Positions 1 through 64,000 of a stretch of DNA of 64,000 nt are shown in pieces. The stretch comes from Candidatus Saccharimonadota bacterium (lineage in GTDB: Bacteria > Patescibacteriota > Saccharimonadia > Saccharimonadales > Saccharimonadaceae): positions 124,001 through 188,000 of the forward strand of contig JAFWIU010000010.1 of the NCBI GenBank assembly GCA_017514765.1, given 5' to 3'. Position numbers and translations under genes: made by a program. Position 1 is the stretch's first letter, and each line of letters begins with the position of its first letter. The notes beneath the pieces are model-generated. The model did no database searches. It was not told the origin of the DNA and worked only from the letters and a program-made list of their open reading frames with translations.

Positions 1-1037
1 TTGACCAGATTTTTACAGTAGAGAAGCGGGCTTGGGGGGATTTGCCGATCGAAGAGTGGGACTTGCCAGAAGCGGCTAACGGCAGAATTGTGGAGATGCT
101 TTCGGAGAACGTGCTGTTTTCCGTGATGAGTGGACATTTAGCTAATGGCGAGCCGGCAATGATGGGAAGTTATGAGGCTTTTTATCCGATTATTACGGCC
201 CAATTATTGCAACAAATGAAATTTATCAAGCAGTCTAAAACTGTGGGGTGGCGTGAACCGATGCCGGCAATTAACTTGCTATCTACTTCGACCTGCTGGC
301 GTCAGGACCATAATGGATTTACTCATCAGTCACCGGCCTTAATTTCTACTCTTCTGTCAGTGCCTTCCAATCTTGCAAATTGCATTTTCCCGATCGATGA
401 TGTAGCGGCCGAAGAGAGCTATCGGTTCATGATGGAATCCACCAATGTTGTAAATCTTACAACATTTGATAAGAACGAAAGGCCACGCTATATTGATTCG
501 CTTCATGCGAATTACGAATTCATGAACGGTGGAGCGTCGATTTATCAATTTGTTTCCGATGAGGAACCGGATGTCGTGTTTACGGCGTGTGGTGATATCG
601 TCGCGCATGAAATGATAGAGGCAATTAGAATATTGAAGGAAGACCTGCCAGAGGTTAGAATTAGATTTGTATACATCAACGCTCTTTCTTATCGCGGTAT
701 CGGTACGACTGAAAATAAACTAAAACGAGAGAAGTTTATGGAGCTCTTTACGGTGGATAAACCGATTATCGCTAACTTCCATGGCTATCCAGAAACTTTG
801 GAGAATATCCTAGAAAACTACACAGCACGCGGCAGACTGCGCGTACATGGTTTTAACGAAGAGGGATCTACTACTACGCCATTTGAAATGTTGAGGCGCA
901 ATGCAGCGTCACGTTATGATGTTGCGATCGATGTAGCAACACTAGCAAAGCGTAAAAACTTAGTGGAAAAATACGCAGCCGCTATGGAGCAAAACCACGC
1001 CTACGCTTTAAGACACGGCGTAGATATGATACAATAA
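1..1037 (+). CDS. xfp: phosphoketolase, C-terminal part (5' end outside window)
   Basis: Xylulose-5-phosphate/fructose-6-phosphate phosphoketolase makes acetyl phosphate from pentose or hexose phosphate with TPP in the cytoplasm. The frame is open from base 3, so the TTG at 42 is not the start and about 345 C-terminal residues of a roughly 800-residue enzyme are present. Family motifs seen are RQDHNGFTHQ (about 300-330), with the two active-site histidines, the motif FHGYP (about 778-792) and EEGSTTTPF (about 860-886). In a reduced fermenter this enzyme would feed ATP synthesis through acetate kinase. The next gene starts 3 nt after the stop. Confidence 0.9.
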   Translation, partial: DQIFTVEKRAWGDLPIEEWDLPEAANGRIVEMLSENVLFSVMSGHLANGEPAMMGSYEAFYPIITAQLLQQMKFIKQSKTVGWREPMPAINLLSTSTCWRQDHNGFTHQSPALISTLLSVPSNLANCIFPIDDVAAEESYRFMMESTNVVNLTTFDKNERPRYIDSLHANYEFMNGGASIYQFVSDEEPDVVFTACGDIVAHEMIEAIRILKEDLPEVRIRFVYINALSYRGIGTTENKLKREKFMELFTVDKPIIANFHGYPETLENILENYTARGRLRVHGFNEEGSTTTPFEMLRRNAASRYDVAIDVATLAKRKNLVEKYAAAMEQNHAYALRHGVDMIQ

Positions 1038-1040
1038 TTC

Positions 1041-1733
1041 GTGATGGATTATTTGATTTTAGCGATTGGTTTGATGATTCTAGCTGAAACGACTTTTTTG
1101 GTTTTTAAGAAACATGCACCGGTGCGAGTAGGAAGGCGTAAAGTGTTTGTCGACACCTCAGCCTTGATTGACGGGCGTATCGTTAACGTGGCACGTACTG
1201 GGTTTCTTGATGGTGATTTAATTATCCTGAAGAGCGTGTTGCGTGAATTACAATTACTGGCAGATAGTAAAGATGCAGAAAAACGTACACGAGCCAGGTC
1301 GGGATTAGATAACGTGGCGGAGTTGGAAAGAGTGATTGAGGTCAATACAGAGATTCTGGATGATGGTGAAGATCCCAAAAAAGTGGATGATGCTCTGCTT
1401 AAATTCGCGCGCGAGTATAGTGGCATGGTGCTGACATTAGATTATAACTTGATTAAGGTAGCCGAAGCGGAAAAAATTGGAACACTTAACTTAAATGATT
1501 TGGCGTTGGCAACAAAGACTGATTTTAAACCGGGTGAGAGAGCGAAAGTGAAGATAGTCGAGAAGGGTTCCGGCGCGGGACAGGGCGTAGGACACCTCGA
1601 AAACGGCGCTATGATAGTAGTAGAGCGCGCCGCTAATAAGGTAGGTAAAGAAGTTACGGTAGAATTTGAGCGCCTGCACGAAACCTCTGCTGGACGCATC
1701 ATCTTTGCTAGATTGGCTAGAGGGAGGGATTAG
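1041..1733 (+). CDS. membrane-anchored PIN-TRAM domain protein (YacL-like)
   Basis: About 230 residues. There is one N-terminal membrane helix (residues 4-22), then a PIN nuclease-like domain opening with VFVDTSALIDGRI (Asp at about 38) and carrying later acidic positions (KVDDALL; LTLDYN), then a C-terminal TRAM domain (GQGVGHLENGAMIVVE, about 180-195). Firmicute YacL is longer and has about four helices; this form keeps one. The start is GTG 1041 or ATG 1044. It follows phosphoketolase by 3 nt and is probably cotranscribed. PIN-TRAM proteins are thought to bind or cut RNA; the substrate is unknown. Confidence 0.8.
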   Translation: MMDYLILAIGLMILAETTFLVFKKHAPVRVGRRKVFVDTSALIDGRIVNVARTGFLDGDLIILKSVLRELQLLADSKDAEKRTRARSGLDNVAELERVIEVNTEILDDGEDPKKVDDALLKFAREYSGMVLTLDYNLIKVAEAEKIGTLNLNDLALATKTDFKPGERAKVKIVEKGSGAGQGVGHLENGAMIVVERAANKVGKEVTVEFERLHETSAGRIIFARLARGRD

Positions 1734-1738
1734 TATCT

Positions 1739-1796
1739 ATTCCGCTTATGCTTTAATATATAGGCATAAGCTTTAATACATAGGCATAAGCGGAAT
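1739..1796. terminator. convergent-gene hairpin with internal direct repeat
   Basis: A perfect 13-bp inverted repeat (1739-1751 with 1784-1796, ATTCCGCTTATGC) lies between the PIN-TRAM gene and the convergent PBP gene. Inside it are two near-identical 20-nt direct repeats (1751-1770 and 1771-1790) that differ at one position. It probably serves both strands as a terminator. The direct repeat suggests slippage duplication of one arm. Confidence 0.6.
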
Positions 1797-1802
1797 GTCG
1801 GT

Positions 1803-4547
1803 TTATGAACCGTTACTGTCTACGGTAGGTTGCTTTTTGTCGTCGTTATTGGTCGGAGTGGAAGTGGGGGTTAGAGTCATTTCGCTTGTGGTTGATCCAC
1901 CAGCAGAATCGGAAATAGTAAGCTTAATGCTCTTTTCTTTACCAGTTAAAGTATAACCATTAATCTTGCCATCACCACCGAGCGAAATACCGGACTTTTC
2001 AACACCGTCAACATAAAGTGTATATCCTGCAATATCATAGGTACCGCGACGAACGCTGGCGATAATATTGTTACCGCTCACTGATAAGGCCACTTGCGGA
2101 GCTTTGTAGTCACAGGTATCCGTCTTGTCGCGATCGTATGGTTCTGGTACATTGATAACATCTTTACCAGTCATAGGATCGGTAACCTTAGTAATCTCAA
2201 CTGCTATCTTCTGATCCTCTGGGGTACAATCAGCTGCTAAGAGATGGTTATATTTATTAAAGGTGAGGCTTTCTCTAGATATACCGGAGTTCTTGGCAGC
2301 ATTGTACCAGCTAGGCCAAATGTCAGTTTTGCCGTTAACGGTAAGCGTCTGGATTCCGGCTGGGCGAACGGGTTCATCACCATAGTGCCATTTGCCTTCG
2401 GGTTCGTAAATTTCTTTATGGACACGTTCCATATAGCTGCCAGCGATCAAGCGAGCGATGTCGTGAGTATCAGATGTCAGAGCAGCGCCGTCATGATTGC
2501 CATTCCAGACGAAGGTTGAAATGGCGGTCGAATAACTTTCAAAGAGGGAATCCTTAGTATTATTATAGGTATCGGTAGTAGTACCAGTCTTGGTGGCGGG
2601 CCAGACGTCTGGTACCACAAAGCCTTCATTGTTCCAGTAACGAGATTTGCGATCACTCAGAATGCTCGAAAGCATATAGGCGACTTGATCATCTACTACA
2701 CGAGTAGCTTCCGAGTCAGTCCATGATTCGATTACTTCACCAGAAGAATTCTTGATTTCAAGAACGTAAGCTATGTCTTTGTATGAGCCACCACGCGCTA
2801 GAGAGGCATAGGCATTGGCATGCTCAACCATTCTGACACCGCAACCTGAACCGATAGCAATAGAGAGACCATAACCTTCACGACCTTCACAATATGATTT
2901 ATCGCCAAGTGCATGTGCAACTTCGAGTGAATTATCGATACCATTAATATAGAGGGCTTTCACAGCACCAATGTTAAGGGATTGCGCAAGGGAATAGCGA
3001 ATAGTAATATTGCCATAGAATTGACGAGTGTAGTTACGTAGCATACAGGTACCAACATTACCAGCACAGTAGATGCGGTCGATATTCTCGTCACGCAGAA
3101 TAGTGCCTGGTCCGTAGTTGATTCCTTCACGTTCCATAAATAATGGTGCATAGTCGAGGATAGGCTTAATGGAGGAGCCCGGCTCAACCAATGAGTCCGC
3201 AGCAACGTTTTGCTCGCCGTAGACTGGATTGTTGAAGTCGATCGAGCCAACCATAGCAATCACCTGCGATGTTTCTACATCTACTGAGACCATGGCGGCA
3301 TTATCACTATGGTTCTGATACATTTGAGCGATACCGACCTGCATAGCTTCCTCGGCAATCTTCTGGGCGCGCAAATCTAGCGTGGTCTTGATGGTCCATC
3401 CACCAGCACGCATAGTAGAAATACCATATTTGTCTTCAAGTTGCTTCTTGACCTCAAGGACAAAGTGTGGAGCTAGCATATCGGCATACTGACTGGATTC
3501 TGGTTTAATGGTGTCCAGAATAGCAACTTCCTTAGCAGCATCGGCTTCTTCTTGAGTGATATATCCCATTTCAGCCATTACATCAAGTGTGTAATGCTGG
3601 CGCCAGAGTAATTGATCGTGACCGTATTCATTGTAAGGATTAAAAACGCCTGGATTATTAGGGATTGCAGCGAGAAGGGCTGACTCGGCAAGAGTAAGGT
3701 CTTTGGCTGTCTTGCCAAAGTAAGTCTGGGCAGCAGATTCTACACCATTGCGGCGACCACCGTATGGGGATTGATTAAGGTACATGGTGATGATTTGGTC
3801 TTTGGAATACATTTTCTCAAGCTCGATAGATAGAATGAGCTCTTTGATTTTACGAGAAAGACCACCACGATCGGCACTTTGGGCTTCATCTGAGAAATAG
3901 ACTTGCTTAATTAACTGCTGAGTAAGCGTCGAGCCACCCTGCACCCCACGCCCAGTTAAGGTAGAGACCGTTGCACGTGCAAGAGCACCGAAATCTACGC
4001 CATGATGGTTGTAGAAGTTACGGTCCTCGATAGCAACAGTAGCTTGATACATGTATGGAGAGATATCCTCGGCTTCAACCACAAGACGATAGTCGGCGTT
4101 ACCAGTATCTTTCCACAAAACTTCACCGTTACGATCGAGGTAGGTATTGACGGTTTCAGAGATAGACATTTCATCGAGACGGATTTCGTCGAGATCTTTC
4201 TTGTAGTATAGGAATAAGCCACCAATAAAGATAATACCAATTAATATACATGCAGCAAAGAATTTCAGGATAGCTTTCTGGCCACGCCAAGAGAACCACC
4301 ATTTGAACACCCGCTTAGGGTGGAGACGAGCAAAGAATCGTTTGATGGGATTCTTGGGCAGTTTCGCCAATTCTTCGGCTCGACGCCTAGAGGTAGCCTC
4401 TTTCTTGGCACGATGTTTGTAAGCCAAGCTTGAATAAAGGCTCATGTTAGACTTTTTACTTGATCTTTTCGCAGTTTTTAACGAAGATTTTGCCTTCTTC
4501 TTTTTATCTTTTGACGGCAAAATGACTTCGGATTTCTTCTTAGTCAT
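1803..4547 (-). CDS. bifunctional class A penicillin-binding protein (PBP1A family)
   Basis: Polymerises and cross-links peptidoglycan outside the membrane. 914 residues: a Lys/Arg-rich cytoplasmic tail (1-90), one membrane helix (about 92-115), a GT51 transglycosylase domain with catalytic Glu174 in VAIEDRNFY and the QGGSTLTQQL motif (203-212), and a transpeptidase domain with SSIK (Ser458/Lys461), SLN (523-525) and KTGTT (653-657). A Ser/Thr-rich C-terminus follows. All catalytic motifs are intact. The ATG is 6 nt downstream of a TGATATAAT box (TATAAT at 4554-4559, minus), so this gene has its own leaderless promoter although two FemAB genes lie just upstream on the same strand. Confidence 0.95.
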   Translation of the reverse strand: MTKKKSEVILPSKDKKKKAKSSLKTAKRSSKKSNMSLYSSLAYKHRAKKEATSRRRAEELAKLPKNPIKRFFARLHPKRVFKWWFSWRGQKAILKFFAACILIGIIFIGGLFLYYKKDLDEIRLDEMSISETVNTYLDRNGEVLWKDTGNADYRLVVEAEDISPYMYQATVAIEDRNFYNHHGVDFGALARATVSTLTGRGVQGGSTLTQQLIKQVYFSDEAQSADRGGLSRKIKELILSIELEKMYSKDQIITMYLNQSPYGGRRNGVESAAQTYFGKTAKDLTLAESALLAAIPNNPGVFNPYNEYGHDQLLWRQHYTLDVMAEMGYITQEEADAAKEVAILDTIKPESSQYADMLAPHFVLEVKKQLEDKYGISTMRAGGWTIKTTLDLRAQKIAEEAMQVGIAQMYQNHSDNAAMVSVDVETSQVIAMVGSIDFNNPVYGEQNVAADSLVEPGSSIKPILDYAPLFMEREGINYGPGTILRDENIDRIYCAGNVGTCMLRNYTRQFYGNITIRYSLAQSLNIGAVKALYINGIDNSLEVAHALGDKSYCEGREGYGLSIAIGSGCGVRMVEHANAYASLARGGSYKDIAYVLEIKNSSGEVIESWTDSEATRVVDDQVAYMLSSILSDRKSRYWNNEGFVVPDVWPATKTGTTTDTYNNTKDSLFESYSTAISTFVWNGNHDGAALTSDTHDIARLIAGSYMERVHKEIYEPEGKWHYGDEPVRPAGIQTLTVNGKTDIWPSWYNAAKNSGISRESLTFNKYNHLLAADCTPEDQKIAVEITKVTDPMTGKDVINVPEPYDRDKTDTCDYKAPQVALSVSGNNIIASVRRGTYDIAGYTLYVDGVEKSGISLGGDGKINGYTLTGKEKSIKLTISDSAGGSTTSEMTLTPTSTPTNNDDKKQPTVDSNGS

Positions 4548-4595
4548 GTATATATTATATCACGATAAAGTTTAATGGTGCAAAAAAGTTGCAAA

Positions 4596-5642
4596 TTATT
4601 TGACTGGCAATTTCAGCCGGCGACGGACTTTATTGCAAAACAATTTGCGTTGGTTTAGCACTAGACAAAACCCACCGATATACTCTTCCGTATAACCACC
4701 CAGCCCGGCCTTGAAAAAGAGCAGAGGATTATCTGGCGTAAAAATGCCTTTCATGCCATATAAATTGAGTCTGGTGTAACCGCGACGGAGACATTCTTCA
4801 ATATTCCAGCCTTTGATAGCAGTGGAACCATTGAAATGTTTATTGTGTTCAACAGTGCCAGCTACGAATGCAACCATCTCATTGGGGTGGAAGATATCGA
4901 CTTCGCTAGAGACAAGTTCGCCGGTATCCTTGCGACGTGCTTCGACGAAGATAGCCTGATCGCCAAAACTATCCCACAAATCTTCGAAATACTTTACGTT
5001 GCGCGTCTTGACACCGTTGCGTAAATCGCTATCTTCAAGGGCATGGAGCCACTCTTTAAGTTCTTTTTTGTCGGTCAAGATATGGATATCTAGTTCACGC
5101 TGAGTTTTATGGAGTTTTTTCCTGGTGCTGCTATTCATGGTTAATTCCGCTTCGCGTAGATTCTTAATTCCCGTTAAATCTTTGATAAACATCCAGCGGT
5201 TAGCTTTGTTTTCGACTTCGGTGGTGAAGCCTTCGTGCGTGAAACCATGTTTAGCAAATGCTTGAAAGATAGCATCGCGGTCGAAACGTTCAATATCGCT
5301 CCCGTCTTGATTACGCGTGCTCAGAACCACTGGCGGAAAGATTTCTAATTTGTAAAAACCCTGTGATTTGGCAAAATGTTTGACTTCTGTCAGGAAAAAA
5401 TCCAGCAGTTTGAGATTGTCGTAATCCAGGATTGGACCAATCTGAATCCAAGCCTCAAGATAACGCTCTACAATTAAGGCGGCGGCTAGGATTTTGGACT
5501 TCTCTTTGACGCCCACTAGATAGGTATGAAACCCCATTTTGCGACGTAAGTCTGCGCGGGCCGTTGATTGGAAGAAATTACCATTTGGCTGTTTTTGTTC
5601 AAATTTCGTAAATTCGTCTGCGTCTAGGTTCGTAAAAATCAT
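4596..5642 (-). CDS. FemAB-family peptidyltransferase
   Basis: 348-residue FemA/FemX-like enzyme with two GNAT-like halves. The family transfers amino acids from aminoacyl-tRNA to lipid II to build interpeptide bridges. Family-typical stretches are NGNFFQSTARADLRRKMG near the N-terminus and LNLYGMKGIF with NPLLFFKAGLGG near the C-terminus. A GGGAGG ribosome site sits 6 nt before the ATG. It starts 11 nt after the preceding FemAB gene and lies 48 nt upstream of PBP1A, which fits bridge synthesis. The amino acid added cannot be read from sequence. Confidence 0.85.
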   Translation of the reverse strand: MIFTNLDADEFTKFEQKQPNGNFFQSTARADLRRKMGFHTYLVGVKEKSKILAAALIVERYLEAWIQIGPILDYDNLKLLDFFLTEVKHFAKSQGFYKLEIFPPVVLSTRNQDGSDIERFDRDAIFQAFAKHGFTHEGFTTEVENKANRWMFIKDLTGIKNLREAELTMNSSTRKKLHKTQRELDIHILTDKKELKEWLHALEDSDLRNGVKTRNVKYFEDLWDSFGDQAIFVEARRKDTGELVSSEVDIFHPNEMVAFVAGTVEHNKHFNGSTAIKGWNIEECLRRGYTRLNLYGMKGIFTPDNPLLFFKAGLGGYTEEYIGGFCLVLNQRKLFCNKVRRRLKLPVK

Positions 5643-5653
5643 GACATACCTCC

Positions 5654-6733
5654 CTACAAATCCCTTTGTTTAGCGAAGTGTAGCTTCTGTAAGTAGACTT
5701 TGCCAACTGGAGAGAGCGGCGCCGCAAAAGTACCGACGAATTCTTCGATTTCACCATGAAAGCCTTGCTTGAATTTGAAAACTCCGTTTTCGGGGTCAGG
5801 ATTAGTACCCCAAAAATTATATTTCTTGAAACCATTAGCATAGGCGTACTTAATCATTGCCCATTGGATGAGATGGGGACCGCCGAGTTTTTTATGTGCA
5901 CGACGGAAGCCACTCGATAAGTAAATAACTTCATCGCCATATAAGATAAAGAACGCTGCCGCAATCGGGGTGCCATCTGGCAATTCGGCAACAATTGCGG
6001 TAACATCGGAACCGAAATGCGTTTTGAGTTGCTCAAAGAATTGCTGTTCACGGGGGACAAAACCATGTACCTTGCCGGATTCGTTCATCATATCGAGTAG
6101 GATGGGATACTCCTCTGGCGAAAGCTCTCGAAGCCTAATATCGTATCGTTCGGTAGCATAGCGAATAGTGTAACGATGGTCGCGTCGAAAACTACGTAAT
6201 AAGATTTGTTCAGCTTCTTTTGAAATAGGAGGATCGAGAACTGATGATTTGGATTCTGGCGGTTGAACTTTGGGTAGATTTTCAATTTTAGTAAAGGGAA
6301 GTGCATAAGTCCACTTGACTTGTTCATATTCACCGAGCGGTTTGAAACCTTGCTGTTTAAGTGCCTCCTCGAAGTCCGCAGGAGCGTCTGGAACAAGAAG
6401 ATTAGGCGATATTTGCAAAATGAGGCCGTGTTTGCCCTTGAGGAATTGCTTGCATTCTTGCAAAAACGGTACAAGATTGTCTAAATTGTAATCATCTGAG
6501 AGGGGACCACGACTAAAAGTAAAGATTTTGTGACCAAGTTTTTCAAAAATCACACTAACGAGTCCAGCTACGATAACTTTGTCACCCTCGGCTAGTCCCA
6601 AGAGGTACGATTCACGTCCAACAGCTTGATAGCGTTGGTACATGGCTAGACTTTGCATATAATTCTTGGATGAACAGCGTTTTGTAAAACTCTGAAACTC
6701 CTGAGGTGTAAGTTCGCGAAATGTTTTTTTCAT
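5654..6733 (-). CDS. FemAB-family peptidyltransferase
   Basis: Paralogue of the next gene downstream. Conserved features include NYMQSLAMYQRYQAVG near the N-terminus and YNFWGTNPDPENGVFKFKQG near the C-terminus. I chose the inner ATG at 6733 (MKKTFRELT): the upstream ATG at 6745 overlaps the TATAAT of a TGATATAAT promoter, so the mRNA should start about 3 nt before 6733. It is first of a FemAB-FemAB pair leading to PBP1A, and divergent from murJ across a gap of about 60 bp. Confidence 0.83.
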   Translation of the reverse strand: MKKTFRELTPQEFQSFTKRCSSKNYMQSLAMYQRYQAVGRESYLLGLAEGDKVIVAGLVSVIFEKLGHKIFTFSRGPLSDDYNLDNLVPFLQECKQFLKGKHGLILQISPNLLVPDAPADFEEALKQQGFKPLGEYEQVKWTYALPFTKIENLPKVQPPESKSSVLDPPISKEAEQILLRSFRRDHRYTIRYATERYDIRLRELSPEEYPILLDMMNESGKVHGFVPREQQFFEQLKTHFGSDVTAIVAELPDGTPIAAAFFILYGDEVIYLSSGFRRAHKKLGGPHLIQWAMIKYAYANGFKKYNFWGTNPDPENGVFKFKQGFHGEIEEFVGTFAAPLSPVGKVYLQKLHFAKQRDL

Positions 6734-6776
6734 AATTCTTTTCATTATATCACATGCGTGGTAGGGAATAAAAACG

Positions 6777-6785
6777 TGTTATAAT
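6777..6785 (+). promoter_or_regulatory. extended -10 promoter of murJ (leaderless)
   Basis: TGTTATAAT, with TATAAT at 6780-6785. The ATG at 6794 is 8 nt after the box, so transcription should begin at or next to the start codon. No ribosome site precedes the ATG. Confidence 0.7.
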
Positions 6786-6793
6786 GATTTTAT

Positions 6794-8434
6794 ATGCGAA
6801 GATTTAAGTTCAAATCGGTGGTAACGCTGGCTAATATGAAGATGTCAGTGCAGTCGGCGGCTGTAGTGTTGGCATCATCGACTTTGGTATCAGCATTACT
6901 GGGAATCTTTCGGGATCGACTTCTAAATTCGTATTATCTTGGTACTTACCCAACCGGAATTGATGCTTACACTGCAGCGTTTACGATACCGGATTTCATG
7001 TTTTTCATTCTGACTTCGGGAGCCTTGGCGGTTTCGTTTATCCCGGTGTTTAATCAGAGATTGGCGACGGGAAATAAAAAATCGGCATGGGAAATGTCGT
7101 CAAGTTTGATTAATTTATTGGCGCTACTAACGCTGCTAACTAGTGCGCTAATTATGATATTTGCGGATCCCCTAATTCGTTACATCGTTTCGCCAGGTCT
7201 AGACGAATCGGGCATGGTATTAGCCATCAACATGACGCGCGTGATTGCGATTAATCCATTTCTGTTTTCGATTGCAACAGTAATGACATCGATGCAGCAG
7301 GCAGTAGGACGCTTTATTTTTTACGCCTTTGCGCCTGCTGTATATAATATAGGGATTATTATAGGTATCACCTGGTTCACGGGTGGAATTAATCTCTTTG
7401 GCGTACAACTGTTCGAAGGCGGAATCATGGGAGTAGCACTTGGTGTGATTCTTGGTGCAATTCTGCAGCTGATTGTGGCTTTGATTGGATTATTTGGATT
7501 GGGCTTCGATTATGATTTTAAAATCTATTGGAAGAATCAAGGTTTCCGAACAATTCTTCGACTTTTGCCGCCGCGTTCGCTTGACCAGGGAATTGACTAT
7601 GTTAACTCTCTAGTGAGCATGAATCTATCTTCTAGGATGGGAGCTGGTGCAGTGCGCTCTTTCGATCAGGCTACTAATCTGCATACCATGCCAATCAGCT
7701 TGATTGGGGTGGCAATTTCAACGGCCTTTTTCCCGAAACTGACTGAGGAATTAAATGAGGGTGATGGTAGTAAATTTAATGAAACTTTTCGACAAGCGCT
7801 TCGGATGATTATTTGGATTGCGATGCCGATTTCAGTGATTGCATTCTTTACACGAGGGTACGTCACGAGCTTTATTTCTAATATTGGTAACAATGATAGC
7901 AACGGTACAATTTCGTCAATCTTGGGGATGTTATGTCTTGCGATTTTTGCGAAGTCGGTGTTCCATATTGCGTCGAGAGGATTTTATGCTTATCAAGACA
8001 CTAGGACGCCATTTCGAGTGTCAATTGTGGCAATCGGGGTGACGATTGGGCTCATGGTGTTATTTTCGACGATGGGATTCGGGGTGGACGGTCTAGGTAT
8101 GGCACAATCGATTGGCGCGATGCTAGAGGTAACCATCCTTCTGGCAATTTTGCAAAGGCGTTCACGCAGAGACCTACTGAACTTAGATTTTTGGCGGGCT
8201 TTGTCGCGTATGCTCGTGGCGACAGCTGTGGCGGGGTGTGTGGCGTTTTCGATGACCAAGTTTATTCCTTTGATGGCGACAGATAATTCACTCGTTATTA
8301 CGATACCGAAATTTTTGGTAATCGTGACGATTTCAGCTGCTTCGTATTTGGTGGCGAGTTACTTCTTAAGCCTGAAGGAAGCGTTGCCGATTTTTAGATA
8401 CTTGAAGAAAAAACTCTTCAAGAATGTGAAGTAA
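6794..8434 (+). CDS. murJ: lipid II flippase MurJ (MviN)
   Basis: 546-residue MATE/MOP-superfamily membrane protein predicted to move lipid II across the membrane. The N-terminus matches MurJ well (ASSTLVSALLGIFRDRLL, then AFTIPDFMFFILTSGALAVSF and IPVFNQRL), followed by many hydrophobic segments consistent with about 14 helices. Length is close to the family norm. It is divergent from the FemAB/PBP1A genes, which use its product. The preceding -10 box implies a leaderless mRNA. Confidence 0.93.
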   Translation: MRRFKFKSVVTLANMKMSVQSAAVVLASSTLVSALLGIFRDRLLNSYYLGTYPTGIDAYTAAFTIPDFMFFILTSGALAVSFIPVFNQRLATGNKKSAWEMSSSLINLLALLTLLTSALIMIFADPLIRYIVSPGLDESGMVLAINMTRVIAINPFLFSIATVMTSMQQAVGRFIFYAFAPAVYNIGIIIGITWFTGGINLFGVQLFEGGIMGVALGVILGAILQLIVALIGLFGLGFDYDFKIYWKNQGFRTILRLLPPRSLDQGIDYVNSLVSMNLSSRMGAGAVRSFDQATNLHTMPISLIGVAISTAFFPKLTEELNEGDGSKFNETFRQALRMIIWIAMPISVIAFFTRGYVTSFISNIGNNDSNGTISSILGMLCLAIFAKSVFHIASRGFYAYQDTRTPFRVSIVAIGVTIGLMVLFSTMGFGVDGLGMAQSIGAMLEVTILLAILQRRSRRDLLNLDFWRALSRMLVATAVAGCVAFSMTKFIPLMATDNSLVITIPKFLVIVTISAASYLVASYFLSLKEALPIFRYLKKKLFKNVK

Positions 8435-8439
8435 GTTTG

Positions 8440-8448
8440 TGATATAAT
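8440..8448 (+). promoter_or_regulatory. extended -10 promoter of the gat operon (leaderless)
   Basis: TGATATAAT, with TATAAT at 8443-8448. The ATG inside it (8447) cannot be the start; the ATG at 8456 is 7 nt downstream of the box. Confidence 0.72.
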
Positions 8449-8455
8449 GGTAGAC

Positions 8456-8743
8456 ATGGAAATAAAACGCGAGGATATTTTGCATTTGGCGGATTTGTCG
8501 GATTTATCTTTAACGGATGAAGAGGTAGAGTCGCTGGGCAAAGATTTACAAGATATTATTAAGTATATTTCACAGCTTGATGAGCTTGACACTAAAAATG
8601 TAGAGCCGACCTATCAGGTGTTTGAGATGGAAAACGTGTGGCGAAATGACGAGGTCGTAGAGCAAGAGGCGGATCGAGAAGCATTGCTGGCGTTAAGTGA
8701 AAAAAGTCGAGATAATCAAATAGAGGTGCCAAAAGTATTATGA
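8456..8743 (+). CDS. gatC: Asp-tRNA(Asn)/Glu-tRNA(Gln) amidotransferase subunit C
   Basis: Small subunit that holds GatA and GatB together. It starts MEIKREDILHLADLSDLSLT, the family N-terminus, with ISQLDELDTKNVEPT in the middle. Start set at ATG 8456 because the ATG at 8447 lies in the -10 box. Overlaps gatA by 4 nt (ATGA), implying translational coupling. Confidence 0.92.
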   Translation: MEIKREDILHLADLSDLSLTDEEVESLGKDLQDIIKYISQLDELDTKNVEPTYQVFEMENVWRNDEVVEQEADREALLALSEKSRDNQIEVPKVL

Positions 8744-10206
8744 AAACCGCGAATAAGACAGTAACCGCCGAAAGGCTAGTGAGAGATGCGCTTGAGAAAG
8801 CGGAGCATTTTCGAGACTATAATATTTTCACATATATTAATAAAACGGGTGCGATTCAGAAAGCGCGCGAAATTGATGCCAAAATTGCGCGCGGCGAGAA
8901 GGTTGGGCGTCTGGCTGGGGTGCCGTATGCTTTAAAAGATAATTTCCTAAGCCCTGAGGGTGAAACGACGGCATCAGCGCATATTCTGGAAAGATTTACA
9001 TCGCCGGTTACTGCTACGGTGGTAGCAAAGTTAGAGGCAGAGGGTGCAATTATGATTGGGCGGACCAATTTGGATGCTTTCGCACACGGCTCTTCGACCG
9101 AGAACTCGTATTATGGCCCGACTCTAAATGCGTTTGACCAGGAACGTGTGGCGGGTGGTTCATCTGGGGGTTCGGCAGTGGCAGTGGCGCTTGATATTGT
9201 AGAATTTGCAACCGGAACTGATACCGGTGGTTCGATTCGGCAACCGGCGTCGTTTAATGGTGTATATGGATTAAAGCCGACTTATGGATGCAATTCGCGG
9301 TACGGGGTAGTCGCGATGGCGTCATCGACGGATTGTATTGGATTCTTTACGAAGTCACCTGATGACATGGATCTCTTGATGTCGATTGCGTCTGGACGGG
9401 ACCCGAAAGACATGACGACGTTGCCGGATTACTATAATAACACCAAGTCGGGCGCAAGATTAGGTGATTCTCGACTCGCGCCTGCGCGCCCGTCGTTACG
9501 GGGCTCCGGCGCTCAATCCGCTCCCGTTGTCGCGAATGTTCACGAAACGCCCACCCGTCGCATCGGAGTCATCAAGGATTTCGACAACAAATCAGTCGAC
9601 TCCGAAATTCGGAATGCATTAAAGAGGAAGTGTGAAACATTGAAGAAGAAGGGTTATGAAATTGTGGAGCTTGAGATGCCGGCCCTGAAGTACGCTTTGG
9701 CAGCATATTATATTATTGTGCCGGCAGAAGTGGCTTCGAACCTGTCACGTTACGATGGTGTGAGATATGGATTCCGTTCAGATAAGTCGAAGGATTTAGA
9801 TAGCTTATATGAAAATACACGCAATGAAGGATTTATGCCGGAGAACAAACGCCGGATTATGATTGGTAACTTTGTGCTATCATCTGGGTTCTATGATGCT
9901 TATTTCTTGAAGGCTGCAAAGGCTAGGACTTTGATCCTACAAGAATACGAGAAAGCATTTGAACAGGTTGATTATATTTTGACGCCGGTATCGCCAAGCC
10001 CAGCGTTTAAACTAGGCGAGAAGGCAAATGATCCGGTTGCGATGTATTTAGAAGACATAATGAGCGTATCTTTGAATTTGGCTGGGGTGCCAGGACTTGC
10101 TGTGCCGGCTGGTAAAACTAAGGCCGGGCTGCCAATTGGCTTGCAACTGGTGGGTCCAAGACGAAGCGATAAACAATTAATTGAATTTGCGAAGGAGCTT
10201 GATTAA
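8740..10206 (+). CDS. gatA: Glu-tRNA(Gln) amidotransferase subunit A, with unusual insert
   Basis: Amidase subunit that releases ammonia from glutamine or asparagine for GatB. The Ser-cisSer-Lys triad is present: Lys66 (YALKDN), Ser142 (GGSSGGS) and nucleophile Ser165 (DTGGSIRQPA). Residues about 236-272 (nt about 9445-9560) are an Arg/Ala/Pro/Ser-rich segment not expected in GatA. It sits between the usual DPKDMTTLPDY and IGVIKDF stretches, and its DNA is clearly GC-richer and hairpin-forming (for example CCCGTcgttACGGG at 9489-9502). The frame is kept, so the enzyme is probably active with a surface loop. It shares its last base with the next gene. Confidence 0.93.
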   Translation: MKTANKTVTAERLVRDALEKAEHFRDYNIFTYINKTGAIQKAREIDAKIARGEKVGRLAGVPYALKDNFLSPEGETTASAHILERFTSPVTATVVAKLEAEGAIMIGRTNLDAFAHGSSTENSYYGPTLNAFDQERVAGGSSGGSAVAVALDIVEFATGTDTGGSIRQPASFNGVYGLKPTYGCNSRYGVVAMASSTDCIGFFTKSPDDMDLLMSIASGRDPKDMTTLPDYYNNTKSGARLGDSRLAPARPSLRGSGAQSAPVVANVHETPTRRIGVIKDFDNKSVDSEIRNALKRKCETLKKKGYEIVELEMPALKYALAAYYIIVPAEVASNLSRYDGVRYGFRSDKSKDLDSLYENTRNEGFMPENKRRIMIGNFVLSSGFYDAYFLKAAKARTLILQEYEKAFEQVDYILTPVSPSPAFKLGEKANDPVAMYLEDIMSVSLNLAGVPGLAVPAGKTKAGLPIGLQLVGPRRSDKQLIEFAKELD

Positions 10207-10625
10207 TGGATGGTGGTGTAATTACATTTCTTCTGGCAATTTTGATTGTGGCGGTATTGATTTTCGTAGCAATACTACTGACTGGTAAACGTGGGCATCA
10301 TTTCAATGTCCAGTTTTATCAGACGCGCTTCTTGGAAATCGAAAATCGCTTGAAGCAGGACAATCCAGCAAGCTACACTATGACTATTATTAATTGCGAT
10401 AAGCTACTGGACAAAGCGCTGATTGAAATGGGTGTGCCCGGCAAGACGATGGGCGACCGTTTGAAGCGGGTGGGGGATAGGTTTACGAACCTAAATGGGG
10501 TGTGGCGAGCGCACAAATTGCGCAATGCGATTGCGCATGAGGCGGATTTCGAGGTGAGTTACAAACAGGCATATAACGCTTTACAGATTTATAAACAAGC
10601 ATTAAAGGATTTAGGAGCAATATGA
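10206..10625 (+). CDS. membrane-anchored HEPN-like protein inside the gat operon
   Basis: 139 residues, no recognised product. Seen: an N-terminal membrane helix (about 5-27), then a helical soluble domain ending in WRAHKLRNAIAHEADFEVSY. RNAIAH (106-111) fits the HEPN R-N-x-x-x-H signature of RNase or toxin-type domains. It starts on the last base of gatA and overlaps gatB by 4 nt (ATGA), so it is translated with the amidotransferase. It could be an RNA-acting or scaffolding membrane partner; the HEPN assignment rests on one motif and a helical pattern. Confidence 0.6.
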   Translation: MDGGVITFLLAILIVAVLIFVAILLTGKRGHHFNVQFYQTRFLEIENRLKQDNPASYTMTIINCDKLLDKALIEMGVPGKTMGDRLKRVGDRFTNLNGVWRAHKLRNAIAHEADFEVSYKQAYNALQIYKQALKDLGAI

Positions 10626-12040
10626 GTAAATATGTACCGACGATTGGAATTGAATGTCATGTGCAGTTATGCACAAAGACTAAATTGTTTTCCGAGGTGG
10701 ATAATGACGCGCGAGGGAAGGAACCAAACTCATGTGTGTCACCAGTAGATTATGCCTTGCCGGGTATGCTACCAAGACTGAACGGTGAAGCAATTAGATT
10801 TGCGATTCTGGCGGGACGAGCGATGAACTGTGAAATTAATGCGCTTTCACGGTTCGATCGGAAGCATTATTTCTATCCAGATTCGCCGAAGGGTTATCAG
10901 ATTACGCAATTTTACCAACCAATTATTGGATCTGGCTATGTAGAACTGCCGTCAGGAACGAAGATTCGGATTGAGCATGCGCACCTTGAAGGTGATGCAG
11001 GGAAACTGACGCATTTTGACGGATACTCGCTCGTGGATCTGAATCGTGTCGATACGCCTCTCATCGAGATTGTGTCGATGCCAGATATTCACTCGGCAAA
11101 AGACGCACATGATTATTGTAAGGAATTATGGCGGCTGATGTGTTATGCGGGAGTGACGTACGGAGATTTATATAACGGCAATATGAGATTTGACGTCAAT
11201 ACTTCTTTGGCGCCTGAGGGATCCAAGAAGCTTGGAGTACGAACGGAAGTGAAGAACCTCAATTCGTTCCGTTCAGTAGAGCGTGCGGTAGAATATGAGA
11301 TTAAGCGGCAGACTAAGGTGTTAGATTCAGGTGAGAAAGTGGTACAGCAGACTTTGGGTTGGAGTGATACGACGGGGAAGACTACACCGCAACGCTCGAA
11401 GGAAGTGGCGGCGGATTATCGTTATATGCCGGAGCCAGATTTGCCACCGATTCATTTGTCTGCTGAATTCATTGAGGCTGAATCGGCCAAGTTGCCACTG
11501 ATGCCTTCGGATTATCGCGAGAGGTTTAAGAGCGTGATTGCCGAGGATATTATGGAGGCGCTCTTGGATTACCCAACCTTGATGCAGAAATTAGGCGAGA
11601 TTAATGAGCAATACGTAAAGAACGTTTCGAATTGGTTTGCGTCCGTATTGCTGGCTGAGGAGAAGTCGGCAGAGTATCTCAATGATTTGCCATCGGCCAA
11701 AGATTTGAACGAGTTGGCAGAAATGAACGAAAAGAAGGAATTATCCTCGACGGCTACTAAAGAGGTGTTCCTGAGGTTGTTCGACCCACAAATGAAGGGT
11801 CGTGGCGCGAAAAATATCGCAAAGGAATTAGGCTTGATTCAGGAAAATGATCTCGGTGCACTTGAGAAGATTGTGGATGCAGTATTAGCTAAGCCAGAAA
11901 CTCAGAAAGCACAAGAAGATTTCAAGGCTGGACAGGAAAAAGTACTCGGGTTCTTGGTGGGTCAGGTGATGAAGGAATCGCGTGGCAAGGCAAATCCATC
12001 TGCGGTAAGTGAAATACTGCGCAATAAGTTGACAAAATAG
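10622..12040 (+). CDS. gatB: Asp-tRNA(Asn)/Glu-tRNA(Gln) amidotransferase subunit B
   Basis: tRNA-binding and kinase subunit of GatCAB. Family motifs: PTIGIECHVQL at the N-terminus, RFDRKHYFYPDSPKGYQITQ (around 79-98), HLEGDAGK, and GVRTEVKNLNSFRS. 472 residues, normal length with the C-terminal YqeY-like tail (VLGFLVGQVMKESRGKANP). Last gene of gatC-gatA-HEPN-gatB. Together with GluRS at 49.2 kb it supports the indirect route to Gln-tRNA. Confidence 0.95.
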   Translation: MSKYVPTIGIECHVQLCTKTKLFSEVDNDARGKEPNSCVSPVDYALPGMLPRLNGEAIRFAILAGRAMNCEINALSRFDRKHYFYPDSPKGYQITQFYQPIIGSGYVELPSGTKIRIEHAHLEGDAGKLTHFDGYSLVDLNRVDTPLIEIVSMPDIHSAKDAHDYCKELWRLMCYAGVTYGDLYNGNMRFDVNTSLAPEGSKKLGVRTEVKNLNSFRSVERAVEYEIKRQTKVLDSGEKVVQQTLGWSDTTGKTTPQRSKEVAADYRYMPEPDLPPIHLSAEFIEAESAKLPLMPSDYRERFKSVIAEDIMEALLDYPTLMQKLGEINEQYVKNVSNWFASVLLAEEKSAEYLNDLPSAKDLNELAEMNEKKELSSTATKEVFLRLFDPQMKGRGAKNIAKELGLIQENDLGALEKIVDAVLAKPETQKAQEDFKAGQEKVLGFLVGQVMKESRGKANPSAVSEILRNKLTK

Positions 12041-12057
12041 ATTATCTGTGGTATAAT
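12029..12057 (+). promoter_or_regulatory. consensus promoter of fusA
   Basis: TTGACA (12029-12034), 17-nt spacer, TATAAT (12052-12057) with TGG just before it: a perfect consensus with extended -10. It overlaps the last codons of gatB. A second possible -10 (TGGTAAAAT, 12102-12110) lies closer to fusA. Confidence 0.75.
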
Positions 12058-12063
12058 ATATAT

Positions 12064-12092
12064 AATAAGGCCTGAAGGGGCTTTATTTTTAT
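12064..12092 (+). terminator. gat-operon terminator at the fusA transcription start
   Basis: AAGGCCT-GAAG-GGGCTTT hairpin (wobble pairs included) followed by a T-rich run. It closely resembles the terminator after tRNA-Glu (53395-53428). The predicted fusA start at about 12064 lies at the base of the hairpin, so the same hairpin would form the 5' end of the fusA mRNA. Confidence 0.6.
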
Positions 12093-12182
12093 TTACCATT
12101 GTGGTAAAATGGTTGAAAATAATGTCTTGTTTTTGAGTGTGGAGCTCGAAATACGACGGAATAATAATTATTAAAGGAGCAT

Positions 12183-14279
12183 ATGGCTGAAATTAAAGAT
12201 TTAAGCATGCTGCGGAATATTGGGATTATTGCTCATATTGACGCAGGTAAGACGACGACCTCTGAGGCGATTCTTTATCGTACGGGTCTAAAACACAAAA
12301 TTGATTTAGTAAAAGGTGGTACTGGTGGTGCTGATACCGACTGGATGGAGCAGGAAAAGGAGCGTGGTATCACGATTACTTCAGCTGCTGTTACGGTATA
12401 TTGGAAAAACCATCAGATTAATATTATCGATACCCCAGGACATATCGACTTTACTGCCGAGGTGGAGCGATCACTTCGCGTGCTCGATGGCGCCGTAGTG
12501 GTATTCGACGGTAAAATGGGCGTTGAAGCACAGTCCGAGACGGTGTGGCGCCAGGCAACTAAATACGGTGTGCCACGGATTTGTTTTGTGAATAAGATCA
12601 ACCAGATTGGTGGCGATTTCTATAAGTCGCTCGATTCGATTCACAAGCGTCTTTCGAAGAACGCGGTGGCGATTCATTTGCCGATTGGATTTGAGAAGGA
12701 TATTTGTGGTGTGGTGGACCTGATTGATATGAAGGCTTACACTTACAAGGATTATGCTGACCATGAGTTGACTGTCGGTGAAATCCCAGCCGATATGGTC
12801 GAGAAAGCCAAAAATGCTCGCTCAATGCTCGTAGAAGAGGCTGTTCAGGCCGATGAAGCTTTGATGGATAAATATTTCAGCGAAGGTGAAGATGCGATTA
12901 CCGTAGATGAACTAAAGGCAGCTCTGCGTAAGCGCGTGCTAGACGGTGACTTCTTCCTAGTCACTGGTGGCGATGGTCGTGGTGTAATTGTCGAGAAGGT
13001 ACTTGACCTCATGACTGATTATTTGCCTTCACCACTCGATCGCGATCAAGGTCAGACTGTTGGTACTGATCCGAAGACTGGTGACCAAATTATCCGCAAG
13101 GCTGACAATTCAGAGCCTTTGACGGCACTCGCATTTAAGATTGCAACCGACCCGTTCGTAGGTAAGCTCATCTTTATCCGCGTTTACGCTGGCAAGTTAA
13201 AGTCTGGTGATACGGTTTTGAACGCCTCAACTGGCGATAAAGAAAGAATCGGTCGCTTGGTGCGTATGCATGCGAATGACCGGAAAGATATTTCGGAAAT
13301 TGGTGCAGGTGACATCGCTGCGGTGGTCGGACTCAAGAACTGTACTACTGGTACGACGATTTGTAGCCCAGCTCACCCGATTCTGCTCGAGTCGATTGAG
13401 TTCCCAGATCCTCCAGTATCGATTGCAGTGGAGCCAAAGACGAAGGCTGACCAAGAGAAAATGGGTATCGGTCTTTCAAAGATGGCTGAAGAAGATCCAA
13501 CTTTCCGCGTGCATACTGACGAGGAAACTGGACAAACGATTATCTCGGGGATGGGCGAGTTACACCTAGAAATTATTATTGACCGTTTGAAACGTGAGCA
13601 TGGCGTAGAAGCTAACACTGGTGCACCTCAGGTGGCTTATCGTGAGACCATTCGTGGTACCGCAGAAGCCCAGGGTAAGCACATCAAACAGTCTGGTGGT
13701 CGTGGTCAGTACGGTGATGTTTGGATTAAGTTTGAGCCGAACGAACCAGGGAAGGGCTTCGAATTTATCGACCAGATCAAAGGTGGCGTGGTGCCTCAGG
13801 AATACCGCAAGCCTGTCCAGAAGGGTGTCGAGGATACTTTGGCGGGTGGCGTGATTGCGGGTTATCCAGTAGTAGATATTAAGGCAACGTTATACGATGG
13901 TTCGTACCATGATGTAGACTCGTCCGAGCTCGCCTTTACACTTGCAGGTAGCCTTGCTACGCGCGAAGGTATCAAGAAAGCTAATCCAGTATTGCTTGAG
14001 CCGGTAATGAAGCTCGAAATTACGACCCCAGAAGATTTCATGGGTGACGTGATTGGTGACATTAACTCGCGCCGTGGTCGCATCGACGAGATGGAAGATT
14101 TGAATGGTGGCGCTAAGCTGATTAAAGCCTTTTGTCCTTTGGCTAACCTCTTTGGCTACACTGGTGACTTGCGTGGTATGACCCAGGGTCGCGCAGCTTC
14201 TTCGATGGAGCTTTACGCTTACGAGGAAGTACCACCGAATGTGGCAGCCGAAATTATTGAGAAGCGCAATTCGAAATAA
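12183..14279 (+). CDS. fusA: elongation factor G
   Basis: Translocase GTPase of the ribosome. 698 residues with G1 AHIDAGKTT (17-25), the switch region (DWMEQEKERGITITSAA), G3 DTPGHIDF and G4 NKIN, and the usual domain II-V order through to QGRAASSMELYAYEEVP. An AAAGGAG site lies 5 nt before the ATG. The leader of about 110 nt contains GTCTTG (12124-12129), a word also found in the tuf and rpsJ leaders. A terminator follows directly and tuf lies 3.7 kb further on. Confidence 0.97.
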   Translation: MAEIKDLSMLRNIGIIAHIDAGKTTTSEAILYRTGLKHKIDLVKGGTGGADTDWMEQEKERGITITSAAVTVYWKNHQINIIDTPGHIDFTAEVERSLRVLDGAVVVFDGKMGVEAQSETVWRQATKYGVPRICFVNKINQIGGDFYKSLDSIHKRLSKNAVAIHLPIGFEKDICGVVDLIDMKAYTYKDYADHELTVGEIPADMVEKAKNARSMLVEEAVQADEALMDKYFSEGEDAITVDELKAALRKRVLDGDFFLVTGGDGRGVIVEKVLDLMTDYLPSPLDRDQGQTVGTDPKTGDQIIRKADNSEPLTALAFKIATDPFVGKLIFIRVYAGKLKSGDTVLNASTGDKERIGRLVRMHANDRKDISEIGAGDIAAVVGLKNCTTGTTICSPAHPILLESIEFPDPPVSIAVEPKTKADQEKMGIGLSKMAEEDPTFRVHTDEETGQTIISGMGELHLEIIIDRLKREHGVEANTGAPQVAYRETIRGTAEAQGKHIKQSGGRGQYGDVWIKFEPNEPGKGFEFIDQIKGGVVPQEYRKPVQKGVEDTLAGGVIAGYPVVDIKATLYDGSYHDVDSSELAFTLAGSLATREGIKKANPVLLEPVMKLEITTPEDFMGDVIGDINSRRGRIDEMEDLNGGAKLIKAFCPLANLFGYTGDLRGMTQGRAASSMELYAYEEVPPNVAAEIIEKRNSK

Positions 14280-14290
14280 TTAGCCCATCT

Positions 14291-14327
14291 AATCAAAATA
14301 ACCAAGCTTTGAGGCTTGGTTATTTTG
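14291..14327. terminator. bidirectional terminator after fusA
   Basis: AAAATAACCAAGC - TTTGA - GGCTTGGTTATTTT hairpin with A and T flanks. It serves fusA (plus) and the convergent surface-protein gene (minus). Confidence 0.85.
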
Positions 14328-14341
14328 TGGGGTCATTCCGA

Positions 14342-17300
14342 TCAGTCGAATTTGAGGGAATTATGATGTGAGAATAATCTATAGCCAAAGTAGCAACCTG
14401 CGAGAAGAAGTGTTCCGGCGCTAACGATGAAGATATAGTTGCTGCCATTACTGTCTTGACCACCAGTCAGCGGAACTGACATGGACCCAGTATCTGGTGT
14501 TGGTGGGTAGACATCGATGGTTTGGTTTTCATCATCGAGGTCTTCGTGGGAGACCACCAGAATAAGGTCAGACTCCTCCATAGTTTCGTCACGCTCATAT
14601 GCATACTCGAACACGACAATTTGTTTACCGGCTAGTTCAGAGGCATCAATGTCGTAGAGTAGCTCGACCTGACCGCAGTTGGTCTCTGGAGTGAATTCGA
14701 TACTCTGTTCAATCGATTGACCGTTAATCTTGAGGTCTTCACCTGTGGCTTTATCCTTCAGGATACCTTTGATGACGTATGTCTTTCCTGCTAGTAGACA
14801 ATAATCGACGGTATCTTTAATCTGCTGGTCGGCTTTTGAAATGATTGACTTGTCATTATCGGCGGCATCGGTAGCATTAGTACCAAGCGAATAAACTACG
14901 ACAGTTTGAGACAAATCGTCAAGATCTTCGTGTTTCACAATCGGCTCATCTCCATCGGTAACTTCATCACCACTATATGCGTACTCGAATACAACAATCT
15001 CTTTACCGGCTAATTCAGAGGCATCAATGTCGTAAAGGAGTTCAACCTGGCCGCAATTAGTTGTTGGGGTAATAACGGTGCTTTGTTCAATAGTCTTTCC
15101 ATTTACTTTAATGTCGTCTCCGGTTTCCTTATCCTTCAAAATACCTTTAATAGTGTAGGTTTCGCCAGCCTTGAGACAGTAGTTGACAGTGTCCAGAATT
15201 TGCTGTTCTTTCTCAGCAACGATATTGTTATCTTTATCGGAAGCGTCAACTGCGGTGGTACCCAAAGAGAACACAGTTACAGTTTGTTTTTTGTCATCAA
15301 TGTTAGTGTGGCTAACAATTGGGGTGGTACTATTTCCTTCATATGCGTACTCATATACTACGATTTCCTTGCCGGCGAGCTTTGAGGCATCGATATCATA
15401 GGTAAGTTTAACCTGCCCACAACTTGTATTTGCATCTAAAGTAATATGGGTGCTCTTCTCGACTTTGTTGCCGTTAATGAGAAGGTTTTGCCCGGTTGCC
15501 TTGTCTTTTAGTATACCTTTAATGGTGTATGTCTTTCCGGCTCCTAAACAATAACTGACAGTGTCTTGAATCTTTTGTCCAGGCTCTGCGAGAATGATTC
15601 GATCTCGATCGGTCGGATCAATGGCGCTAGTACCGAGTGAGTATACCTGAATAGTTTGAGCAGTATCATTGATTTTTTCATGGCTAACGATTGGTGTAGT
15701 ACTATTTCCTTCATATGCATACTCAAAGACTACGATTGTTTTACCACCCAATGAAGATGCATTAATGTCATAGATTAGTTCCACAGTACCGCAATCACTG
15801 GTAGGAGTAAACGTTACGCTCTTTTCAATAGATTGTCCGTTGACTTTAAGATCTGTACCCGTGGATTTGTCTTTAAGAACACCCCTGATGGTGTATTCAG
15901 TTCCAGCCTTGAGACAGTAACTGACAGTGTCTTTAATATGTTGGCCTGACTTAGCGAGGATTACCTGGTCGTTATCGGCTGAGTCAGTAGCACTGGTGCC
16001 GAGTGAATAAACAATTGGCGTTTCAACAGTAATAGTTTGATCCGAATTACCATAGCTGGCGTGTGAATAAATAATATCGTCACCTTCATAGATGTATGCA
16101 AACAACACGAGGGTATGTCCGGCATATTCTGATGCATCGAAGCTGAGTTTTGTAATGATTTGACCGCAGTTCTTCGTTGTACCTAGTGCTTCTATTTCAA
16201 CACTGGATTGTACAGCCGAGCCTCCATAATAAACCGGTTGTCTAGTATCTTTATCCATTAGCTTATTGACAATGACGTGGCTTCGATCACCTGGTACACA
16301 AAAGTTGATAGTATCTTTGACAGTTGCTACACCTTCAGCTGCGATTGTACTATCTCCGTCTGAATCGTCCTCAGCCACAGTGAAAACATAGTAGTCTGTG
16401 CTTGTACAATAGTTTTCCCATTTGCCATCCACACCAAGCAATACAACTTCTGAATCACTTGATATTGTAAATGTCTTTTTCTGTGATTCTATATCATGGC
16501 ATTGTTCATTACGACTACAAACCAATTCGGTGATTTCATAGGTATCATATGGCAAGGCACCAACAGCATTGTCTATAGGACTACCATCTAGTCCAAACCA
16601 AGTACCATACCCCTGATAGGTGATATTATCTGGGTTAGATTCATCCTCGTCATAACCATTAGTGCCATTATCGTGCTGATTAGCTGATGTATCTACTAGA
16701 CCATTAGAATCTGATACAACTATGTGCTTTTCGCCAGTCGTTTTTGATTTGATACTAAACGGTATATTTGCCATTGGTCGTCCATTGTCATCAACTTTTG
16801 TAAATTTTACATCTCCTCGCACTATGTTGTTCCGGAACGTTATCGTTGTATTGCTTGTCAGGTTGACATCTTGTTGCGGTTCATTGTCTAATGGCACTAA
16901 TAAGCCATTATCCATTGCGCTTCCTGTTTCTTTAATCTTATACTTTCCTGGTGGTAAGTTGGAGAATGTCACTTTCCCTTGGTTATCTGTTTCGCCAGAT
17001 GCTATCACTTGGCCTTCCCATTCATAGAACTCATCTTTGGCTGGATTATATACTATTGCTTGATCATTGTAGTCCAGTTCAAACACCACCCCCTCTAGCG
17101 ACGCTGCACCGGCAGGCGTACACGACGTTTCGCTCGGCCCACATTTTTGAATAGTTAGGCTAACTGATGTGTAGTTATCTTCAATCCACATCACTTCTTG
17201 CTTACCATTAAGCGTCGATGGGTCAATCATATACAATTTTGAGTTCTTAGCCATAGCCCATAGATAGCTATTTGGATTCTGTACTTCTTCATTTAATGCC

Positions 17301-17809
17301 CTCACGAAGTTTTGGACTTTGGTACGACCTGCGCTATTTAGCCCCCGAAGATCTCCATCATATATGTATCCAATTGCCGCATGGACATATGCATATCTGC
17401 TGTCGCCCGTTATGCCGCTAAAGTATTCATCGAGAAAAGCGTCGGTATAGGAGTTGGAATGGACATATGCATAAATAGCTAGAAGAATCGTATTGTAACC
17501 TGAGACTGTTTGAGCCTTATATTGGCCATTGGGAGAATTTTTGCTTGGCACAGAGCAGAACCCGGTATGATTACCAGAGCTTGTGGTAATAGTAAACTTA
17601 TGTGTATTCCAATCTCCGTAGTCTATCCTATAGCCATTATCTACAGTGATAGTTTCACCATCGCTAGTAATTGCCTTTACGTCGGCATTGTTCTTAGCTA
17701 GTTTAATTACGAATGACAGGGTACTTACGAAAAGCGCCAAACACAGGACGCCAGCAACCACCTTTCTAATTCGCATTTTTGGCATGAGCCCAAAAGCTTT
17801 GATTTTCAT
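14342..17809 (-). CDS. large sortase-anchored VaFE/Cna-B repeat surface protein
   Basis: 1155 residues, start set at ATG 17809 (AAAAAGGAA site upstream; the longer frame to 17878 runs into the promoter). Signal helix (VVAGVLCLALFVSTLSFVI), then a thioester-domain-like region with GFCSVPSKNSPNG; the usual Gln partner seems to be His (YVHAAIGYIY), so the thioester may not form. Cna-B/SpaA-like domains follow (VFELDYN, FSNLPPGKYKIKETGS), then about five VaFE-type repeats (roughly residues 500-1100). The last four are close copies of about 125 residues with YSLGT, DTVxYCL, DCG/NCG, VVFEYAYEG and SHE. Each carries two Cys. The tail has TPDTG and VPLTGG, a membrane helix and basic residues. Probably an adhesin or stalk reaching toward a host cell. 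Confidence 0.88.
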   Translation of the reverse strand: MKIKAFGLMPKMRIRKVVAGVLCLALFVSTLSFVIKLAKNNADVKAITSDGETITVDNGYRIDYGDWNTHKFTITTSSGNHTGFCSVPSKNSPNGQYKAQTVSGYNTILLAIYAYVHSNSYTDAFLDEYFSGITGDSRYAYVHAAIGYIYDGDLRGLNSAGRTKVQNFVRALNEEVQNPNSYLWAMAKNSKLYMIDPSTLNGKQEVMWIEDNYTSVSLTIQKCGPSETSCTPAGAASLEGVVFELDYNDQAIVYNPAKDEFYEWEGQVIASGETDNQGKVTFSNLPPGKYKIKETGSAMDNGLLVPLDNEPQQDVNLTSNTTITFRNNIVRGDVKFTKVDDNGRPMANIPFSIKSKTTGEKHIVVSDSNGLVDTSANQHDNGTNGYDEDESNPDNITYQGYGTWFGLDGSPIDNAVGALPYDTYEITELVCSRNEQCHDIESQKKTFTISSDSEVVLLGVDGKWENYCTSTDYYVFTVAEDDSDGDSTIAAEGVATVKDTINFCVPGDRSHVIVNKLMDKDTRQPVYYGGSAVQSSVEIEALGTTKNCGQIITKLSFDASEYAGHTLVLFAYIYEGDDIIYSHASYGNSDQTITVETPIVYSLGTSATDSADNDQVILAKSGQHIKDTVSYCLKAGTEYTIRGVLKDKSTGTDLKVNGQSIEKSVTFTPTSDCGTVELIYDINASSLGGKTIVVFEYAYEGNSTTPIVSHEKINDTAQTIQVYSLGTSAIDPTDRDRIILAEPGQKIQDTVSYCLGAGKTYTIKGILKDKATGQNLLINGNKVEKSTHITLDANTSCGQVKLTYDIDASKLAGKEIVVYEYAYEGNSTTPIVSHTNIDDKKQTVTVFSLGTTAVDASDKDNNIVAEKEQQILDTVNYCLKAGETYTIKGILKDKETGDDIKVNGKTIEQSTVITPTTNCGQVELLYDIDASELAGKEIVVFEYAYSGDEVTDGDEPIVKHEDLDDLSQTVVVYSLGTNATDAADNDKSIISKADQQIKDTVDYCLLAGKTYVIKGILKDKATGEDLKINGQSIEQSIEFTPETNCGQVELLYDIDASELAGKQIVVFEYAYERDETMEESDLILVVSHEDLDDENQTIDVYPPTPDTGSMSVPLTGGQDSNGSNYIFIVSAGTLLLAGCYFGYRLFSHHNSLKFD

Positions 17810-17830
17810 TTTGTATTCCTTTTTTATTTG

Positions 17831-17878
17831 AATGACCTTTGTATCATCTATTATAAGCATTAGTTGATTAATTGTCAA
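17831..17878 (-). promoter_or_regulatory. consensus promoter and 5'-leader box of the VaFE surface gene
   Basis: Reading the minus strand: TTGACA (17873-17878), 17-nt spacer, TATAAT (17850-17855), then AAAGGTCATT (17831-17840) starting about 2 nt after the predicted transcription start. The same box occurs near the 5' end of the two InlB-repeat genes. Confidence 0.75.
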
Positions 17879-17940
17879 GAGCTTTTTTGTGGTTTTTTGG
17901 GCAAATTCTGTGTTTTGGAGATTTTTATATCATTAGCCTC

Positions 17941-17969
17941 TTTACAAAAGAATCAAAATAGTCTAAAAT
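17941..17969 (+). promoter_or_regulatory. promoter of tuf
   Basis: TTTACA (17941-17946), 17-nt spacer, TAAAAT (17964-17969). The leader of about 65 nt carries a TTGGAGC/GCTCCAA hairpin (17984-17990 with 18005-18011) and an AAAAAGGAG ribosome site. Confidence 0.7.
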
Positions 17970-18040
17970 AGTAGGGTAGAGTCTTGGAGCTGGTTTTTAT
18001 TAGCGCTCCAACCGTAATTAATATATAAAAAGGAGAATGA

Positions 18041-19225
18041 ATGGCAAATTTTGACCGTTCCAAGCCGCATATCAATGTCGGCACCATGGGTCACGTCGAC
18101 CATGGTAAAACCACTTTAACAGCTGCGATTACTAACGTACTCGCCAAGCGCTTGCCTTCTGATGTTAATAAGGCAGTCGCTTATGATCAAATCGATAATG
18201 CACCTGAGGAAAAGGCTCGTGGTATTACTATCGCGACTTCTCATCAGGAGTATGAATCTGAGAAGCGTCACTATGCACACGTAGATATGCCTGGTCACGC
18301 AGACTACATTAAGAACATGATTACCGGTGCTGCACAGGTAGATGGTGCTATCCTCGTGGTAGCCGCTAACGATGGTCCGTTGCCACAGACTCGTGAGCAC
18401 GTACTTCTTGCACACCAGGTGAACGTACCAAAGATTATTGTCTTTTTGAACAAGATGGACTTGGCTGATCCAGAATTGGTCGAGCTCGTCGAGATGGATG
18501 TCCGTGAGCTACTCAACAAGTATGGTTTCGATGGCGACAATGCTCCTATCATCAAGGGTTCTGCTACTAAAGCCCTCGAGGGCGACAAGGAAAATGAAGA
18601 TGCTATCATGGAACTTGTTAAGGCTATGGACGAATACTTTGATATTCCAGAGCACGATCTCGACAAGCCATTCCTCATGCCAATTGAGGATGTCTTCTCA
18701 ATTAAGGGCCGTGGTACTGTAGCTACTGGTCGTATCGAGCAAGGTGTTGTGAAGCTGAACGACGAAGTTGAAATCGTCGGTCTGCGCGACACTCAGAAGT
18801 CAGTTGTGACTGGTATCGAGGCTTTCCACAAGACTTTGGATCAGGGCCAAGCTGGTGATAACGCAGGGTTACTCCTTCGTGGTATCGAGCGCGATCAAAT
18901 TGAACGTGGTCAGGTAATTGCCAAACCAGGTACAATTACTCCACATACCGAGTTTGAAGCACAGGTTTATATCCTTAAGAAAGAGGAAGGTGGTCGTCAC
19001 ACTCCATTTTCGAAGGGTTACAAGCCACAGTTCTACTTCCGTACTACTGACGTAACTGGTGAAGTCGAGCTCCCAGCTGACAAGGAAATCGTGATGCCTG
19101 GTGACCAAGTCACCTTCAAGGTAAAGCTCTTGGCACCTGTGGCTATGAACGACCAAGACCGTTTCGCTATTCGTGAAGGCGGTAAAACTGTCGGTTCTGG
19201 CGTGATTACCAAGGTTATTAAATAA
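18041..19225 (+). CDS. tuf: elongation factor Tu
   Basis: Delivers aminoacyl-tRNA to the ribosome. 394 residues with G1 GHVDHGKTT (18-26), the switch region [14 protein letters not shown]3 DMPGHADY and G4 NKMD, then domains II and III ([12 protein letters not shown]). Normal length. It stands alone with its own promoter and terminator, between surface-protein genes on the other strand, and keeps the order fusA-tuf-rpsJ. Confidence 0.97.
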
Positions 19226-19239
19226 GTATTTGGCTTATT

Positions 19240-19275
19240 TAAAATCCCCTCTTATGATAGAGGGGATTTTTGTTT
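19240..19275. terminator. bidirectional terminator after tuf
   Basis: AAAATCCCCTC - TTATGATA - GAGGGGATTTTT hairpin with T-run, shared with the convergent InlB-repeat gene. Confidence 0.88.
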
Positions 19276-19290
19276 ACTAAAGATAGGTGA

Positions 19291-20889
19291 TTATTTCTCA
19301 AACCCTATCTTTTTATGGGTGATTTGGGGTAAGAACCTGATAAAGAGAGCGATTCCTAAAACCCCGATTACTGAAATAGTGGCAATCGTTGCAGCGTCAA
19401 GACCCTTCGTTGATGCACCGGTATTAGGAGTGACTGGGGTGGTTTGTTTCTTGTAGTGTGCAGTGAAGGTAATGTTCTGATTAACGACAACCTTTTTGAT
19501 TTGTTCGGCAGTGATTGGATCGCCAGCCTTGATAGTGGTTTCATCTTCTAGTGGAACATCTACATCAGCAGTCCAGTTAACCAGTTGATAACCTTTATCA
19601 GCTTCCTCTTTGGACCCGGTCGGATTATTGCCAGCTTCAACATCTTCCTTGGCGATACCGGTGATTTTACCCCCCTCGTCAGCTTCGTATTTGACTACAT
19701 ATTTAATAATCGGTTCGAAGTGAGCAGTAAAGGTAATGTTTTGGTGTACCACTACATTTTTTATGTCCTCCTCGGAGATTTCTTCTCCTGCTTCAATAGT
19801 TCTGTTATCCTTCAATGTAAGTTTAACATCGGTTGTCCAATGGGTAAATTTGTATTCTTCATCTGGTTGCTTCGAAGAGCCGGATGGATTCTTGCCAGAA
19901 ATAACTTGCTCGTCGGTAATACCCGTAATTTTACCACCTGTGTCAGCTACGTATTTAACTTCGTATTGCTTAGCATAGAATTCTATACCGCTACCAGCAT
20001 CACCCGTGAATCCAAAGACGACTCTTAGCCCTTCAGCTTGAGCTGCTGTATTGAGTTTCAAGAATACATCTGATCGTCTAGTTTTGACGTCAATATTGAA
20101 GCTCGCTCCATTTGCAATTTGAGAATAGATATAATTGTCGTTGGTAACAAACATGTTTTTTAGGTTTGTAACTGATGCATCTGGCTGCAAGTCTGCTGGA
20201 TCTTTAGCGTACAGAATGTCTGTAGCTATTTTATTGTTTTCATTGAGAACTTTGTAGGATTGGCCAGCATCAATATCCGTCATGCCCAAATATAGCTCGT
20301 CCGAAGTAAATACTTCACTTTTACCCTTCTTATAAATCTTAATCGATGTTTCGACAAAAACCTTGTTCCCGTTCCACGCTAGGTTGTCTATGCCACTGAT
20401 AGGCGTCGTGCAACTATTGTCACTATATATCTCTTTTATAGATCCCCAAACATATGAATACTCGTTTTGAAAGCCGACTGCCACGTTAGGGTTGCCACTT
20501 GTAATGTCTAAACTAATAGATTTAATATCAACGTTTATATTATATGAATCAGTGGGTATCGTAACACTTAGATTATCGTTTTCAGTAATTGGGTTACTAT
20601 TGGTAACCTTAACATATGTAGTTGGTCTACATTCCTCACCAGTTTTTGTATACCCAGTTTCCCATTTACTGGAATTACTGTAGGTTAGCTCTACTCCATC
20701 AGTTTGCAGAATCTGAGATAAGGAATCTACTATTGTAGGACTAATCGTTACATTATTATTGCTACCTAGCGGCTCGCCTCCACTATATGTGATACCGTAG
20801 TTCTCGGCTGCGAAAGCTGTGGTGTGACACAAAATTGGACTCAGCATCGCAAGCGATAGGACCAAGGTCTTTATAGTTTTTCTTTTCAT
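19291..20889 (-). CDS. sortase-anchored surface protein with two InlB-type repeats
   Basis: 532 residues. Signal peptide (LVLSLAMLSPILCHTTAFA), a unique N-terminal domain beginning AENYGITYSGGEPL, two repeats of about 83 residues (about 313-480) of the InlB B-repeat type (YEADEGGKITGI..NPTGS..NWTADV..FTAHY), then a TPNTG sorting motif, a membrane helix and a Lys-rich end. Clear paralogue of the next gene, with fewer repeats. GGAG site before the ATG. Likely displayed on the wall; the N-terminal domain may be the binding part. Confidence 0.85.
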   Translation of the reverse strand: MKRKTIKTLVLSLAMLSPILCHTTAFAAENYGITYSGGEPLGSNNNVTISPTIVDSLSQILQTDGVELTYSNSSKWETGYTKTGEECRPTTYVKVTNSNPITENDNLSVTIPTDSYNINVDIKSISLDITSGNPNVAVGFQNEYSYVWGSIKEIYSDNSCTTPISGIDNLAWNGNKVFVETSIKIYKKGKSEVFTSDELYLGMTDIDAGQSYKVLNENNKIATDILYAKDPADLQPDASVTNLKNMFVTNDNYIYSQIANGASFNIDVKTRRSDVFLKLNTAAQAEGLRVVFGFTGDAGSGIEFYAKQYEVKYVADTGGKITGITDEQVISGKNPSGSSKQPDEEYKFTHWTTDVKLTLKDNRTIEAGEEISEEDIKNVVVHQNITFTAHFEPIIKYVVKYEADEGGKITGIAKEDVEAGNNPTGSKEEADKGYQLVNWTADVDVPLEDETTIKAGDPITAEQIKKVVVNQNITFTAHYKKQTTPVTPNTGASTKGLDAATIATISVIGVLGIALFIRFLPQITHKKIGFEK

Positions 20890-20916
20890 TTTTACTCCTT
20901 TTTGTTTTTTGTTGAT

Positions 20917-20963
20917 AATGACCTTTATGGTTATGATTATAGCAAGTTTTTATAGTTTGTCAA
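20917..20963 (-). promoter_or_regulatory. consensus promoter and leader box of the two-repeat surface gene
   Basis: Minus strand: TTGACA (20958-20963), 16-nt spacer, TATAAT (20936-20941), then ATAAAGGTCATT with AAAGGTCATT at 20917-20926, starting at about +3. Confidence 0.75.
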
Positions 20964-20983
20964 TAAGCAAGTAGCATAGACCA

Positions 20984-21014
20984 CAAAAATCCCCTCACTA
21001 CGTGAGGGGATTAT
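20984..21014 (-). terminator. terminator of the five-repeat surface gene
   Basis: AATCCCCTCAC-TAC-GTGAGGGGATT hairpin just after the stop of the gene ending at 21024. Read on the minus strand it is followed by a T-rich stretch. Confidence 0.8.
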
Positions 21015-21023
21015 ACGATGTCA

Positions 21024-23402
21024 CTATTTCTTAAACCATACTTTTCTATGAGTTAAGCGGGGAAGAGCATAGATAAACAGTGCAGTAAGCAGCACGCCAG
21101 TAGTTGAGACGGTCGCAACACTGGTGATGTTATTGTTTGTGGTAGCACCGGTGTCTGGCGTAACAGGGATTTTCTTATAGTGAGACGTAAAGGTAATATC
21201 ACGATCTACTATTATTTGCTTGATCTGTTCCTCCGTGATTGGGTTACCAGCCTTAATTTCGGTACCATCCTCCAGTATTACATCCACATCGGCGGTCCAG
21301 TATAGGAATTCATAGCCGTCGTCACTTGAGTCTTTGGAGCCGGAAGGGCCGTTGCCTGATACTACATCCTCGTCGGTAATACCGGTGATAGTTCCACCTT
21401 CGTCTGCTTCGTAATTTACAGTATATTTGATCTCTTCAAAGTGAGCGGTGAAGGTAATGTCTTCGGTGACTACTACATTTTGGATTTGCTCATTGGTGAG
21501 AGGGGAACCAGCGGTGATTTCGTCGCCGTTTTCCAATGTGACGTCCTTATTGGCAGTCCAATTAGTGAAGCGGTGAGTAGAGTCTGGGGTTGCAGTTGAA
21601 CCAGTTGGATTACTATTTACAACTACTTGTTCGTTGGTGATACCGGTGATGGAACCACCATTGTCGGCTTCGTAATTTACAGTGTACTTGATCTCTTCAA
21701 AGTGAGCGGTGAATGTAAGATTTTCGGTGACGATAACTTTAGTAATATCATCACCGCTAATGACACCACCAGCAGCTACTGGTTTACCTTCAGTTAGAGT
21801 GACAGCTTTATCTACGGTCCAATTGGTGAAGCGATGAGTAGAGTCTGGGGTTGCAGTTGAACCAGTTGGATTACTATTTACAACTACTTGTTCATTAGTG
21901 ATACCAGTGATGGAACCACCATTGTCGGCTTCGTAATTTACAGTGTACTTGATCTCTTCAAAGTGAGCAGTGAAGGTAAGGTCTTCGGTAACAATAACGT
22001 TTAGCATTTCTTCTTCAAATATTATCCAACCGGCAGTAATAGTTTTGCCGTTTTCTAGTGTAACATCTTTATCGGCAGTCCAGTAGGTAAACCTATAATT
22101 ATCATCTGGATCCGCAGTGGCACCAGTTGGATTATCTCCTTCTGCTACTTCTTCGGTGGTTCGGCCTATGATACTACCACCAGTATCTGCTTCATAGGTC
22201 ACAGTATGACTCGCTTCCGTAAAATGAGCAGTAAAGGTCAGGTTTTCATTTACGACAACGCTCTTAATTTGAGAGTCGAGTAGAATTGGTCTTCCAGCAG
22301 TGATAGTCTCTCCATTTTCCAACGTAATATCTTTATCGGCAGTCCAATACGTAAATCTATAATCCTGATTTGCTGTGGCTATTGAACTTGTTGGGTTTTC
22401 GCCACCAATGACACTCTCGCTAGTTTTACCAGTAATCCTACCACCTTGTTCTGCTTCGTAACTAACTATGTATTGCTTAGCATAGTATTCCATTCCGCTT
22501 GCGGCATTATTTACAAAGCCATAAACAATGTCTAACCCTTCCTGCTGAGTGTCTGAATTCAATTTAACATAAATATTGGTTACTCCATCCGTATTGATTT
22601 GATATGGATCGGGTGGCGTAGTATTTCTAAGATAATCAGAGTAAATATAGTTTCCGCTAGCTACAAATTTGTTTCTGAGCGTGCTATCGGTAGGTTGGAA
22701 CACGACATCCGTCATTGCGAACATATTACCGGAAGTGCCTGGCTGAAATTCATTTCCTGAGTTTAATATCTTATAGGATTGTGTCGCATCTATATCTGTA
22801 ATACCAAAATAGAGTTGATCGGATGTGACTGGTGTGGTTTCGTTCCCGCGGTAAAGTTTAAGGACTGTATTGATGAAGAGCTTGCTTTCCTCCCTACCAT
22901 TTAATCTACTTACTCCAGATACCGTATCGCCATCGGTACATTCGGAGGTGTTGTATGGTTGCCATCCACCATATATGTAGCCGGAGTCTGGAATAATACC
23001 CACTGTGGTATATGCACCTGTCACGTCTTCTGTATCCGCGCTCTTAATTTGAACTTCGGTCCTATACTCCCCCTTCATGATCGTGAAGCGAAGATTGTCA
23101 CTCTCAGTAATCGAACTGGAATCAGAAATCTTAGCATAATAATACTCTCTACACAATCCAGAGTCCCTTACGTAGCCTTTTTGCCATTTTGTCGCATTGT
23201 TTTTGGTAGTAGTTACACCATTGCCCGGTATAAGTGGAGTTAAACTATTGATGCTACTTTTTACATTAACTATACTATTGCTTAAATCTACTCCGCCTTC
23301 GTAGACGATTCCATAATTTTCTGCAAAAGCGCTGAGCGGGCACAAAATTGCGCCAAACAGAGCTAGCAGAACAGCTAAAAATTTACACCTGTGTTTTTTC
23401 AT
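21024..23402 (-). CDS. sortase-anchored surface protein with five InlB-type repeats
   Basis: 792 residues. Signal peptide (FLAVLLALFGAILCPLSAFA), N-terminal domain starting ENYGIVYEGGVDL (shared with the paralogue), five InlB-type repeats of 83-87 residues (about 313-745), TPDTG motif, membrane helix, basic tail. Repeats 3 and 4 are nearly identical over most of their length; the matching DNA blocks begin at about 21561 and 21822, a 261-bp offset equal to 87 codons, so one unit was duplicated recently. Such arrays commonly change length by recombination. Confidence 0.86.
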   Translation of the reverse strand: MKKHRCKFLAVLLALFGAILCPLSAFAENYGIVYEGGVDLSNSIVNVKSSINSLTPLIPGNGVTTTKNNATKWQKGYVRDSGLCREYYYAKISDSSSITESDNLRFTIMKGEYRTEVQIKSADTEDVTGAYTTVGIIPDSGYIYGGWQPYNTSECTDGDTVSGVSRLNGREESKLFINTVLKLYRGNETTPVTSDQLYFGITDIDATQSYKILNSGNEFQPGTSGNMFAMTDVVFQPTDSTLRNKFVASGNYIYSDYLRNTTPPDPYQINTDGVTNIYVKLNSDTQQEGLDIVYGFVNNAASGMEYYAKQYIVSYEAEQGGRITGKTSESVIGGENPTSSIATANQDYRFTYWTADKDITLENGETITAGRPILLDSQIKSVVVNENLTFTAHFTEASHTVTYEADTGGSIIGRTTEEVAEGDNPTGATADPDDNYRFTYWTADKDVTLENGKTITAGWIIFEEEMLNVIVTEDLTFTAHFEEIKYTVNYEADNGGSITGITNEQVVVNSNPTGSTATPDSTHRFTNWTVDKAVTLTEGKPVAAGGVISGDDITKVIVTENLTFTAHFEEIKYTVNYEADNGGSITGITNEQVVVNSNPTGSTATPDSTHRFTNWTANKDVTLENGDEITAGSPLTNEQIQNVVVTEDITFTAHFEEIKYTVNYEADEGGTITGITDEDVVSGNGPSGSKDSSDDGYEFLYWTADVDVILEDGTEIKAGNPITEEQIKQIIVDRDITFTSHYKKIPVTPDTGATTNNNITSVATVSTTGVLLTALFIYALPRLTHRKVWFKK
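21561..22082 (-). repeat. recent tandem duplication of a 261-bp repeat unit
   Basis: Two neighbouring units of the InlB-type array share about 150 bp of almost identical DNA (around 21561-21714 and 21822-21975), while the other units differ at many positions. Confidence 0.7.
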
Positions 23403-23422
23403 TTTCTTTCCTCTTTATTTGT

Positions 23423-23469
23423 AATGACCTTTATGCTTATAATTTTACCGGAATTATCCGGCTTGTCAA
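23423..23469 (-). promoter_or_regulatory. promoter and leader box of the five-repeat surface gene
   Basis: Minus strand: TTGACA (23464-23469), 16-nt spacer, TAAAAT (23442-23447), then ATAAAGGTCATTA with AAAGGTCATT at 23423-23432 near the 5' end of the mRNA. Confidence 0.72.
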
Positions 23470-23488
23470 GCACTTTTTTCGCGTAAAA

Positions 23489-23517
23489 TTGCGAAGTGTG
23501 GAAAAGTGTGTTATAAT
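23489..23517 (+). promoter_or_regulatory. promoter of rpsJ
   Basis: TTGCGA (23489-23494), 17-nt spacer, TGTTATAAT with TATAAT at 23512-23517. The leader of about 65 nt has an ATCCGA/TCGGAT stem (23544-23549 with 23572-23577). Its loop includes GTCTTGGAG (23559-23567), also present in the tuf leader. Confidence 0.7.
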
Positions 23518-23590
23518 ACAATTATATTATTAATAATTATCAAATCCGAAAAACTCATGTCTTGGAGGTTATCGGATCAGAAAGGATAGA

Positions 23591-23917
23591 ATGACAGAAG
23601 CAAAAAAAGAAGAGGGCTTAAAAATCCGGATTCGCTTAAAGGCTTACGATCATCGCGTGATTGATTTGAGTGCTAAGCAAATCGTTGACACTGCAATCAG
23701 GACTGGCGCTAGCGTATCAGGACCAATTCCTCTACCAACCAAGCGGTCTACTTTCACCGTAGTCAAATCACCCCACGTCTATAAGACTGGTGGTGAAGCT
23801 TTCGAGATGAAAGTACATAAGCGTTTGATTGATATTTCGAACGCTACACCGAAGACAATTGAAAGTTTGCAAAATCTTTCTTTGCCAGCGGGTGTAGACG
23901 CTGAGATTAAGATGTAA
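23591..23917 (+). CDS. rpsJ: 30S ribosomal protein S10
   Basis: 108 residues, clear S10: [49 protein letters not shown] site before the ATG. In most bacteria S10 leads a long ribosomal operon; here no rplC or other ribosomal gene follows and the next plus-strand gene has its own promoter. It keeps the order fusA-tuf-rpsJ but is split from tuf by two surface-protein genes. Confidence 0.95.
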
Positions 23918-23928
23918 ACTTCTGCTAA

Positions 23929-24011
23929 ATCCACCATCTAGGCTTTTATTTATTAATTATCTGCAAAAAACATGATAGATTTGATGAATTGCCAATCTGG
24001 TGGGTTTTTGT
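23929..24011 (+). terminator. possible rpsJ terminator with long loop
   Basis: AAATCCACC (about 23930) can pair with GGTGGGTTT (about 23999), followed by a T-run. The loop of about 60 nt makes this a weaker call. Confidence 0.4.
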
Positions 24012-24053
24012 TGGATATTTGATTAATGAGTTGGAAAAAGTCAGCAAATAGCG

Positions 24054-24059
24054 TATAAT
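24054..24059 (+). promoter_or_regulatory. -10 box of the MurF-like operon (leaderless)
   Basis: TATAAT 6 nt before the ATG at 24066. No TG extension and no ribosome site. Confidence 0.6.
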
Positions 24060-24065
24060 GTTTAT

Positions 24066-25334
24066 ATGAGTTTCGCGAGTTTTAAGAAGCGGTTTTATTT
24101 TAAGGTTGCAGCTTATTTTCGATTTTTTGCTAATATGGCGTTTAAGAGGTGGAACCCACGTGTGATTGCAGTGACTGGTTCAGCTGGGAAGACTACCATG
24201 ATGAAAATGCTGGAGCATGAAATTATGGATAAGGCACACTATTCGCACGATGCCAATTCGGCTTTCGGCATACCATTCGATATGTTGGGACTTTCTGGGG
24301 TAAGAGGCTCTAAATTGAAGTGGATTTGGCTAATCATTGCAGCGCCGTTTATGGGTTTGTTTTTCCGACGAAGAAAAGAGTTTTATGTAGTAGAGATTGA
24401 CGGGGAGCGCCCGCACGAGACAGAATTCTTGGCAGAGTGGCTACAGCCAGAAGTGACGATCTGGGTGTCAATTGGTCTTTCACACGCGGTGCAGTTCGAG
24501 AAGGAAGTGGCTGAGGGTAAGTATAAAGATGTAGGTGAAGCAATTACGGCAGAATTCGCTAGTTTGCCGGCTAATACTAAGAAACGCGTATATATTGATG
24601 CGGATTCGAAGATTATGTCAGAAGCTACTGCTCATATTAAAGCTAAAGTCATCCCAATCAAAAAACGCGATATTAAGAAATATGTAGTTTACCCAGATTC
24701 GACGGATTTCACCTATGGAGATACGACTTTTCATTTCAACCATCCAGAGCCAAAAGATATTGCCTTTAATCTGTTCGTGGTGCAAGATTTGATGAAGTAT
24801 CTGAAGCTGAAATTTAACCCAGATTTTAGCGGGATGGAAATTGCGCCGGGAAGATGTTCTTATTTTGAGGGGAAGAAGGGAATAGCGATTGTCGATAGTA
24901 GTTATAATGCACACATGATTTCAATGGTATCGGTACTCGATATGGCGAAACGAATTCATGCTGAGAAAAAGTGGTTGGTAATTGGTGATATTGTTGATCA
25001 GGGTTCGCTGGAGCAGGAAGAGCATATTAAGCTAGCAAAACTAATCGCCGACGTAAAGCCCGATAAGGTAATACTAGTAGGGCGGAGAACTAAAGAGTGG
25101 ACGGCTCCGGGACTAAAGAAGCTCGGGGTATCGGCAGTTGCGACGACCGATCCCAGAAAGGCACTCGAATACATTGAAAAACACATACATGGTAACGAGA
25201 CTTTGATTTTTAAGGGAAGTCAGTATTTGGAATGGATTATCGAGAAGCTTTTGGCGCATCCAGAGGATGCGGCGAAGCTGTGTCGACGTGAGAAAGCCGC
25301 CGTGGCTAGACGTAAAAGTTGGGGGCTTGATTAG
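24066..25334 (+). CDS. MurF-like Mur ligase lacking the N-terminal UDP-sugar domain
   Basis: 422 residues. ATP-dependent ligase core with P-loop TGSAGKTT (about 37-44) and the C-terminal signature GRCSYFEGKKGIAIVDSSYNA, like MurF. Canonical MurF has a separate N-terminal UDP-MurNAc-binding domain; here a short, partly membrane-active N-terminus goes straight to the ATPase domain, and a hydrophobic stretch (WIWLIIAAPFMGLFF, about 87-101) is inserted. It probably joins an amino acid or peptide to a wall precursor; the substrate is not evident. First gene of an operon running through two FemAB genes. Confidence 0.75.
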   Translation: MSFASFKKRFYFKVAAYFRFFANMAFKRWNPRVIAVTGSAGKTTMMKMLEHEIMDKAHYSHDANSAFGIPFDMLGLSGVRGSKLKWIWLIIAAPFMGLFFRRRKEFYVVEIDGERPHETEFLAEWLQPEVTIWVSIGLSHAVQFEKEVAEGKYKDVGEAITAEFASLPANTKKRVYIDADSKIMSEATAHIKAKVIPIKKRDIKKYVVYPDSTDFTYGDTTFHFNHPEPKDIAFNLFVVQDLMKYLKLKFNPDFSGMEIAPGRCSYFEGKKGIAIVDSSYNAHMISMVSVLDMAKRIHAEKKWLVIGDIVDQGSLEQEEHIKLAKLIADVKPDKVILVGRRTKEWTAPGLKKLGVSAVATTDPRKALEYIEKHIHGNETLIFKGSQYLEWIIEKLLAHPEDAAKLCRREKAAVARRKSWGLD

Positions 25335-25377
25335 CGATGGTCGGTGCGGAACAAAAGATAAGGAGGAGGTGAAGATA

Positions 25378-26055
25378 ATGGATTTATATATCATTCACGG
25401 TTGGACTTATACGGTAGAACCATGGCGTACCACAATAGGAATACTGCGCGAGGCCGGTATTAATGTAAAGATGCTATTAGTGCCAGGTTTAACTAATCCT
25501 TCCAAAAAAGAGTTTGAAATCGATGACTATGTAAAATGGGCCGATCGTGAAATACCAAAAGATGCCATTGCGTTAGGTCATTCAAATGGCGGAAGAATTC
25601 TGTTAAACCTTTGCGCCAAGAAACCAGATAAGCTTAAGTATCTAATTTTGCTCGATAGCGCCGGTATTTATGAGCCATCGATGAAAAAACGGATGGTAGA
25701 ACGAATTGCTAAAATGGGTAAGCCATTAAAGAAGATACCCGTAGTAGATAAAGCTTTCCATCGTATCACTGGTTCAACGGATTATTCGCGTGCGCCAGAA
25801 AACATGAAAGTAACTTTAACAAATATGTTGAATTCAGACAAAGATTTGGATTTTAGTAAAGTTACCACTAAGACGTTTATCCTGTGGGGAAAGAAGGATA
25901 CCATCACCCCACCCCGTCAGGCGACAGCGATATATGAAAAACTACCAAATGCTGAGCTGAAGTTTTATGCAAAATGGACACACGCACCATACATCTCCGA
26001 CCCAGAAGGATTAGCGAGAGCTCTAATAACATTGGTGACGAGGATGAAACAATGA
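25378..26055 (+). CDS. alpha/beta hydrolase
   Basis: 225 residues. Start set at ATG 25378 behind a strong AAGGAGGAGGTG site. IIHGWTYTVEPW near the N-terminus, nucleophile elbow GHSNGG, Asp in LWGKKDTITPP and His in KWTHAPYISDP give a full triad, so it should be active. Substrate unknown. Overlaps the aminotransferase gene by ATGA. Its position between a Mur-type ligase and FemAB enzymes points to a wall-precursor or amino-acid ester substrate (inference). Confidence 0.8.
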   Translation: MDLYIIHGWTYTVEPWRTTIGILREAGINVKMLLVPGLTNPSKKEFEIDDYVKWADREIPKDAIALGHSNGGRILLNLCAKKPDKLKYLILLDSAGIYEPSMKKRMVERIAKMGKPLKKIPVVDKAFHRITGSTDYSRAPENMKVTLTNMLNSDKDLDFSKVTTKTFILWGKKDTITPPRQATAIYEKLPNAELKFYAKWTHAPYISDPEGLARALITLVTRMKQ

Positions 26056-27230
26056 AACTGCCAGGGATCCATCGGCATTATTATTTAGGTATGGCGGTAA
26101 ACCATGCCAGTGGAGAGTGGCTTAAATATTTATTTACAGTAGGGAAGCGTAAGGATTATGATGCGCTAACTAGATATCTAAGCAAGAGATACAAAGGTGA
26201 GGCGATACTTTGCAAAAATGGCCGATCGGCGTTAGCAATAGCCCTAAAGACGTATTTTAAGCCGGGAGATAAGATGTTAGTGAACGGTTTTACTTGTTTT
26301 GCGGTGTATGAAGCCATCAAAGCGGCGCAGCTTGAGCCAGTATTTATAGACATTGATAAGAAGACTCTAAATTATAATATTGATACACTGGCAAGAGCAA
26401 TCGCAAGTGAGTCTCGTGTTCATGGCATCATTGTGCAGAATACACTAGGAAACCCGGTAGACATAAAGGCCATTGAAAAATTTGCGAATGAGTATAATTT
26501 GACGATAATTGAGGATTTGGCACATTGTGCGGGAGTGCGTTACCCTGACAGACGCGAGGTTGGTACGGTTGGAGCAGCCTGTATCCTGTCTTTTGGTAAA
26601 GATAAGTCAGTTGATACGGTGTCGGGTGGAGCAGTAGTACTAAGAGGCAATCGCGAAAAGGCAGCTTCAGTCGATGAGAACGAGCAACCCTCTCTGGAAT
26701 CTAGTAATAATATACCGTCCAAGCTACCACGCTTATCTGACCATCTCAGGGCAAGGTTTTACCCGATGTTCGGCGCAATGAGTCGAGTACTGACTTATAT
26801 TGGATTAGGTGGTGCATTGATGCGAGGTTTGGTAGCGATTCACTGGGTGGAAAAATCAGCCGATAACAAATTAGACTTGAAACGACGTCCAAGCAAGTTT
26901 GAGGCAAAGTTAGCCTTGAGACAATTGAAAGAACTACGTAAAAATGGCGAACCACCACTAAGAGATTTTTGCTATGTGCATGATCGCGAGAAGTTGTTGA
27001 AGGAATTACAGAAGAATGGATATTATTTTGGCGGATTCTGGTATGAGAGGCCAATATCACCAGAGAGGTATTATGAAAAAGTGCATTTTCCAGAATCAGA
27101 TTGTCCAAACGCGGTTTATGCCGCAAAACACATTATCAATTTGCCTAATTACTATACGTGTCGCGATTTAACATTAGCGCGTGAAGTCATAAAAAAATAC
27201 CAAGAGGAGGGTTTTGATGAGTCAAAATAA
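26052..27230 (+). CDS. DegT/DnrJ/EryC1-family PLP aminotransferase
   Basis: 392 residues, start ATG 26052 inside the ATGA overlap. Fold-type I features: KNGRSALAIALKTYFKPGDKMLVNGFTCFA (about 45-75), IIEDLAHCAG with the PLP-contact Asp, and LSFGKDKSVDTVSGGA with the expected lysine. The middle carries a hydrophobic segment (VLTYIGLGGALMRGLVAIHW) unusual for the soluble family. Members often make amino sugars; here the neighbours suggest a wall-linked product. Overlaps the next gene by 14 nt. Confidence 0.78.
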   Translation: MKLPGIHRHYYLGMAVNHASGEWLKYLFTVGKRKDYDALTRYLSKRYKGEAILCKNGRSALAIALKTYFKPGDKMLVNGFTCFAVYEAIKAAQLEPVFIDIDKKTLNYNIDTLARAIASESRVHGIIVQNTLGNPVDIKAIEKFANEYNLTIIEDLAHCAGVRYPDRREVGTVGAACILSFGKDKSVDTVSGGAVVLRGNREKAASVDENEQPSLESSNNIPSKLPRLSDHLRARFYPMFGAMSRVLTYIGLGGALMRGLVAIHWVEKSADNKLDLKRRPSKFEAKLALRQLKELRKNGEPPLRDFCYVHDREKLLKELQKNGYYFGGFWYERPISPERYYEKVHFPESDCPNAVYAAKHIINLPNYYTCRDLTLAREVIKKYQEEGFDESK

Positions 27231-28218
27231 AATAGTAGACTCGGAGCAGTGGAGCAAAATCATCACGAAGTTTCCAGAAGCCAATTTTCTGCAGTCGCCA
27301 AATTATGGCAGGGTGAACGAAATTCTGGGTGAGAAGATTATTACGGAGGATTTTGGGGGAAATGGCTATGCGTTGATGATTGTACGAAATGCCAAACGCG
27401 GACGCTACCTTGAAGTACCCTGCGGTCCTTTGCTGAATTGGAAAAAACAAGAATTAGCAAAACAAATCTTTGCAACGATTCGGGAAGTGGCAAAAATGGA
27501 AAAGTGTGTATTCGTACGCACTAGACCGCAGTTGAAGAATACTCCTGAAAATATAAAAATGCTCGAACAACTAGGACTCGCAAAATCACCTATGCACTTA
27601 GCCGCCGAGCATACAGTAATGATTCATTTAGACGCAAGCGAAGAAGAATTACTGGCAGAGATGCGCAGACAGACCAGATATGAAGTCAGACGAGCTGATA
27701 AACTTGGTATTAAAGTAATATGCGATAATACCGAAGAACTATTTAAGGAGTTCCACCAAGTGCAAGCAGATACAGCTAAGAGGCAGGGATTCGTACCGCC
27801 AAATCTGAAAACTTTGATGGCGGAAAGAGAAGCTTTCGGAGAGAATGCTAGGATTTATGTCGCGGAAACAGCGGAAGGTGACAAGTTGGCCTATGGGTTA
27901 ATTATACGTGATGGGCTAGAAGGAGATTACTATGAGGCCGCCTCGACAGATCTAAATCGAAAGTTGCCGGGTGCATACGCTCTGCTGTGGCGAGCAATGC
28001 GAGATTTGAAGACGGATGGTTATGAGAGATTTAATCTGTGGGGAATTGCACCACCTGGACAACCACACCATCGATATGCTGGTGTAACAACTTTTAAAAC
28101 TGGGTTTGGTGGTGAGATAGTAGAATATGTACCAGCACATGACCTCGTAATATCGCGTGCTGGGTATTTGAAAGATTTGATTGTTGAAAAGGCCAGAAAG
28201 AAAAGGAGGCATTTATGA
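27217..28218 (+). CDS. FemAB-family peptidyltransferase
   Basis: 333 residues, start ATG 27217 behind GAGGAGG. N-terminal FPEANFLQSPNYGRV and C-terminal YERFNLWGIAPPGQPHHRYAGVTTFKTGFGG are typical of Fem enzymes acting on lipid II with aminoacyl-tRNA. Overlaps its neighbours on both sides (14 nt upstream, ATGA downstream). Third of four Fem-like genes in the window. Confidence 0.85.
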   Translation: MSQNKIVDSEQWSKIITKFPEANFLQSPNYGRVNEILGEKIITEDFGGNGYALMIVRNAKRGRYLEVPCGPLLNWKKQELAKQIFATIREVAKMEKCVFVRTRPQLKNTPENIKMLEQLGLAKSPMHLAAEHTVMIHLDASEEELLAEMRRQTRYEVRRADKLGIKVICDNTEELFKEFHQVQADTAKRQGFVPPNLKTLMAEREAFGENARIYVAETAEGDKLAYGLIIRDGLEGDYYEAASTDLNRKLPGAYALLWRAMRDLKTDGYERFNLWGIAPPGQPHHRYAGVTTFKTGFGGEIVEYVPAHDLVISRAGYLKDLIVEKARKKRRHL

Positions 28219-29228
28219 TAACCGATGCTACCACTAAGGACTCGTGGGATATTTTTATCACATCGCATCCAGAATCGAATTTCTTGCAGTCGTGGGATTT
28301 TTACGAATTTCATCTCGCTCGAGGCAAAAAAGTAGTCAGAAGACTAGTCTATAATGGCGACGATATCGTCGGTGCCTATGCCGGAGTAGTAGAGACAGCA
28401 AAACGAGGAAAATATCTGGCGATTGCGGGTGGACCAATCATAGATTGGACAGACAAAAAATTAATCAAAGAAGTATTTGATGATATCCGCGAGCAAGGCG
28501 ATAAAGCTGGGTGCGTATTTGTAAGAGTACGACCGCAACTAGAATTATCAGATAAGAGCTTAAGGTTAATGACAGAACTTGGGTTGAAGCGGGCACCGAT
28601 GTATCTATCGGTAGAATTTGCTGGTGTACTGGATCTGAAACAATCCGAAGCAGAAATCTTAGCTGGAGCGTCACAAGGTTTCCGTAGAAAGCTACGTAAA
28701 GCTACTAAAAATGAAATTGAGATTACTGCCGACACGAGCGATGCGACGATTAATGAGTTTTGCCGATTAGAAAAGCTGCACGCAGAGCGTCAGAAATATG
28801 TGGCATTTTCATCGTCTTTTCTAACTAAACAATTTGAGGCATTTCGTGATGGTGGAGAAGTATTAATCTATACAGCTCGGAAGGATGGCGAAGTCCTGGC
28901 GCAGAACTTTATGATTTTCTACGGTCCAGAGGCAAGTTATCATTATGGCGTATCATCAGAACTAGGAACAAGGTATTCTGCGGCACCGTTACTTCATATG
29001 GAAGCAATGAAAGAGGCTAGAAAACGTGGCTGCATAAGATATAATTTGTGGGGAATTGTAGAACCGGATGAAACGTCACATCGATTCTATGGCGTATCAG
29101 AGTTTAAACGTTCGTTTGGTTGTTCGGAATTGAGGTACACCCCAGCACATGATTTAATCTTGAAGCCTGCTAAATATCAATTAACGAAACTGGTTGAAAC
29201 AGCACGCAAGAAGAAACGGCACGTATAA
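28215..29228 (+). CDS. FemAB-family peptidyltransferase
   Basis: 337 residues, closest in this window to the gene before it (shared ESNFLQS, AKRGKYL, VRVRPQLE, RYNLWGI, HRFYGVSEFKRSFG, TPAHDLIL). Starts in an ATGA overlap. Last gene of the operon that begins with the MurF-like ligase. Two consecutive Fem enzymes could add two bridge residues in turn, as FemA and FemB do. Confidence 0.85.
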   Translation: MITDATTKDSWDIFITSHPESNFLQSWDFYEFHLARGKKVVRRLVYNGDDIVGAYAGVVETAKRGKYLAIAGGPIIDWTDKKLIKEVFDDIREQGDKAGCVFVRVRPQLELSDKSLRLMTELGLKRAPMYLSVEFAGVLDLKQSEAEILAGASQGFRRKLRKATKNEIEITADTSDATINEFCRLEKLHAERQKYVAFSSSFLTKQFEAFRDGGEVLIYTARKDGEVLAQNFMIFYGPEASYHYGVSSELGTRYSAAPLLHMEAMKEARKRGCIRYNLWGIVEPDETSHRFYGVSEFKRSFGCSELRYTPAHDLILKPAKYQLTKLVETARKKKRHV

Positions 29229-29291
29229 TTATTATTCCGACTAGCTACACACTATCCACGCGATACTTTTTATGGTTTCCGAGAGAAAGTG

Positions 29292-29300
29292 TGCTATAAT
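29292..29300 (+). promoter_or_regulatory. extended -10 promoter of the DUF308 gene
   Basis: TGCTATAAT (TATAAT 29295-29300), 25 nt before the ATG at 29326, with an AAAGGA ribosome site. Confidence 0.65.
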
Positions 29301-29325
29301 ATATATAAATAATAAAGGAATTTTT

Positions 29326-29934
29326 ATGGCAAAAATAAATCGAAGATATATTGATAAACATTGGTTGGTGTTCTTGATTCGCGGAACAGTGGCGGCGATT
29401 TTTGGTTGTTTTGCATTGTTTCGTGGTCCTGTGGGGATAGATGATACAATTGCGGTGATTGGTGTATTTTTGCTGTTCATGGGAATCATTGATTCAATTG
29501 GTGCACTGTATTGTTCGACCAAGAAACACGGTTGGATTAATGCAATTATTGATGCACTGGTTGATGTGATTGCCGCGATAGTATTATTATTCCTGTCGAA
29601 AAATGATTTAACAAATTGCGTCATCATTATCTCGATTTATACAATCGTGTCGGGTATTATTGACATTTTTCACGGTTTCGTTTCGACGGTGGATCCGACA
29701 GATAAATTTATCCGTGTACTAGCAGGTATCTGTGGTTGTGTGATTGGTATCGTAATTCTGAACGCTGGTGATTTTGAGGTAACAACCTTTGTGAGATTCT
29801 TCGGTGCATACATGTTGATTGTGGGTATCACTAGCTTGATTTACGGTGTACATAACCGCTCGCAAAACATCGAGGATAAAATTGCTAGAATACAGTCTTA
29901 CAAAAAAGCAAGCAAGAGTCGCAAGAAGCGCTAG
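29326..29934 (+). CDS. HdeD/DUF308-family membrane protein
   Basis: 202 residues, start ATG 29326 (AAAGGA site; the frame open from 29272 runs through the promoter). About six hydrophobic helices in paired form (VFLIRGTVAAIFGCFALFRG; AVIGVFLLFMGIIDSIGAL; and so on) and a Lys/Arg-rich tail, as in HdeD-like proteins. Function in the family is poorly defined (acid or envelope stress in enterics). Confidence 0.72.
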   Translation: MAKINRRYIDKHWLVFLIRGTVAAIFGCFALFRGPVGIDDTIAVIGVFLLFMGIIDSIGALYCSTKKHGWINAIIDALVDVIAAIVLLFLSKNDLTNCVIIISIYTIVSGIIDIFHGFVSTVDPTDKFIRVLAGICGCVIGIVILNAGDFEVTTFVRFFGAYMLIVGITSLIYGVHNRSQNIEDKIARIQSYKKASKSRKKR

Positions 29935-29973
29935 GACGATTTAATTTGTTTCACAAGAACTCGGTGCTTTGTA

Positions 29974-29982
29974 TGTTATAAT
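29974..29982 (+). promoter_or_regulatory. extended -10 promoter of the galU-like operon
   Basis: TGTTATAAT (TATAAT 29977-29982), followed by a short leader and an AAGGAG site for the ATG at 30002. Confidence 0.65.
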
Positions 29983-30001
29983 GGGTTTTTAAGGAGACTA
30001 A

Positions 30002-30877
30002 ATGAAAGCAATAATTACAGATGCGGGGTTTGCGAGCCGCTATCTACCAATTACTAAAACAATCCCTAAGGCAATGATTCCGATTGGTGCGAAGCCAGTA
30101 ATGCAGCTTTGCGTGGAAGAATGCGTGAAGGCTGGGATTGACGAAATTATCATCGTAGCGACACCGAATACTAAAGCTAAAGAAATCTACGACGATTATT
30201 TTCATGGGAAGGCCGACAATGTAAAGGTTTTATTGGAGAAACAGGGTAAATCGGAGCGGTTTGAGCCAGTGGAGGAAGTGTTGAACTTCCCGAAAATTGT
30301 AGTAATTGAACAGGATCAGAGTTTGCCATATGGCAATGGTTCACCAATCGTATCGGCAAAAGATTACGTGAAGGATGATGAGGCATTTGTGGTATTGTAT
30401 TCAGACGATTTGATTCTCAAAAACAGTGATGTGAAAACTTTAATTGATACCTATCGTGAGAATCCTGAGGCTAAGGCTGTAATCGCAGCACAAGAAATGC
30501 CAAGAGAAGTATGGAATAAATACGGTATGATTGCGTTAAAGGAAAATGGAACTCTAAGTCACATTGTAGAAAAACCTAAAACACCAGAGCTTAGCCCAAG
30601 TAGTTTGACTTCATATGGACGTTATTTATTGACACCTGAAGTGTTTGATTACCTAGTACCATCGAACACTGGTCTTGATGGAGAGCTTTGGACAGTAGAT
30701 GCAATTACGAAACTGGCCGAGCATGGCGACGTAATTGTGGCACGTAGTCAAGGCAAATGGATTACAACTGGCGACCCGAAGAATTATTTCTTAGCACATC
30801 TAGAATATGTATTAAGTGAAACGGATTATGCTGATGACGTACGTAAAATAGTGTATAATGAAAGTAAGGAGAAATAA
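30002..30877 (+). CDS. GalU-like nucleotidyltransferase (UTP-glucose-1-phosphate type)
   Basis: 291 residues. N-terminal AIITDAGFASRYLPITKTIPKAMIPIGAKPVMQ parallels GalU, although the usual GxGTR is changed to FASR. VVLYSDDLI holds the metal-binding Asp pair, and YGRYLLTPEVFDYL and GKWITTGDPKNYFLAHLEY match the C-terminal part. It makes an NDP-sugar, most likely UDP-glucose, for surface glycans. The next gene begins 2 nt after the stop. Confidence 0.85.
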   Translation: MKAIITDAGFASRYLPITKTIPKAMIPIGAKPVMQLCVEECVKAGIDEIIIVATPNTKAKEIYDDYFHGKADNVKVLLEKQGKSERFEPVEEVLNFPKIVVIEQDQSLPYGNGSPIVSAKDYVKDDEAFVVLYSDDLILKNSDVKTLIDTYRENPEAKAVIAAQEMPREVWNKYGMIALKENGTLSHIVEKPKTPELSPSSLTSYGRYLLTPEVFDYLVPSNTGLDGELWTVDAITKLAEHGDVIVARSQGKWITTGDPKNYFLAHLEYVLSETDYADDVRKIVYNESKEK

Positions 30878-30879
30878 AT

Positions 30880-31167
30880 ATGAATGTAGCAGAATGGATA
30901 TTAGTAGCGATTCTTAGCGTAACACTTTTGGTGTTCCTAGTGATAGGAATCGTGTTAGTCGTGAAGTTGATCGGGCTTAGCGACGAGATTAAGGAAGTCA
31001 TCGTAGAAGGACAAGACATTGCGAAGAATGCCAATGGCATCGTGTCAAATGTCAAAGGTATGACTTCGATTGGTGGGAGCATTGAAATGTTCGTTGATAA
31101 ATACATCAACCCAAAGTTAAAAGAGAAGAAGAAGGAAGGAGAGAAGAAAAATGACGGAAAAAAGTAA
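30880..31167 (+). CDS. small single-pass membrane protein
   Basis: 95 residues: membrane helix (about 5-28, WILVAILSVTLLVFLVIGIVLVV), then a helical stretch (LSDEIKEVIVEGQDIAKNANGIVSNVKG) and a Lys/Glu-rich tail. Resembles DUF948-like helper proteins; no specific function recognised. AAGGAG site present. Overlaps the next gene by 17 nt. Confidence 0.7.
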   Translation: MNVAEWILVAILSVTLLVFLVIGIVLVVKLIGLSDEIKEVIVEGQDIAKNANGIVSNVKGMTSIGGSIEMFVDKYINPKLKEKKKEGEKKNDGKK

Positions 31168-31462
31168 AGGTGGTGCTGGCAAGTTTATGCTAGGAGCTGC
31201 CCTCGGTGCGATTGCTGGGATTTTTGCAGGAAAATTTGTCTCCAACAAACTAGAAGAGGATGAGGATGAAATCGAGGATGAAATCGACGACATTGAAGAA
31301 GATATTGAAGACAACATAGATGATGCCAAAGAGTGGATAGAAGACAAGACTGATGACGTGAAAGATAAAGCTGGCGAAGTGAAGAAGAAAGCTAAGAGCA
31401 CAGCCAAAGAGGCAAAAAAAACCGTTAAGCAGGTCGCAAAAGACCTTAAAAAAGAGAAGTAG
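31151..31462 (+). CDS. YtxH-like small membrane protein
   Basis: 103 residues: glycine/alanine-rich membrane helix (GGAGKFMLGAALGAIAGIFAG, about 7-27), then a strongly acidic stretch (EEDEDEIEDEIDDIEEDIEDN) and a Lys-rich helical tail (KKKAKSTAKEAKKTVKQ). This layout matches YtxH/general-stress envelope proteins. Pairs with the preceding membrane protein. Confidence 0.7.
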   Translation: MTEKSKGGAGKFMLGAALGAIAGIFAGKFVSNKLEEDEDEIEDEIDDIEEDIEDNIDDAKEWIEDKTDDVKDKAGEVKKKAKSTAKEAKKTVKQVAKDLKKEK

Positions 31463-31477
31463 TAGCCCTTTTCTCTG

Positions 31478-31486
31478 TGATATAAT
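31478..31486 (+). promoter_or_regulatory. extended -10 promoter of dnaE (leaderless)
   Basis: TGATATAAT, 6 nt before the ATG at 31493, with no ribosome site. Confidence 0.7.
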
Positions 31487-31492
31487 TTTAAT

Positions 31493-34400
31493 ATGACTGA
31501 GCTGAAGCCGAGTGATTTTGTGCATTTGCACAACCATACGCACTACTCGCTTCTTGATGGGTTGACCAAAATCCCAGAATTAGTAAAGTTCGTAAAGCAG
31601 GAGGGGATGGAAGCCGTCGCGGTAACCGATCATGGTACTATGTCGGGCCTAGTAGAGTTATATAAGGAATGTAATGATGCCGGAATTAAACCAATACTAG
31701 GACTAGAAGCATACGTGGCGGCACGGAAGCTGACTGACAAAGACCCTGCGCACGACAAGCAGAGGTTTCACATTACTTTGCTTGCAATGAATAATCAGGG
31801 CTTTGAGAATTTATGCCGGATTATGTCGAATGCCGAGATTAACGGAAAGTATTATAAGCCACGCACCGATCACGATGAGCTGGAGAAATACAATGAAGGA
31901 ATTATTTGCTTGTCAGGATGCATGGGGTCAGAAATATCGGAAGCCATCCGAGCAGATGACGATGCCAGGGCACTGGAACTAATTGATTGGTATCGGAACA
32001 TATTTAAGGATAGGTTCTATTTGGAAATGCAGGATCATGGGCATCCGAAATCATCCACCCATTCAGCGGAACAGAAAAAAGTCAATGATTGGCTGATGGC
32101 GCATGCAGATGGGTTGGGTTTGCCGTTGGTGGTAACTTGTGATGCACACTATCTACGCCATGATGATCAAGATGCACATGAAGTACTACTTTGTATTGGT
32201 ACGGCGGCAAATTTGTCCGATGAGAATCGGATGACTTTGAAAGATTATGATTTACATGTGATACCGGCGGAAGAGATTATAGCGCATTGGGAAGACACTT
32301 GTCCAGAAGCGGTGCGGAATACCAGAGCGATTGCAGATAGGTGTAATGTAGATTTGCAACTGGGAAGGATTTTGATTCCGAAATTCCCAGTACCGGATGG
32401 AGAAGACGAGAAAACTTATCTCGATAAGTTAGTGTTTCAAGGCCTAGTCTATCGGTATGGCGGTAAAAAACTGGCTGAAACAGTAGATTTAACCGTGCCA
32501 GAGTGTCGGGAAATATTGGAAAAAGTTGATGCAGAACGTGATGAACTACATAAGGTGCTACCGAGAATTGACTACGAGCTGTCGGTAGTGGACAAAATGG
32601 GTTATAACGGATATTTCTTAATCGTGCAAGATTTCATTAACTGGGGTAAATCGCAAAGAATTGTGTATGGACCGGGACGTGGCTCGGCGGCAGGCTCGAT
32701 ATTGGCGTATGCGCTGCGTATTACTGAACTTGACCCCCTGAAATATGATCTACTATTTGAGCGGTTTTTGAACCCGGATCGTATCTCGATGCCGGATATT
32801 GATACAGATATCCAAGACACTCGGCGTGACGAGGTGATTCAATATTGCTCGGATAAATATGGATTCAATAGAGTATCCAATATCGCGACTTTTGGTAAAA
32901 TGATGGCAAAAAACGCCGTACGCGATGTGGCAAGAGTACTCGAAGTGCCGTATGCCGAAGCGGACAGATTGGCTAAAATGGTGCCAGATCCGGTGCAAGG
33001 ACATCACGTACATCTGGCGGATGCAATTAAAGATGTACCAGATTTGAAACAAGAATATGAGACTAACCCGACTTCGAAAGAGGTAATTGATTTTGCTTCA
33101 CGACTTGAAGGTACAATTCGCAATCATGGCGTACATGCGTGCGGGGTGATTATTGCACCAGATGATTTGGTGAAGTTTCTACCTTTGGAGGTTTCGGCGA
33201 AAGGACCGATTGCAGCGCAATTTCCGATGGGTCAAGTGGAAGAACTCGGTCTACTTAAAATGGATTTCTTGGGACTTTCTAACCTGTCGGTGATTAATAA
33301 TGCACTCCGGATGATTCGGAAAGTCTATGATACTGAAATAGATTTGTCTAATCTACCACTGGATGACCCTGAGACTTACGCTTTGCTTCAACGAGCAGAA
33401 ACGACTGGCGTATTTCAATTGGAATCGGCGGGGATGAAGCGATATTTGCGAGATTTGAAGGCTTCCACTTTTGAAGATATTATCGCGATGGTGGCCTTGT
33501 ATCGTCCTGGCCCGATGCAGTTTATTGATTCGTTTATTCGGCGGAAGCACGGTGAAGAAAAGATTACCTACTTACATCCTGGCCTAGAAAACTCATTGAA
33601 AAACACCTATGGAATTATGATTTATCAGGAACAGTTCATGCAGATTTCAAAGGAATGGTGTGGTTTTACCGGTGGTCAGGCAGATACATTACGTAAGGCG
33701 GTAGGGAAAAAGAAAATCGACCTGATGAAGAAGGTAAAACCAGAATTCATCAAGGGTGCGGTAGAAATTGGCGGTGCCACAGAAGAAATTGCAGAGACGT
33801 TTTGGTCTCAGCTACTGGAATTTGCAAATTACTGTTTCAATAAGTCACACGCGGCGTGCTATGCTTTGATTGCCTACTGGACGGCGTATCTTAAGGCACA
33901 TTTCCCGGATGCTTTTATGGCGGCACTGATGACGGCAGATATGCGATGGACGGATAGGCTAGCGATTGAGATGGCAGAGTGCAAAAAGATGGGATTAAAA
34001 GTGCTCGGTCCAGACATCAACCAGTCATATGGCGATTTCGGTATCGTGGGTGGGGAAAACACGATTCGGTTTGGTCTATCCGGCATTAAAGGGATGGGGA
34101 AGGCATTAGTGGAAGAAATCGTCATCCCAGAGAGAGATAAAAACGGACCATTTAAGTCAGTGTGTGATTTCGCGAAGCGCGTAGATTCTACTAAATTCAA
34201 CAAGAAATCGTGGGAAGGCGCAATTAAAACTGGTGCCTTTGACCGATTCGGCGCGACACGGTCAGACTTACTGTTTAATTTGGAGGCGATACAAGCATAT
34301 GGTGCCAAAATCCAAAAAGACGTTGGCACGGGACAGACTGACCTTTTTGGGATGATGGGAGATGCCGGAGCGGTGCCGGAAGTCACAATTAAGCCAGCGC

Positions 34401-35212
34401 CGGTGCAGCATCCGGAGAAAGAGCAGTTGCTTTGGGAACGTGATTTGATGGGGTTGTATTTGTCGGCGCACCCTCTAGATAAGTATGATACTTATTTCGA
34501 GGAACAAACACACCCAATGTCTTTGATCGCGGCAGAAAACAATAACAAAATGGTAACAGTGGGTGGCATCATTACAGCTGTCAGAACAATTTTAACTAAG
34601 AAGGGGGATAAGATGGCTTTTGTGAAGATGGAAAACAAGACAGATGAGACGGAGTTTATTGTGTTTCCGTCGGTGTTTGCGGAGTACGGTGGAAAGCTCG
34701 AAGTAGACAATGTGGTACGCGTGAAAGGTAAAGTCAACGCTACCGATAAGGATGGCAACATCACGTCGGATGTAAAGCTACTGGCAGAAGTAGTAGAATT
34801 GGTCTCGGATGAAACTTTGTCTTCCTATGTGTCTACCGGAACCAAATTGGCAGCACCGGCTGTAGCACCAGATAATGGACGAAGGCGAGGACGTTCGTCG
34901 GCAGAAAGAGTATATAACAGAGGTGACGTGGCGCCAAAAATCGATGATGAACCACGAGTTCTGAAGGAACCCCCCAAAGACCCACGAAAGGAAAGGTTGT
35001 ATATCTTGATCGAAAATGCTTCGGATGCGGAAACTTTGACAGCGATTAGAAGATTGGCGGACATCTATCTTGGTATGCAGGAAGTGGTGTTGGTTTTGAA
35101 AGAGGGTGAAACAAAACGACCACTTAAGATGCCTTTCCGCGTAGATGCATCTATAGAGCTATTAACGAAACTACGAGATCTAGTGGGGGAAAACAACGTC
35201 AAAGTATGTTAA
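31493..35212 (+). CDS. dnaE: DNA polymerase III alpha subunit
   Basis: Replicative polymerase, 1239 residues. N-terminal PHP domain (HLHNHTHYSLLDG; VTDHGTMSG), palm with catalytic aspartates in MPDIDTDIQD (about 431-439), fingers GPGRGSAAGSILAYAL, C-terminal tandem HhH and OB fold (MVTVGGIITAVRTILTKKGDKMAFVKMEN). The final region of about 120 residues (after GRRRGRSSAERVYNRGD) resembles the DnaE C-terminal domain. The whole-frame match leaves no doubt. Confidence 0.97.
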   Translation: MTELKPSDFVHLHNHTHYSLLDGLTKIPELVKFVKQEGMEAVAVTDHGTMSGLVELYKECNDAGIKPILGLEAYVAARKLTDKDPAHDKQRFHITLLAMNNQGFENLCRIMSNAEINGKYYKPRTDHDELEKYNEGIICLSGCMGSEISEAIRADDDARALELIDWYRNIFKDRFYLEMQDHGHPKSSTHSAEQKKVNDWLMAHADGLGLPLVVTCDAHYLRHDDQDAHEVLLCIGTAANLSDENRMTLKDYDLHVIPAEEIIAHWEDTCPEAVRNTRAIADRCNVDLQLGRILIPKFPVPDGEDEKTYLDKLVFQGLVYRYGGKKLAETVDLTVPECREILEKVDAERDELHKVLPRIDYELSVVDKMGYNGYFLIVQDFINWGKSQRIVYGPGRGSAAGSILAYALRITELDPLKYDLLFERFLNPDRISMPDIDTDIQDTRRDEVIQYCSDKYGFNRVSNIATFGKMMAKNAVRDVARVLEVPYAEADRLAKMVPDPVQGHHVHLADAIKDVPDLKQEYETNPTSKEVIDFASRLEGTIRNHGVHACGVIIAPDDLVKFLPLEVSAKGPIAAQFPMGQVEELGLLKMDFLGLSNLSVINNALRMIRKVYDTEIDLSNLPLDDPETYALLQRAETTGVFQLESAGMKRYLRDLKASTFEDIIAMVALYRPGPMQFIDSFIRRKHGEEKITYLHPGLENSLKNTYGIMIYQEQFMQISKEWCGFTGGQADTLRKAVGKKKIDLMKKVKPEFIKGAVEIGGATEEIAETFWSQLLEFANYCFNKSHAACYALIAYWTAYLKAHFPDAFMAALMTADMRWTDRLAIEMAECKKMGLKVLGPDINQSYGDFGIVGGENTIRFGLSGIKGMGKALVEEIVIPERDKNGPFKSVCDFAKRVDSTKFNKKSWEGAIKTGAFDRFGATRSDLLFNLEAIQAYGAKIQKDVGTGQTDLFGMMGDAGAVPEVTIKPAPVQHPEKEQLLWERDLMGLYLSAHPLDKYDTYFEEQTHPMSLIAAENNNKMVTVGGIITAVRTILTKKGDKMAFVKMENKTDETEFIVFPSVFAEYGGKLEVDNVVRVKGKVNATDKDGNITSDVKLLAEVVELVSDETLSSYVSTGTKLAAPAVAPDNGRRRGRSSAERVYNRGDVAPKIDDEPRVLKEPPKDPRKERLYILIENASDAETLTAIRRLADIYLGMQEVVLVLKEGETKRPLKMPFRVDASIELLTKLRDLVGENNVKVC

Positions 35213-35236
35213 AGGCTCCCTGTAGCCAGGGAGCTT
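35210..35236. terminator. terminator after dnaE
   Basis: AGGCTCCCTG-TAG-CCAGGGAGCTT hairpin between dnaE and the convergent small gene. The T-run is weak. Confidence 0.6.
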
Positions 35237-35266
35237 AGATTAATGAAAATATTTAGTACGCGGTAG

Positions 35267-35581
35267 TTAGCCGTCGAATTCTTCCACCTTGTGGTCAAAG
35301 ACGAATTTAATAATCTCATCTTTGAGCATTTCTGCTTCGTAATAATGTACGGTAGACGGATCGGTAATTAACGAGATGACACCGAGTGGAGCGTGTGCGA
35401 TGTCAATAATTGTGCTTGTGTGTATCTTGCCGCTGAAGCTGTCTTTGAACTCCCTCGCCTGTTTGAGTGTGATCTCAAAATGCATGGGATCGAGATAGAA
35501 CACGGTGATGTTCGCATCAAGCTCTTGGATTCGGAAATCATCTCTTCCGTCAATCCTGTATCCACGATACTCCTGAATCAT
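35267..35581 (-). CDS. small unknown protein
   Basis: 104 residues, not recognised: YRGYRIDGRDDFRIQELDANITVFYLDP, mixed alpha/beta, no signal peptide, acidic. The coding call rests on a strong AAAAAAGGAGGG site, an upstream TGATATAAT box on the minus strand (TATAAT 35630-35635) and divergence from smpB. It sits between two housekeeping genes. Confidence 0.65.
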   Translation of the reverse strand: MIQEYRGYRIDGRDDFRIQELDANITVFYLDPMHFEITLKQAREFKDSFSGKIHTSTIIDIAHAPLGVISLITDPSTVHYYEAEMLKDEIIKFVFDHKVEEFDG

Positions 35582-35673
35582 ATTACCCTCCTTTTTTAAT
35601 ATGTAGGCGTGTCAATCGATAACTTTTTTATTATATCATAAATGCCACTTAAAGTCAATTACTCTGTTTTGTA

Positions 35674-35682
35674 TGGTATAAT
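35674..35682 (+). promoter_or_regulatory. extended -10 promoter of smpB (leaderless)
   Basis: TGGTATAAT, 6 nt before the ATG at 35689. Confidence 0.68.
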
Positions 35683-35688
35683 TATGGC

Positions 35689-36105
35689 ATGAAGAAGCAT
35701 AAAACGTCAGATATGGTTACAGTGAATCGAAAGGCAAAGTTCGATTATGTTCTTGGTGATGAATTAACGGTAGGGATGGTACTATCGGGTCCAGAAGTAC
35801 GCGCAATTCGCGATCATCACGTACAGCTGAAGGGGTCGTTCGTGACAATTCGAGAGAACGAATTATGGCTAAATAATCTGACTTTGGGTGCTGATACGGC
35901 AAGAAATATCAAATTATTGGCAACTAGAAAACAAATCATAGCATTAGAACGTGAGAAAGTAGCCGGTTCAACAATTGTACCACTAAGATTACTGGGTGGA
36001 AATCGTCATATTAAACTAGTAATTGCGGTCGGCAAAGGTAAAAAGAAATATGATAAACGCGAAACTATAAAAAAACGTGATATCGAACGAGGGAGATATG
36101 CTTAA
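35689..36105 (+). CDS. smpB: SsrA-binding protein, short form
   Basis: tmRNA partner in ribosome rescue. 138 residues: NRKAKFDYVLGDELTVGMVLSGPEVRAIR, LWLNNLTLG, VPLRLLGGNRHIKLVIAVGKGKKKYDKRETIKKRD. Shorter than the usual 150-160: the basic linker before the central strand and the C-terminal helix that enters the decoding site are trimmed (ends RDIERGRYA). Overlaps the nuclease gene by 8 nt. Confidence 0.92.
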   Translation: MKKHKTSDMVTVNRKAKFDYVLGDELTVGMVLSGPEVRAIRDHHVQLKGSFVTIRENELWLNNLTLGADTARNIKLLATRKQIIALEREKVAGSTIVPLRLLGGNRHIKLVIAVGKGKKKYDKRETIKKRDIERGRYA

Positions 36106-36883
36106 AATTTATTCATGGAACGTAAATGGACTCCGAGCGGTGATTCGGAAGGGAGCACTGCAGGATTTTATTGTTAAATATGAGCCAGATATCTTGTGTT
36201 TACAGGAAACTAAAGCAAAGCAGGGTCAGGCAGAAGTGGATTTGCCGGAATATGAAGAGTTATGGAATTCAGCGGAGCGGCCGGGTTATGCAGGAACGGC
36301 GATTTTTACTAGAATTGAGCCATTATCGGTGAAATATGGGCTACCGACTGAGGTAGTGATGGGGGACGAGTATGGCGATCCTTTGACTGAGGGCAGAGTA
36401 TTGACGGCGGAATTTGAAGAGTTTTTCTTGGTGGATGTATACACACCGAATTCGAAAAACGAACTAGAACGGCTTGGGTTAAGGGAGAAAAAATGGGATC
36501 CGGAGTTTTTGAGGTATCTGAAGGAACTAGAGAGGATAAAACCCGTGGTGGTGTGTGGGGATTTCAATGCAGCGCATGAAGAGATTGATATTGCTAGGCC
36601 GAAGACTAATCATCACTCAGCTGGATTTACGGATGAGGAAAGACAGGGAATCACTAATATGATATCTGCTGGGCTACTAGATACGTTTCGGGTTTTGCAT
36701 CCAGAAGAAGTACGCTACACTTGGTGGTCACACTGGGGTCATGCACGCGCCAATAATGTGGGTTGGCGGATTGATTACTTCTTTATTTCGAAAAGTTTAC
36801 GTGATAAGCTTAAGTCGGCGAAAATTCATGAAGATGTGATGGGGTCGGATCACTGTCCGGTGTCAATTGAGCTGGAGTTCTAG
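36098..36883 (+). CDS. exodeoxyribonuclease III / AP endonuclease
   Basis: 261 residues, start ATG 36098 behind GGGAG. Base-excision repair nuclease with all family motifs: SWNVNGLRA, CLQETK (metal Glu), DVYTPNSK, GDFNAAHEEIDIARPK, RIDYFFIS and GSDHCPVSIELEF. Intact. Translationally coupled to smpB. Confidence 0.93.
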   Translation: MLKIYSWNVNGLRAVIRKGALQDFIVKYEPDILCLQETKAKQGQAEVDLPEYEELWNSAERPGYAGTAIFTRIEPLSVKYGLPTEVVMGDEYGDPLTEGRVLTAEFEEFFLVDVYTPNSKNELERLGLREKKWDPEFLRYLKELERIKPVVVCGDFNAAHEEIDIARPKTNHHSAGFTDEERQGITNMISAGLLDTFRVLHPEEVRYTWWSHWGHARANNVGWRIDYFFISKSLRDKLKSAKIHEDVMGSDHCPVSIELEF

Positions 36884-36886
36884 GCG

Positions 36887-37666
36887 ATGGAGTATTTCGA
36901 GAAACTAGAGAAGAATCCGTACGAGGATTTAAAATGGAATGTGCCGGAGCAGAAGCAGGGTATAGTAAATGTGATAGGAGGGAATGGACAGAGTTTCCGA
37001 ACTGAGGTGAAGGTGGCGGAGTTTCTGGCTGATAACTATCCGGTGCAAGAAGTGCGCATGGTAATGCCAGATGCATTGAAAGGAAAACTGCCACCGCTGC
37101 CGAATTTCATGTTTGTACCTTCAACAGATTCGGAATCGTTTGCGGAGAGCCAAGAATTATTGGATTCGTTCGGAGGTTCGGATTATAATCTGGTACTGGG
37201 CGATTTGTCGCATAATGCGGTAACTGGACGCGCTGTAGCAAGCGCCTGCAAAAATGCCGAGAAAATGACGTTGCTGACGCGTGATGCGGTGGATTTGATC
37301 GCTGATAATATGCCAGAACGGGTGTTAATGAACGAAAATATAATATTTGTGGCTTCAGTAGCGCAGTTGCAAAAATTACTGCGGGCAGTTTATTATCCAA
37401 AGATGCTAGTGATGACTTCGTCTTTGGTTCAGGTGGCGGAAGTACTCCATAAGTTTACTCTGAGTTATCCAGTGAGTGTTGTGACTCTACATAACGAGCA
37501 GGTGCTAGCGGCGCATAATGGGGTCGTGAAGGCAGTGGCGTTGTCTAATACGGGCTATTCGCCGATGATGTTTTGGAGTGGGGAAGCGGCAGCAAAAATC
37601 GTGGGAATGAATCTATATAATCCGAACCGGTTGGTTGAGGCGACAGTGTGTGGTTTAGTCAGATAG
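36887..37666 (+). CDS. unknown protein, weakly ribokinase/NnrD-like
   Basis: 259 residues, 3 nt after the nuclease stop. VNVIGGNGQSFRTEVKVAEFL near the N-terminus and an overall alternating alpha/beta pattern faintly resemble the NAD(P)H-hydrate dehydratase (NnrD) fold, but the ATP-binding and catalytic motifs of that family are not clear. It may be a divergent, possibly inactive family member. Function not claimed. Confidence 0.5.
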   Translation: MEYFEKLEKNPYEDLKWNVPEQKQGIVNVIGGNGQSFRTEVKVAEFLADNYPVQEVRMVMPDALKGKLPPLPNFMFVPSTDSESFAESQELLDSFGGSDYNLVLGDLSHNAVTGRAVASACKNAEKMTLLTRDAVDLIADNMPERVLMNENIIFVASVAQLQKLLRAVYYPKMLVMTSSLVQVAEVLHKFTLSYPVSVVTLHNEQVLAAHNGVVKAVALSNTGYSPMMFWSGEAAAKIVGMNLYNPNRLVEATVCGLVR

Positions 37667-37688
37667 GCGAGAGAGAGGCTAAGCCATA

Positions 37689-38054
37689 CTAGACTTTAGG
37701 GCCCTTGGTATCACCCCCCACTTCATTACCAGTAAATCCTGCAGCATAAATTGCAAACCCATTATTGTCATTGCAAAACGCATGTAGTGTTGTCGTACCT
37801 ATACCATCATACGTTAGTTCATCAGTCTCAACGTCAGTCATTACACTGCCATAAAGAACTCCATTATTAATCGTAGCATTATGCGAAGTCATCCCTACAC
37901 CAGAAATCGTACAAGACACTGGAACCGTGATATTGATTTTGTCTACTACAGAATCATTATCAGCGAAAACTGCACTAGATGCTAATACTGCACTACTAAC
38001 CAAAGTCAAAGCCAACATTAATGTTGCTAATTTAGTTACATGCATAATTCTCAT
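37689..38054 (-). pseudogene. truncated secreted surface protein
   Basis: Start set at ATG 38054, which is 7 nt after a TATAAT (38062-38067, minus) with TTGACA 16 nt upstream of that. 121 residues: signal peptide (LATLMLALTLVSSAVLASSAVFA), then a beta-rich start (KINITVPVSCTISGVGMTSHNATINNG..FCNDNNGFAIYAAGFTGNEVGG) that stops abruptly at GPKV. The protein has no anchor and stops inside what looks like its first domain, so I read it as the 5' remnant of a longer surface gene. A small secreted protein is the alternative. Confidence 0.55.
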
Positions 38055-38104
38055 GTTTGTTATTATAAAGTACCATCTCCTGATGTCAAGAGGTTGTATG
38101 CATC

Positions 38105-38133
38105 TTGACATATACTCATTAGTGTGGTATAAT
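38105..38133 (+). promoter_or_regulatory. consensus promoter of the 103-residue gene
   Basis: TTGACA (38105-38110), 17-nt spacer, TATAAT (38128-38133) preceded by TGG: perfect consensus with extended -10. Confidence 0.72.
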
Positions 38134-38170
38134 AGGTATTATTGCACTTTATTAGAGAGGGGGGACAAAA

Positions 38171-38482
38171 ATGAGTACATATGATGGTTTTAATGACAAG
38201 ACAATTGTAGTTGAAAAGCTCGGGAAATCTATTCTGAAGGTGTTCTTTGACCCAGCGATCTATGATGTTGGCTATATCGAGTTACTTTTGTTTACCGACC
38301 AGATTGCCAGACAAATTGCCTGGAGTGTGAGATTCGTTTCAAACGAAGAAGATTTTGAACGAGGAATAATGACTTTTGAGTGTAATCCGGCACGTCAACC
38401 TGGTAATTACTATTTGGATGATTATGCTGCAAAGGTTAAAGAATTCCTAAAACATCATTTGTTAGCTCATGCCACCTTGTGA
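38171..38482 (+). CDS. small unknown protein with strong promoter
   Basis: 103 residues, not recognised (FNDKTIVVEKLGKSILKVFFDPAIYDVGYIELLLF), acidic, cytoplasmic. GAGAGGGGGG ribosome site. The perfect consensus promoter suggests high expression. The stop codon lies in the loop of the terminator hairpin, so the last codons form its left arm. Confidence 0.68.
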   Translation: MSTYDGFNDKTIVVEKLGKSILKVFFDPAIYDVGYIELLLFTDQIARQIAWSVRFVSNEEDFERGIMTFECNPARQPGNYYLDDYAAKVKEFLKHHLLAHATL

Positions 38483-38497
38483 GGTGGCACTTTTTTT
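38469..38497 (+). terminator. terminator overlapping the stop of the 103-residue gene
   Basis: TGCCACC-TTGTGA-GGTGGCA followed by seven T. The TGA stop is in the loop. Confidence 0.85.
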
Positions 38498-38505
38498 GTT
38501 ATCAT
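38497..38505 (+). promoter_or_regulatory. extended -10 box (leaderless) after the terminator
   Basis: TGTTATCAT, 6 nt before the ATG at 38512. Confidence 0.55.
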
Positions 38506-38511
38506 ATTTTC

Positions 38512-39810
38512 ATGAGCAATGTTGAGGATTTAGCTATGCACAATTTAGATCGTAGCGAGCAGAAGGGTAAAAAAGATTTTGCCAGAGGACAAGTTGATCA
38601 GAAGATAGGAAGCACGTCTCTGGGGACCCGTAAGGAGTCGATAAAGAAACGTTTCGATGTCCTGAAAAAAGAAGGTTGGGGAAAGGTTTGGGGCGATAGA
38701 AAACTCCGACATGTAGCCGAGAGCGAAGAATACTATTCTTCAATCTCTGATTATGGGGATAATGCAAAAAATGCGGAGGTGCTTGAGGCTCTGACTAATT
38801 ACGGTGTTACTAGGCTCAGATGGCTAGGGAATTTCCCAATAAAAGAGCTTGGTGGGAAGGTTGATTTTCGAGCGATAAGTAATTCCACCAGGACATTTGA
38901 TGATTGGAGACATAGGATTGATTCAGTAGCAACTTTAGAAGTAAGTGGAAGGGTTAGGTCCAAGATTGGCTTAAAGAGTAATGTGGTCGAATTTGGAATT
39001 GATGCAACGACTTGGAAAAGGGATAATCGACTGCCCAGTCAGGAGGCAGAAGAAGAGGCAAGATTGTATTTTGCAGAGAAGATTTCAAGGTCCAATAATG
39101 AGAAGGATGGATTTCAACAGCCTGCACCATTTGGTTTTTCGCAGTTGGATTTTTACGTTCACCCCCGTAAAGACGAAACTGGGCAGTACAGGAAAGATAG
39201 GATTAAACTAATACCACGCTTTGTAATAGGCGTGAATGGAGAGATTGCTGATTCGATTCGACAATTTGATTTTCAGACAGACCATAATGGATTTTACCAG
39301 CCGAAGAGTGACAGTGTCATCTTAAACGACCCGAGAATTATCACTACGCAATTTAAGATTATTTCAGAGATCAATAAGCAATCAGAGATGTTAACGAGTA
39401 TGTTGCCGAACGACTACGCCAGTAATCCAGAATACGAGACAGCTAAGCGTAAATTGGATACCATAAGATATTTAACCAATGGCGCACTAAGAAAGAGTGC
39501 CGTAAGGGTTATAGAAGTTATGCGGAACAAAAAGATTTTACCAGAGGAGGTGGAAACGGAACTATATGGTAAAAACGACACCGAGAAAGCTGCGATTATC
39601 AGTAAAATGTTTAGGGATTCGAAGAGACGGGATGATGGGTTCTACTACGACCCAACATACGATGGGATTTTGAGTGCGGCGGAAAGATTTATCGAATGCT
39701 CGAGAGATGAAAACAGTGGTAGCAAATTGAGGGGTGTTCAGATCAGGAATATAGCTGTAATCTATGAGGGTGGGAAAATCAGGGAAATTCCTCAAAATGT
39801 AAAACTGTAA
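38512..39810 (+). CDS. unknown 432-residue protein
   Basis: Start ATG 38512 (the frame to 38479 crosses the terminator and -10 box). Not recognised. Highly charged N-terminus, no signal or membrane segment. Notable stretches: GVTRLRWLGNFPIKELGG, VVEFGIDATTWKRD, FGFSQLDFYVHPRKDETGQYRKDRIKLIPRFVIGVNGEI. Cytoplasmic. It lies in a patch of unknown genes without known relatives in the window. Confidence 0.65.
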   Translation: MSNVEDLAMHNLDRSEQKGKKDFARGQVDQKIGSTSLGTRKESIKKRFDVLKKEGWGKVWGDRKLRHVAESEEYYSSISDYGDNAKNAEVLEALTNYGVTRLRWLGNFPIKELGGKVDFRAISNSTRTFDDWRHRIDSVATLEVSGRVRSKIGLKSNVVEFGIDATTWKRDNRLPSQEAEEEARLYFAEKISRSNNEKDGFQQPAPFGFSQLDFYVHPRKDETGQYRKDRIKLIPRFVIGVNGEIADSIRQFDFQTDHNGFYQPKSDSVILNDPRIITTQFKIISEINKQSEMLTSMLPNDYASNPEYETAKRKLDTIRYLTNGALRKSAVRVIEVMRNKKILPEEVETELYGKNDTEKAAIISKMFRDSKRRDDGFYYDPTYDGILSAAERFIECSRDENSGSKLRGVQIRNIAVIYEGGKIREIPQNVKL

Positions 39811-39896
39811 TTTACAGATTCTGGAGTTCTTTACCTCTGTTAAGGATTTGTTTTGTCATACTGTGCAGTAGGTAATATTGACTATTTTACACGTTT

Positions 39897-39905
39897 ATGA
39901 TATAA
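39897..39905 (+). promoter_or_regulatory. extended -10 promoter of the sigma4/alpha-CTD-like gene
   Basis: TGATATAAT, giving a predicted leader of about 180-200 nt, by far the longest before a protein gene in this window. Confidence 0.6.
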
Positions 39906-39956
39906 TTATAACATAATCACTTATTGGGATTAATGTACTTTAACTTTGTTGGATTT

Positions 39957-40010
39957 TCTGATCGCAGAGTAGGTTTTCTACGTCTGTCGGAAACCTACCC
40001 TGCGATCAGA
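39957..40010 (+). promoter_or_regulatory. 54-nt leader hairpin
   Basis: TCTGATCGCAG (39957-39967) pairs with CTGCGATCAGA (40000-40010) and GTAGGTTT (39969-39976) with AAACCTAC (39991-39998), with a single mismatch between the two stems and a 14-nt loop. No T-run follows, so it is not a terminator. It could be a structured mRNA leader or, as DNA, a dyad operator for the gene's own product. Confidence 0.7.
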
Positions 40011-40110
40011 TACCTAAATATAAAGAGCGATAATGAAAGGACTCGCTTGGTAGGTTGTTTGGTCCTGCGGGGAAAACTGTCAATATTCAATGGAGGATTA
40101 TCTCAAAACT

Positions 40111-41061
40111 ATGAGTAAAGAATCTAGAAATATTTGTGGACCAGTCGATAGAACTCCTGGACAGAATCTCGCTACTGCAATCAGGAATACCTGGCAAGAT
40201 ATTGGTTTTCCGCCGTATAACTACGACAAGGTGTTAGCAATTCTGAACCAGGCTTTGACAACTGAAGAGGTAGATATCATATGTCGTGGTTTCGGTTTTA
40301 ACCATGTGCGCCAGCGACAGAGTGAGATCGCCAAGGATTTGAATATGGAGGAAAGATCTATATCTCCGATTCTCGCTAAGGCTGTTGACAAGCTGCAGGC
40401 TGCCTCCTACAGGAAACAATTCTACAAACTGATGATTACGCCTGACGAATTGTTTGCAAGGATAAGCGAGCTCGAGCAGGATGCTAAGTGCGCCAGAGAG
40501 CTGAAAGAAACGAAGCATCGCCTGCAAGCGGCAGAAAAGAGCAATGCTGAACTCACGGCCATGCTCAAAAAGTTGACCAATGAGAAGGCTGCACTTGTGG
40601 AAGACAATAAGCGACTGACTAGTAAGACCGATTATTTGGCAGAACGTGTCGCTAAGTCCAACGGCAAAATCGCTCAGCTGATTGATCTCGTGTCCTATCA
40701 CAAAGACAGGGAAAAACTGGTGAAAGATCACTTCGATATTTCCCTGGAGAGAATCAGCAAAAAGGTCAACAACGTAATCGCCAGGGAAGTCCATAGACTA
40801 ATCACTCAGGAAAGGATCGAATCTAAGAAAGAGCTTGTGGCAAAAGTGGCAACCCTCGACGTCGAGAAGACCGACGGTCTCAGGGAACTGGATATTCTGG
40901 AGGAATCCAGAGATAGATTACACAAGATCGGTATAAATAGTGTATCTATGCTGGTGACAATGTCGCGGCACAACCTCAGAAAAATGGGTGTGGACGCGGC
41001 AACCCTCACAGATGCCGAAGATGGCCTTAGCAAGATAGGTCTCTCGTTCCGCGCCAGTTAA
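40111..41061 (+). CDS. sigma region-4-like HTH / coiled-coil / RNAP alpha-CTD-like protein
   Basis: 316 residues from ATG 40111 (GGAGGA lies 14 nt upstream); ATG 40090 is an alternative (323). Numbering from 40090. Residues 57-104 (TTEEVDIICRGFGF..QSEIAKDLNMEERSISPILAKAVDKL) follow the sigma-70 region 4 pattern. 122-255 is a long coiled coil. 266-321 (LDILEESRDRLHKIGINSV .. LRKMGVDAATL .. GLSKIGLSFR) lines up without gaps with the RNAP alpha C-terminal domain, but the DNA-contact positions (Arg265, Asn268 and Lys298 in E. coli) are not kept. It may act as a transcription factor or RNAP-binding protein. Preceded by a large leader hairpin. I know of no named family with this order. Confidence 0.7.
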   Translation: MSKESRNICGPVDRTPGQNLATAIRNTWQDIGFPPYNYDKVLAILNQALTTEEVDIICRGFGFNHVRQRQSEIAKDLNMEERSISPILAKAVDKLQAASYRKQFYKLMITPDELFARISELEQDAKCARELKETKHRLQAAEKSNAELTAMLKKLTNEKAALVEDNKRLTSKTDYLAERVAKSNGKIAQLIDLVSYHKDREKLVKDHFDISLERISKKVNNVIAREVHRLITQERIESKKELVAKVATLDVEKTDGLRELDILEESRDRLHKIGINSVSMLVTMSRHNLRKMGVDAATLTDAEDGLSKIGLSFRAS

Positions 41062-41114
41062 TTCTGAAACATTTCCGCCATGGATAATCCAACAAAAATC
41101 GGACTCATTTGTCC

Positions 41115-41150
41115 AAAAAAATGCGGGTTCATTTACCCGCATTTTTCATT
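41115..41150 (+). terminator. terminator after the sigma4/alpha-CTD-like gene
   Basis: AAAATGCGGGT-TCATTT-ACCCGCATTTTT hairpin with T-run. Confidence 0.88.
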
Positions 41151-41160
41151 ATGCAAAAAT

Positions 41161-41184
41161 AATAGCCCGCTATGGCGGGCTTGT
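41161..41184 (-). terminator. terminator of the 107-residue gene
   Basis: AGCCCGC-TATG-GCGGGCT hairpin downstream of the minus-strand stop at 41199, with T-rich sequence on that strand. Confidence 0.7.
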
Positions 41185-41198
41185 AGAAGATGAGCAGT

Positions 41199-41522
41199 TT
41201 AACAAATGGATGCTTTCTGGGATTCAATCGCTGAATTGATTAACGATTCACTCATGTCACCGATAATATCCAGGACAAGGTAACGTGCATTAGTTGATGG
41301 ACAGCCTAAACGATCAATTAGATTCATTTGCAAAAGCTTAGTTTTAACTCTGGGGAGCATTTGGTTTGTACCAATATATGACAAGCAATTAGCTGCCAAA
41401 GTAAAAAAGGCTTCAGGGTCTTCCCAAGCGATTTGGCTAATCATGTCCAATGTTTCTGCATCAGTAGTATCGTCTATAGGCGGACCTTCTCTTGGTCCAT
41501 TTATTTTGATAATCTTACTCAT
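41199..41522 (-). CDS. small unknown helical protein
   Basis: 107 residues, not recognised: acidic start (INGPREGPPIDDTTDAETLDMISQIAWEDPEAFFTLAANCL), helical throughout, no signal. GGGGG ribosome site and a TGGTATAAT promoter (41571-41579, minus). The palindrome ATCTGC-TAA-GCAGAT at the predicted transcription start (about 41560-41572) is a possible operator. Confidence 0.62.
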   Translation of the reverse strand: MSKIIKINGPREGPPIDDTTDAETLDMISQIAWEDPEAFFTLAANCLSYIGTNQMLPRVKTKLLQMNLIDRLGCPSTNARYLVLDIIGDMSESLINSAIESQKASIC

Positions 41523-41608
41523 TGTTTCCCCCTTTTAAAAGTACTGCAGGTTTGCTCATCTGCTTAGCAGATTATACCATATAAACATAAGAAAGTCAAT
41601 ACTAATAA

Positions 41609-42289
41609 TTACTTCTGGTGTTTTTTGGTGACACTACTGGGCTTAGGTTTCGTAAACCGAACAGACTCTGTGAGCTTTTGTTCAACATCGACGGCGTCGC
41701 GGGAGACGTGTTTGCGGCGTTGACGAAGGAAGAACCAAATGAAGACAAAAATAGAGCAGCCGAAAATAAAGAGGCCGATTTTAACAGGCAGAGGCCAGCT
41801 GGTGGCAAACAGGATAAAAGCATTCACGATGCCAAGACAAATGGTATACAAGTAGCGGCGAGCTAGGACAATTTTCTTAGCAAGTGGAAAATTGCGGTTG
41901 GTGAGTGAGTTCTTGGTGCAATTATCAGGATGGCCAAAAAATTTACCATAAAGAATTAATTCAAGCGCACCGCAGACTACCGTATAATAGATAATGACAA
42001 TCAAGCCAACAATCCAATTGACGCGCAAAGTGCAAAACAAGACTTGCCCGGCAGCGAGTAAAACGTCGGAAACCATATCGAACTGGGCGGCGTATTTGCG
42101 GTACGTAGGAGTCTTGTCTTTCGGGAAGGGCCATTTGCGCGCACAAGTGCCATCGAAGGTGTCGGTGAATTCAGCAGTGAGAAAAATGATAAAAGCCGCT
42201 TCGGGTGTACCACCCGTAAAAGAAATCACTATCAAAACAATGCTGAGGATTAATCTGGTTAACGTGAGCAAATCGGCTAAGTATCTCAT
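41609..42289 (-). CDS. CDP-alcohol phosphatidyltransferase family protein
   Basis: 226 residues, several membrane helices. Active-site motif TDTFDGTCAR..AAQFDMVSD matches D-x2-D-G-x2-A-R...G-x3-D-x3-D, except that the second Gly is Ala and the gap before it is longer than usual. Likely makes a phospholipid (phosphatidylglycerol- or inositol-phosphate-type) from CDP-diacylglycerol. Coupled (ATGA) to the glycosyltransferase gene upstream, suggesting a glycolipid or lipoglycan route. Confidence 0.8.
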   Translation of the reverse strand: MRYLADLLTLTRLILSIVLIVISFTGGTPEAAFIIFLTAEFTDTFDGTCARKWPFPKDKTPTYRKYAAQFDMVSDVLLAAGQVLFCTLRVNWIVGLIVIIYYTVVCGALELILYGKFFGHPDNCTKNSLTNRNFPLAKKIVLARRYLYTICLGIVNAFILFATSWPLPVKIGLFIFGCSIFVFIWFFLRQRRKHVSRDAVDVEQKLTESVRFTKPKPSSVTKKHQK

Positions 42290-43518
42290 GATTTAATTAT
42301 ACTATAAAAGAGTTCTAAAACTAGCTTGATACGATTGGAAATTAAAACTTCGTCACGCTGTTCCAACATAATTTGACTCATTTTGGTAATACAATCAGGA
42401 TGCGTAATTAGATTGTTGAGTGCTGCCGCCATGTCGGCAGGAGATTCTGATTTACTCAGGGCACAGCTACCTTTTGGTATTATTTCCTGCATATCGGGAT
42501 CGCAAATAAAAGCCGGCACACCGCAGGCCTCGGCTTCAACCAGAGTCAGCGGATAGTTATCAAAATTATACGAGGCTAAGATATCGAGGTGGGATTTCTG
42601 GATGGCGGATTGAACTTTCTTAAACGGAGTATTACCGTGAAAAGTTACATTGAGATGATGGCGGGAAGCATAGTGCTGAGCTTTGCCTAAATCGGGACCG
42701 CCGCCGTAGACATCAAGATGGAATTCGCCAGAAACTGTTGTGAGAGCCTGCAAGAACGGCATGATGCGTTTTTCACCAGACAGCCGGGAATGCCAAATCA
42801 TTTTGAGCGGTTCGCCAGGTACTAAAGATTTAAGTGGGGGGTTGGGTGGAAAATTAGCGTCAGGATAACCGTTAGGTACAATATGGATCCGACGTTTAAC
42901 GCCATAGTGGGTCAATTTTTTAGCAAAATGGTGCGACGGACAAACCACATAGTCAGCGAAATTGGCGTGATTCACCATCATGGTCCACATTTTAGCTTTG
43001 GCGATGGTGTCGGCAAGGTAGTTGTCGCGGGGAACTTTGATAGTATGTGGCAAATACCAAGAATGGAACCAGTTCAACATAGTAGCAGTAAACGTACGAA
43101 AACCATACGGCACTATATTGGTGACGCCCATGTCTTCACGTCCATGCATGACCTGAACGGTGGGGATTTTGAGTTGCTTACCGAGTCGTAATCCAGCAAT
43201 GGAACAGCCTGCTTCATAGTGAACGTAGAAAACATCATAGTTTTTAAGTTCTGGATGATTGCTAAGCAACCATTTTTCGATAATTCTGGGTCGCCTAGAG
43301 ATTGGCGAGACGCCACGAACTAAAAACTTGCAGCTAGGTACGACATAAATATGTTGAGCGGCGAGTTTCTGAAGTGCTGCGGGTGTCTTGGGATAGGCGG
43401 TGGTGAAAATCGCAACTTCGTGACCAAGTGCTTCAAGAGCGGATTTTTGCGCATTGATTGAAGTCACGATGCCACCGGTTAGATCTAAATAACAATCTGA
43501 GAAAAAAGCGATTTTCAT
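42286..43518 (-). CDS. family 4 glycosyltransferase
   Basis: 410 residues, start ATG 43518 (leaderless: minus-strand TGATATTAT 8 nt upstream). GT-B fold: N-terminal MKIAFFSDCYLDLTGGIVTSI, middle VPNGYPDANFPP, C-terminal IWHSRLSGEKRIMPFL, ILASYNFDNYPLTLVEAEACGVPAF with the E-x7-E motif. Close in style to diacylglycerol or phosphatidyl-inositol glycosyltransferases. Overlaps the CDP-alcohol transferase gene, so both probably serve one membrane glycolipid. Confidence 0.85.
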   Translation of the reverse strand: MKIAFFSDCYLDLTGGIVTSINAQKSALEALGHEVAIFTTAYPKTPAALQKLAAQHIYVVPSCKFLVRGVSPISRRPRIIEKWLLSNHPELKNYDVFYVHYEAGCSIAGLRLGKQLKIPTVQVMHGREDMGVTNIVPYGFRTFTATMLNWFHSWYLPHTIKVPRDNYLADTIAKAKMWTMMVNHANFADYVVCPSHHFAKKLTHYGVKRRIHIVPNGYPDANFPPNPPLKSLVPGEPLKMIWHSRLSGEKRIMPFLQALTTVSGEFHLDVYGGGPDLGKAQHYASRHHLNVTFHGNTPFKKVQSAIQKSHLDILASYNFDNYPLTLVEAEACGVPAFICDPDMQEIIPKGSCALSKSESPADMAAALNNLITHPDCITKMSQIMLEQRDEVLISNRIKLVLELFYSIIKS

Positions 43519-43519
43519 A

Positions 43520-43535
43520 TGATATAATAATATCA
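43520..43535. promoter_or_regulatory. overlapping divergent -10 boxes (metK and glycosyltransferase)
   Basis: Plus strand TGATATAAT (TATAAT 43523-43528) and minus strand TGATATTAT (its -10 occupies 43527-43532) overlap in one near-palindrome. RNA polymerase cannot sit on both at once, so the two genes should compete. Confidence 0.6.
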
Positions 43536-43538
43536 TAA

Positions 43539-43627
43539 ATATCAAGAAGGGGCGAAGGAACGGCCTGATGACCCCCTGCCAACCTAGCTAAGCCAAGGTG
43601 GTAAGTCCGACCAGAAAGGAAAGATAT
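43539..43627 (+). promoter_or_regulatory. SAM riboswitch (SAM-I clan) of metK
   Basis: The leader between the -10 box and metK carries the SAM-I core: ATCAAGA..GGGG, GGCCTGATGACCCCCTGCC (family GAUGAaaCC.GGCAACC), AACC, and AAGGTGGTAAGTCC (family AAGGUGCuAAuUCC). P1 pairs ATATC (43539-43543) with GATAT (43623-43627), which includes the first two bases of the start codon; the AAAGGA ribosome site is inside the aptamer. SAM binding should therefore block translation directly. P3 and P4 are very short. No terminator is seen, so control looks translational. Confidence 0.87.
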
Positions 43628-44669
43628 GTTCTATCGAACGGCGGAGAGTGTCTCTCCAAAACACCCAGACAAACTATGTGACCAAATCTCGGATGCGATT
43701 TTGGACGCGTATCTAAAAGAAGACCCGAATGCACGCGTAGCGGCAGAGACTTGCGGCGGTCACGGAGTAGTATTTGTGACTGGCGAAATCACATCGAAAG
43801 CGCCAGAAGTGGATATCCCTGCTATCGTACACCGTATCGCGGGAGATAACATTGAAGTGCATACTAAAATCGTCAAGCAATCGCCCGAGATCGCTTCTGG
43901 TGTAGATACCGGAGGTGCGGGGGATCAGGGAATCATGATTGGCTATGCATGCGACGAAACCGACGAGATGCTACCTCTTGAAGTTGTGCTATCGCGACGA
44001 TTAAATCAGTTTGTTTATGAGCAATTCCCATACGATGGCAAAACTCAGGTTACCCTGCGCCCAGACGGTAGTCTTGATTCCGTGGTGGCAAGTTTCCAAA
44101 ACACCTCATCAGAAGAGCTCGGTAAAACAGTTTCAGTTTGGCTGGATCAAGAAGGACTTATTAATAATCATAATGTTACTTATTATTATAAAGAAACATT
44201 GGATTCTCCAGAAAAACTAGGATTACTTAATCAAAATGAGAATGATATACGGGTTTATATCAATCCTGCTGGAGATTGGCATCAAGGTGGGTTTGATGCC
44301 GATACCGGCCTAACTGGTCGTAAACTAATTGTCGATAACTATGGACCACGTGTGGCAATTGGTGGTGGGTGTTACTCGGGTAAAGACCCCTCGAAGGTAG
44401 ACCGCTCAGCCGCCTACATGGCACGCAAAATTGCAGTAGACTATCTGAACAAGCGAAAAGCACACGAAGTGTTGGTGAGATTGGCCTATGCGATTGGATA
44501 CGCAGAACCACTCGAACAAACCGTGATCGTCGACGGAAAACCCGAAACAATTGAAGGTTACGATCTCACTCCGCGCGGTATCATTGAATTTTTAGATTTG
44601 AAGCGCCCGATTTACGAAGAAACCGCCCGGTATGGACATTATGGTCACGGGTGGGATTGGGATAAATAA
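43626..44669 (+). CDS. metK: S-adenosylmethionine synthetase
   Basis: Makes SAM from methionine and ATP. 347 residues: SVSPKHPDKLCDQISDAILDAYL (His and Asp of the ATP site), GGAGDQGIMIGYACDET, SGRKLIVDNYGP-type segment (TGRKLIVDNYGPR), GGGCYSGKDPSKVDRSAAY (P-loop-like). Shorter than the 380-400 typical, mostly through trimmed loops. Controlled by the riboswitch that ends on its start codon. Confidence 0.96.
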   Translation: MFYRTAESVSPKHPDKLCDQISDAILDAYLKEDPNARVAAETCGGHGVVFVTGEITSKAPEVDIPAIVHRIAGDNIEVHTKIVKQSPEIASGVDTGGAGDQGIMIGYACDETDEMLPLEVVLSRRLNQFVYEQFPYDGKTQVTLRPDGSLDSVVASFQNTSSEELGKTVSVWLDQEGLINNHNVTYYYKETLDSPEKLGLLNQNENDIRVYINPAGDWHQGGFDADTGLTGRKLIVDNYGPRVAIGGGCYSGKDPSKVDRSAAYMARKIAVDYLNKRKAHEVLVRLAYAIGYAEPLEQTVIVDGKPETIEGYDLTPRGIIEFLDLKRPIYEETARYGHYGHGWDWDK

Positions 44670-44779
44670 ACATCTTTGTTTGCAAAAGGAAAAACTGTTA
44701 CTGAACTTGTGATTGGGTTTTAAGTTTTGTTTAAGTCTTGTTAGTTATGATATTTATAGCAATAACAAGAAAGGTAACA

Positions 44780-45362
44780 ATGTTTATATTCAAAAACGCA
44801 CTGATTTCTATTACCAGAAATAAAGGACGGAACATCCTAATTGGTATTACTATCATTAATCAGCGGCTTGGAACGATGCACTGAGGGGGACATAATCTTT
44901 GACGGTAAGAATTTGCGAGATATCAATCTAGACTATTATCGCAGTCACGAGATTGGCATTGTGTTCCAAAGTTATAATTTACTGCCGTTCATGACGGCGA
45001 GTGAGAACATCATCTTGTCGATGGATGCGAGCGGGATTAAAGTGGATGATAAGAAGAAGCGAGCGCTTGAATTAATGCGAAGTGTCGGACTCAAGGATTC
45101 CTATGCGAACCGCAAAGTGTTGAGGCTTTCCGGTGGGGAACAGCAAAGGGTCGCGATCGCAAGAAGCTTGTCTTATAATCCGAAAATGATTGTTGCGGAT
45201 GAGCCGACTGGGAATTTGGATAAACAGACTGAAGAGGAAATCCTTGAAATCTTTAAAGACCTGGCGTATAAGGACGGCAAATGCGTAATTATAGTTACGC
45301 ATTCCGCAAACGTTTGCAACCAAGCCGATAAAGTTTATGACCTTAAAAAAGTGAAGAGCTAG
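44780..45362 (+). pseudogene. chimeric remnant of a MacB/LolD-type ABC transporter
   Basis: An ATG at 44780 with an AAAGG site opens the N-terminus of an ABC permease (MFIFKNALISITRNKGRNIL IGITI, about 27 codons). The sequence then joins, in another frame, an ATPase that begins just after its Walker A (LLSLISGLERCTEGDIIFDG). The ATPase keeps the Q-loop, LSGGEQQRVAIARSL and Walker B (MIVADEPTGNLD), but has no P-loop, so it cannot bind ATP normally. A deletion between two transporter genes is the simplest origin. Confidence 0.75.
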
Positions 45363-45365
45363 ACA

Positions 45366-45387
45366 ACAAAAAATCCCCTCAGGGATC
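45366..45387 (-). terminator. terminator of tRNA-Leu
   Basis: ATCCC-TGAG-GGGAT then six T on the minus strand, immediately after CCA. Confidence 0.75.
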
Positions 45388-45474
45388 TGGTGGGCGAAGA
45401 GGGAATCGAACCCTCATGGTATTGCTACCATTGGATTTTGAGTCCAACGCGTCTACCAATTCCGCCATTCGCCC
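45388..45474 (-). tRNA. tRNA-Leu (anticodon CAA)
   Basis: Minus-strand cloverleaf: acceptor GGGCGAA pairing with TTCGCCC, D-arm GGCGGAATTGGTAGACGC, anticodon arm TTGGA-CTCAAAA-TCCAA, long variable arm TGGTAGCAATACCA, T-loop GGTTCGATTCC, encoded CCA. The long variable arm and CAA anticodon make it Leu (UUG). Confidence 0.96.
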
Positions 45475-45506
45475 GTGGCTTCATTATAGCATAAAATGGC
45501 AAAATA

Positions 45507-45515
45507 TGCTATAAT
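45507..45515 (+). promoter_or_regulatory. extended -10 promoter of the sortase gene (leaderless)
   Basis: TGCTATAAT, 6 nt before the ATG at 45522. Confidence 0.7.
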
Positions 45516-45521
45516 TATACT

Positions 45522-46721
45522 ATGAATTCAGAAAACGGTGGGCAGTCTTCGAACGACCTGGCTCGCCAGGCCGCAGCTCAAATCGCCAGGAAGAAAGTTT
45601 TGGCGGCTTATGCTGCTGGGGCGCGAAAATCCGCACTGGCCAATAGTGCCGAAAGCGGGAAATTGAGAGAAGAACCCGTTACAACGCAGATAAACTCTGA
45701 GTCTTGGAAAAAATACCACTCAGCTTGGCAGAGTTACTATCAGAAGTATTATAATGATTATTATTCTAAGGCTGCACAAGATTACATCGCTAAGGAGCGC
45801 CTAAAAGATGCCCGCGAAAAAGCTGAAGAAGAAGAGATTCTTAGTTCTATTACGAAGTTTAGCAAGAAGTCTGGTAGAACAGCGGGGTTATCGCTGGAAT
45901 CTACTGGTAATGTGCCAGAAGATGACACTACGATAGGAGGTAGATTAAAACACAGAATCCGTGCTAAGGCGACCGAGAGTGCTAAGCAAACACGTCGGAA
46001 ACGTAAATTCGTGCCAATTTTGGCTGGGGTTTTCGTGGTGCTTTTGATACTGTTCTTGCAATATAACAGATTAATCTTTGCGCCAATTATGGCTTATGTA
46101 TCGCCTGGAAACGCTCCGGTGTCAGGAATTGACGCAATTGATCCAACCGTAACACAAACGGTTTCTGCGGACCCACGTTTGATTATTCCGAAATTAAATG
46201 TTGATGTACCAATTCGATTCGAGGTACCTCTCAGCGGTGTCATGGATGCAATGGCTGACGGGGTAGCACACTATCGTATAGCGGGTGCTTCGGCTTATCC
46301 TGGCGAAATCGGCAATTTCGTGATTACTGGTCATTCGGCAGGGGATGTATATAGTTCCAATCAGTATAAATACATCTTCTCTGGGCTTGAGAGATTGGAG
46401 GACGGTGATTTGATATACGTAAACTATAATTCAGTACGTTATACTTACCGTGTAGTACGCAAACAGATTATCGATCCAAGTAACGTCGCTGCATTAGTGA
46501 TGGATACCGACAAGCCACTCCTCACTCTGGTCACATGTACACCACTTGGTACCTCTAGAAACCGCCTGTTAGTGACTGCCGAACAGATTTCACCAAGTTA
46601 TGACGGTGCATCTGAAGCCGACAAGGTTACCCCAGTAATCGATAGCGCAATGAATGATACGCTACCGTCCAACGAACCATCCTTCTTCGAAGGAATGTGG
46701 AATTTCCTAACTGGCCAATAA
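45522..46721 (+). CDS. sortase with long cytoplasmic N-terminal region
   Basis: 399 residues. Residues 1-160 are hydrophilic, Ala/Lys/Tyr-rich and probably helical, cytoplasmic; membrane helix 163-181; sortase domain 215-357 with His271 (FVITGHSAG), Cys339 (TLVTCTPLG) and Arg348 (SRNRLLVTAEQ). Full triad, so active. Most sortases have a short N-tail; this one of about 160 residues is unusual. Its likely substrates are the TPxTG proteins at 14-23 kb, although no substrate is adjacent. Confidence 0.92.
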   Translation: MNSENGGQSSNDLARQAAAQIARKKVLAAYAAGARKSALANSAESGKLREEPVTTQINSESWKKYHSAWQSYYQKYYNDYYSKAAQDYIAKERLKDAREKAEEEEILSSITKFSKKSGRTAGLSLESTGNVPEDDTTIGGRLKHRIRAKATESAKQTRRKRKFVPILAGVFVVLLILFLQYNRLIFAPIMAYVSPGNAPVSGIDAIDPTVTQTVSADPRLIIPKLNVDVPIRFEVPLSGVMDAMADGVAHYRIAGASAYPGEIGNFVITGHSAGDVYSSNQYKYIFSGLERLEDGDLIYVNYNSVRYTYRVVRKQIIDPSNVAALVMDTDKPLLTLVTCTPLGTSRNRLLVTAEQISPSYDGASEADKVTPVIDSAMNDTLPSNEPSFFEGMWNFLTGQ

Positions 46722-46729
46722 AGTAGCGT

Positions 46730-48151
46730 TTATTTAGCGATTAACCATTCTCGCACGAGATTGTCGTCGCTAAAATAATAGAGCCATTTATCACTGGTGA
46801 TAGTGACTGGGAAATGACTGGAAACGTTGTGAGCGATGATGCGACGGTTGAGTCCATCGAAGTCATAGACGATCAAATCGCCGTTTGATACGGTATACAG
46901 CATGTCGTTATCAAGCCGGCCAAAATGGTCTTCGATTTCCCATTGACGCACTGAGTTGGCTTCGAAATCTAGCGTAGCTATTGTGAGATCCTTAATCAGC
47001 ATAAGGTATTCACCGTTGTGACCAACTTCGATATCTTCAGGCGAGAAGGAAAGTTCATAGTTAGATATCGCATCTTCATAGTTATCGTTTTGATGAACAG
47101 TGACGATATTATTATCTAACACTGCAATATATTTAGAATCATAAAACTTACCGATCGCAACTTGAACCGGAGCACTAGTCTTCTCGAGGACGGTTGCTTC
47201 GCGGTCTCCTAGCTTCAGGTAGCCTACGTAATATCCCTGAGTGTCTTCCGACGATTCGGTTAGGTGTTGCTGGGCTGAAAAGACAATTTCGTTATTGTAG
47301 TGATCAAAATCAACCACACCTTCAACGAGCACTGCGGAAAGCGAGCGACCAGAAACATCAATCTTGTGCAGATTATGATTCTGGATAGCGATAAGATTGT
47401 TGGAATTATTGTCGAGGATCTCAATGCGGGAGAAATCTGCGCCAAATTCTTTAGTTAAGTTAATGCTTTTGGTGACATTATTGATATCGAGTAGGACCCA
47501 CTCTGTAGATTCACCACTGCGTGTTTTGATGAGAACATGAGAAGCATCATAATCCCAATCTAAATCAAGTATTTCACCAGTGAATAAACCGACTTTGGCG
47601 TCATCAGCCAAGCTAACGCTTGAGAATAATTCGGAAACATTAATCTTGCGTGGTGTGGGATTGTCGGTATCCAGATTAAGATAGGTCCACTCCGAAGTAT
47701 TATTAATAAGCAGAACCGCATTGTGATCGGAAGAAATCGAGGCGCTAGTATATTTACTAGTGTCAATAATTGATTCTAACTGGCGTTTTTGTAGGAATAA
47801 TCTGGGGTAATGTAGTCGGTAGAGTAGTCCCTCAGCAATATTGACTTCTTTGGACCATGAATCATATCCTTCCTTAGTCAGTTTTACGGTGTGAGAACCG
47901 CTGGCGAGAATTTTGGAAGAATTGGTGCGTTCGAGCCATGAAGAAGCTTGGTCATCGATTTCAACACTGGCGCCTGTAGGTACAGAGGAGATTTGCAACA
48001 TGCCATTACGTTCTATTTCAAAATTCGAGTTAAGCCAATAGCCAGAAACGAGTAGGGCTAATACAATTACCGTTATAATAACAGCAACTACCATGAATGC
48101 TTCAGAAACGATAACTTTAATATTTTGCTTCTTGAGATAATCCGGATTCAT
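46730..48151 (-). CDS. membrane-anchored PEGA-domain protein with propeller-like region
   Basis: 473 residues. N-terminal membrane helix (about 19-41), PEGA domain (about 50-110: LQISSVPTGASVEIDDQ..SGSHTVKLTKEGYDSWSKEV), then a repeat-rich beta region (VLLINNTSEWTYLNLD; ILDLDWDYDASHVLIKT; ..) likely to form a beta-propeller facing outside. Found in envelopes of many Gram-positive-like bacteria; function undefined. Convergent with the sortase gene, 8 nt apart. Confidence 0.75.
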   Translation of the reverse strand: MNPDYLKKQNIKVIVSEAFMVVAVIITVIVLALLVSGYWLNSNFEIERNGMLQISSVPTGASVEIDDQASSWLERTNSSKILASGSHTVKLTKEGYDSWSKEVNIAEGLLYRLHYPRLFLQKRQLESIIDTSKYTSASISSDHNAVLLINNTSEWTYLNLDTDNPTPRKINVSELFSSVSLADDAKVGLFTGEILDLDWDYDASHVLIKTRSGESTEWVLLDINNVTKSINLTKEFGADFSRIEILDNNSNNLIAIQNHNLHKIDVSGRSLSAVLVEGVVDFDHYNNEIVFSAQQHLTESSEDTQGYYVGYLKLGDREATVLEKTSAPVQVAIGKFYDSKYIAVLDNNIVTVHQNDNYEDAISNYELSFSPEDIEVGHNGEYLMLIKDLTIATLDFEANSVRQWEIEDHFGRLDNDMLYTVSNGDLIVYDFDGLNRRIIAHNVSSHFPVTITSDKWLYYFSDDNLVREWLIAK

Positions 48152-48243
48152 ATTTATATATAGTATAGCATATTATCCTAAAATTAACTCTTGCATTTTA
48201 AAATAAACAATAGTATGATAGATATAAGAATAAGCGAGGTAAT

Positions 48244-49134
48244 ATGCAAAAAACGGAAGGTGTAGCAAAATCCACACAACGCAAAACACAGAGTTCCACC
48301 ACTCTGAATCGAAGATATGTTCAACGTCCCACTAGCGCGTCGAGTACGACCGTGAATGTTAGACGCAGTCCTAGAATCCAGCATTTCAGGGTTGAGACAG
48401 CTGGTAACACGACTACAGCTAGTACGTCCAATACCACTAGGCTCGCGCAGAGTACTAGGGAAGTACAGAAGCACCCCTTGCAAACCTCCGCAATTAATAA
48501 GATGCAAGCGATTCGTTCACAACAAACAACAGCTGGTGGGCAGAAAGGTCAGAAAATGACAGCGAAAGAAATCAAAAATCAAGCAATTCAACAGGCTTTA
48601 GCAAGTGCTATCACAGTTGACCAGACTAGTAATGCCCAGAAGAAAAGCAAAAGGCAAATAAAAGGTATGCGCTTCGGAGTTGGTCGCGTGGTATTAGCTC
48701 TGTCATGTGCTGCGATAGCGGTATTAGCGATTGTTTATTTCGTTAATCTAAATATGCCAGATTTATCCTTAAGAGTGGCGGCGATGCAGACTGGTATTAA
48801 TGCTTCTTATCCAGGTTATATACCGAGAGGGTATGTGGTTTCGAGTATTACCTCAGAAAGCAAAAAGATTATACTCGATTTTAAGAATAGTAGTGAAGAT
48901 CATACCTTCACCTTGACGGAAGAGGCTTCGTCATGGGATTCTAACGCTTTATTAAATAATTATGTCAAAGAATCTTTCGGTGAGGGATATAAAACCATCA
49001 AGGAACAGGGATTAACTATTTATATCAATGGAAGTAATGCTGCATGGGTGAATGGTGGCGTGATTTATAAGATTAATGCCGAGGGGGATGTTTTGACCAA
49101 CAAACAGATTTGTTCAATCGCTACTTCCTTGTAG
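48244..49134 (+). CDS. single-pass membrane protein with DUF4367-like outer domain
   Basis: 296 residues. Cytoplasmic Ser/Thr/Arg/Gln-rich low-complexity region (1-135), membrane helix (about 146-168), outer domain (YPGYIPRGYVVSSITSESKKIILDFKN .. LTIYINGSNAAWVNGGVIYKI), resembling DUF4367 domains of anti-sigma-like and sporulation proteins. GCGAGG site. Role unknown. Confidence 0.68.
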   Translation: MQKTEGVAKSTQRKTQSSTTLNRRYVQRPTSASSTTVNVRRSPRIQHFRVETAGNTTTASTSNTTRLAQSTREVQKHPLQTSAINKMQAIRSQQTTAGGQKGQKMTAKEIKNQAIQQALASAITVDQTSNAQKKSKRQIKGMRFGVGRVVLALSCAAIAVLAIVYFVNLNMPDLSLRVAAMQTGINASYPGYIPRGYVVSSITSESKKIILDFKNSSEDHTFTLTEEASSWDSNALLNNYVKESFGEGYKTIKEQGLTIYINGSNAAWVNGGVIYKINAEGDVLTNKQICSIATSL

Positions 49135-49154
49135 TATAGAGAATTAGCAAATAA

Positions 49155-49183
49155 ATAGCATCACTAGTGAGTGATGCTGTTTT
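49155..49183. terminator. bidirectional terminator between the DUF4367-like gene and gltX
   Basis: AGCATCACT-AGTG-AGTGATGCT hairpin followed by GTTTTAT. Confidence 0.8.
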
Positions 49184-49201
49184 ATAGTTCTGGTGGTTTA
49201 G

Positions 49202-50641
49202 CTAGATAGCTCTTGCTACCGCATTGAGTCTAGCTAGGGAAGTATCACGCCCAAGAACTGACATAGTAAGATTAAGAGCAGGGCTGAACGGTGCAAAGCT
49301 AAGTGACAACCGAATCAAACTAAAGAGCTCAGCTGGCTTCCTGTCGGTATCTTGAAGTAATTGGTTCAAAACATCTTGTAATGAATCGGCATCCCAATGA
49401 GATAATGCGGAAAGCCGAGCTATTGAAGTCTTGAGCAGTTCTTCCAGTTCGGACTCCGAAAGTTTCTTGAGGAATTTATTATTTGTGATCATGTCCAGAT
49501 CAATTTCGGGGTCGGCAAAGAAGTAGCCGGTCATACTACGTAAGTCTGATAGAGTCTTGAGACGATCATAAATAATGGCAAGGACTTGTTTTCTATACTC
49601 ATCAGTGTGATTGTGGGCGGTTTCTGGCCAGAAGCCACCAGAGCGCTCATAGAGGGCATTAACACCTTGTTCGTCCATGATACGACGCAACCATTGACCA
49701 TTCATCCATAGGAGCTTAGTCTCATCATAGCGGGCTCCAGAGGTTTGGATACGGTCAAGTGAAAAGGCTTTGATAAGTTCGTCCTTAGTATAGATTTCCT
49801 GTTCAGTACCATCATTCCATCCTAAACAAGCTAGGTAGTTCAACATAGCTTCGGGCAGAACACCATCGTCGCGATACTCGGTTACTGATTTGGCACCATC
49901 ACGCTTACCCAGCTTTTTATTGCCTTGAGGAGCTAGGATGTGTGGCAAGGATACCAGCTTCGGACGTTTAATACCCAGTGCATCGTACAGAGCTAAGTAA
50001 TTCGGAGTACTGGAAAGGTATTCCACGCCGCGCATTACATGGGTGACGCCCATCTCAGCATCATCAACAATGTGAGCGAAATTATAAGTCGGGAAACCGT
50101 CTTTTTTGATTAATACAATATCATCTTGTACTTCAGGTCCAGCGTGCATATCGCCCATCACTTCATCATGCCACTGATACTCTTTAGGCTCTGCCTTAAA
50201 TCTAAGTGGAATGCCTGGCTCCCATTCCGGAGTGTTGTCTGGACGGTAGTTACGATAGAGAAATGGTGTCTTGTTGGCGTTGCATTCTTGGCGGTATTGT
50301 TCAATTTGAGTTGACGGGGTGGGATCAGCATAGGCGCGACCAGACGCGATAAGTTTACGAGCATACTTGTGATAAATCGCTTTGCGTTCACTCTGAAAGT
50401 ATGGTGCGTGAGGGCCGCCCACAATGGGTCCTTCGTCCCAGTTTAGTCCTAACCACTCTAGCGTGTCTTCAATTAATTCTGTAGCACCCTCAACATATCG
50501 CTCTCGATCGGTATCTTCGATGCGCAAAATCATTTTACCGTTCTGCTGTTTGGCTAAGAGGTAAGGATAAATCGCAGAGCGGACATTACCGATGTGGATA
50601 TAGCCGGTTGGACTCGGCGCAAACCTTGTAACTGTTTCCAT
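49202..50641 (-). CDS. gltX: glutamyl-tRNA synthetase (probably non-discriminating)
   Basis: 479 residues, class I. HIGH-type motif PSPTGYIHIGN, MILRIEDTDRERYVEGA, KMSKS-type KKLGKRDGA, C-terminal helical anticodon-binding domain. Because GatCAB is encoded at 8.4-12 kb, this enzyme likely also charges tRNA-Gln with Glu (inference; the discriminating residue was not judged). Leaderless: minus-strand TGATATAAT 7 nt before the ATG. Confidence 0.95.
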   Translation of the reverse strand: METVTRFAPSPTGYIHIGNVRSAIYPYLLAKQQNGKMILRIEDTDRERYVEGATELIEDTLEWLGLNWDEGPIVGGPHAPYFQSERKAIYHKYARKLIASGRAYADPTPSTQIEQYRQECNANKTPFLYRNYRPDNTPEWEPGIPLRFKAEPKEYQWHDEVMGDMHAGPEVQDDIVLIKKDGFPTYNFAHIVDDAEMGVTHVMRGVEYLSSTPNYLALYDALGIKRPKLVSLPHILAPQGNKKLGKRDGAKSVTEYRDDGVLPEAMLNYLACLGWNDGTEQEIYTKDELIKAFSLDRIQTSGARYDETKLLWMNGQWLRRIMDEQGVNALYERSGGFWPETAHNHTDEYRKQVLAIIYDRLKTLSDLRSMTGYFFADPEIDLDMITNNKFLKKLSESELEELLKTSIARLSALSHWDADSLQDVLNQLLQDTDRKPAELFSLIRLSLSFAPFSPALNLTMSVLGRDTSLARLNAVARAI

Positions 50642-50662
50642 ACTGATTATTATATCACAATA

Positions 50663-51751
50663 CTAGATAAATTCTTCATCATCATCTTCGTCATCGTCTT
50701 CGTCGCGCTTAGCAAGGATAAAGAAAATAATGCCAGCAGTAGCAGCAGTCACTGCTGTAGCGGCGAGTCCAATAGGAAGTGAGGAGCCGCTCTCGGTAAT
50801 GTTGGTCTGAGTAGTAACCGTGACGCCTTGAGCTGGAGCGTAGGAAGCTCTGTTGTCACCGGCACTAACCTCGGTGGTAGTTGTGTTAGCGTTTGAGGTA
50901 GAAGTGCGAACCGTATTAACCGTCGTGCCATTATGCCCACTGATACCGGTGCCAGTGCTAGAATTAGCGCCTGTATATGTAGCAACTGTATTACTTGAGT
51001 CAACATCAGTATTGGGTGTGGCTGGGTCAGTTGGAGTGATGGGGTTATAGCCAGGGTCAGATGAATTCTCTTCGATAGTGCCAGTAACTACACTAATAAT
51101 CACTGTGTTGAGGTAAGTACCGGCTGGTTTCTCGGCGTTGGCTTTGGCGCCAAAGTAAACACTTTGAACGCCGCTCTTAGTACCTGAATTAGCTTTCAAA
51201 ATAGTGATAGGCGTTGCAGTACTGGTTGTGAGCGGGTAGTAATTGCTACTTTCATTACCGGCGTCGGTTTCACCATAGGTGCGGCCGTCGTTAGCATTTG
51301 AAGCGTTCTTGAGGGAATATCCCCAATTATTTACTGGGAATGCGCCACGCGTGGTACTGCTAGACACCGTAGGGATATAGTAGGACGAACCAAGCATGGT
51401 ATGAGTAAGATTGGTGTCGTCCCTAGAATACATTGAGGCAGTAAAACCGTTCGCTACGTTAGTATTAATATCAACCACTACGGTGTTACGTAGGAATTCA
51501 TTAATATTGCCGGTAGCACCAGCAGAGGGAGTGGTGACTGCTACGGCGATGGAATCCTGTACGTTGATTTGGAAAGTAGCATTAGCAGTATCGCTAGCAG
51601 AAGCCTCGTCAGCTGGTATAGAAGATAGGCTCAGAATCGCACCGCAAGCAAACAGAAGCGATGCTAGAAACATGCCCGCCCAGGCTTTCTTATAATATGT
51701 TGCTTCAAGCATTAACGCCCGAAAGCTTTTGTGAGATTCGTTTTTATTCAT
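50663..51751 (-). CDS. secreted Ser/Thr-rich surface protein with acidic cytoplasmic tail
   Basis: 362 residues. Signal segment (AGMFLASLLFACGAILSLSSIPA), beta-rich domain (ATFQINVQDSIAVAVTTPSAGATGNINEFLRNTVVVDINTN), Thr/Asn/Ser-rich stalk (about 230-320), membrane helix (LPIGLAATAVTAATAGIIFFIL) and tail KRDEDDDEDDDEEFI. No TPxTG motif, and the tail is acidic rather than basic, so it is probably membrane-held and not a sortase substrate. The 5' leader contains AAAGGTCAT, like the sortase substrates. Confidence 0.78.
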   Translation of the reverse strand: MNKNESHKSFRALMLEATYYKKAWAGMFLASLLFACGAILSLSSIPADEASASDTANATFQINVQDSIAVAVTTPSAGATGNINEFLRNTVVVDINTNVANGFTASMYSRDDTNLTHTMLGSSYYIPTVSSSTTRGAFPVNNWGYSLKNASNANDGRTYGETDAGNESSNYYPLTTSTATPITILKANSGTKSGVQSVYFGAKANAEKPAGTYLNTVIISVVTGTIEENSSDPGYNPITPTDPATPNTDVDSSNTVATYTGANSSTGTGISGHNGTTVNTVRTSTSNANTTTTEVSAGDNRASYAPAQGVTVTTQTNITESGSSLPIGLAATAVTAATAGIIFFILAKRDEDDDEDDDEEFI

Positions 51752-51767
51752 TTACATATGACCTTTA
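51752..51767 (-). promoter_or_regulatory. AAAGGTCAT box and start-stop codon pair before the surface gene
   Basis: Reading the minus strand: AATTAAAGGTCATATGTAAATG. AAAGGTCAT (51758-51766) is followed by ATG-TAA, then the gene's ATG. A ribosome using AAAGG would meet a one-codon ORF just before the true start. Confidence 0.45.
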
Positions 51768-51905
51768 ATTGTCCTGTATTTATATTAGCATAAGAAAAAT
51801 TATAAGTAAATAGATTTTTAGAAAAATAGCCCGTAATGCATAAAAACTGTGGAAAAAACTTATGTTTTTGTATATAATTAATAGTAGCTTAATTTGGAGC
51901 AATTG

Positions 51906-53201
51906 ATGGATACAAACAATCACATAGTAACAAATGAAGAACTCGCATCGGCTTTCGGTGGTGCTGTGCCACAAACACCCGTTGCTAGCAGCAATAATGG
52001 TGCGGGGATTCCTGATAAACAGGCTAAGAAACCTACGAAGAAGCAAAAATGGGATAAACTAACGATCGCTTTCTATGTAATCGGTGGGCTGGGGATAGCT
52101 GGAGGCGTAACAATGTTACTGTTTAGTTTGTTAACTATGCCAGAAACAGTCGGTTCAGTACGGTATCCTGATTTGACGAAAAAAGAGAGTGGGGAAAAGG
52201 TATATAGCAATTTAACCGGTGAAGTACTGGCAGATGCTTCACTAAAGAATGCCCCAGCTTACTGTATTCAGACACCCAATGGGACCGATGGCGCACGTCC
52301 GCACGCCGGGCTTAATCAAGCTGGAGTAATATTTGAAGCAATCGCAGAAGCAGGTATCACCCGTTTTGCGGCAATTTATCAAAATCCAACCGCATCGATC
52401 ATCGGACCAATCCGCTCTTTGCGAATATACTATTTGCAATGGGATACACCGTTCGATTGTACGATTGTGCACGCTGGTGGTTCGGGAGATGCTTTGGCTG
52501 CCGTGTCGCGTGGTTACAAAAACTTAGATGAAAACTACAGCTACATGTATCGTGGTACCTACGGCAGTAGGTTATGGAATAATTTGTTTACCACAGCTGG
52601 TAATTTGCGACGTTTCAGCGAAGACAATAACTATACTACTTCAGAGATTAAGGGGTTTGCCAGGATGACACCGGAAGAAAGCGAACGAAGCCGCATTGAT
52701 GAATTAGTGATAGAAAAGCTCAATATTGTAAAGCCTAGCACGAAAAACACTGCGGAGTTAAAGCCGGCGGTAGCAAATATTAGTTTTCGGTTAGGTGGCT
52801 GGGGAGATTTTAATGTTAATTATCAATATGACGCTACTTCCAATAAGTATTTGAGGAGTTACGAATCTGGTAGTCAGCATCAAGTCTACAGCTGTCCTGA
52901 AGGGGATGGTGGTGGTAACCCAGAAGATTCTTGCAACTTAACCCAGATGACACCTTCAGTAGTAATTGCAATGATGGTATCAGAACGTCGCGCCGCCGAT
53001 AACTATCATGAGGACATCGATGTGATTGGCATGGGTGATGCTTATATTTTCCAAAACGGCGTGGCTCTAAGTGGTACTTGGAAGAAAGATTCTACAGAGT
53101 CGCAAATCCAATTCCTGGATTCGGATAATAAAGAAATACGCCTAGCGCCTGGTCAGACTATGATTACGGCGGTCCCAAATTACGGAAGTGTTGCATTTTA
53201 A
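51906..53201 (+). CDS. DUF3048 (YerB-like) membrane-anchored protein
   Basis: 431 residues, start ATG 51906 (GGAG 6 nt upstream; the TTG at 51894 lies before that site). Membrane helix about 52-75, then DUF3048: ARPHAGLNQAGVIFEAIAEAGITRFAAIYQN, IGPIRSLRIYYLQWDTPFDCTIVHAGGS, and C-terminal LAPGQTMITAVP. Family function is unknown (YerB in Bacillus is a lipoprotein); here a membrane helix replaces the lipobox. Confidence 0.85.
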   Translation: MDTNNHIVTNEELASAFGGAVPQTPVASSNNGAGIPDKQAKKPTKKQKWDKLTIAFYVIGGLGIAGGVTMLLFSLLTMPETVGSVRYPDLTKKESGEKVYSNLTGEVLADASLKNAPAYCIQTPNGTDGARPHAGLNQAGVIFEAIAEAGITRFAAIYQNPTASIIGPIRSLRIYYLQWDTPFDCTIVHAGGSGDALAAVSRGYKNLDENYSYMYRGTYGSRLWNNLFTTAGNLRRFSEDNNYTTSEIKGFARMTPEESERSRIDELVIEKLNIVKPSTKNTAELKPAVANISFRLGGWGDFNVNYQYDATSNKYLRSYESGSQHQVYSCPEGDGGGNPEDSCNLTQMTPSVVIAMMVSERRAADNYHEDIDVIGMGDAYIFQNGVALSGTWKKDSTESQIQFLDSDNKEIRLAPGQTMITAVPNYGSVAF

Positions 53202-53210
53202 AAACGTGTG

Positions 53211-53219
53211 TGCTATAAT
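53211..53219 (+). promoter_or_regulatory. extended -10 promoter of tRNA-Glu
   Basis: TGCTATAAT (TATAAT 53214-53219), predicted start about 53226, 88 nt before the tRNA. Confidence 0.65.
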
Positions 53220-53224
53220 GAGGT

Positions 53225-53252
53225 TACGGACCTAACCCCCCTTAGGTCCGTA
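53225..53252 (+). terminator. 11-bp hairpin at the transcription start (terminator or 5' cap hairpin)
   Basis: TACGGACCTAA (53225-53235), loop of six C, TTAGGTCCGTA (53242-53252). Lies 24 nt after the DUF3048 stop, so it can end that transcript, and at +1 of the tRNA promoter, so it can be the 5' end of the tRNA precursor. Confidence 0.65.
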
Positions 53253-53313
53253 TCTTGTATATGGTTCGGTACTTGTTTTGCTCGTACTGGAATCGATGTT
53301 CGTTATTTAGCTT

Positions 53314-53390
53314 GGTTCCGTCGTCTAGTGGTCTAGGACGTCTGGTTCTCATCCAGAAAATCGCGGGTTCGACTCCCGCCGGAATCACCA
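53314..53390 (+). tRNA. tRNA-Glu (anticodon CTC)
   Basis: Acceptor GGTTCCG with CGGAATC (one G-U), D-arm GTCTAGTGGTCTAGGAC, anticodon arm TCTGG-TTCTCAT-CCAGA, T-arm CGCGGGTTCGACTCCCGC, encoded CCA. Reads GAG. Confidence 0.96.
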
Positions 53391-53394
53391 AAGA

Positions 53395-53428
53395 ATAAAA
53401 AGAAGGCCCGAAGGGTCTTATTTTTATT
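53395..53428 (+). terminator. terminator of tRNA-Glu
   Basis: AATAAAAAGAAGGCCC-GAA-GGGTCTTATTTTTATT hairpin with T-run. Near copy of the one at 12064-12092. Confidence 0.88.
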
Positions 53429-53429
53429 C

Positions 53430-54159
53430 CATATTTGACAAAGCTGTAATGATTTGCAAGAACTGGACTTGGCAGTTGTAATACCTACAATAATCGTCAG
53501 GCGCTTCGCGTCTTAGCGCACCATATAACGATTCTATATATGTACAGTTTGCACTAGACGATATTGATTATTAGCACTATAACGCAATAACCGACGCTTG
53601 CACACTGGATTATTATAGACATTACAACGAGCCAAATCTGGTAAATGTTCTTGAAAATCATTGTAGTTTTGTTCGAAATATGCTCTGCAAATCATTTTTA
53701 TGCGAAGAAAGAAGCCTAGAACTGTTCCATATATAATACATAGTGCCGAAATTATATTACAGTGTCATACATTTGAATTAGTGGGGTTGTAGTTTCTGAT
53801 GAAGTATGCTTAGATACGCTTAGGTTGGCTTCGGTGTTTAGTGGATGAAACAACGATTGTTGCAACACAAGAATTGTCTTGCGCGGGTGTGGAGCTTCAT
53901 TAAACAGCTATGTTAGGCGTGCCAGAAGTTCAGAAAGGATAAAGATGAGTATAAAGCTTTCGTTATGGCGGATCCGGATTACTGTAAATCTCTCATTACA
54001 GCGAGGAAGCTGAAGAAAAAATTCTAGTTGGTAACGCCGACTAGAACTAACCCAATAGAATATAGTTCCCAACGCTATATTCCTTATGATTTAATGATAT
54101 AGTTTATGATGAAGATTGTTAAGCTCTGTGATAGATTTGCTGAATTGGGGTAAATATGG
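53430..54159. other. gene-free stretch, probably decayed
   Basis: About 730 bp with no convincing gene. A 37-codon open stretch (53917-54027) reads CQKFRKDKDEYKAFVMADPD..SLITARKLKKKF and ends in TAG; it has a natural-looking protein composition and may be the 3' end of a dead gene. After it come two adjacent hairpins: TTCTAGTTGG/CCGACTAGAA (54022-54046) and GAATATAG/CTATATTC (54058-54082). No tRNA, rRNA or repeat array is visible. Confidence 0.5.
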
Positions 54160-54165
54160 TAATAT
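54157..54165 (+). promoter_or_regulatory. extended -10 promoter of der (leaderless)
   Basis: TGGTAATAT, 6 nt before the ATG at 54172. Confidence 0.6.
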
Positions 54166-54171
54166 ATAAAC

Positions 54172-55584
54172 ATGAAAAGATTACCAATCGTAGCACTAAT
54201 CGGACAGACAAATGCTGGAAAGTCTAGCTTTTTGAATCGGATGGCGCATCGTAATATCGCTATCGTGGCACGCGAAGAGGGAACTACGCGTGATAATGTG
54301 ATAGCTACGATTGATGAAACTTTTATCTTGGTAGACACAGCGGGTCTAAAGGATCCTTCGGATGATTTTGAAGCTTCTATCCAGGAGCAAATCCAGGATG
54401 CGATTAATTCGGCCGATGTAATTCTAGTAACACTGGACTCTTCCAAATATTTCAACCACCGCGATGCCAGTATCGCTAAAGACGCTTTGCGCTCCGGCAA
54501 ACCAGTATTATTGGTGCTTAATAAATGTGATTTAGCCGAATCGTTGCCGGTTGAAGAGTTCCGAGCACTAGGAATTGCACCCGAGTGTATTTATTATGTC
54601 TCTGCGACCACTGGCCAGGGAATTGAAAAATTAAAAGAGGGCGTAAATGACTCTTTAAGGGGATTCCGGAGCGCGGCAGCGCGAGGGTTAGCGCCGACTA
54701 TCCGTGGCGACGGGTTGGCCGGACACGACCCGAAAAGAGCCATTGAGCCCTCTTTGAAACTTGCATTAATTGGTCGGCCAAATGTGGGAAAATCATCATT
54801 ATTCAATGCGCTCGGGCGCAAGCAACAAGCAATCGTGAGTTCAAGGCAGGGAACGACAAGGGACGTAAATCGCGTGCAAGTAAAATACAAAAGTCGGGAA
54901 CTAGAGATTCTTGATACTGCGGGACTGCGCAAGCCCGGTAAGCGCGAGGTAGGAATCGAGAAGTTTAGCGCGATTAGGACTTTGGCGGCGATTGAAGAGG
55001 CAGATATTTGTTGCTTGTTGGTTGATTCAACCGAACCTCATAGCAAACTAGACCAAGCTTTGGCGGGACAGATTATAGAAGCCGGCAAAGGAATCGTCAT
55101 GGTCGTCACGAAATCAGATTTATTAGAAAATGCTGAACCGACTAACTATTTCGGCGAAGAAAACGTCGGCAACCGCACAGCGGCGGATTTTTTGATTGAT
55201 CAACTGGAGAAGGATTTTGATTTTTTGCCTTATGCTCCTGTATTATTGACTTCGTCAACGACGGGAGAAAATGTGACGCAGTTGTTCGAGCTAGCATTAC
55301 AAATAGATGAAGCTAGACACACCGAAGTAAAGACGGCAGAACTGAATAAAATTTTAAATGAGGCGATGGTGTCGCATCCGCCAGCAGGACTCAAGAACAC
55401 GCGCCCGAAACCAAAATATATTGTACAGACCGATGTCTGCCCGCCGTGGTTTGTGGTGCATGGGCATGAGCTTGGGCTATTGCATTGGTCATGGAAGCGG
55501 TTTCTGGAACGCAAAATTCGCGAAAAATATCCTTTTGTAGGAACACCGATCAAATTTTCATTTAGAAGTGACGATAAATCATAA
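54172..55584 (+). CDS. der: ribosome biogenesis GTPase Der (EngA), with unusual linker insert
   Basis: Tandem GTPase that matures the 50S subunit. 470 residues: first G domain (GQTNAGKSS, DTAG, NKCD), second G domain (GRPNVGKSS, DTAG, TKSD), C-terminal KH-like domain (NTRPKPKYIVQTDVCPPWFVVHGHE). The linker between G domains is normally short and acidic; here residues about 160-193 (SLRGFRSAAARGLAPTIRG..) are basic and encoded by GC-rich DNA (54650-54745) that can form an imperfect inverted repeat and resembles the insert in gatA. Confidence 0.95.
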   Translation: MKRLPIVALIGQTNAGKSSFLNRMAHRNIAIVAREEGTTRDNVIATIDETFILVDTAGLKDPSDDFEASIQEQIQDAINSADVILVTLDSSKYFNHRDASIAKDALRSGKPVLLVLNKCDLAESLPVEEFRALGIAPECIYYVSATTGQGIEKLKEGVNDSLRGFRSAAARGLAPTIRGDGLAGHDPKRAIEPSLKLALIGRPNVGKSSLFNALGRKQQAIVSSRQGTTRDVNRVQVKYKSRELEILDTAGLRKPGKREVGIEKFSAIRTLAAIEEADICCLLVDSTEPHSKLDQALAGQIIEAGKGIVMVVTKSDLLENAEPTNYFGEENVGNRTAADFLIDQLEKDFDFLPYAPVLLTSSTTGENVTQLFELALQIDEARHTEVKTAELNKILNEAMVSHPPAGLKNTRPKPKYIVQTDVCPPWFVVHGHELGLLHWSWKRFLERKIREKYPFVGTPIKFSFRSDDKS

Positions 55585-55589
55585 AAGTG

Positions 55590-55598
55590 TGCTAGAAT
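55590..55598 (+). promoter_or_regulatory. extended -10 promoter of the PIN-PhoH gene
   Basis: TGCTAGAAT (TAGAAT 55593-55598), predicted start about 55605, leader about 90 nt. Confidence 0.6.
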
Positions 55599-55602
55599 AG
55601 AA

Positions 55603-55669
55603 GTAGTGGGCATGGTACCCACATTTTTATTAGGTGGCTCTCGAGGGTGTGCAAAATCACTCTGACACC
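55603..55669 (+). promoter_or_regulatory. structured leader of the PIN-PhoH gene
   Basis: Hairpin AGTGGG-CATGGT-ACCCACA plus ATTTTTATT at the predicted 5' end (also usable as the der terminator), then TAGGTG..CACCTA enclosing AGGGTG/CACTCT. Ends before a strong AGGAGG site. Confidence 0.55.
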
Positions 55670-55695
55670 TAGGTTCTTTAACAAGGAGGTTGATT

Positions 55696-57732
55696 ATGAC
55701 TAGAAGGAAGCATAAGGTACACCGATATCCTAGCAACAATTCTCGTCAGGAAAAGGAGGACAAACAGTATAAGCGAGAACTATTGGAGGCTCAGCGAGGA
55801 GCGTATGAGGACGATTTGAGAGAAGAATTACCAAGTGAACCAGCGGAAGAACCAGAGAAACCATTAAAACAACAGGCCAGCCAGAAACCAGAAGTAGAAA
55901 CTGTGCCGGTTGAGCCGCCAGCGCCACCAAGACGGTGGTATGTAGTTGACACTAACCTGATTTTGTCTTGCGTGGACATTATCTACGATGATGAGGATAA
56001 AGATTGGCGTGAACCGCTTAAGTTTAAACCAAATTTGGAACATGCGCATATCATTATCCCCTATGTTGTGTTCGAGGAGCTCAATCACATCAAGGAAGAA
56101 AAGTCTCTAAGAGGCATGATCGCACGCATAGCCTTCGACCGACTGGGGAAAATCTTCCCTAACTCGGGTAGAAGTTTGGAGGAAATTGCAACTCTCTCAA
56201 ATCCGGTAACAACTGGTTGGGGAGACCAAACCATGTCACTGATGCCTTTGCCGAAAAACTTTGCGAAGTGCTTACCTTGGACGCCCGAAAAGGATGACTG
56301 CGATGGTTGGATTGCGGTAACGGCATTAGCTGCTGCGATGATTCGTGAAGGGATCAGGATTGACAACTTAACGCATCCTGAGCTAATTCTGCAACGCACC
56401 AATCTCAGCAGGGATGTAGTTCTACTCACCAACGATAAACCCCTGCTTTCAAAGGCAGATTTGTTTGGGGTGAGAGTAAAGTCGTATAGTTTTGAAAAAC
56501 GGCCACCTTTCTGTGGCTGCAGGAAGCTAGTAGTACCAGCTAAAATGTTTGAACAGTTTTTCCATGAAGAGAAATTGACCCGGGAAGAGTTTGAAGCATT
56601 TATGCCGGACGAGATGCCTTTGGTGGCCAACGAATATGTAATAATGGAACCCGAAGACGATTTGTACCCTAGATCGTATTTTACGGTTGGGATACCATTT
56701 GTGAACGTGGCAAGATACCACAAAGAGAATGAGACGCTTTACCCACTGCGTTTTATGAAACACGAAGGGAAAACGCCCGCCAATGCTGGTATCGCTTGCT
56801 ATTACGACGCGTTAAATGACGATAAGATTCAGGTCGTTAATGTAACTGGAGCGGCTGGAACCGGTAAAACTTATCAAGCGATTACGCATGCCATTAAGAG
56901 TGTGCAAAGCGGATTATACCGGCGCATCATAGTGATTCCGTCGATGAGTTCGAAGAATCAGTTGGGAGCCTTACCTGGCAATGAAGCGCAGAAAATGGAG
57001 CCGATGGTGGCATTCTGCAAGGATGTGATTGAATCATATCTGGCCAGCACACCAGAGTTTCAGAAGAAGCGTGAGCAGCTGAGGAAGTTTGGCGACACAG
57101 ATCAGGGTGATGACCGGGAAACCGAAAAACGCGATAAGTCTTCTAAACGCAAGAATCATGAAACGCGCCAGTCTAAGCGAACGAAAGGTGATTATACTGG
57201 GAGCTTTGAAGATTTTGACTTTGGAGACAATGACTACATGATTGAAGATTACGATAATTATGTCTCTATGAAGAAGGAGTCGAAAACCTTTTATGTTTCC
57301 AAGAACGACGAGAAGAAGGCTCAAGAAGATAATGATGGTAAAACGTCTTATAACCAGCTGTTGGAAAAGCAGGTCAACTACATCTATGAGCGATTCTTTA
57401 AAAGTTTTCCGTACGAACAAGTACAAGGACGTTCGTTCGAGGATGCTATTATCATCCTAGATGAGTTCCAGCGTATAGAGATCGACGACGCTGATACCTT
57501 GATTACGAGGCCAGCTAAGAATTCGAAACTGATCATCTGTGGTGATATTAACCAGATTCACGAAAGTTCGCCGGAGAAACAGTTCAAAAACGGGTTAAGC
57601 TATGCACAAATGCTGTTTTTCGACTGGGAAGGATGTGCGAATATCCATTTGACCGATAACTTACGTGGTGATATTACCCACGTGATGGCCAAAAATCGCC
57701 GTAAAGTACGTCGGAGGATGGGACAAATCTAG
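55696..57732 (+). CDS. PIN-PhoH fusion ATPase (PhoH2-like) with charged insert
   Basis: 678 residues, start ATG 55696 (AGGAGG 6 nt upstream). Charged N-terminal region (1-80), PIN domain (about 81-280: VVDTNLILSC; KDDCDGWIAVTA; VVLLTNDKPL), PhoH-type helicase/ATPase (about 345-678) with Walker A GAAGTGKT (385-392) and Walker B AIIILDEFQR (about 583-592) and an RNLRGD-like end (LTDNLRGDI). Between them lies an insert of about 95 residues, first basic then very acidic (DRETEKRDKSSKRKNHE .. FEDFDFGDNDYMIEDYD), not typical for the family. PhoH2 proteins couple RNA unwinding to cleavage. Confidence 0.88.
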   Translation: MTRRKHKVHRYPSNNSRQEKEDKQYKRELLEAQRGAYEDDLREELPSEPAEEPEKPLKQQASQKPEVETVPVEPPAPPRRWYVVDTNLILSCVDIIYDDEDKDWREPLKFKPNLEHAHIIIPYVVFEELNHIKEEKSLRGMIARIAFDRLGKIFPNSGRSLEEIATLSNPVTTGWGDQTMSLMPLPKNFAKCLPWTPEKDDCDGWIAVTALAAAMIREGIRIDNLTHPELILQRTNLSRDVVLLTNDKPLLSKADLFGVRVKSYSFEKRPPFCGCRKLVVPAKMFEQFFHEEKLTREEFEAFMPDEMPLVANEYVIMEPEDDLYPRSYFTVGIPFVNVARYHKENETLYPLRFMKHEGKTPANAGIACYYDALNDDKIQVVNVTGAAGTGKTYQAITHAIKSVQSGLYRRIIVIPSMSSKNQLGALPGNEAQKMEPMVAFCKDVIESYLASTPEFQKKREQLRKFGDTDQGDDRETEKRDKSSKRKNHETRQSKRTKGDYTGSFEDFDFGDNDYMIEDYDNYVSMKKESKTFYVSKNDEKKAQEDNDGKTSYNQLLEKQVNYIYERFFKSFPYEQVQGRSFEDAIIILDEFQRIEIDDADTLITRPAKNSKLIICGDINQIHESSPEKQFKNGLSYAQMLFFDWEGCANIHLTDNLRGDITHVMAKNRRKVRRRMGQI

Positions 57733-57747
57733 TAACTATCAACTTTT

Positions 57748-57779
57748 ATCACTTACCCCTGCTTTGCGGGGGTATTTTT
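57748..57779 (+). terminator. terminator of the PIN-PhoH gene
   Basis: TACCCCTGC-TTT-GCGGGGGTA followed by TTTTTAT. Confidence 0.85.
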
Positions 57780-57780
57780 A

Positions 57781-57789
57781 TGCTATAAT
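57781..57789 (+). promoter_or_regulatory. extended -10 promoter of pth (leaderless)
   Basis: TGCTATAAT, 6 nt before the ATG at 57796 and directly after the T-run of the preceding terminator. Confidence 0.7.
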
Positions 57790-57795
57790 GATTTC

Positions 57796-58317
57796 ATGAA
57801 ACTAATTGTAGGACTCGGTAACCCTGGTGCACGTTATAACTTTACGAGGCACAACGTGGGGTTTTTGGTGCTAGATTTTTATTTTAAGGTGCATAAGGCT
57901 AGTTGGGGGGATAAACCACACCTAGGCGCTATTAATGGCCGAATAGGGGATGTTTTGTTTGTTAAACCGCAGAATTACTACAATGAGACTGGCGCGGTGG
58001 TGGCGGAGTATATGAGGTATTATAAGATTCCTTTATCTGATGTATTGGTGATTTGCGATAACTTTGATTTAGGGTTTGGATTGGTGAGGTCGCGAGCGAC
58101 TGGTTCGGCTGGGGGGAATAATGGGCTAAAATCTATAGATAAGGCACTGGGGTCGTCGGACTATGCCAGAATTCGGATAGGAACAGGGAACGACGAACTG
58201 CGGAAGAAGATGGGGGATGTGGATTTTGTTTTATCTAGATTTACACCAGAGGAAAAGGAGCAGTTGCCGGAGATTTTGACAGAGGTAGCGGGGAAGATTG
58301 ACGAGTTCTTAAGCTAG
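57796..58317 (+). CDS. pth: peptidyl-tRNA hydrolase
   Basis: Recycles tRNA from dropped-off peptidyl-tRNA. 173 residues: IVGLGNPGARYNFTRHNVGF with catalytic His, KPQNYYNETG with the substrate Asn, VICDNFDLGFG (the usual HDDLD with His and one Asp changed), RATGSAGGNNGLKSI. Slightly shorter than the 185-195 norm. Its 3' end overlaps the convergent dprA by 9 nt. Confidence 0.95.
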   Translation: MKLIVGLGNPGARYNFTRHNVGFLVLDFYFKVHKASWGDKPHLGAINGRIGDVLFVKPQNYYNETGAVVAEYMRYYKIPLSDVLVICDNFDLGFGLVRSRATGSAGGNNGLKSIDKALGSSDYARIRIGTGNDELRKKMGDVDFVLSRFTPEEKEQLPEILTEVAGKIDEFLS

Positions 58318-59316
58318 GCTCCAGTGGTTGGTGCCGAGGGAGCGGACGCGGGATTTGATTTCGAGAAGGGTGATGGTTTCGTTAAATACCTCTGGTGGGA
58401 GGTGGGTAGCCTGCATGATTTGTTCACCGTCTCTGAGGCCTTGAGATAAAGCGACCAATATCAAGGTTTCAGCATCAGTATCGCCGATGAGGCTTTGTTG
58501 GCGGAGTCTTTGATGTTTTTTGGCATAATCCTCTGGAAAAAGTTCTCTTAAGATATCATCAGGCTCGGTATAGGGAATAGCGCCTTGCTTGATTAACTTA
58601 TTACACCCCTGGGAATAGGGGTTCGTGATATTGCCAGGGACGGCAAAGACGGTTTTACCTTGCTCGATAGCATGAGTGGCAGTATTAAGAGAACCAGATT
58701 TTTCGGCGGCTTCGACCACTACTACAATATCAGAGAGGCCAGAGATGAGACGATTGCGATAGAGAAAAGAGCTTCTTGGATTCTGAGTGCGCTTGCCGTT
58801 TTTATTGATATATTCGCCGGGCGCTAGAGGGGAATCATGGTATGTGGCAGTCCGTGGGGGATATTCAGAAATAATAGCGCCGTTTTTATCGATAATGTCC
58901 TTAGCGAGACTGAAATGCTCTCTGGGGTAGATTTGATCTATTGGGGTACCCAACACAGCTACAGTGGTGCCGCCCGCATCTAGGCAACCCCTGTGCCCAA
59001 TACTATCAATACCAAAAGCTAAACCTGAAACCACTACTACACCATGTTTACCGAGTTCATGGGCAAGCTCGTAGGTAACTTCTTCACCATACTTAGTATT
59101 ATGGCGGGAACCCACGATAGCAACAGTTCTTGGTCGGCATGTTCGGGTTTGTTCGGGTATTTTAGAGTCAGTCTTGGACACATTTTCAGGCATTTTACCA
59201 CGAAAATACAATGTTTTTGGCTTAAGCGCAATGGCTTCTAACACCTCTGTAAAATTGCTTTCTAGGGGTGAAATTTGGTTGATTTTTGCAAAAAAGTGTG
59301 AAAAAGGTGTTGACAT
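58309..59316 (-). CDS. dprA: DNA processing protein DprA
   Basis: 335 residues, start ATG 59316 behind AGGAGG. Rossmann-type DprA core: VAIVGSRHNTKYGEE, VSGLAFGIDSIGHRGCLDAGG, TVAVLGTPIDQIYP, SSFLYRNRLISGLSDIVVVVEAAEKSGSL. A C-terminal winged-helix-like region follows. It loads RecA on incoming single-stranded DNA in natural transformation, which fits known competence in this lineage. Confidence 0.94.
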   Translation of the reverse strand: MSTPFSHFFAKINQISPLESNFTEVLEAIALKPKTLYFRGKMPENVSKTDSKIPEQTRTCRPRTVAIVGSRHNTKYGEEVTYELAHELGKHGVVVVSGLAFGIDSIGHRGCLDAGGTTVAVLGTPIDQIYPREHFSLAKDIIDKNGAIISEYPPRTATYHDSPLAPGEYINKNGKRTQNPRSSFLYRNRLISGLSDIVVVVEAAEKSGSLNTATHAIEQGKTVFAVPGNITNPYSQGCNKLIKQGAIPYTEPDDILRELFPEDYAKKHQRLRQQSLIGDTDAETLILVALSQGLRDGEQIMQATHLPPEVFNETITLLEIKSRVRSLGTNHWSLA

Positions 59317-59338
59317 ATTTTTCCTCCTGTGATATAAT
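59310..59338 (+). promoter_or_regulatory. perfect consensus promoter of the RNA candidate
   Basis: TTGACA (59310-59315), exactly 17 nt, TATAAT (59333-59338) with TGA before it. It lies over the start of dprA, which points the other way. Confidence 0.82.
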
Positions 59339-59344
59339 TGATTC

Positions 59345-59655
59345 AGTTGGTACGAAAAAACGTGCCACACCGCACCTAAATAAGTTATAATTTCGCTATA
59401 CTACTCGTAGTATAGCAGAAATTGCGAGCTTTTGAAACCCTTTCAGGCTTAAAATTTCTTCAAAGGTTTTAAGTTTTATAAGTATTACCTCCACTTTGAA
59501 AGGAAACTTTCGAAGGCTTAGCAATCCCTCTAACCGGCGGGCCCCTAGATTTGTGTGAGGTGGGTTACGCTTCCGGGGGTTACCCGGTATAGTATTGAAG
59601 CGTTAGAGGGCCAAAATACCCTCAGGTGATGCCCACCCTTACCTGAGGGTTTTTT
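59345..59655 (+). ncRNA. structured non-coding RNA candidate, about 310 nt
   Basis: Bounded by a perfect promoter and a strong terminator, with no open frame of note. Stems in order: TGGTACG/CGTGCCA (59348-59367); AATTTCGCTATACTAC with GTAGTATAGC-A-GAAATT (59389-59423); CTTAAAA/TTTTAAG (about 59447-59472); CTTTGAAAG-GAAA-CTTTCGAAG (59494-59515, GNRA loop); a domain closed by CCCTCTAAC/GTTAGAGGG (59526-59534 with 59602-59610) holding CGCTTC/GAAGCG and CCGGG/CCCGG. ACCTCC at 59487-59492 appears unpaired and could pair with ribosome-binding sites. I do not find the conserved cores of RNase P, tmRNA or SRP RNA. 6S RNA cannot be excluded. Confidence 0.65.
59618..59655 (+). terminator. terminator of the RNA candidate
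   Basis: ACCCTCAGGT (59618-59627) pairs perfectly with ACCTGAGGGT (59641-59650), then six T. It overlaps the last ten codons of the convergent gene. Confidence 0.92.
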
Positions 59656-60011
59656 GATGATTGGTGTATTTTACCAAGTTGATCCATCATAACGAAGCCG
59701 TCGTAGTATTTTTGCATTTTGGCAGGATCGGTATGCCAGGAGTTATCCCCGAAGAAGTAGTCACAAAACTCCTCCCTCGCTATTAATACTTCGCGGAGAC
59801 GGGCAGGGTTGTCGAGATTAGCGGAAATAGTAAAATCAAAAAGTTCGAGAGCTCGATAAATGGCGGTAGCGGCACGCTCTTGATTGCCTTTAGCGGTCCA
59901 TTTAAGAGAGCGGGATACTTCACTGCCAATGTTACCCATCTGATAAGTAATGGGGTAATTGGGCCAATTCTGGCGGAGTTCATCGCTATGGATGTATTTT
60001 ACTTCAGCCAT
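59622..60011 (-). CDS. unknown protein paired with DUF5674 gene
   Basis: 129 residues, helical: YQMGNIGSEVSRSLKWTAKGNQERAATAIYRALELFDFTISA, AREEFCDYFFGDN, KMQKYYDGFVMMDQLGK. Overlaps the DUF5674 gene by 13 nt, so both are made together. The last codons lie in the opposite-strand terminator. A two-gene toxin-antitoxin-like unit is possible from the overlapping layout, but no toxin motif is seen. Confidence 0.72.
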   Translation of the reverse strand: MAEVKYIHSDELRQNWPNYPITYQMGNIGSEVSRSLKWTAKGNQERAATAIYRALELFDFTISANLDNPARLREVLIAREEFCDYFFGDNSWHTDPAKMQKYYDGFVMMDQLGKIHQSSKNPQVRVGIT

Positions 60012-60343
60012 TTCGCAACCACAGTTTTAATCTTGGTCTGGGTTTCCGGGTTTTCAACACTGCGACTACGGTTGCCCTGAGCTGGGCGAATATTAATCAT
60101 AGAGTCAAATTCAACCAAATCGTCGATGTCATCCTCGTCTAAATACAGGTTAATACCCCAGATGTCGGATTGGGTAGAACCATTTTCAAGAAGTAGTTGT
60201 TCACAATCATAGTGCATCGGAGAATCCACTGCGAGTAATTCACGTTTAATATCTACCGCACCTTTGATAGTGTTTTCATCAATAAAGTTAGTTGATGATT
60301 CGATTAATTCTTGTTTGGTGGTAGGTTGTGTCAATATTCTCAT
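59999..60343 (-). CDS. DUF5674-family protein
   Basis: 114 residues: GAVDIKRELLAVDSPMHYDCEQLLLENGSTQSDIWGINLYLDE..LVEFDSMINIRPAQGNRSRSV, the DUF5674 pattern. Function unknown; contains conserved Asp, His and Arg that could be catalytic. Leaderless: minus-strand TGCTACAAT 7 nt before the ATG. Divergent from topA. Confidence 0.78.
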   Translation of the reverse strand: MRILTQPTTKQELIESSTNFIDENTIKGAVDIKRELLAVDSPMHYDCEQLLLENGSTQSDIWGINLYLDEDDIDDLVEFDSMINIRPAQGNRSRSVENPETQTKIKTVVAKWLK

Positions 60344-60421
60344 ATATCATATTGTAGCATATTAATTGTATTGACTTGAGACTCCTTTATCCTGCTATTA
60401 ATCGCTTATGGTTGACGGGTG

Positions 60422-60433
60422 TGTTATTATAAT
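60422..60433 (+). promoter_or_regulatory. extended -10 promoter of topA (leaderless)
   Basis: TGTTATTAT (TATTAT 60425-60430), 7 nt before the ATG at 60438; an overlapping TATAAT lies at 60428-60433. Confidence 0.65.
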
Positions 60434-60437
60434 ATAT

Positions 60438-62771
60438 ATGGCAAAAAACTTAGTGATAGTAGAGAGCCCGGCAAAGGCACATACGATCGAGAAATATCTC
60501 GGGTCGGATTTTAAGGTGTTGGCTTCAGTTGGACATATACGAAAAGATACGAAAGTAGACAAAGCAACTTTCGATGTGACATACGAGATTGATCCTGGTC
60601 ATAAATCTATTATCACAGAATTAAAACATGAGGCAAAAGCAGCTGATAAAATCTGGCTCGCAACTGATGAAGACCGTGAAGGAGAGTCGATTTCTTGGCA
60701 TTTATGCGAAGTGTTAAATCTACCGAAGAACACCGCACGTATTACATTTCACGAGATTACAAAACCAGCATTAGAAGAAGCGATCAAGAACCCGCGAACG
60801 GTGGATATGGATATGGTATCTTCACAGCAGGCGAGGCAGACGTTAGATATGCTCGTAGGTTACGATTTGTCAGATATGGTACGCAGAAAAGTGCCAGGAG
60901 CAATTTCGGCGGGTCGCGTGCAGTCACCGGCGCTTAGATTAATCGTAGAGCGCGAGAAGGAAATTGAGAAGTTCGATTCGAAGTTCAATTTCAAAGTTAC
61001 TGGTAAATTTGCAAAGGATTCGGCAGAATTTGATGCCAACCTAGATGGAAAACAACCCGAAACGGAAGATGCGGCAAACAAACTGCTTGAGTCGTTGTCG
61101 CAATCTCAATTTATCGTGGAAGATGTCGAGGAAATGGAAGGAACGAAGGCGAATCCGGTACCTTTTACAACAGCAGCACTACAGATTGAGGCAAATAGCA
61201 AGCTGGGGTTCTCGTCACGCACTACGATGAGCGCCGCGCAGGGGTTATACCAAGCAGGTTTGATTACATATCACAGAACCGATTCCTTGAATCTGTCAGC
61301 TCAAGCTGTGGCAGCAATGGCGAAATATATTGAGTCGGAATTCGGCAAGGAATATCTTAAAGTGCGGCACTTTAAAACCAAAGATGCTTCGGCGCAAGAG
61401 GCCCATGAGGCAATTCGGCCGACTGATGTTTTTCGCGTAGCGGCAGGGAAAAATGATTATGAGAAACGATTGTACAGGTTAATTTGGTCGCGTACCGTAG
61501 CTACACAGATGGCAAATGCGAAGGTTGCTAAAACCATTATTCGGCTGAGTCATGATTTCGTAGCTAAAGGTGAAGTAGTGATTTTCGATGGGTTCCTTAA
61601 AGTATACGGTAAATCAAAGGACTTGGAGCTACCGAAGGTTATAAAGGGCGACGAGATGGAATGCCGAGAATTGACGGCGCGTCAGACCTTTGCGAAACCA
61701 CCAGCCAGATACACTGAAGGCTCTCTGGTTAAAAAGCTAGAGGAACTCGGGATTGGGCGGCCATCTACTTATGCTTCGATTATGACAGCAATTCAAACTC
61801 GCAAATACGTCGAGAAAGGTGAGTCAGAAGGTGTTGAACGTGAGATCGTGGAACTAAAAGCCAAAAATGGTAAAGTTACACGCACTGTTGCTAGCGAAAA
61901 GACTGGAGCGAACAAGGGGAAATTGATCCCGACACCGATTGGAGAATTGGTATCAGGGTTTTTGACGGATAATTTCAAGAATATCGTAGATTATAAGTTT
62001 ACTGCAAATATCGAGAAAGATTTAGATTTGGTGGCGGATGCGAAATTGGAGCGCGTGAAAATGCTCCGAGATTTCTATGGTCCGTTTCGAGATACGGTAC
62101 TCCAGGCTAATGGCGTAGAGCGCTATAACAATGCTAGATTGCTTGGTCACCATCCAGACAATGGCAAGCCAATTTACGCTAAAGTGGGTAAAACTGGCGG
62201 ATTTATCCAGCTAGGCGACAATGAAAAGGAAGCTGGTGAAAAACCGCAATTCGCACCATTACCTAAGCGAAAAAGTGTCAAAACTGTCACTCTAGAGCAA
62301 GCTTTGAAACAATTAGCTCTACCGACGTTGCCACGAGAACTTGGCAAAGCCGCAGATGGTGCTGTCCTGGTTGCTGCAAATGGACCATTTGGACCGTATC
62401 TGAAAGGTGGGAAGTACAACATCCCGATGAAGGATTATGACCCTTACACAATAACTCTAGAAGAGGCCTTACCTCTGTACCAGAAGAAGATTGATTCGAT
62501 GATTGCGGATTGGGGTGAGATTCAGATTATCCAGGGGGCTTACGGACCATATGTTAAGGGGCCAGGACGTCGTAATAACGCCAAGATTCCACCCGAAATG
62601 GATCCGAAATCAATTAATTTGGAGCAGGCGAAGGAAATGCTTGAAAATAAGCCTAAAACCGCTCGGCGGGGAGTGCGTGGTGGACGTAAAAAAACCGCTA
62701 AAAAGACCGTTAAAAAGACTGCGAAGAAATCAACTAAAAAGTCGACCACCAAGAGAAAAACTAGCAAGTAA
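60438..62771 (+). CDS. topA: DNA topoisomerase I
   Basis: 777 residues, start ATG 60438 (MAKNLVIVESPAKAHTIEKYL; the GTG at 60408 lies upstream of the promoter). Toprim domain with WLATDEDREGESISWH, active-site Tyr in LITYHRTDSLNLS, GIGRPSTYASIM. No zinc fingers; instead C-terminal GPFGPYLKGGKYNIP/GAYGPYVKGPG repeats and a Lys-rich tail (about 740-777) as in actinobacterial-type enzymes. Relaxes negative supercoils. Confidence 0.96.
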   Translation: MAKNLVIVESPAKAHTIEKYLGSDFKVLASVGHIRKDTKVDKATFDVTYEIDPGHKSIITELKHEAKAADKIWLATDEDREGESISWHLCEVLNLPKNTARITFHEITKPALEEAIKNPRTVDMDMVSSQQARQTLDMLVGYDLSDMVRRKVPGAISAGRVQSPALRLIVEREKEIEKFDSKFNFKVTGKFAKDSAEFDANLDGKQPETEDAANKLLESLSQSQFIVEDVEEMEGTKANPVPFTTAALQIEANSKLGFSSRTTMSAAQGLYQAGLITYHRTDSLNLSAQAVAAMAKYIESEFGKEYLKVRHFKTKDASAQEAHEAIRPTDVFRVAAGKNDYEKRLYRLIWSRTVATQMANAKVAKTIIRLSHDFVAKGEVVIFDGFLKVYGKSKDLELPKVIKGDEMECRELTARQTFAKPPARYTEGSLVKKLEELGIGRPSTYASIMTAIQTRKYVEKGESEGVEREIVELKAKNGKVTRTVASEKTGANKGKLIPTPIGELVSGFLTDNFKNIVDYKFTANIEKDLDLVADAKLERVKMLRDFYGPFRDTVLQANGVERYNNARLLGHHPDNGKPIYAKVGKTGGFIQLGDNEKEAGEKPQFAPLPKRKSVKTVTLEQALKQLALPTLPRELGKAADGAVLVAANGPFGPYLKGGKYNIPMKDYDPYTITLEEALPLYQKKIDSMIADWGEIQIIQGAYGPYVKGPGRRNNAKIPPEMDPKSINLEQAKEMLENKPKTARRGVRGGRKKTAKKTVKKTAKKSTKKSTTKRKTSK

Positions 62772-62866
62772 ACTTGATTTTTGGCCTAAGTAGCTTATGT
62801 TTTAATATTTTTTTCTACATTTGTAAAAAATGTGCTACAATAATGTGAGGAAATGGATAATATCGT

Positions 62867-62895
62867 AGTTGACATTTGTCTAAACATATGATATT
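62867..62895 (+). promoter_or_regulatory. promoter before the sigma4/HARE-HTH gene
   Basis: TTGACA (about 62867-62872), 17-nt spacer, TATTAT. Further TATAAT-like sequences closer to the gene (about 62910-62930) leave the start uncertain. Confidence 0.5.
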
Positions 62896-62943
62896 ATAGT
62901 ACAAATCTATAATATTAACAGATATAATATAAGGGAAAATCTA

Positions 62944-63984
62944 ATGGAGCAAAATGAGGAAATCCTCAAAAAAGCAATTTCCGGAAGCCTGAATGTGATC
63001 GAACAGGATCGGGAACGCGAAATCATTACGCGCCGTTTTGGCTTGAAAGGTAGGAAGGAAACGCTTGAACAAATTGGGGAAATGTTGTCTATTACACGCG
63101 AGAGAGTGCGACAACTGGAAAAAGCCATCCTCATTCGTCTTCAGATTTCTGCAGAAGAGAATCAAATCCCTGAAATCGCTGCCGCTGAGAAGATTCTGGT
63201 ACGTAATTTGACGGAAATGGGTCGCGTAGCGCGGTTGTCTGACATTGCTGACAAGGTGTATGGTAGAGCCACAAAATCATCTGAGAGGATGGGTATTTAT
63301 TATATTGCTACTTTTGCTAAAAACTTAACTATTGTAGAGGAAAATGATAAGTATTATGCTGCGATTGGGATTGCAGAGTATGGTAATAGTAGGGTAATCA
63401 GAGAGCGTGTGGATGCTATTGTGGCAACAATTAAGGCCAATAAAGCTCCTATGACTATTGATGAGCTTGACGAAAAGCTAAATTATGAGCATCCTGACCA
63501 TATTCGAGCCGTAGCGTCAATTTCGAAACTATTGGCGACCTTAAACGGGATGTGGGGACTGGTAAAATGGCCTGCAGTAAACCCTAAAAATATCCGTGAT
63601 AAGATTTACGTTATCCTGGAGGCGAAAAAGGAACCGATGCATTTTTCAGAGATAGCAAAGGCTATTCGTGAATCTAACTTTAAACGTCGCAATGTGACCG
63701 TGCAGGCAATTCATAATGAATTAATCAAAGATCCGCGTTTCGTATTGATTGGACGCGGGATTTACGCTCTGTCTTCTTGGGGATACAAGAAGGGAACTAT
63801 TTCAGACATCATCACTTCCATACTGAAGAAATCCGACAAGCCATTGACTCGGGAAGAGATTGTCAAGCAGGTTCTAAAGGTGCGCAAGGTGAAAGAGACG
63901 ACTATTTTGTTAAATTTACAAAACAAGAAGCTGTTTAAAAAAGTGGGGAGGAATTCTTATACTTTGGCGGAGGTTCAAAAATAA
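62944..63984 (+). CDS. sigma region-4-like / HARE-HTH (RpoE delta-like) protein
   Basis: 346 residues. Residues 24-67 (REREIITRRFGLKGRKETLEQIGEMLSITRERVRQLEKAIL) are a clear sigma-70 region 4 with its HTH, but no region 2 is present, so it cannot be a full sigma factor. About 218-280 (RDKIYVILEAKKEPMHFSEIAKAIRESNF .. FVLIGRGIYALSSWGY) match the HARE-HTH fold of the RNAP delta subunit, and a further winged-helix-like stretch follows (ISDIITSILKKSDKPLTREEIVKQVL). Probably an RNAP-associated regulator. AAGGG site present. Confidence 0.82.
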   Translation: MEQNEEILKKAISGSLNVIEQDREREIITRRFGLKGRKETLEQIGEMLSITRERVRQLEKAILIRLQISAEENQIPEIAAAEKILVRNLTEMGRVARLSDIADKVYGRATKSSERMGIYYIATFAKNLTIVEENDKYYAAIGIAEYGNSRVIRERVDAIVATIKANKAPMTIDELDEKLNYEHPDHIRAVASISKLLATLNGMWGLVKWPAVNPKNIRDKIYVILEAKKEPMHFSEIAKAIRESNFKRRNVTVQAIHNELIKDPRFVLIGRGIYALSSWGYKKGTISDIITSILKKSDKPLTREEIVKQVLKVRKVKETTILLNLQNKKLFKKVGRNSYTLAEVQK

Positions 63985-64000
63985 GCTGAAGTATGATAGA

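Follow-up and report, generated by a model that had tools for sequence, protein, structure and literature searches.

Within the window, by which we mean the whole 64,000-nucleotide stretch of Saccharibacteria DNA that was analysed, lies a gene for a protein whose two ends are homologous to sigma-70 region 4 and to the C-terminal domain of the RNA polymerase (RNAP) alpha subunit (alpha-CTD). We see about an even chance that this gene is the core of a movable Saccharibacteria cassette, encoding a transcription regulator that is derived from these two RNAP parts, is likely a coiled-coil dimer, has changed its specificity and is preceded by an RNA-structured leader. The host genome is 0.70 Mb in size and 99% complete. 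The features of the cassette are collected in Table 1.

Table 1. Positions of the cassette features in the window, with the evidence for each.
Feature	Position	Strand	Evidence or remark
Sigma70-type promoter of the regulator gene	39878-39906	+	Sequence (TTGACT, 17 bp, TATAAT)
P1, small 5'-terminal hairpin of the transcript (AATC...GATT)	39915-39931	+	Single-sequence folds
GTACTTTAA motif	39935-39943	+	Also found at other promoters in the genus
P2, long leader hairpin with compensatory changes	39957-40010	+	Covariation; covariance model R1
Regulator ORF	40090-41061	+	323 aa; sequence; dN/dS in close homologue pairs
N-terminal helical domain with sigma-70 region-4-like HTH	40126-40431	+	Pfam stretch 40255-40398; profiles, AlphaFold, Foldseek
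138-residue helix, predicted coiled coil	40441-40854	+	AlphaFold model
RNAP alpha-CTD-like domain without DNA-contact residues	40876-41049	+	Profiles, AlphaFold, Foldseek, residue table
Intrinsic-terminator-like hairpin 3' of the regulator gene	41116-41148	+	Sequence
Partner gene c1	41199-41522	-	107 aa, convergent, no known family
c1 promoter with 5' hairpin (41560-41570) and GTACTTTTAAA motif	41534-41599	-	Sequence

The regulator ORF exists where an earlier note on this DNA had placed it. Its start is likelier to be the ATG at 40111 than position 40090, because homologues, judged by their length, begin there and because a GGAGG (40092-40096) lies inside the longer reading given by that note, although the spacing of this GGAGG is not ideal. 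A single-protein search across 174 species of the genus found 12 family members including the window protein, and a profile search added three more divergent homologues, giving 15 loci and a patchy distribution (15/174). Homologues align with the window protein from end to end at 19-35% identity. Among the matches listed from the 394 sampled genomes of the taxonomic family, none outside the genus was full-length. In close pairs, dN/dS was ~0.1-0.2 (0.019/0.176, 0.038/0.199, 0.078/0.460 and 0.108/0.553); the protein is therefore maintained by purifying selection. The site is adjoined by a gene for a 443-aa protein of no assigned function (38479-39810), which has a homologue elsewhere in L015.

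The identity of the two ends emerged from the family more clearly than from the single sequence. Searched alone against Pfam, the window regulator matched Sigma70_r4 below the cut-off (E-value of 0.0014, 18.5 bits against 24.1) and gave no match to RNA_pol_A_CTD. Among 11 family members, Sigma70_r4 was significant in six (best E-value 2e-6) and RNA_pol_A_CTD in five (best 6e-6). A family profile queried against the PDB matched the RpoA alpha-CTD (1doq, E-value of 7e-9), the best 22 chains all being RpoA, and RpoD region 4 ranked after these with an E-value of 0.001. The same profile also matched the alpha-CTD region of RpoA-sized ORFs (~320 aa) in most of the 394 genomes. The AlphaFold model (mean pLDDT 87.5) consists of a helical N-domain (residues 13-114), a single helix (118-255) and a five-helix C-domain (263-315), in agreement with the ~130-residue coiled coil that had been proposed between the ends. 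As either end makes up just a short portion of the query, Foldseek matches of this model in the PDB had weak E-values (0.02-0.3), but their probability was ~1.0. Nearly all of the top matches were alpha-CTD (3gfk, 3k4g, 1lb2) or sigma region 4 (6onu, 1rio), the latter including a close fit to 1rio (TMt 0.85, rmsd 1.5). The argument for homology is carried by the consistency of these Foldseek identities with the sequence profiles.

Structure prediction of both ends had been set beforehand as a test, alongside a profile search for RpoA-CTD and sigma4. The former matched alpha-CTD and sigma4 structures, with no unrelated fold, and the latter returned both families. The proposal of a sigma4-like N-terminal and an alpha-CTD-like C-terminal end thus has family profiles, AlphaFold and Foldseek in agreement behind it, and chance resemblance to RNAP pieces is ruled out by the family profiles and the structure. 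Pfam and the model showed no sigma region 2, the middle of the protein being one long helix, and no alpha N-terminal (RNA_pol_L / A_bac) domain. PDB matches of the single regulator sequence to PEX14 and S17 were weak and fell largely in the helical middle. PADLOC matches to LmuB, JetC and DndD also fall in the helical middle, where we took them as coiled-coil similarity.

We next turn to the leader. Fourteen of the 15 homologues share its layout, which runs from a near-consensus promoter through a small 5' hairpin (present in most), a GTACNTTAA-type motif and P2 to a ribosome-binding site. The -35 and -10 elements are nearly invariant. P1 has differing yet complementary sequences at the equivalent place in several homologues, evidence that is weaker than that for P2. 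The motif recurs beyond the cassette: of 83 strong promoter-like sites, 23 are followed within 70 nt by G[TC]ACNTT[TA]A, against an expectation of ~0.6 and a count of 0 for the reversed motif. It was noticed at window positions 41534-41599 (-) and 39935-39943 (+) and in L015-L025 and L080-L094. The motif often follows a 5' hairpin, and by the rule of the script up to 15 of the 23 are not regulator leaders; it may be a genus-wide 5'-UTR element.

P2 comprises 23 base pairs, of which 19 are changed on both sides among 10 aligned leaders. In this alignment, 91% of cells are paired, compared to 34-44% in controls with slid partners, and none of 500 shuffles reached the observed scores, although relatedness inflates such tests. 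Cells with G-U outnumber those with A-C by 22:6 (binomial p=0.004, uncorrected for relatedness), which points to the sense RNA as the structured strand; both this count and the covariation come from related and hence non-independent sequences, which weighs against our preferred explanation. The covariance model R1, whose E-values are rough, found P2 at 14 of the 15 regulator loci in the 174 genomes, including four loci outside its training set (G159, G172, G100 and G062). P2 is missing in one homologue (L025), another point against the explanation that we favour. The single R1 match elsewhere, a weak one in G013 (E-value of 0.054), was set aside, as it precedes an unrelated 235-aa gene. No Rfam model exceeded its gathering score on the leader. 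Database loci with the same leader are titled Saccharibacteria, one of them from sheep duodenum. The match titled 'Bacteroidales' (L058, JAFWSX010000024.1) is an apparent chimeric contig in which a truncated Saccharibacteria regulator is joined to unrelated sequence.

A leader of this kind might work through the protein that it precedes. The regulator could bind its own P2 in the nascent or finished mRNA, through either the HTH or the helix-hairpin-helix end, and control translation or elongation as a feedback ribonucleoprotein, with the other end contacting RNAP. Consistent with this, P2 is tied to the regulator gene and not to the partner genes, and there is a single leader per genome, located directly upstream. 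Conversely, the GATYGCAG core of P2 is common to homologues whose HTH recognition residues differ, which speaks against such binding and likewise argues against the HTH reading P2 as DNA. In the predicted folds of the homologues, moreover, the leader did not pair consistently with the Shine-Dalgarno sequence (SD) or start codon, SD pairing probabilities being ~0.1-0.8. Overall, we consider a feedback ribonucleoprotein unlikely. Masking of the ribosome-binding site by the leader is unsupported by these folds and by the linker-SD duplexes of the six homologues with a linker motif, which were not stronger than mismatched pairs (-7.1 and -7.3 kcal/mol, respectively) in a test that is rough, as the L080 motif lies inside P2 and the starts of L016 and L018 are imprecise.

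Both ends of the regulator have changed where their RNAP counterparts touch promoter DNA. The alpha-CTD residues R265, N268 and K298, which contact UP elements, are replaced by E, D and A in the window regulator, as the earlier note had read. The -35-reading residues of sigma region 4 (R584/E585/Q589), which that note did not mention, are E, R and P. Its alpha-CTD alignment without gaps is nearly so; there is a one-residue deletion at N294 relative to E. coli. According to a residue table from which the misaligned sigma4 row of L099 was left out, and whose counts, like the covariation of P2, carry no phylogenetic correction, both sets of residues are lost in the window sub-family, which has the N294 deletion, and variable among its homologues. 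By its sequence, the window regulator is a diverged branch in which the promoter-contact residues of both domains have been lost. Because the -35-reading and UP-element residues are gone and vary among homologues, standard promoters are probably not what it recognises. Variable recognition residues could also reflect relaxed constraint rather than new specificity, which counts against the reading that we prefer.

A protein built of two RNAP pieces that have lost their DNA-reading residues might instead be a decoy, mimicking sigma4 and alpha-CTD and competing for the beta-flap, sigma or activators, and thereby silencing the transcription of foreign DNA or of the host, for instance as a protection from mobile elements. 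The patchy distribution would suit this, as would the resemblance of one partner, c23, to part of a TrbL/VirB6-like protein. As PADLOC matched the regulator to no defence family beyond coiled-coil similarity, we find a decoy rather improbable.

Each of the 15 regulator loci adjoins one small gene on the opposite strand: c1 in seven cases, c16 in six and c23 in two. The c1 genes lie tail-to-tail with the regulator, while c16 and c23 lie head-to-head. In the 174 genomes, strong c1 matches occur only beside the regulator, with two weak relatives elsewhere, and strong c16 matches in the genus are likewise confined to regulator loci. For c1 we found no Pfam family, no PADLOC match and no relative in a structure search. 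c23 had matches in 73 genomes, and in many of these the match, often a weak one, was to part of a ~1000-aa protein; one of these large proteins weakly resembles TrbL/VirB6 (E-value of 0.009). At L131:883-2967 (-), one stretch of a weakly TrbL/VirB6-like protein corresponds to what is a stand-alone c23 elsewhere. The possibility that c1, c16 and c23 form one divergent family was rejected on hhalign probabilities of <1% for the two pairs tested, from shallow alignments; judging from these, the three are apparently unrelated to one another.

The site of the cassette varies between genomes. In L015 it consists of exactly leader, regulator and c1, inserted between c5 and c6, whereas in L024 c5 and c6 abut and the cassette is upstream of c3. 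In several genomes, the c16-type cassette is flanked by a fusA-like and a tuf-like gene. The cassette was therefore gained or moved at several sites. This sporadic distribution over differing sites, and the constant pairing with exchangeable small genes, would also be expected of an addiction or conflict module of two genes, with the small partner as toxin or antitoxin and the regulator controlling its transcription. We doubt this strongly: the partners are oppositely oriented and, where examined, have their own promoters, and c1 has neither a family match nor a structural relative. We hold it to be just as doubtful that P2 is a DNA palindrome, such as an operator or recombination site, for while the inverted repeat adjoins the gene of an HTH protein, it pairs at 23 positions with double changes and a G-U excess in the sense strand, its loop length differs widely among homologues and it always lies between promoter and start codon.

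This leaves the cassette built around a regulator with changed specificity as our preferred explanation, and what is established about alpha-CTD and sigma region 4 allows its mechanism to be sketched. Two copies of the regulator would most likely pair through the 138-residue helix, so that one end of the dimer would carry a pair of sigma4-type HTHs and the opposite end a pair of alpha-CTD-type domains. The domain content suggests that it acts on transcription. The HTH may bind a cassette-specific DNA site or RNAP itself, and the alpha-CTD-like domain may dock on RNAP or sigma. Likely targets of the regulator are its own transcript and the one from the small partner gene, while P2 would act as RNA in the 5' UTR, tuning the expression of the regulator. 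More tentatively, the whole could represent an undescribed RNA-protein cassette, in which a protein derived from the promoter machinery no longer reads promoter DNA, works with the covarying hairpin of its own leader and controls one of several exchangeable partner genes.

In the open-access literature, a scope that leaves most subscription journals outside, we found no description of the regulator sub-family or its leader, and the cassette of RNA and partner gene appears undescribed. How Saccharibacteria, with their reduced genomes, control transcription is little known. A two-module regulator that has split from paralogues retaining the contact residues gives direct access to the question of how parts of RNAP come to serve as regulators. 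The leader is a testable RNA element, and the same literature yielded no described leader of the kind of P2 for the phylum.

Structured autoregulatory leaders are a known general kind, which P2 resembles as a hairpin that covaries and belongs to the 5' UTR of a single gene family. It differs in having no Rfam family and in that the gene downstream is neither ribosomal nor metabolic. The regulator shares fold and sequence family with the RpoA C-terminal domain and RpoD region 4 at its respective ends. Unlike RpoA and RpoD, it has no alpha N-terminal domain and no sigma regions 2-3, and its contact residues are lost. Matches to the alpha-CTD on a C. difficile 'plasmid' proved to be an ordinary rpoA within a ribosomal-protein operon. 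In the host assembly itself (G000), RNA_pol_L had no match and no rpoA-sized gene matched the alpha-CTD, probably because of an assembly gap.

The earlier note knew of no described family with this domain order, a claim that did not hold. The order of sigma4 followed by alpha-CTD, with both domains above the Pfam cut-offs, is found in a 231-aa paralogue in the same genome (G000:C6, ~72.3-73.0 kb; L014:1012-1707), which keeps the promoter-contact residues. The same holds for further Saccharibacteria (L084, L090, L091 and L110) and for a gut phage contig (MT837876). The MT837876 protein has a full-length relative on a second gut phage contig (MT835636). These phage proteins have sigma4, linker and alpha-CTD as in the window regulator; they differ from it in an extra N-terminal HTH_17, scored by Pfam in MT837876 and assigned to MT835636 by similarity. 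We saw no relation between them and the Saccharibacteria cassette, and one regulator homologue searched against phage records gave no match. A 636-aa protein at L092:5306-7216 combines two alpha-CTD stretches, sigma4 and a weak HARE-HTH match.

The closest comparison is with the paralogues of the same genome and genus (222-344 aa), which carry both homologous domains in the same order (PF04545 then PF03118). Most of them keep R265/N268/G296/K298 and the TRERIRQ helix that reads the -35 element, L084 and L090 only in part, whereas the window regulator does not, and R1 found no P2-type leader at their loci. The order of the two domains is thus not new. The unusual features are the diverged sub-family and the covarying leader and partner genes that accompany it.
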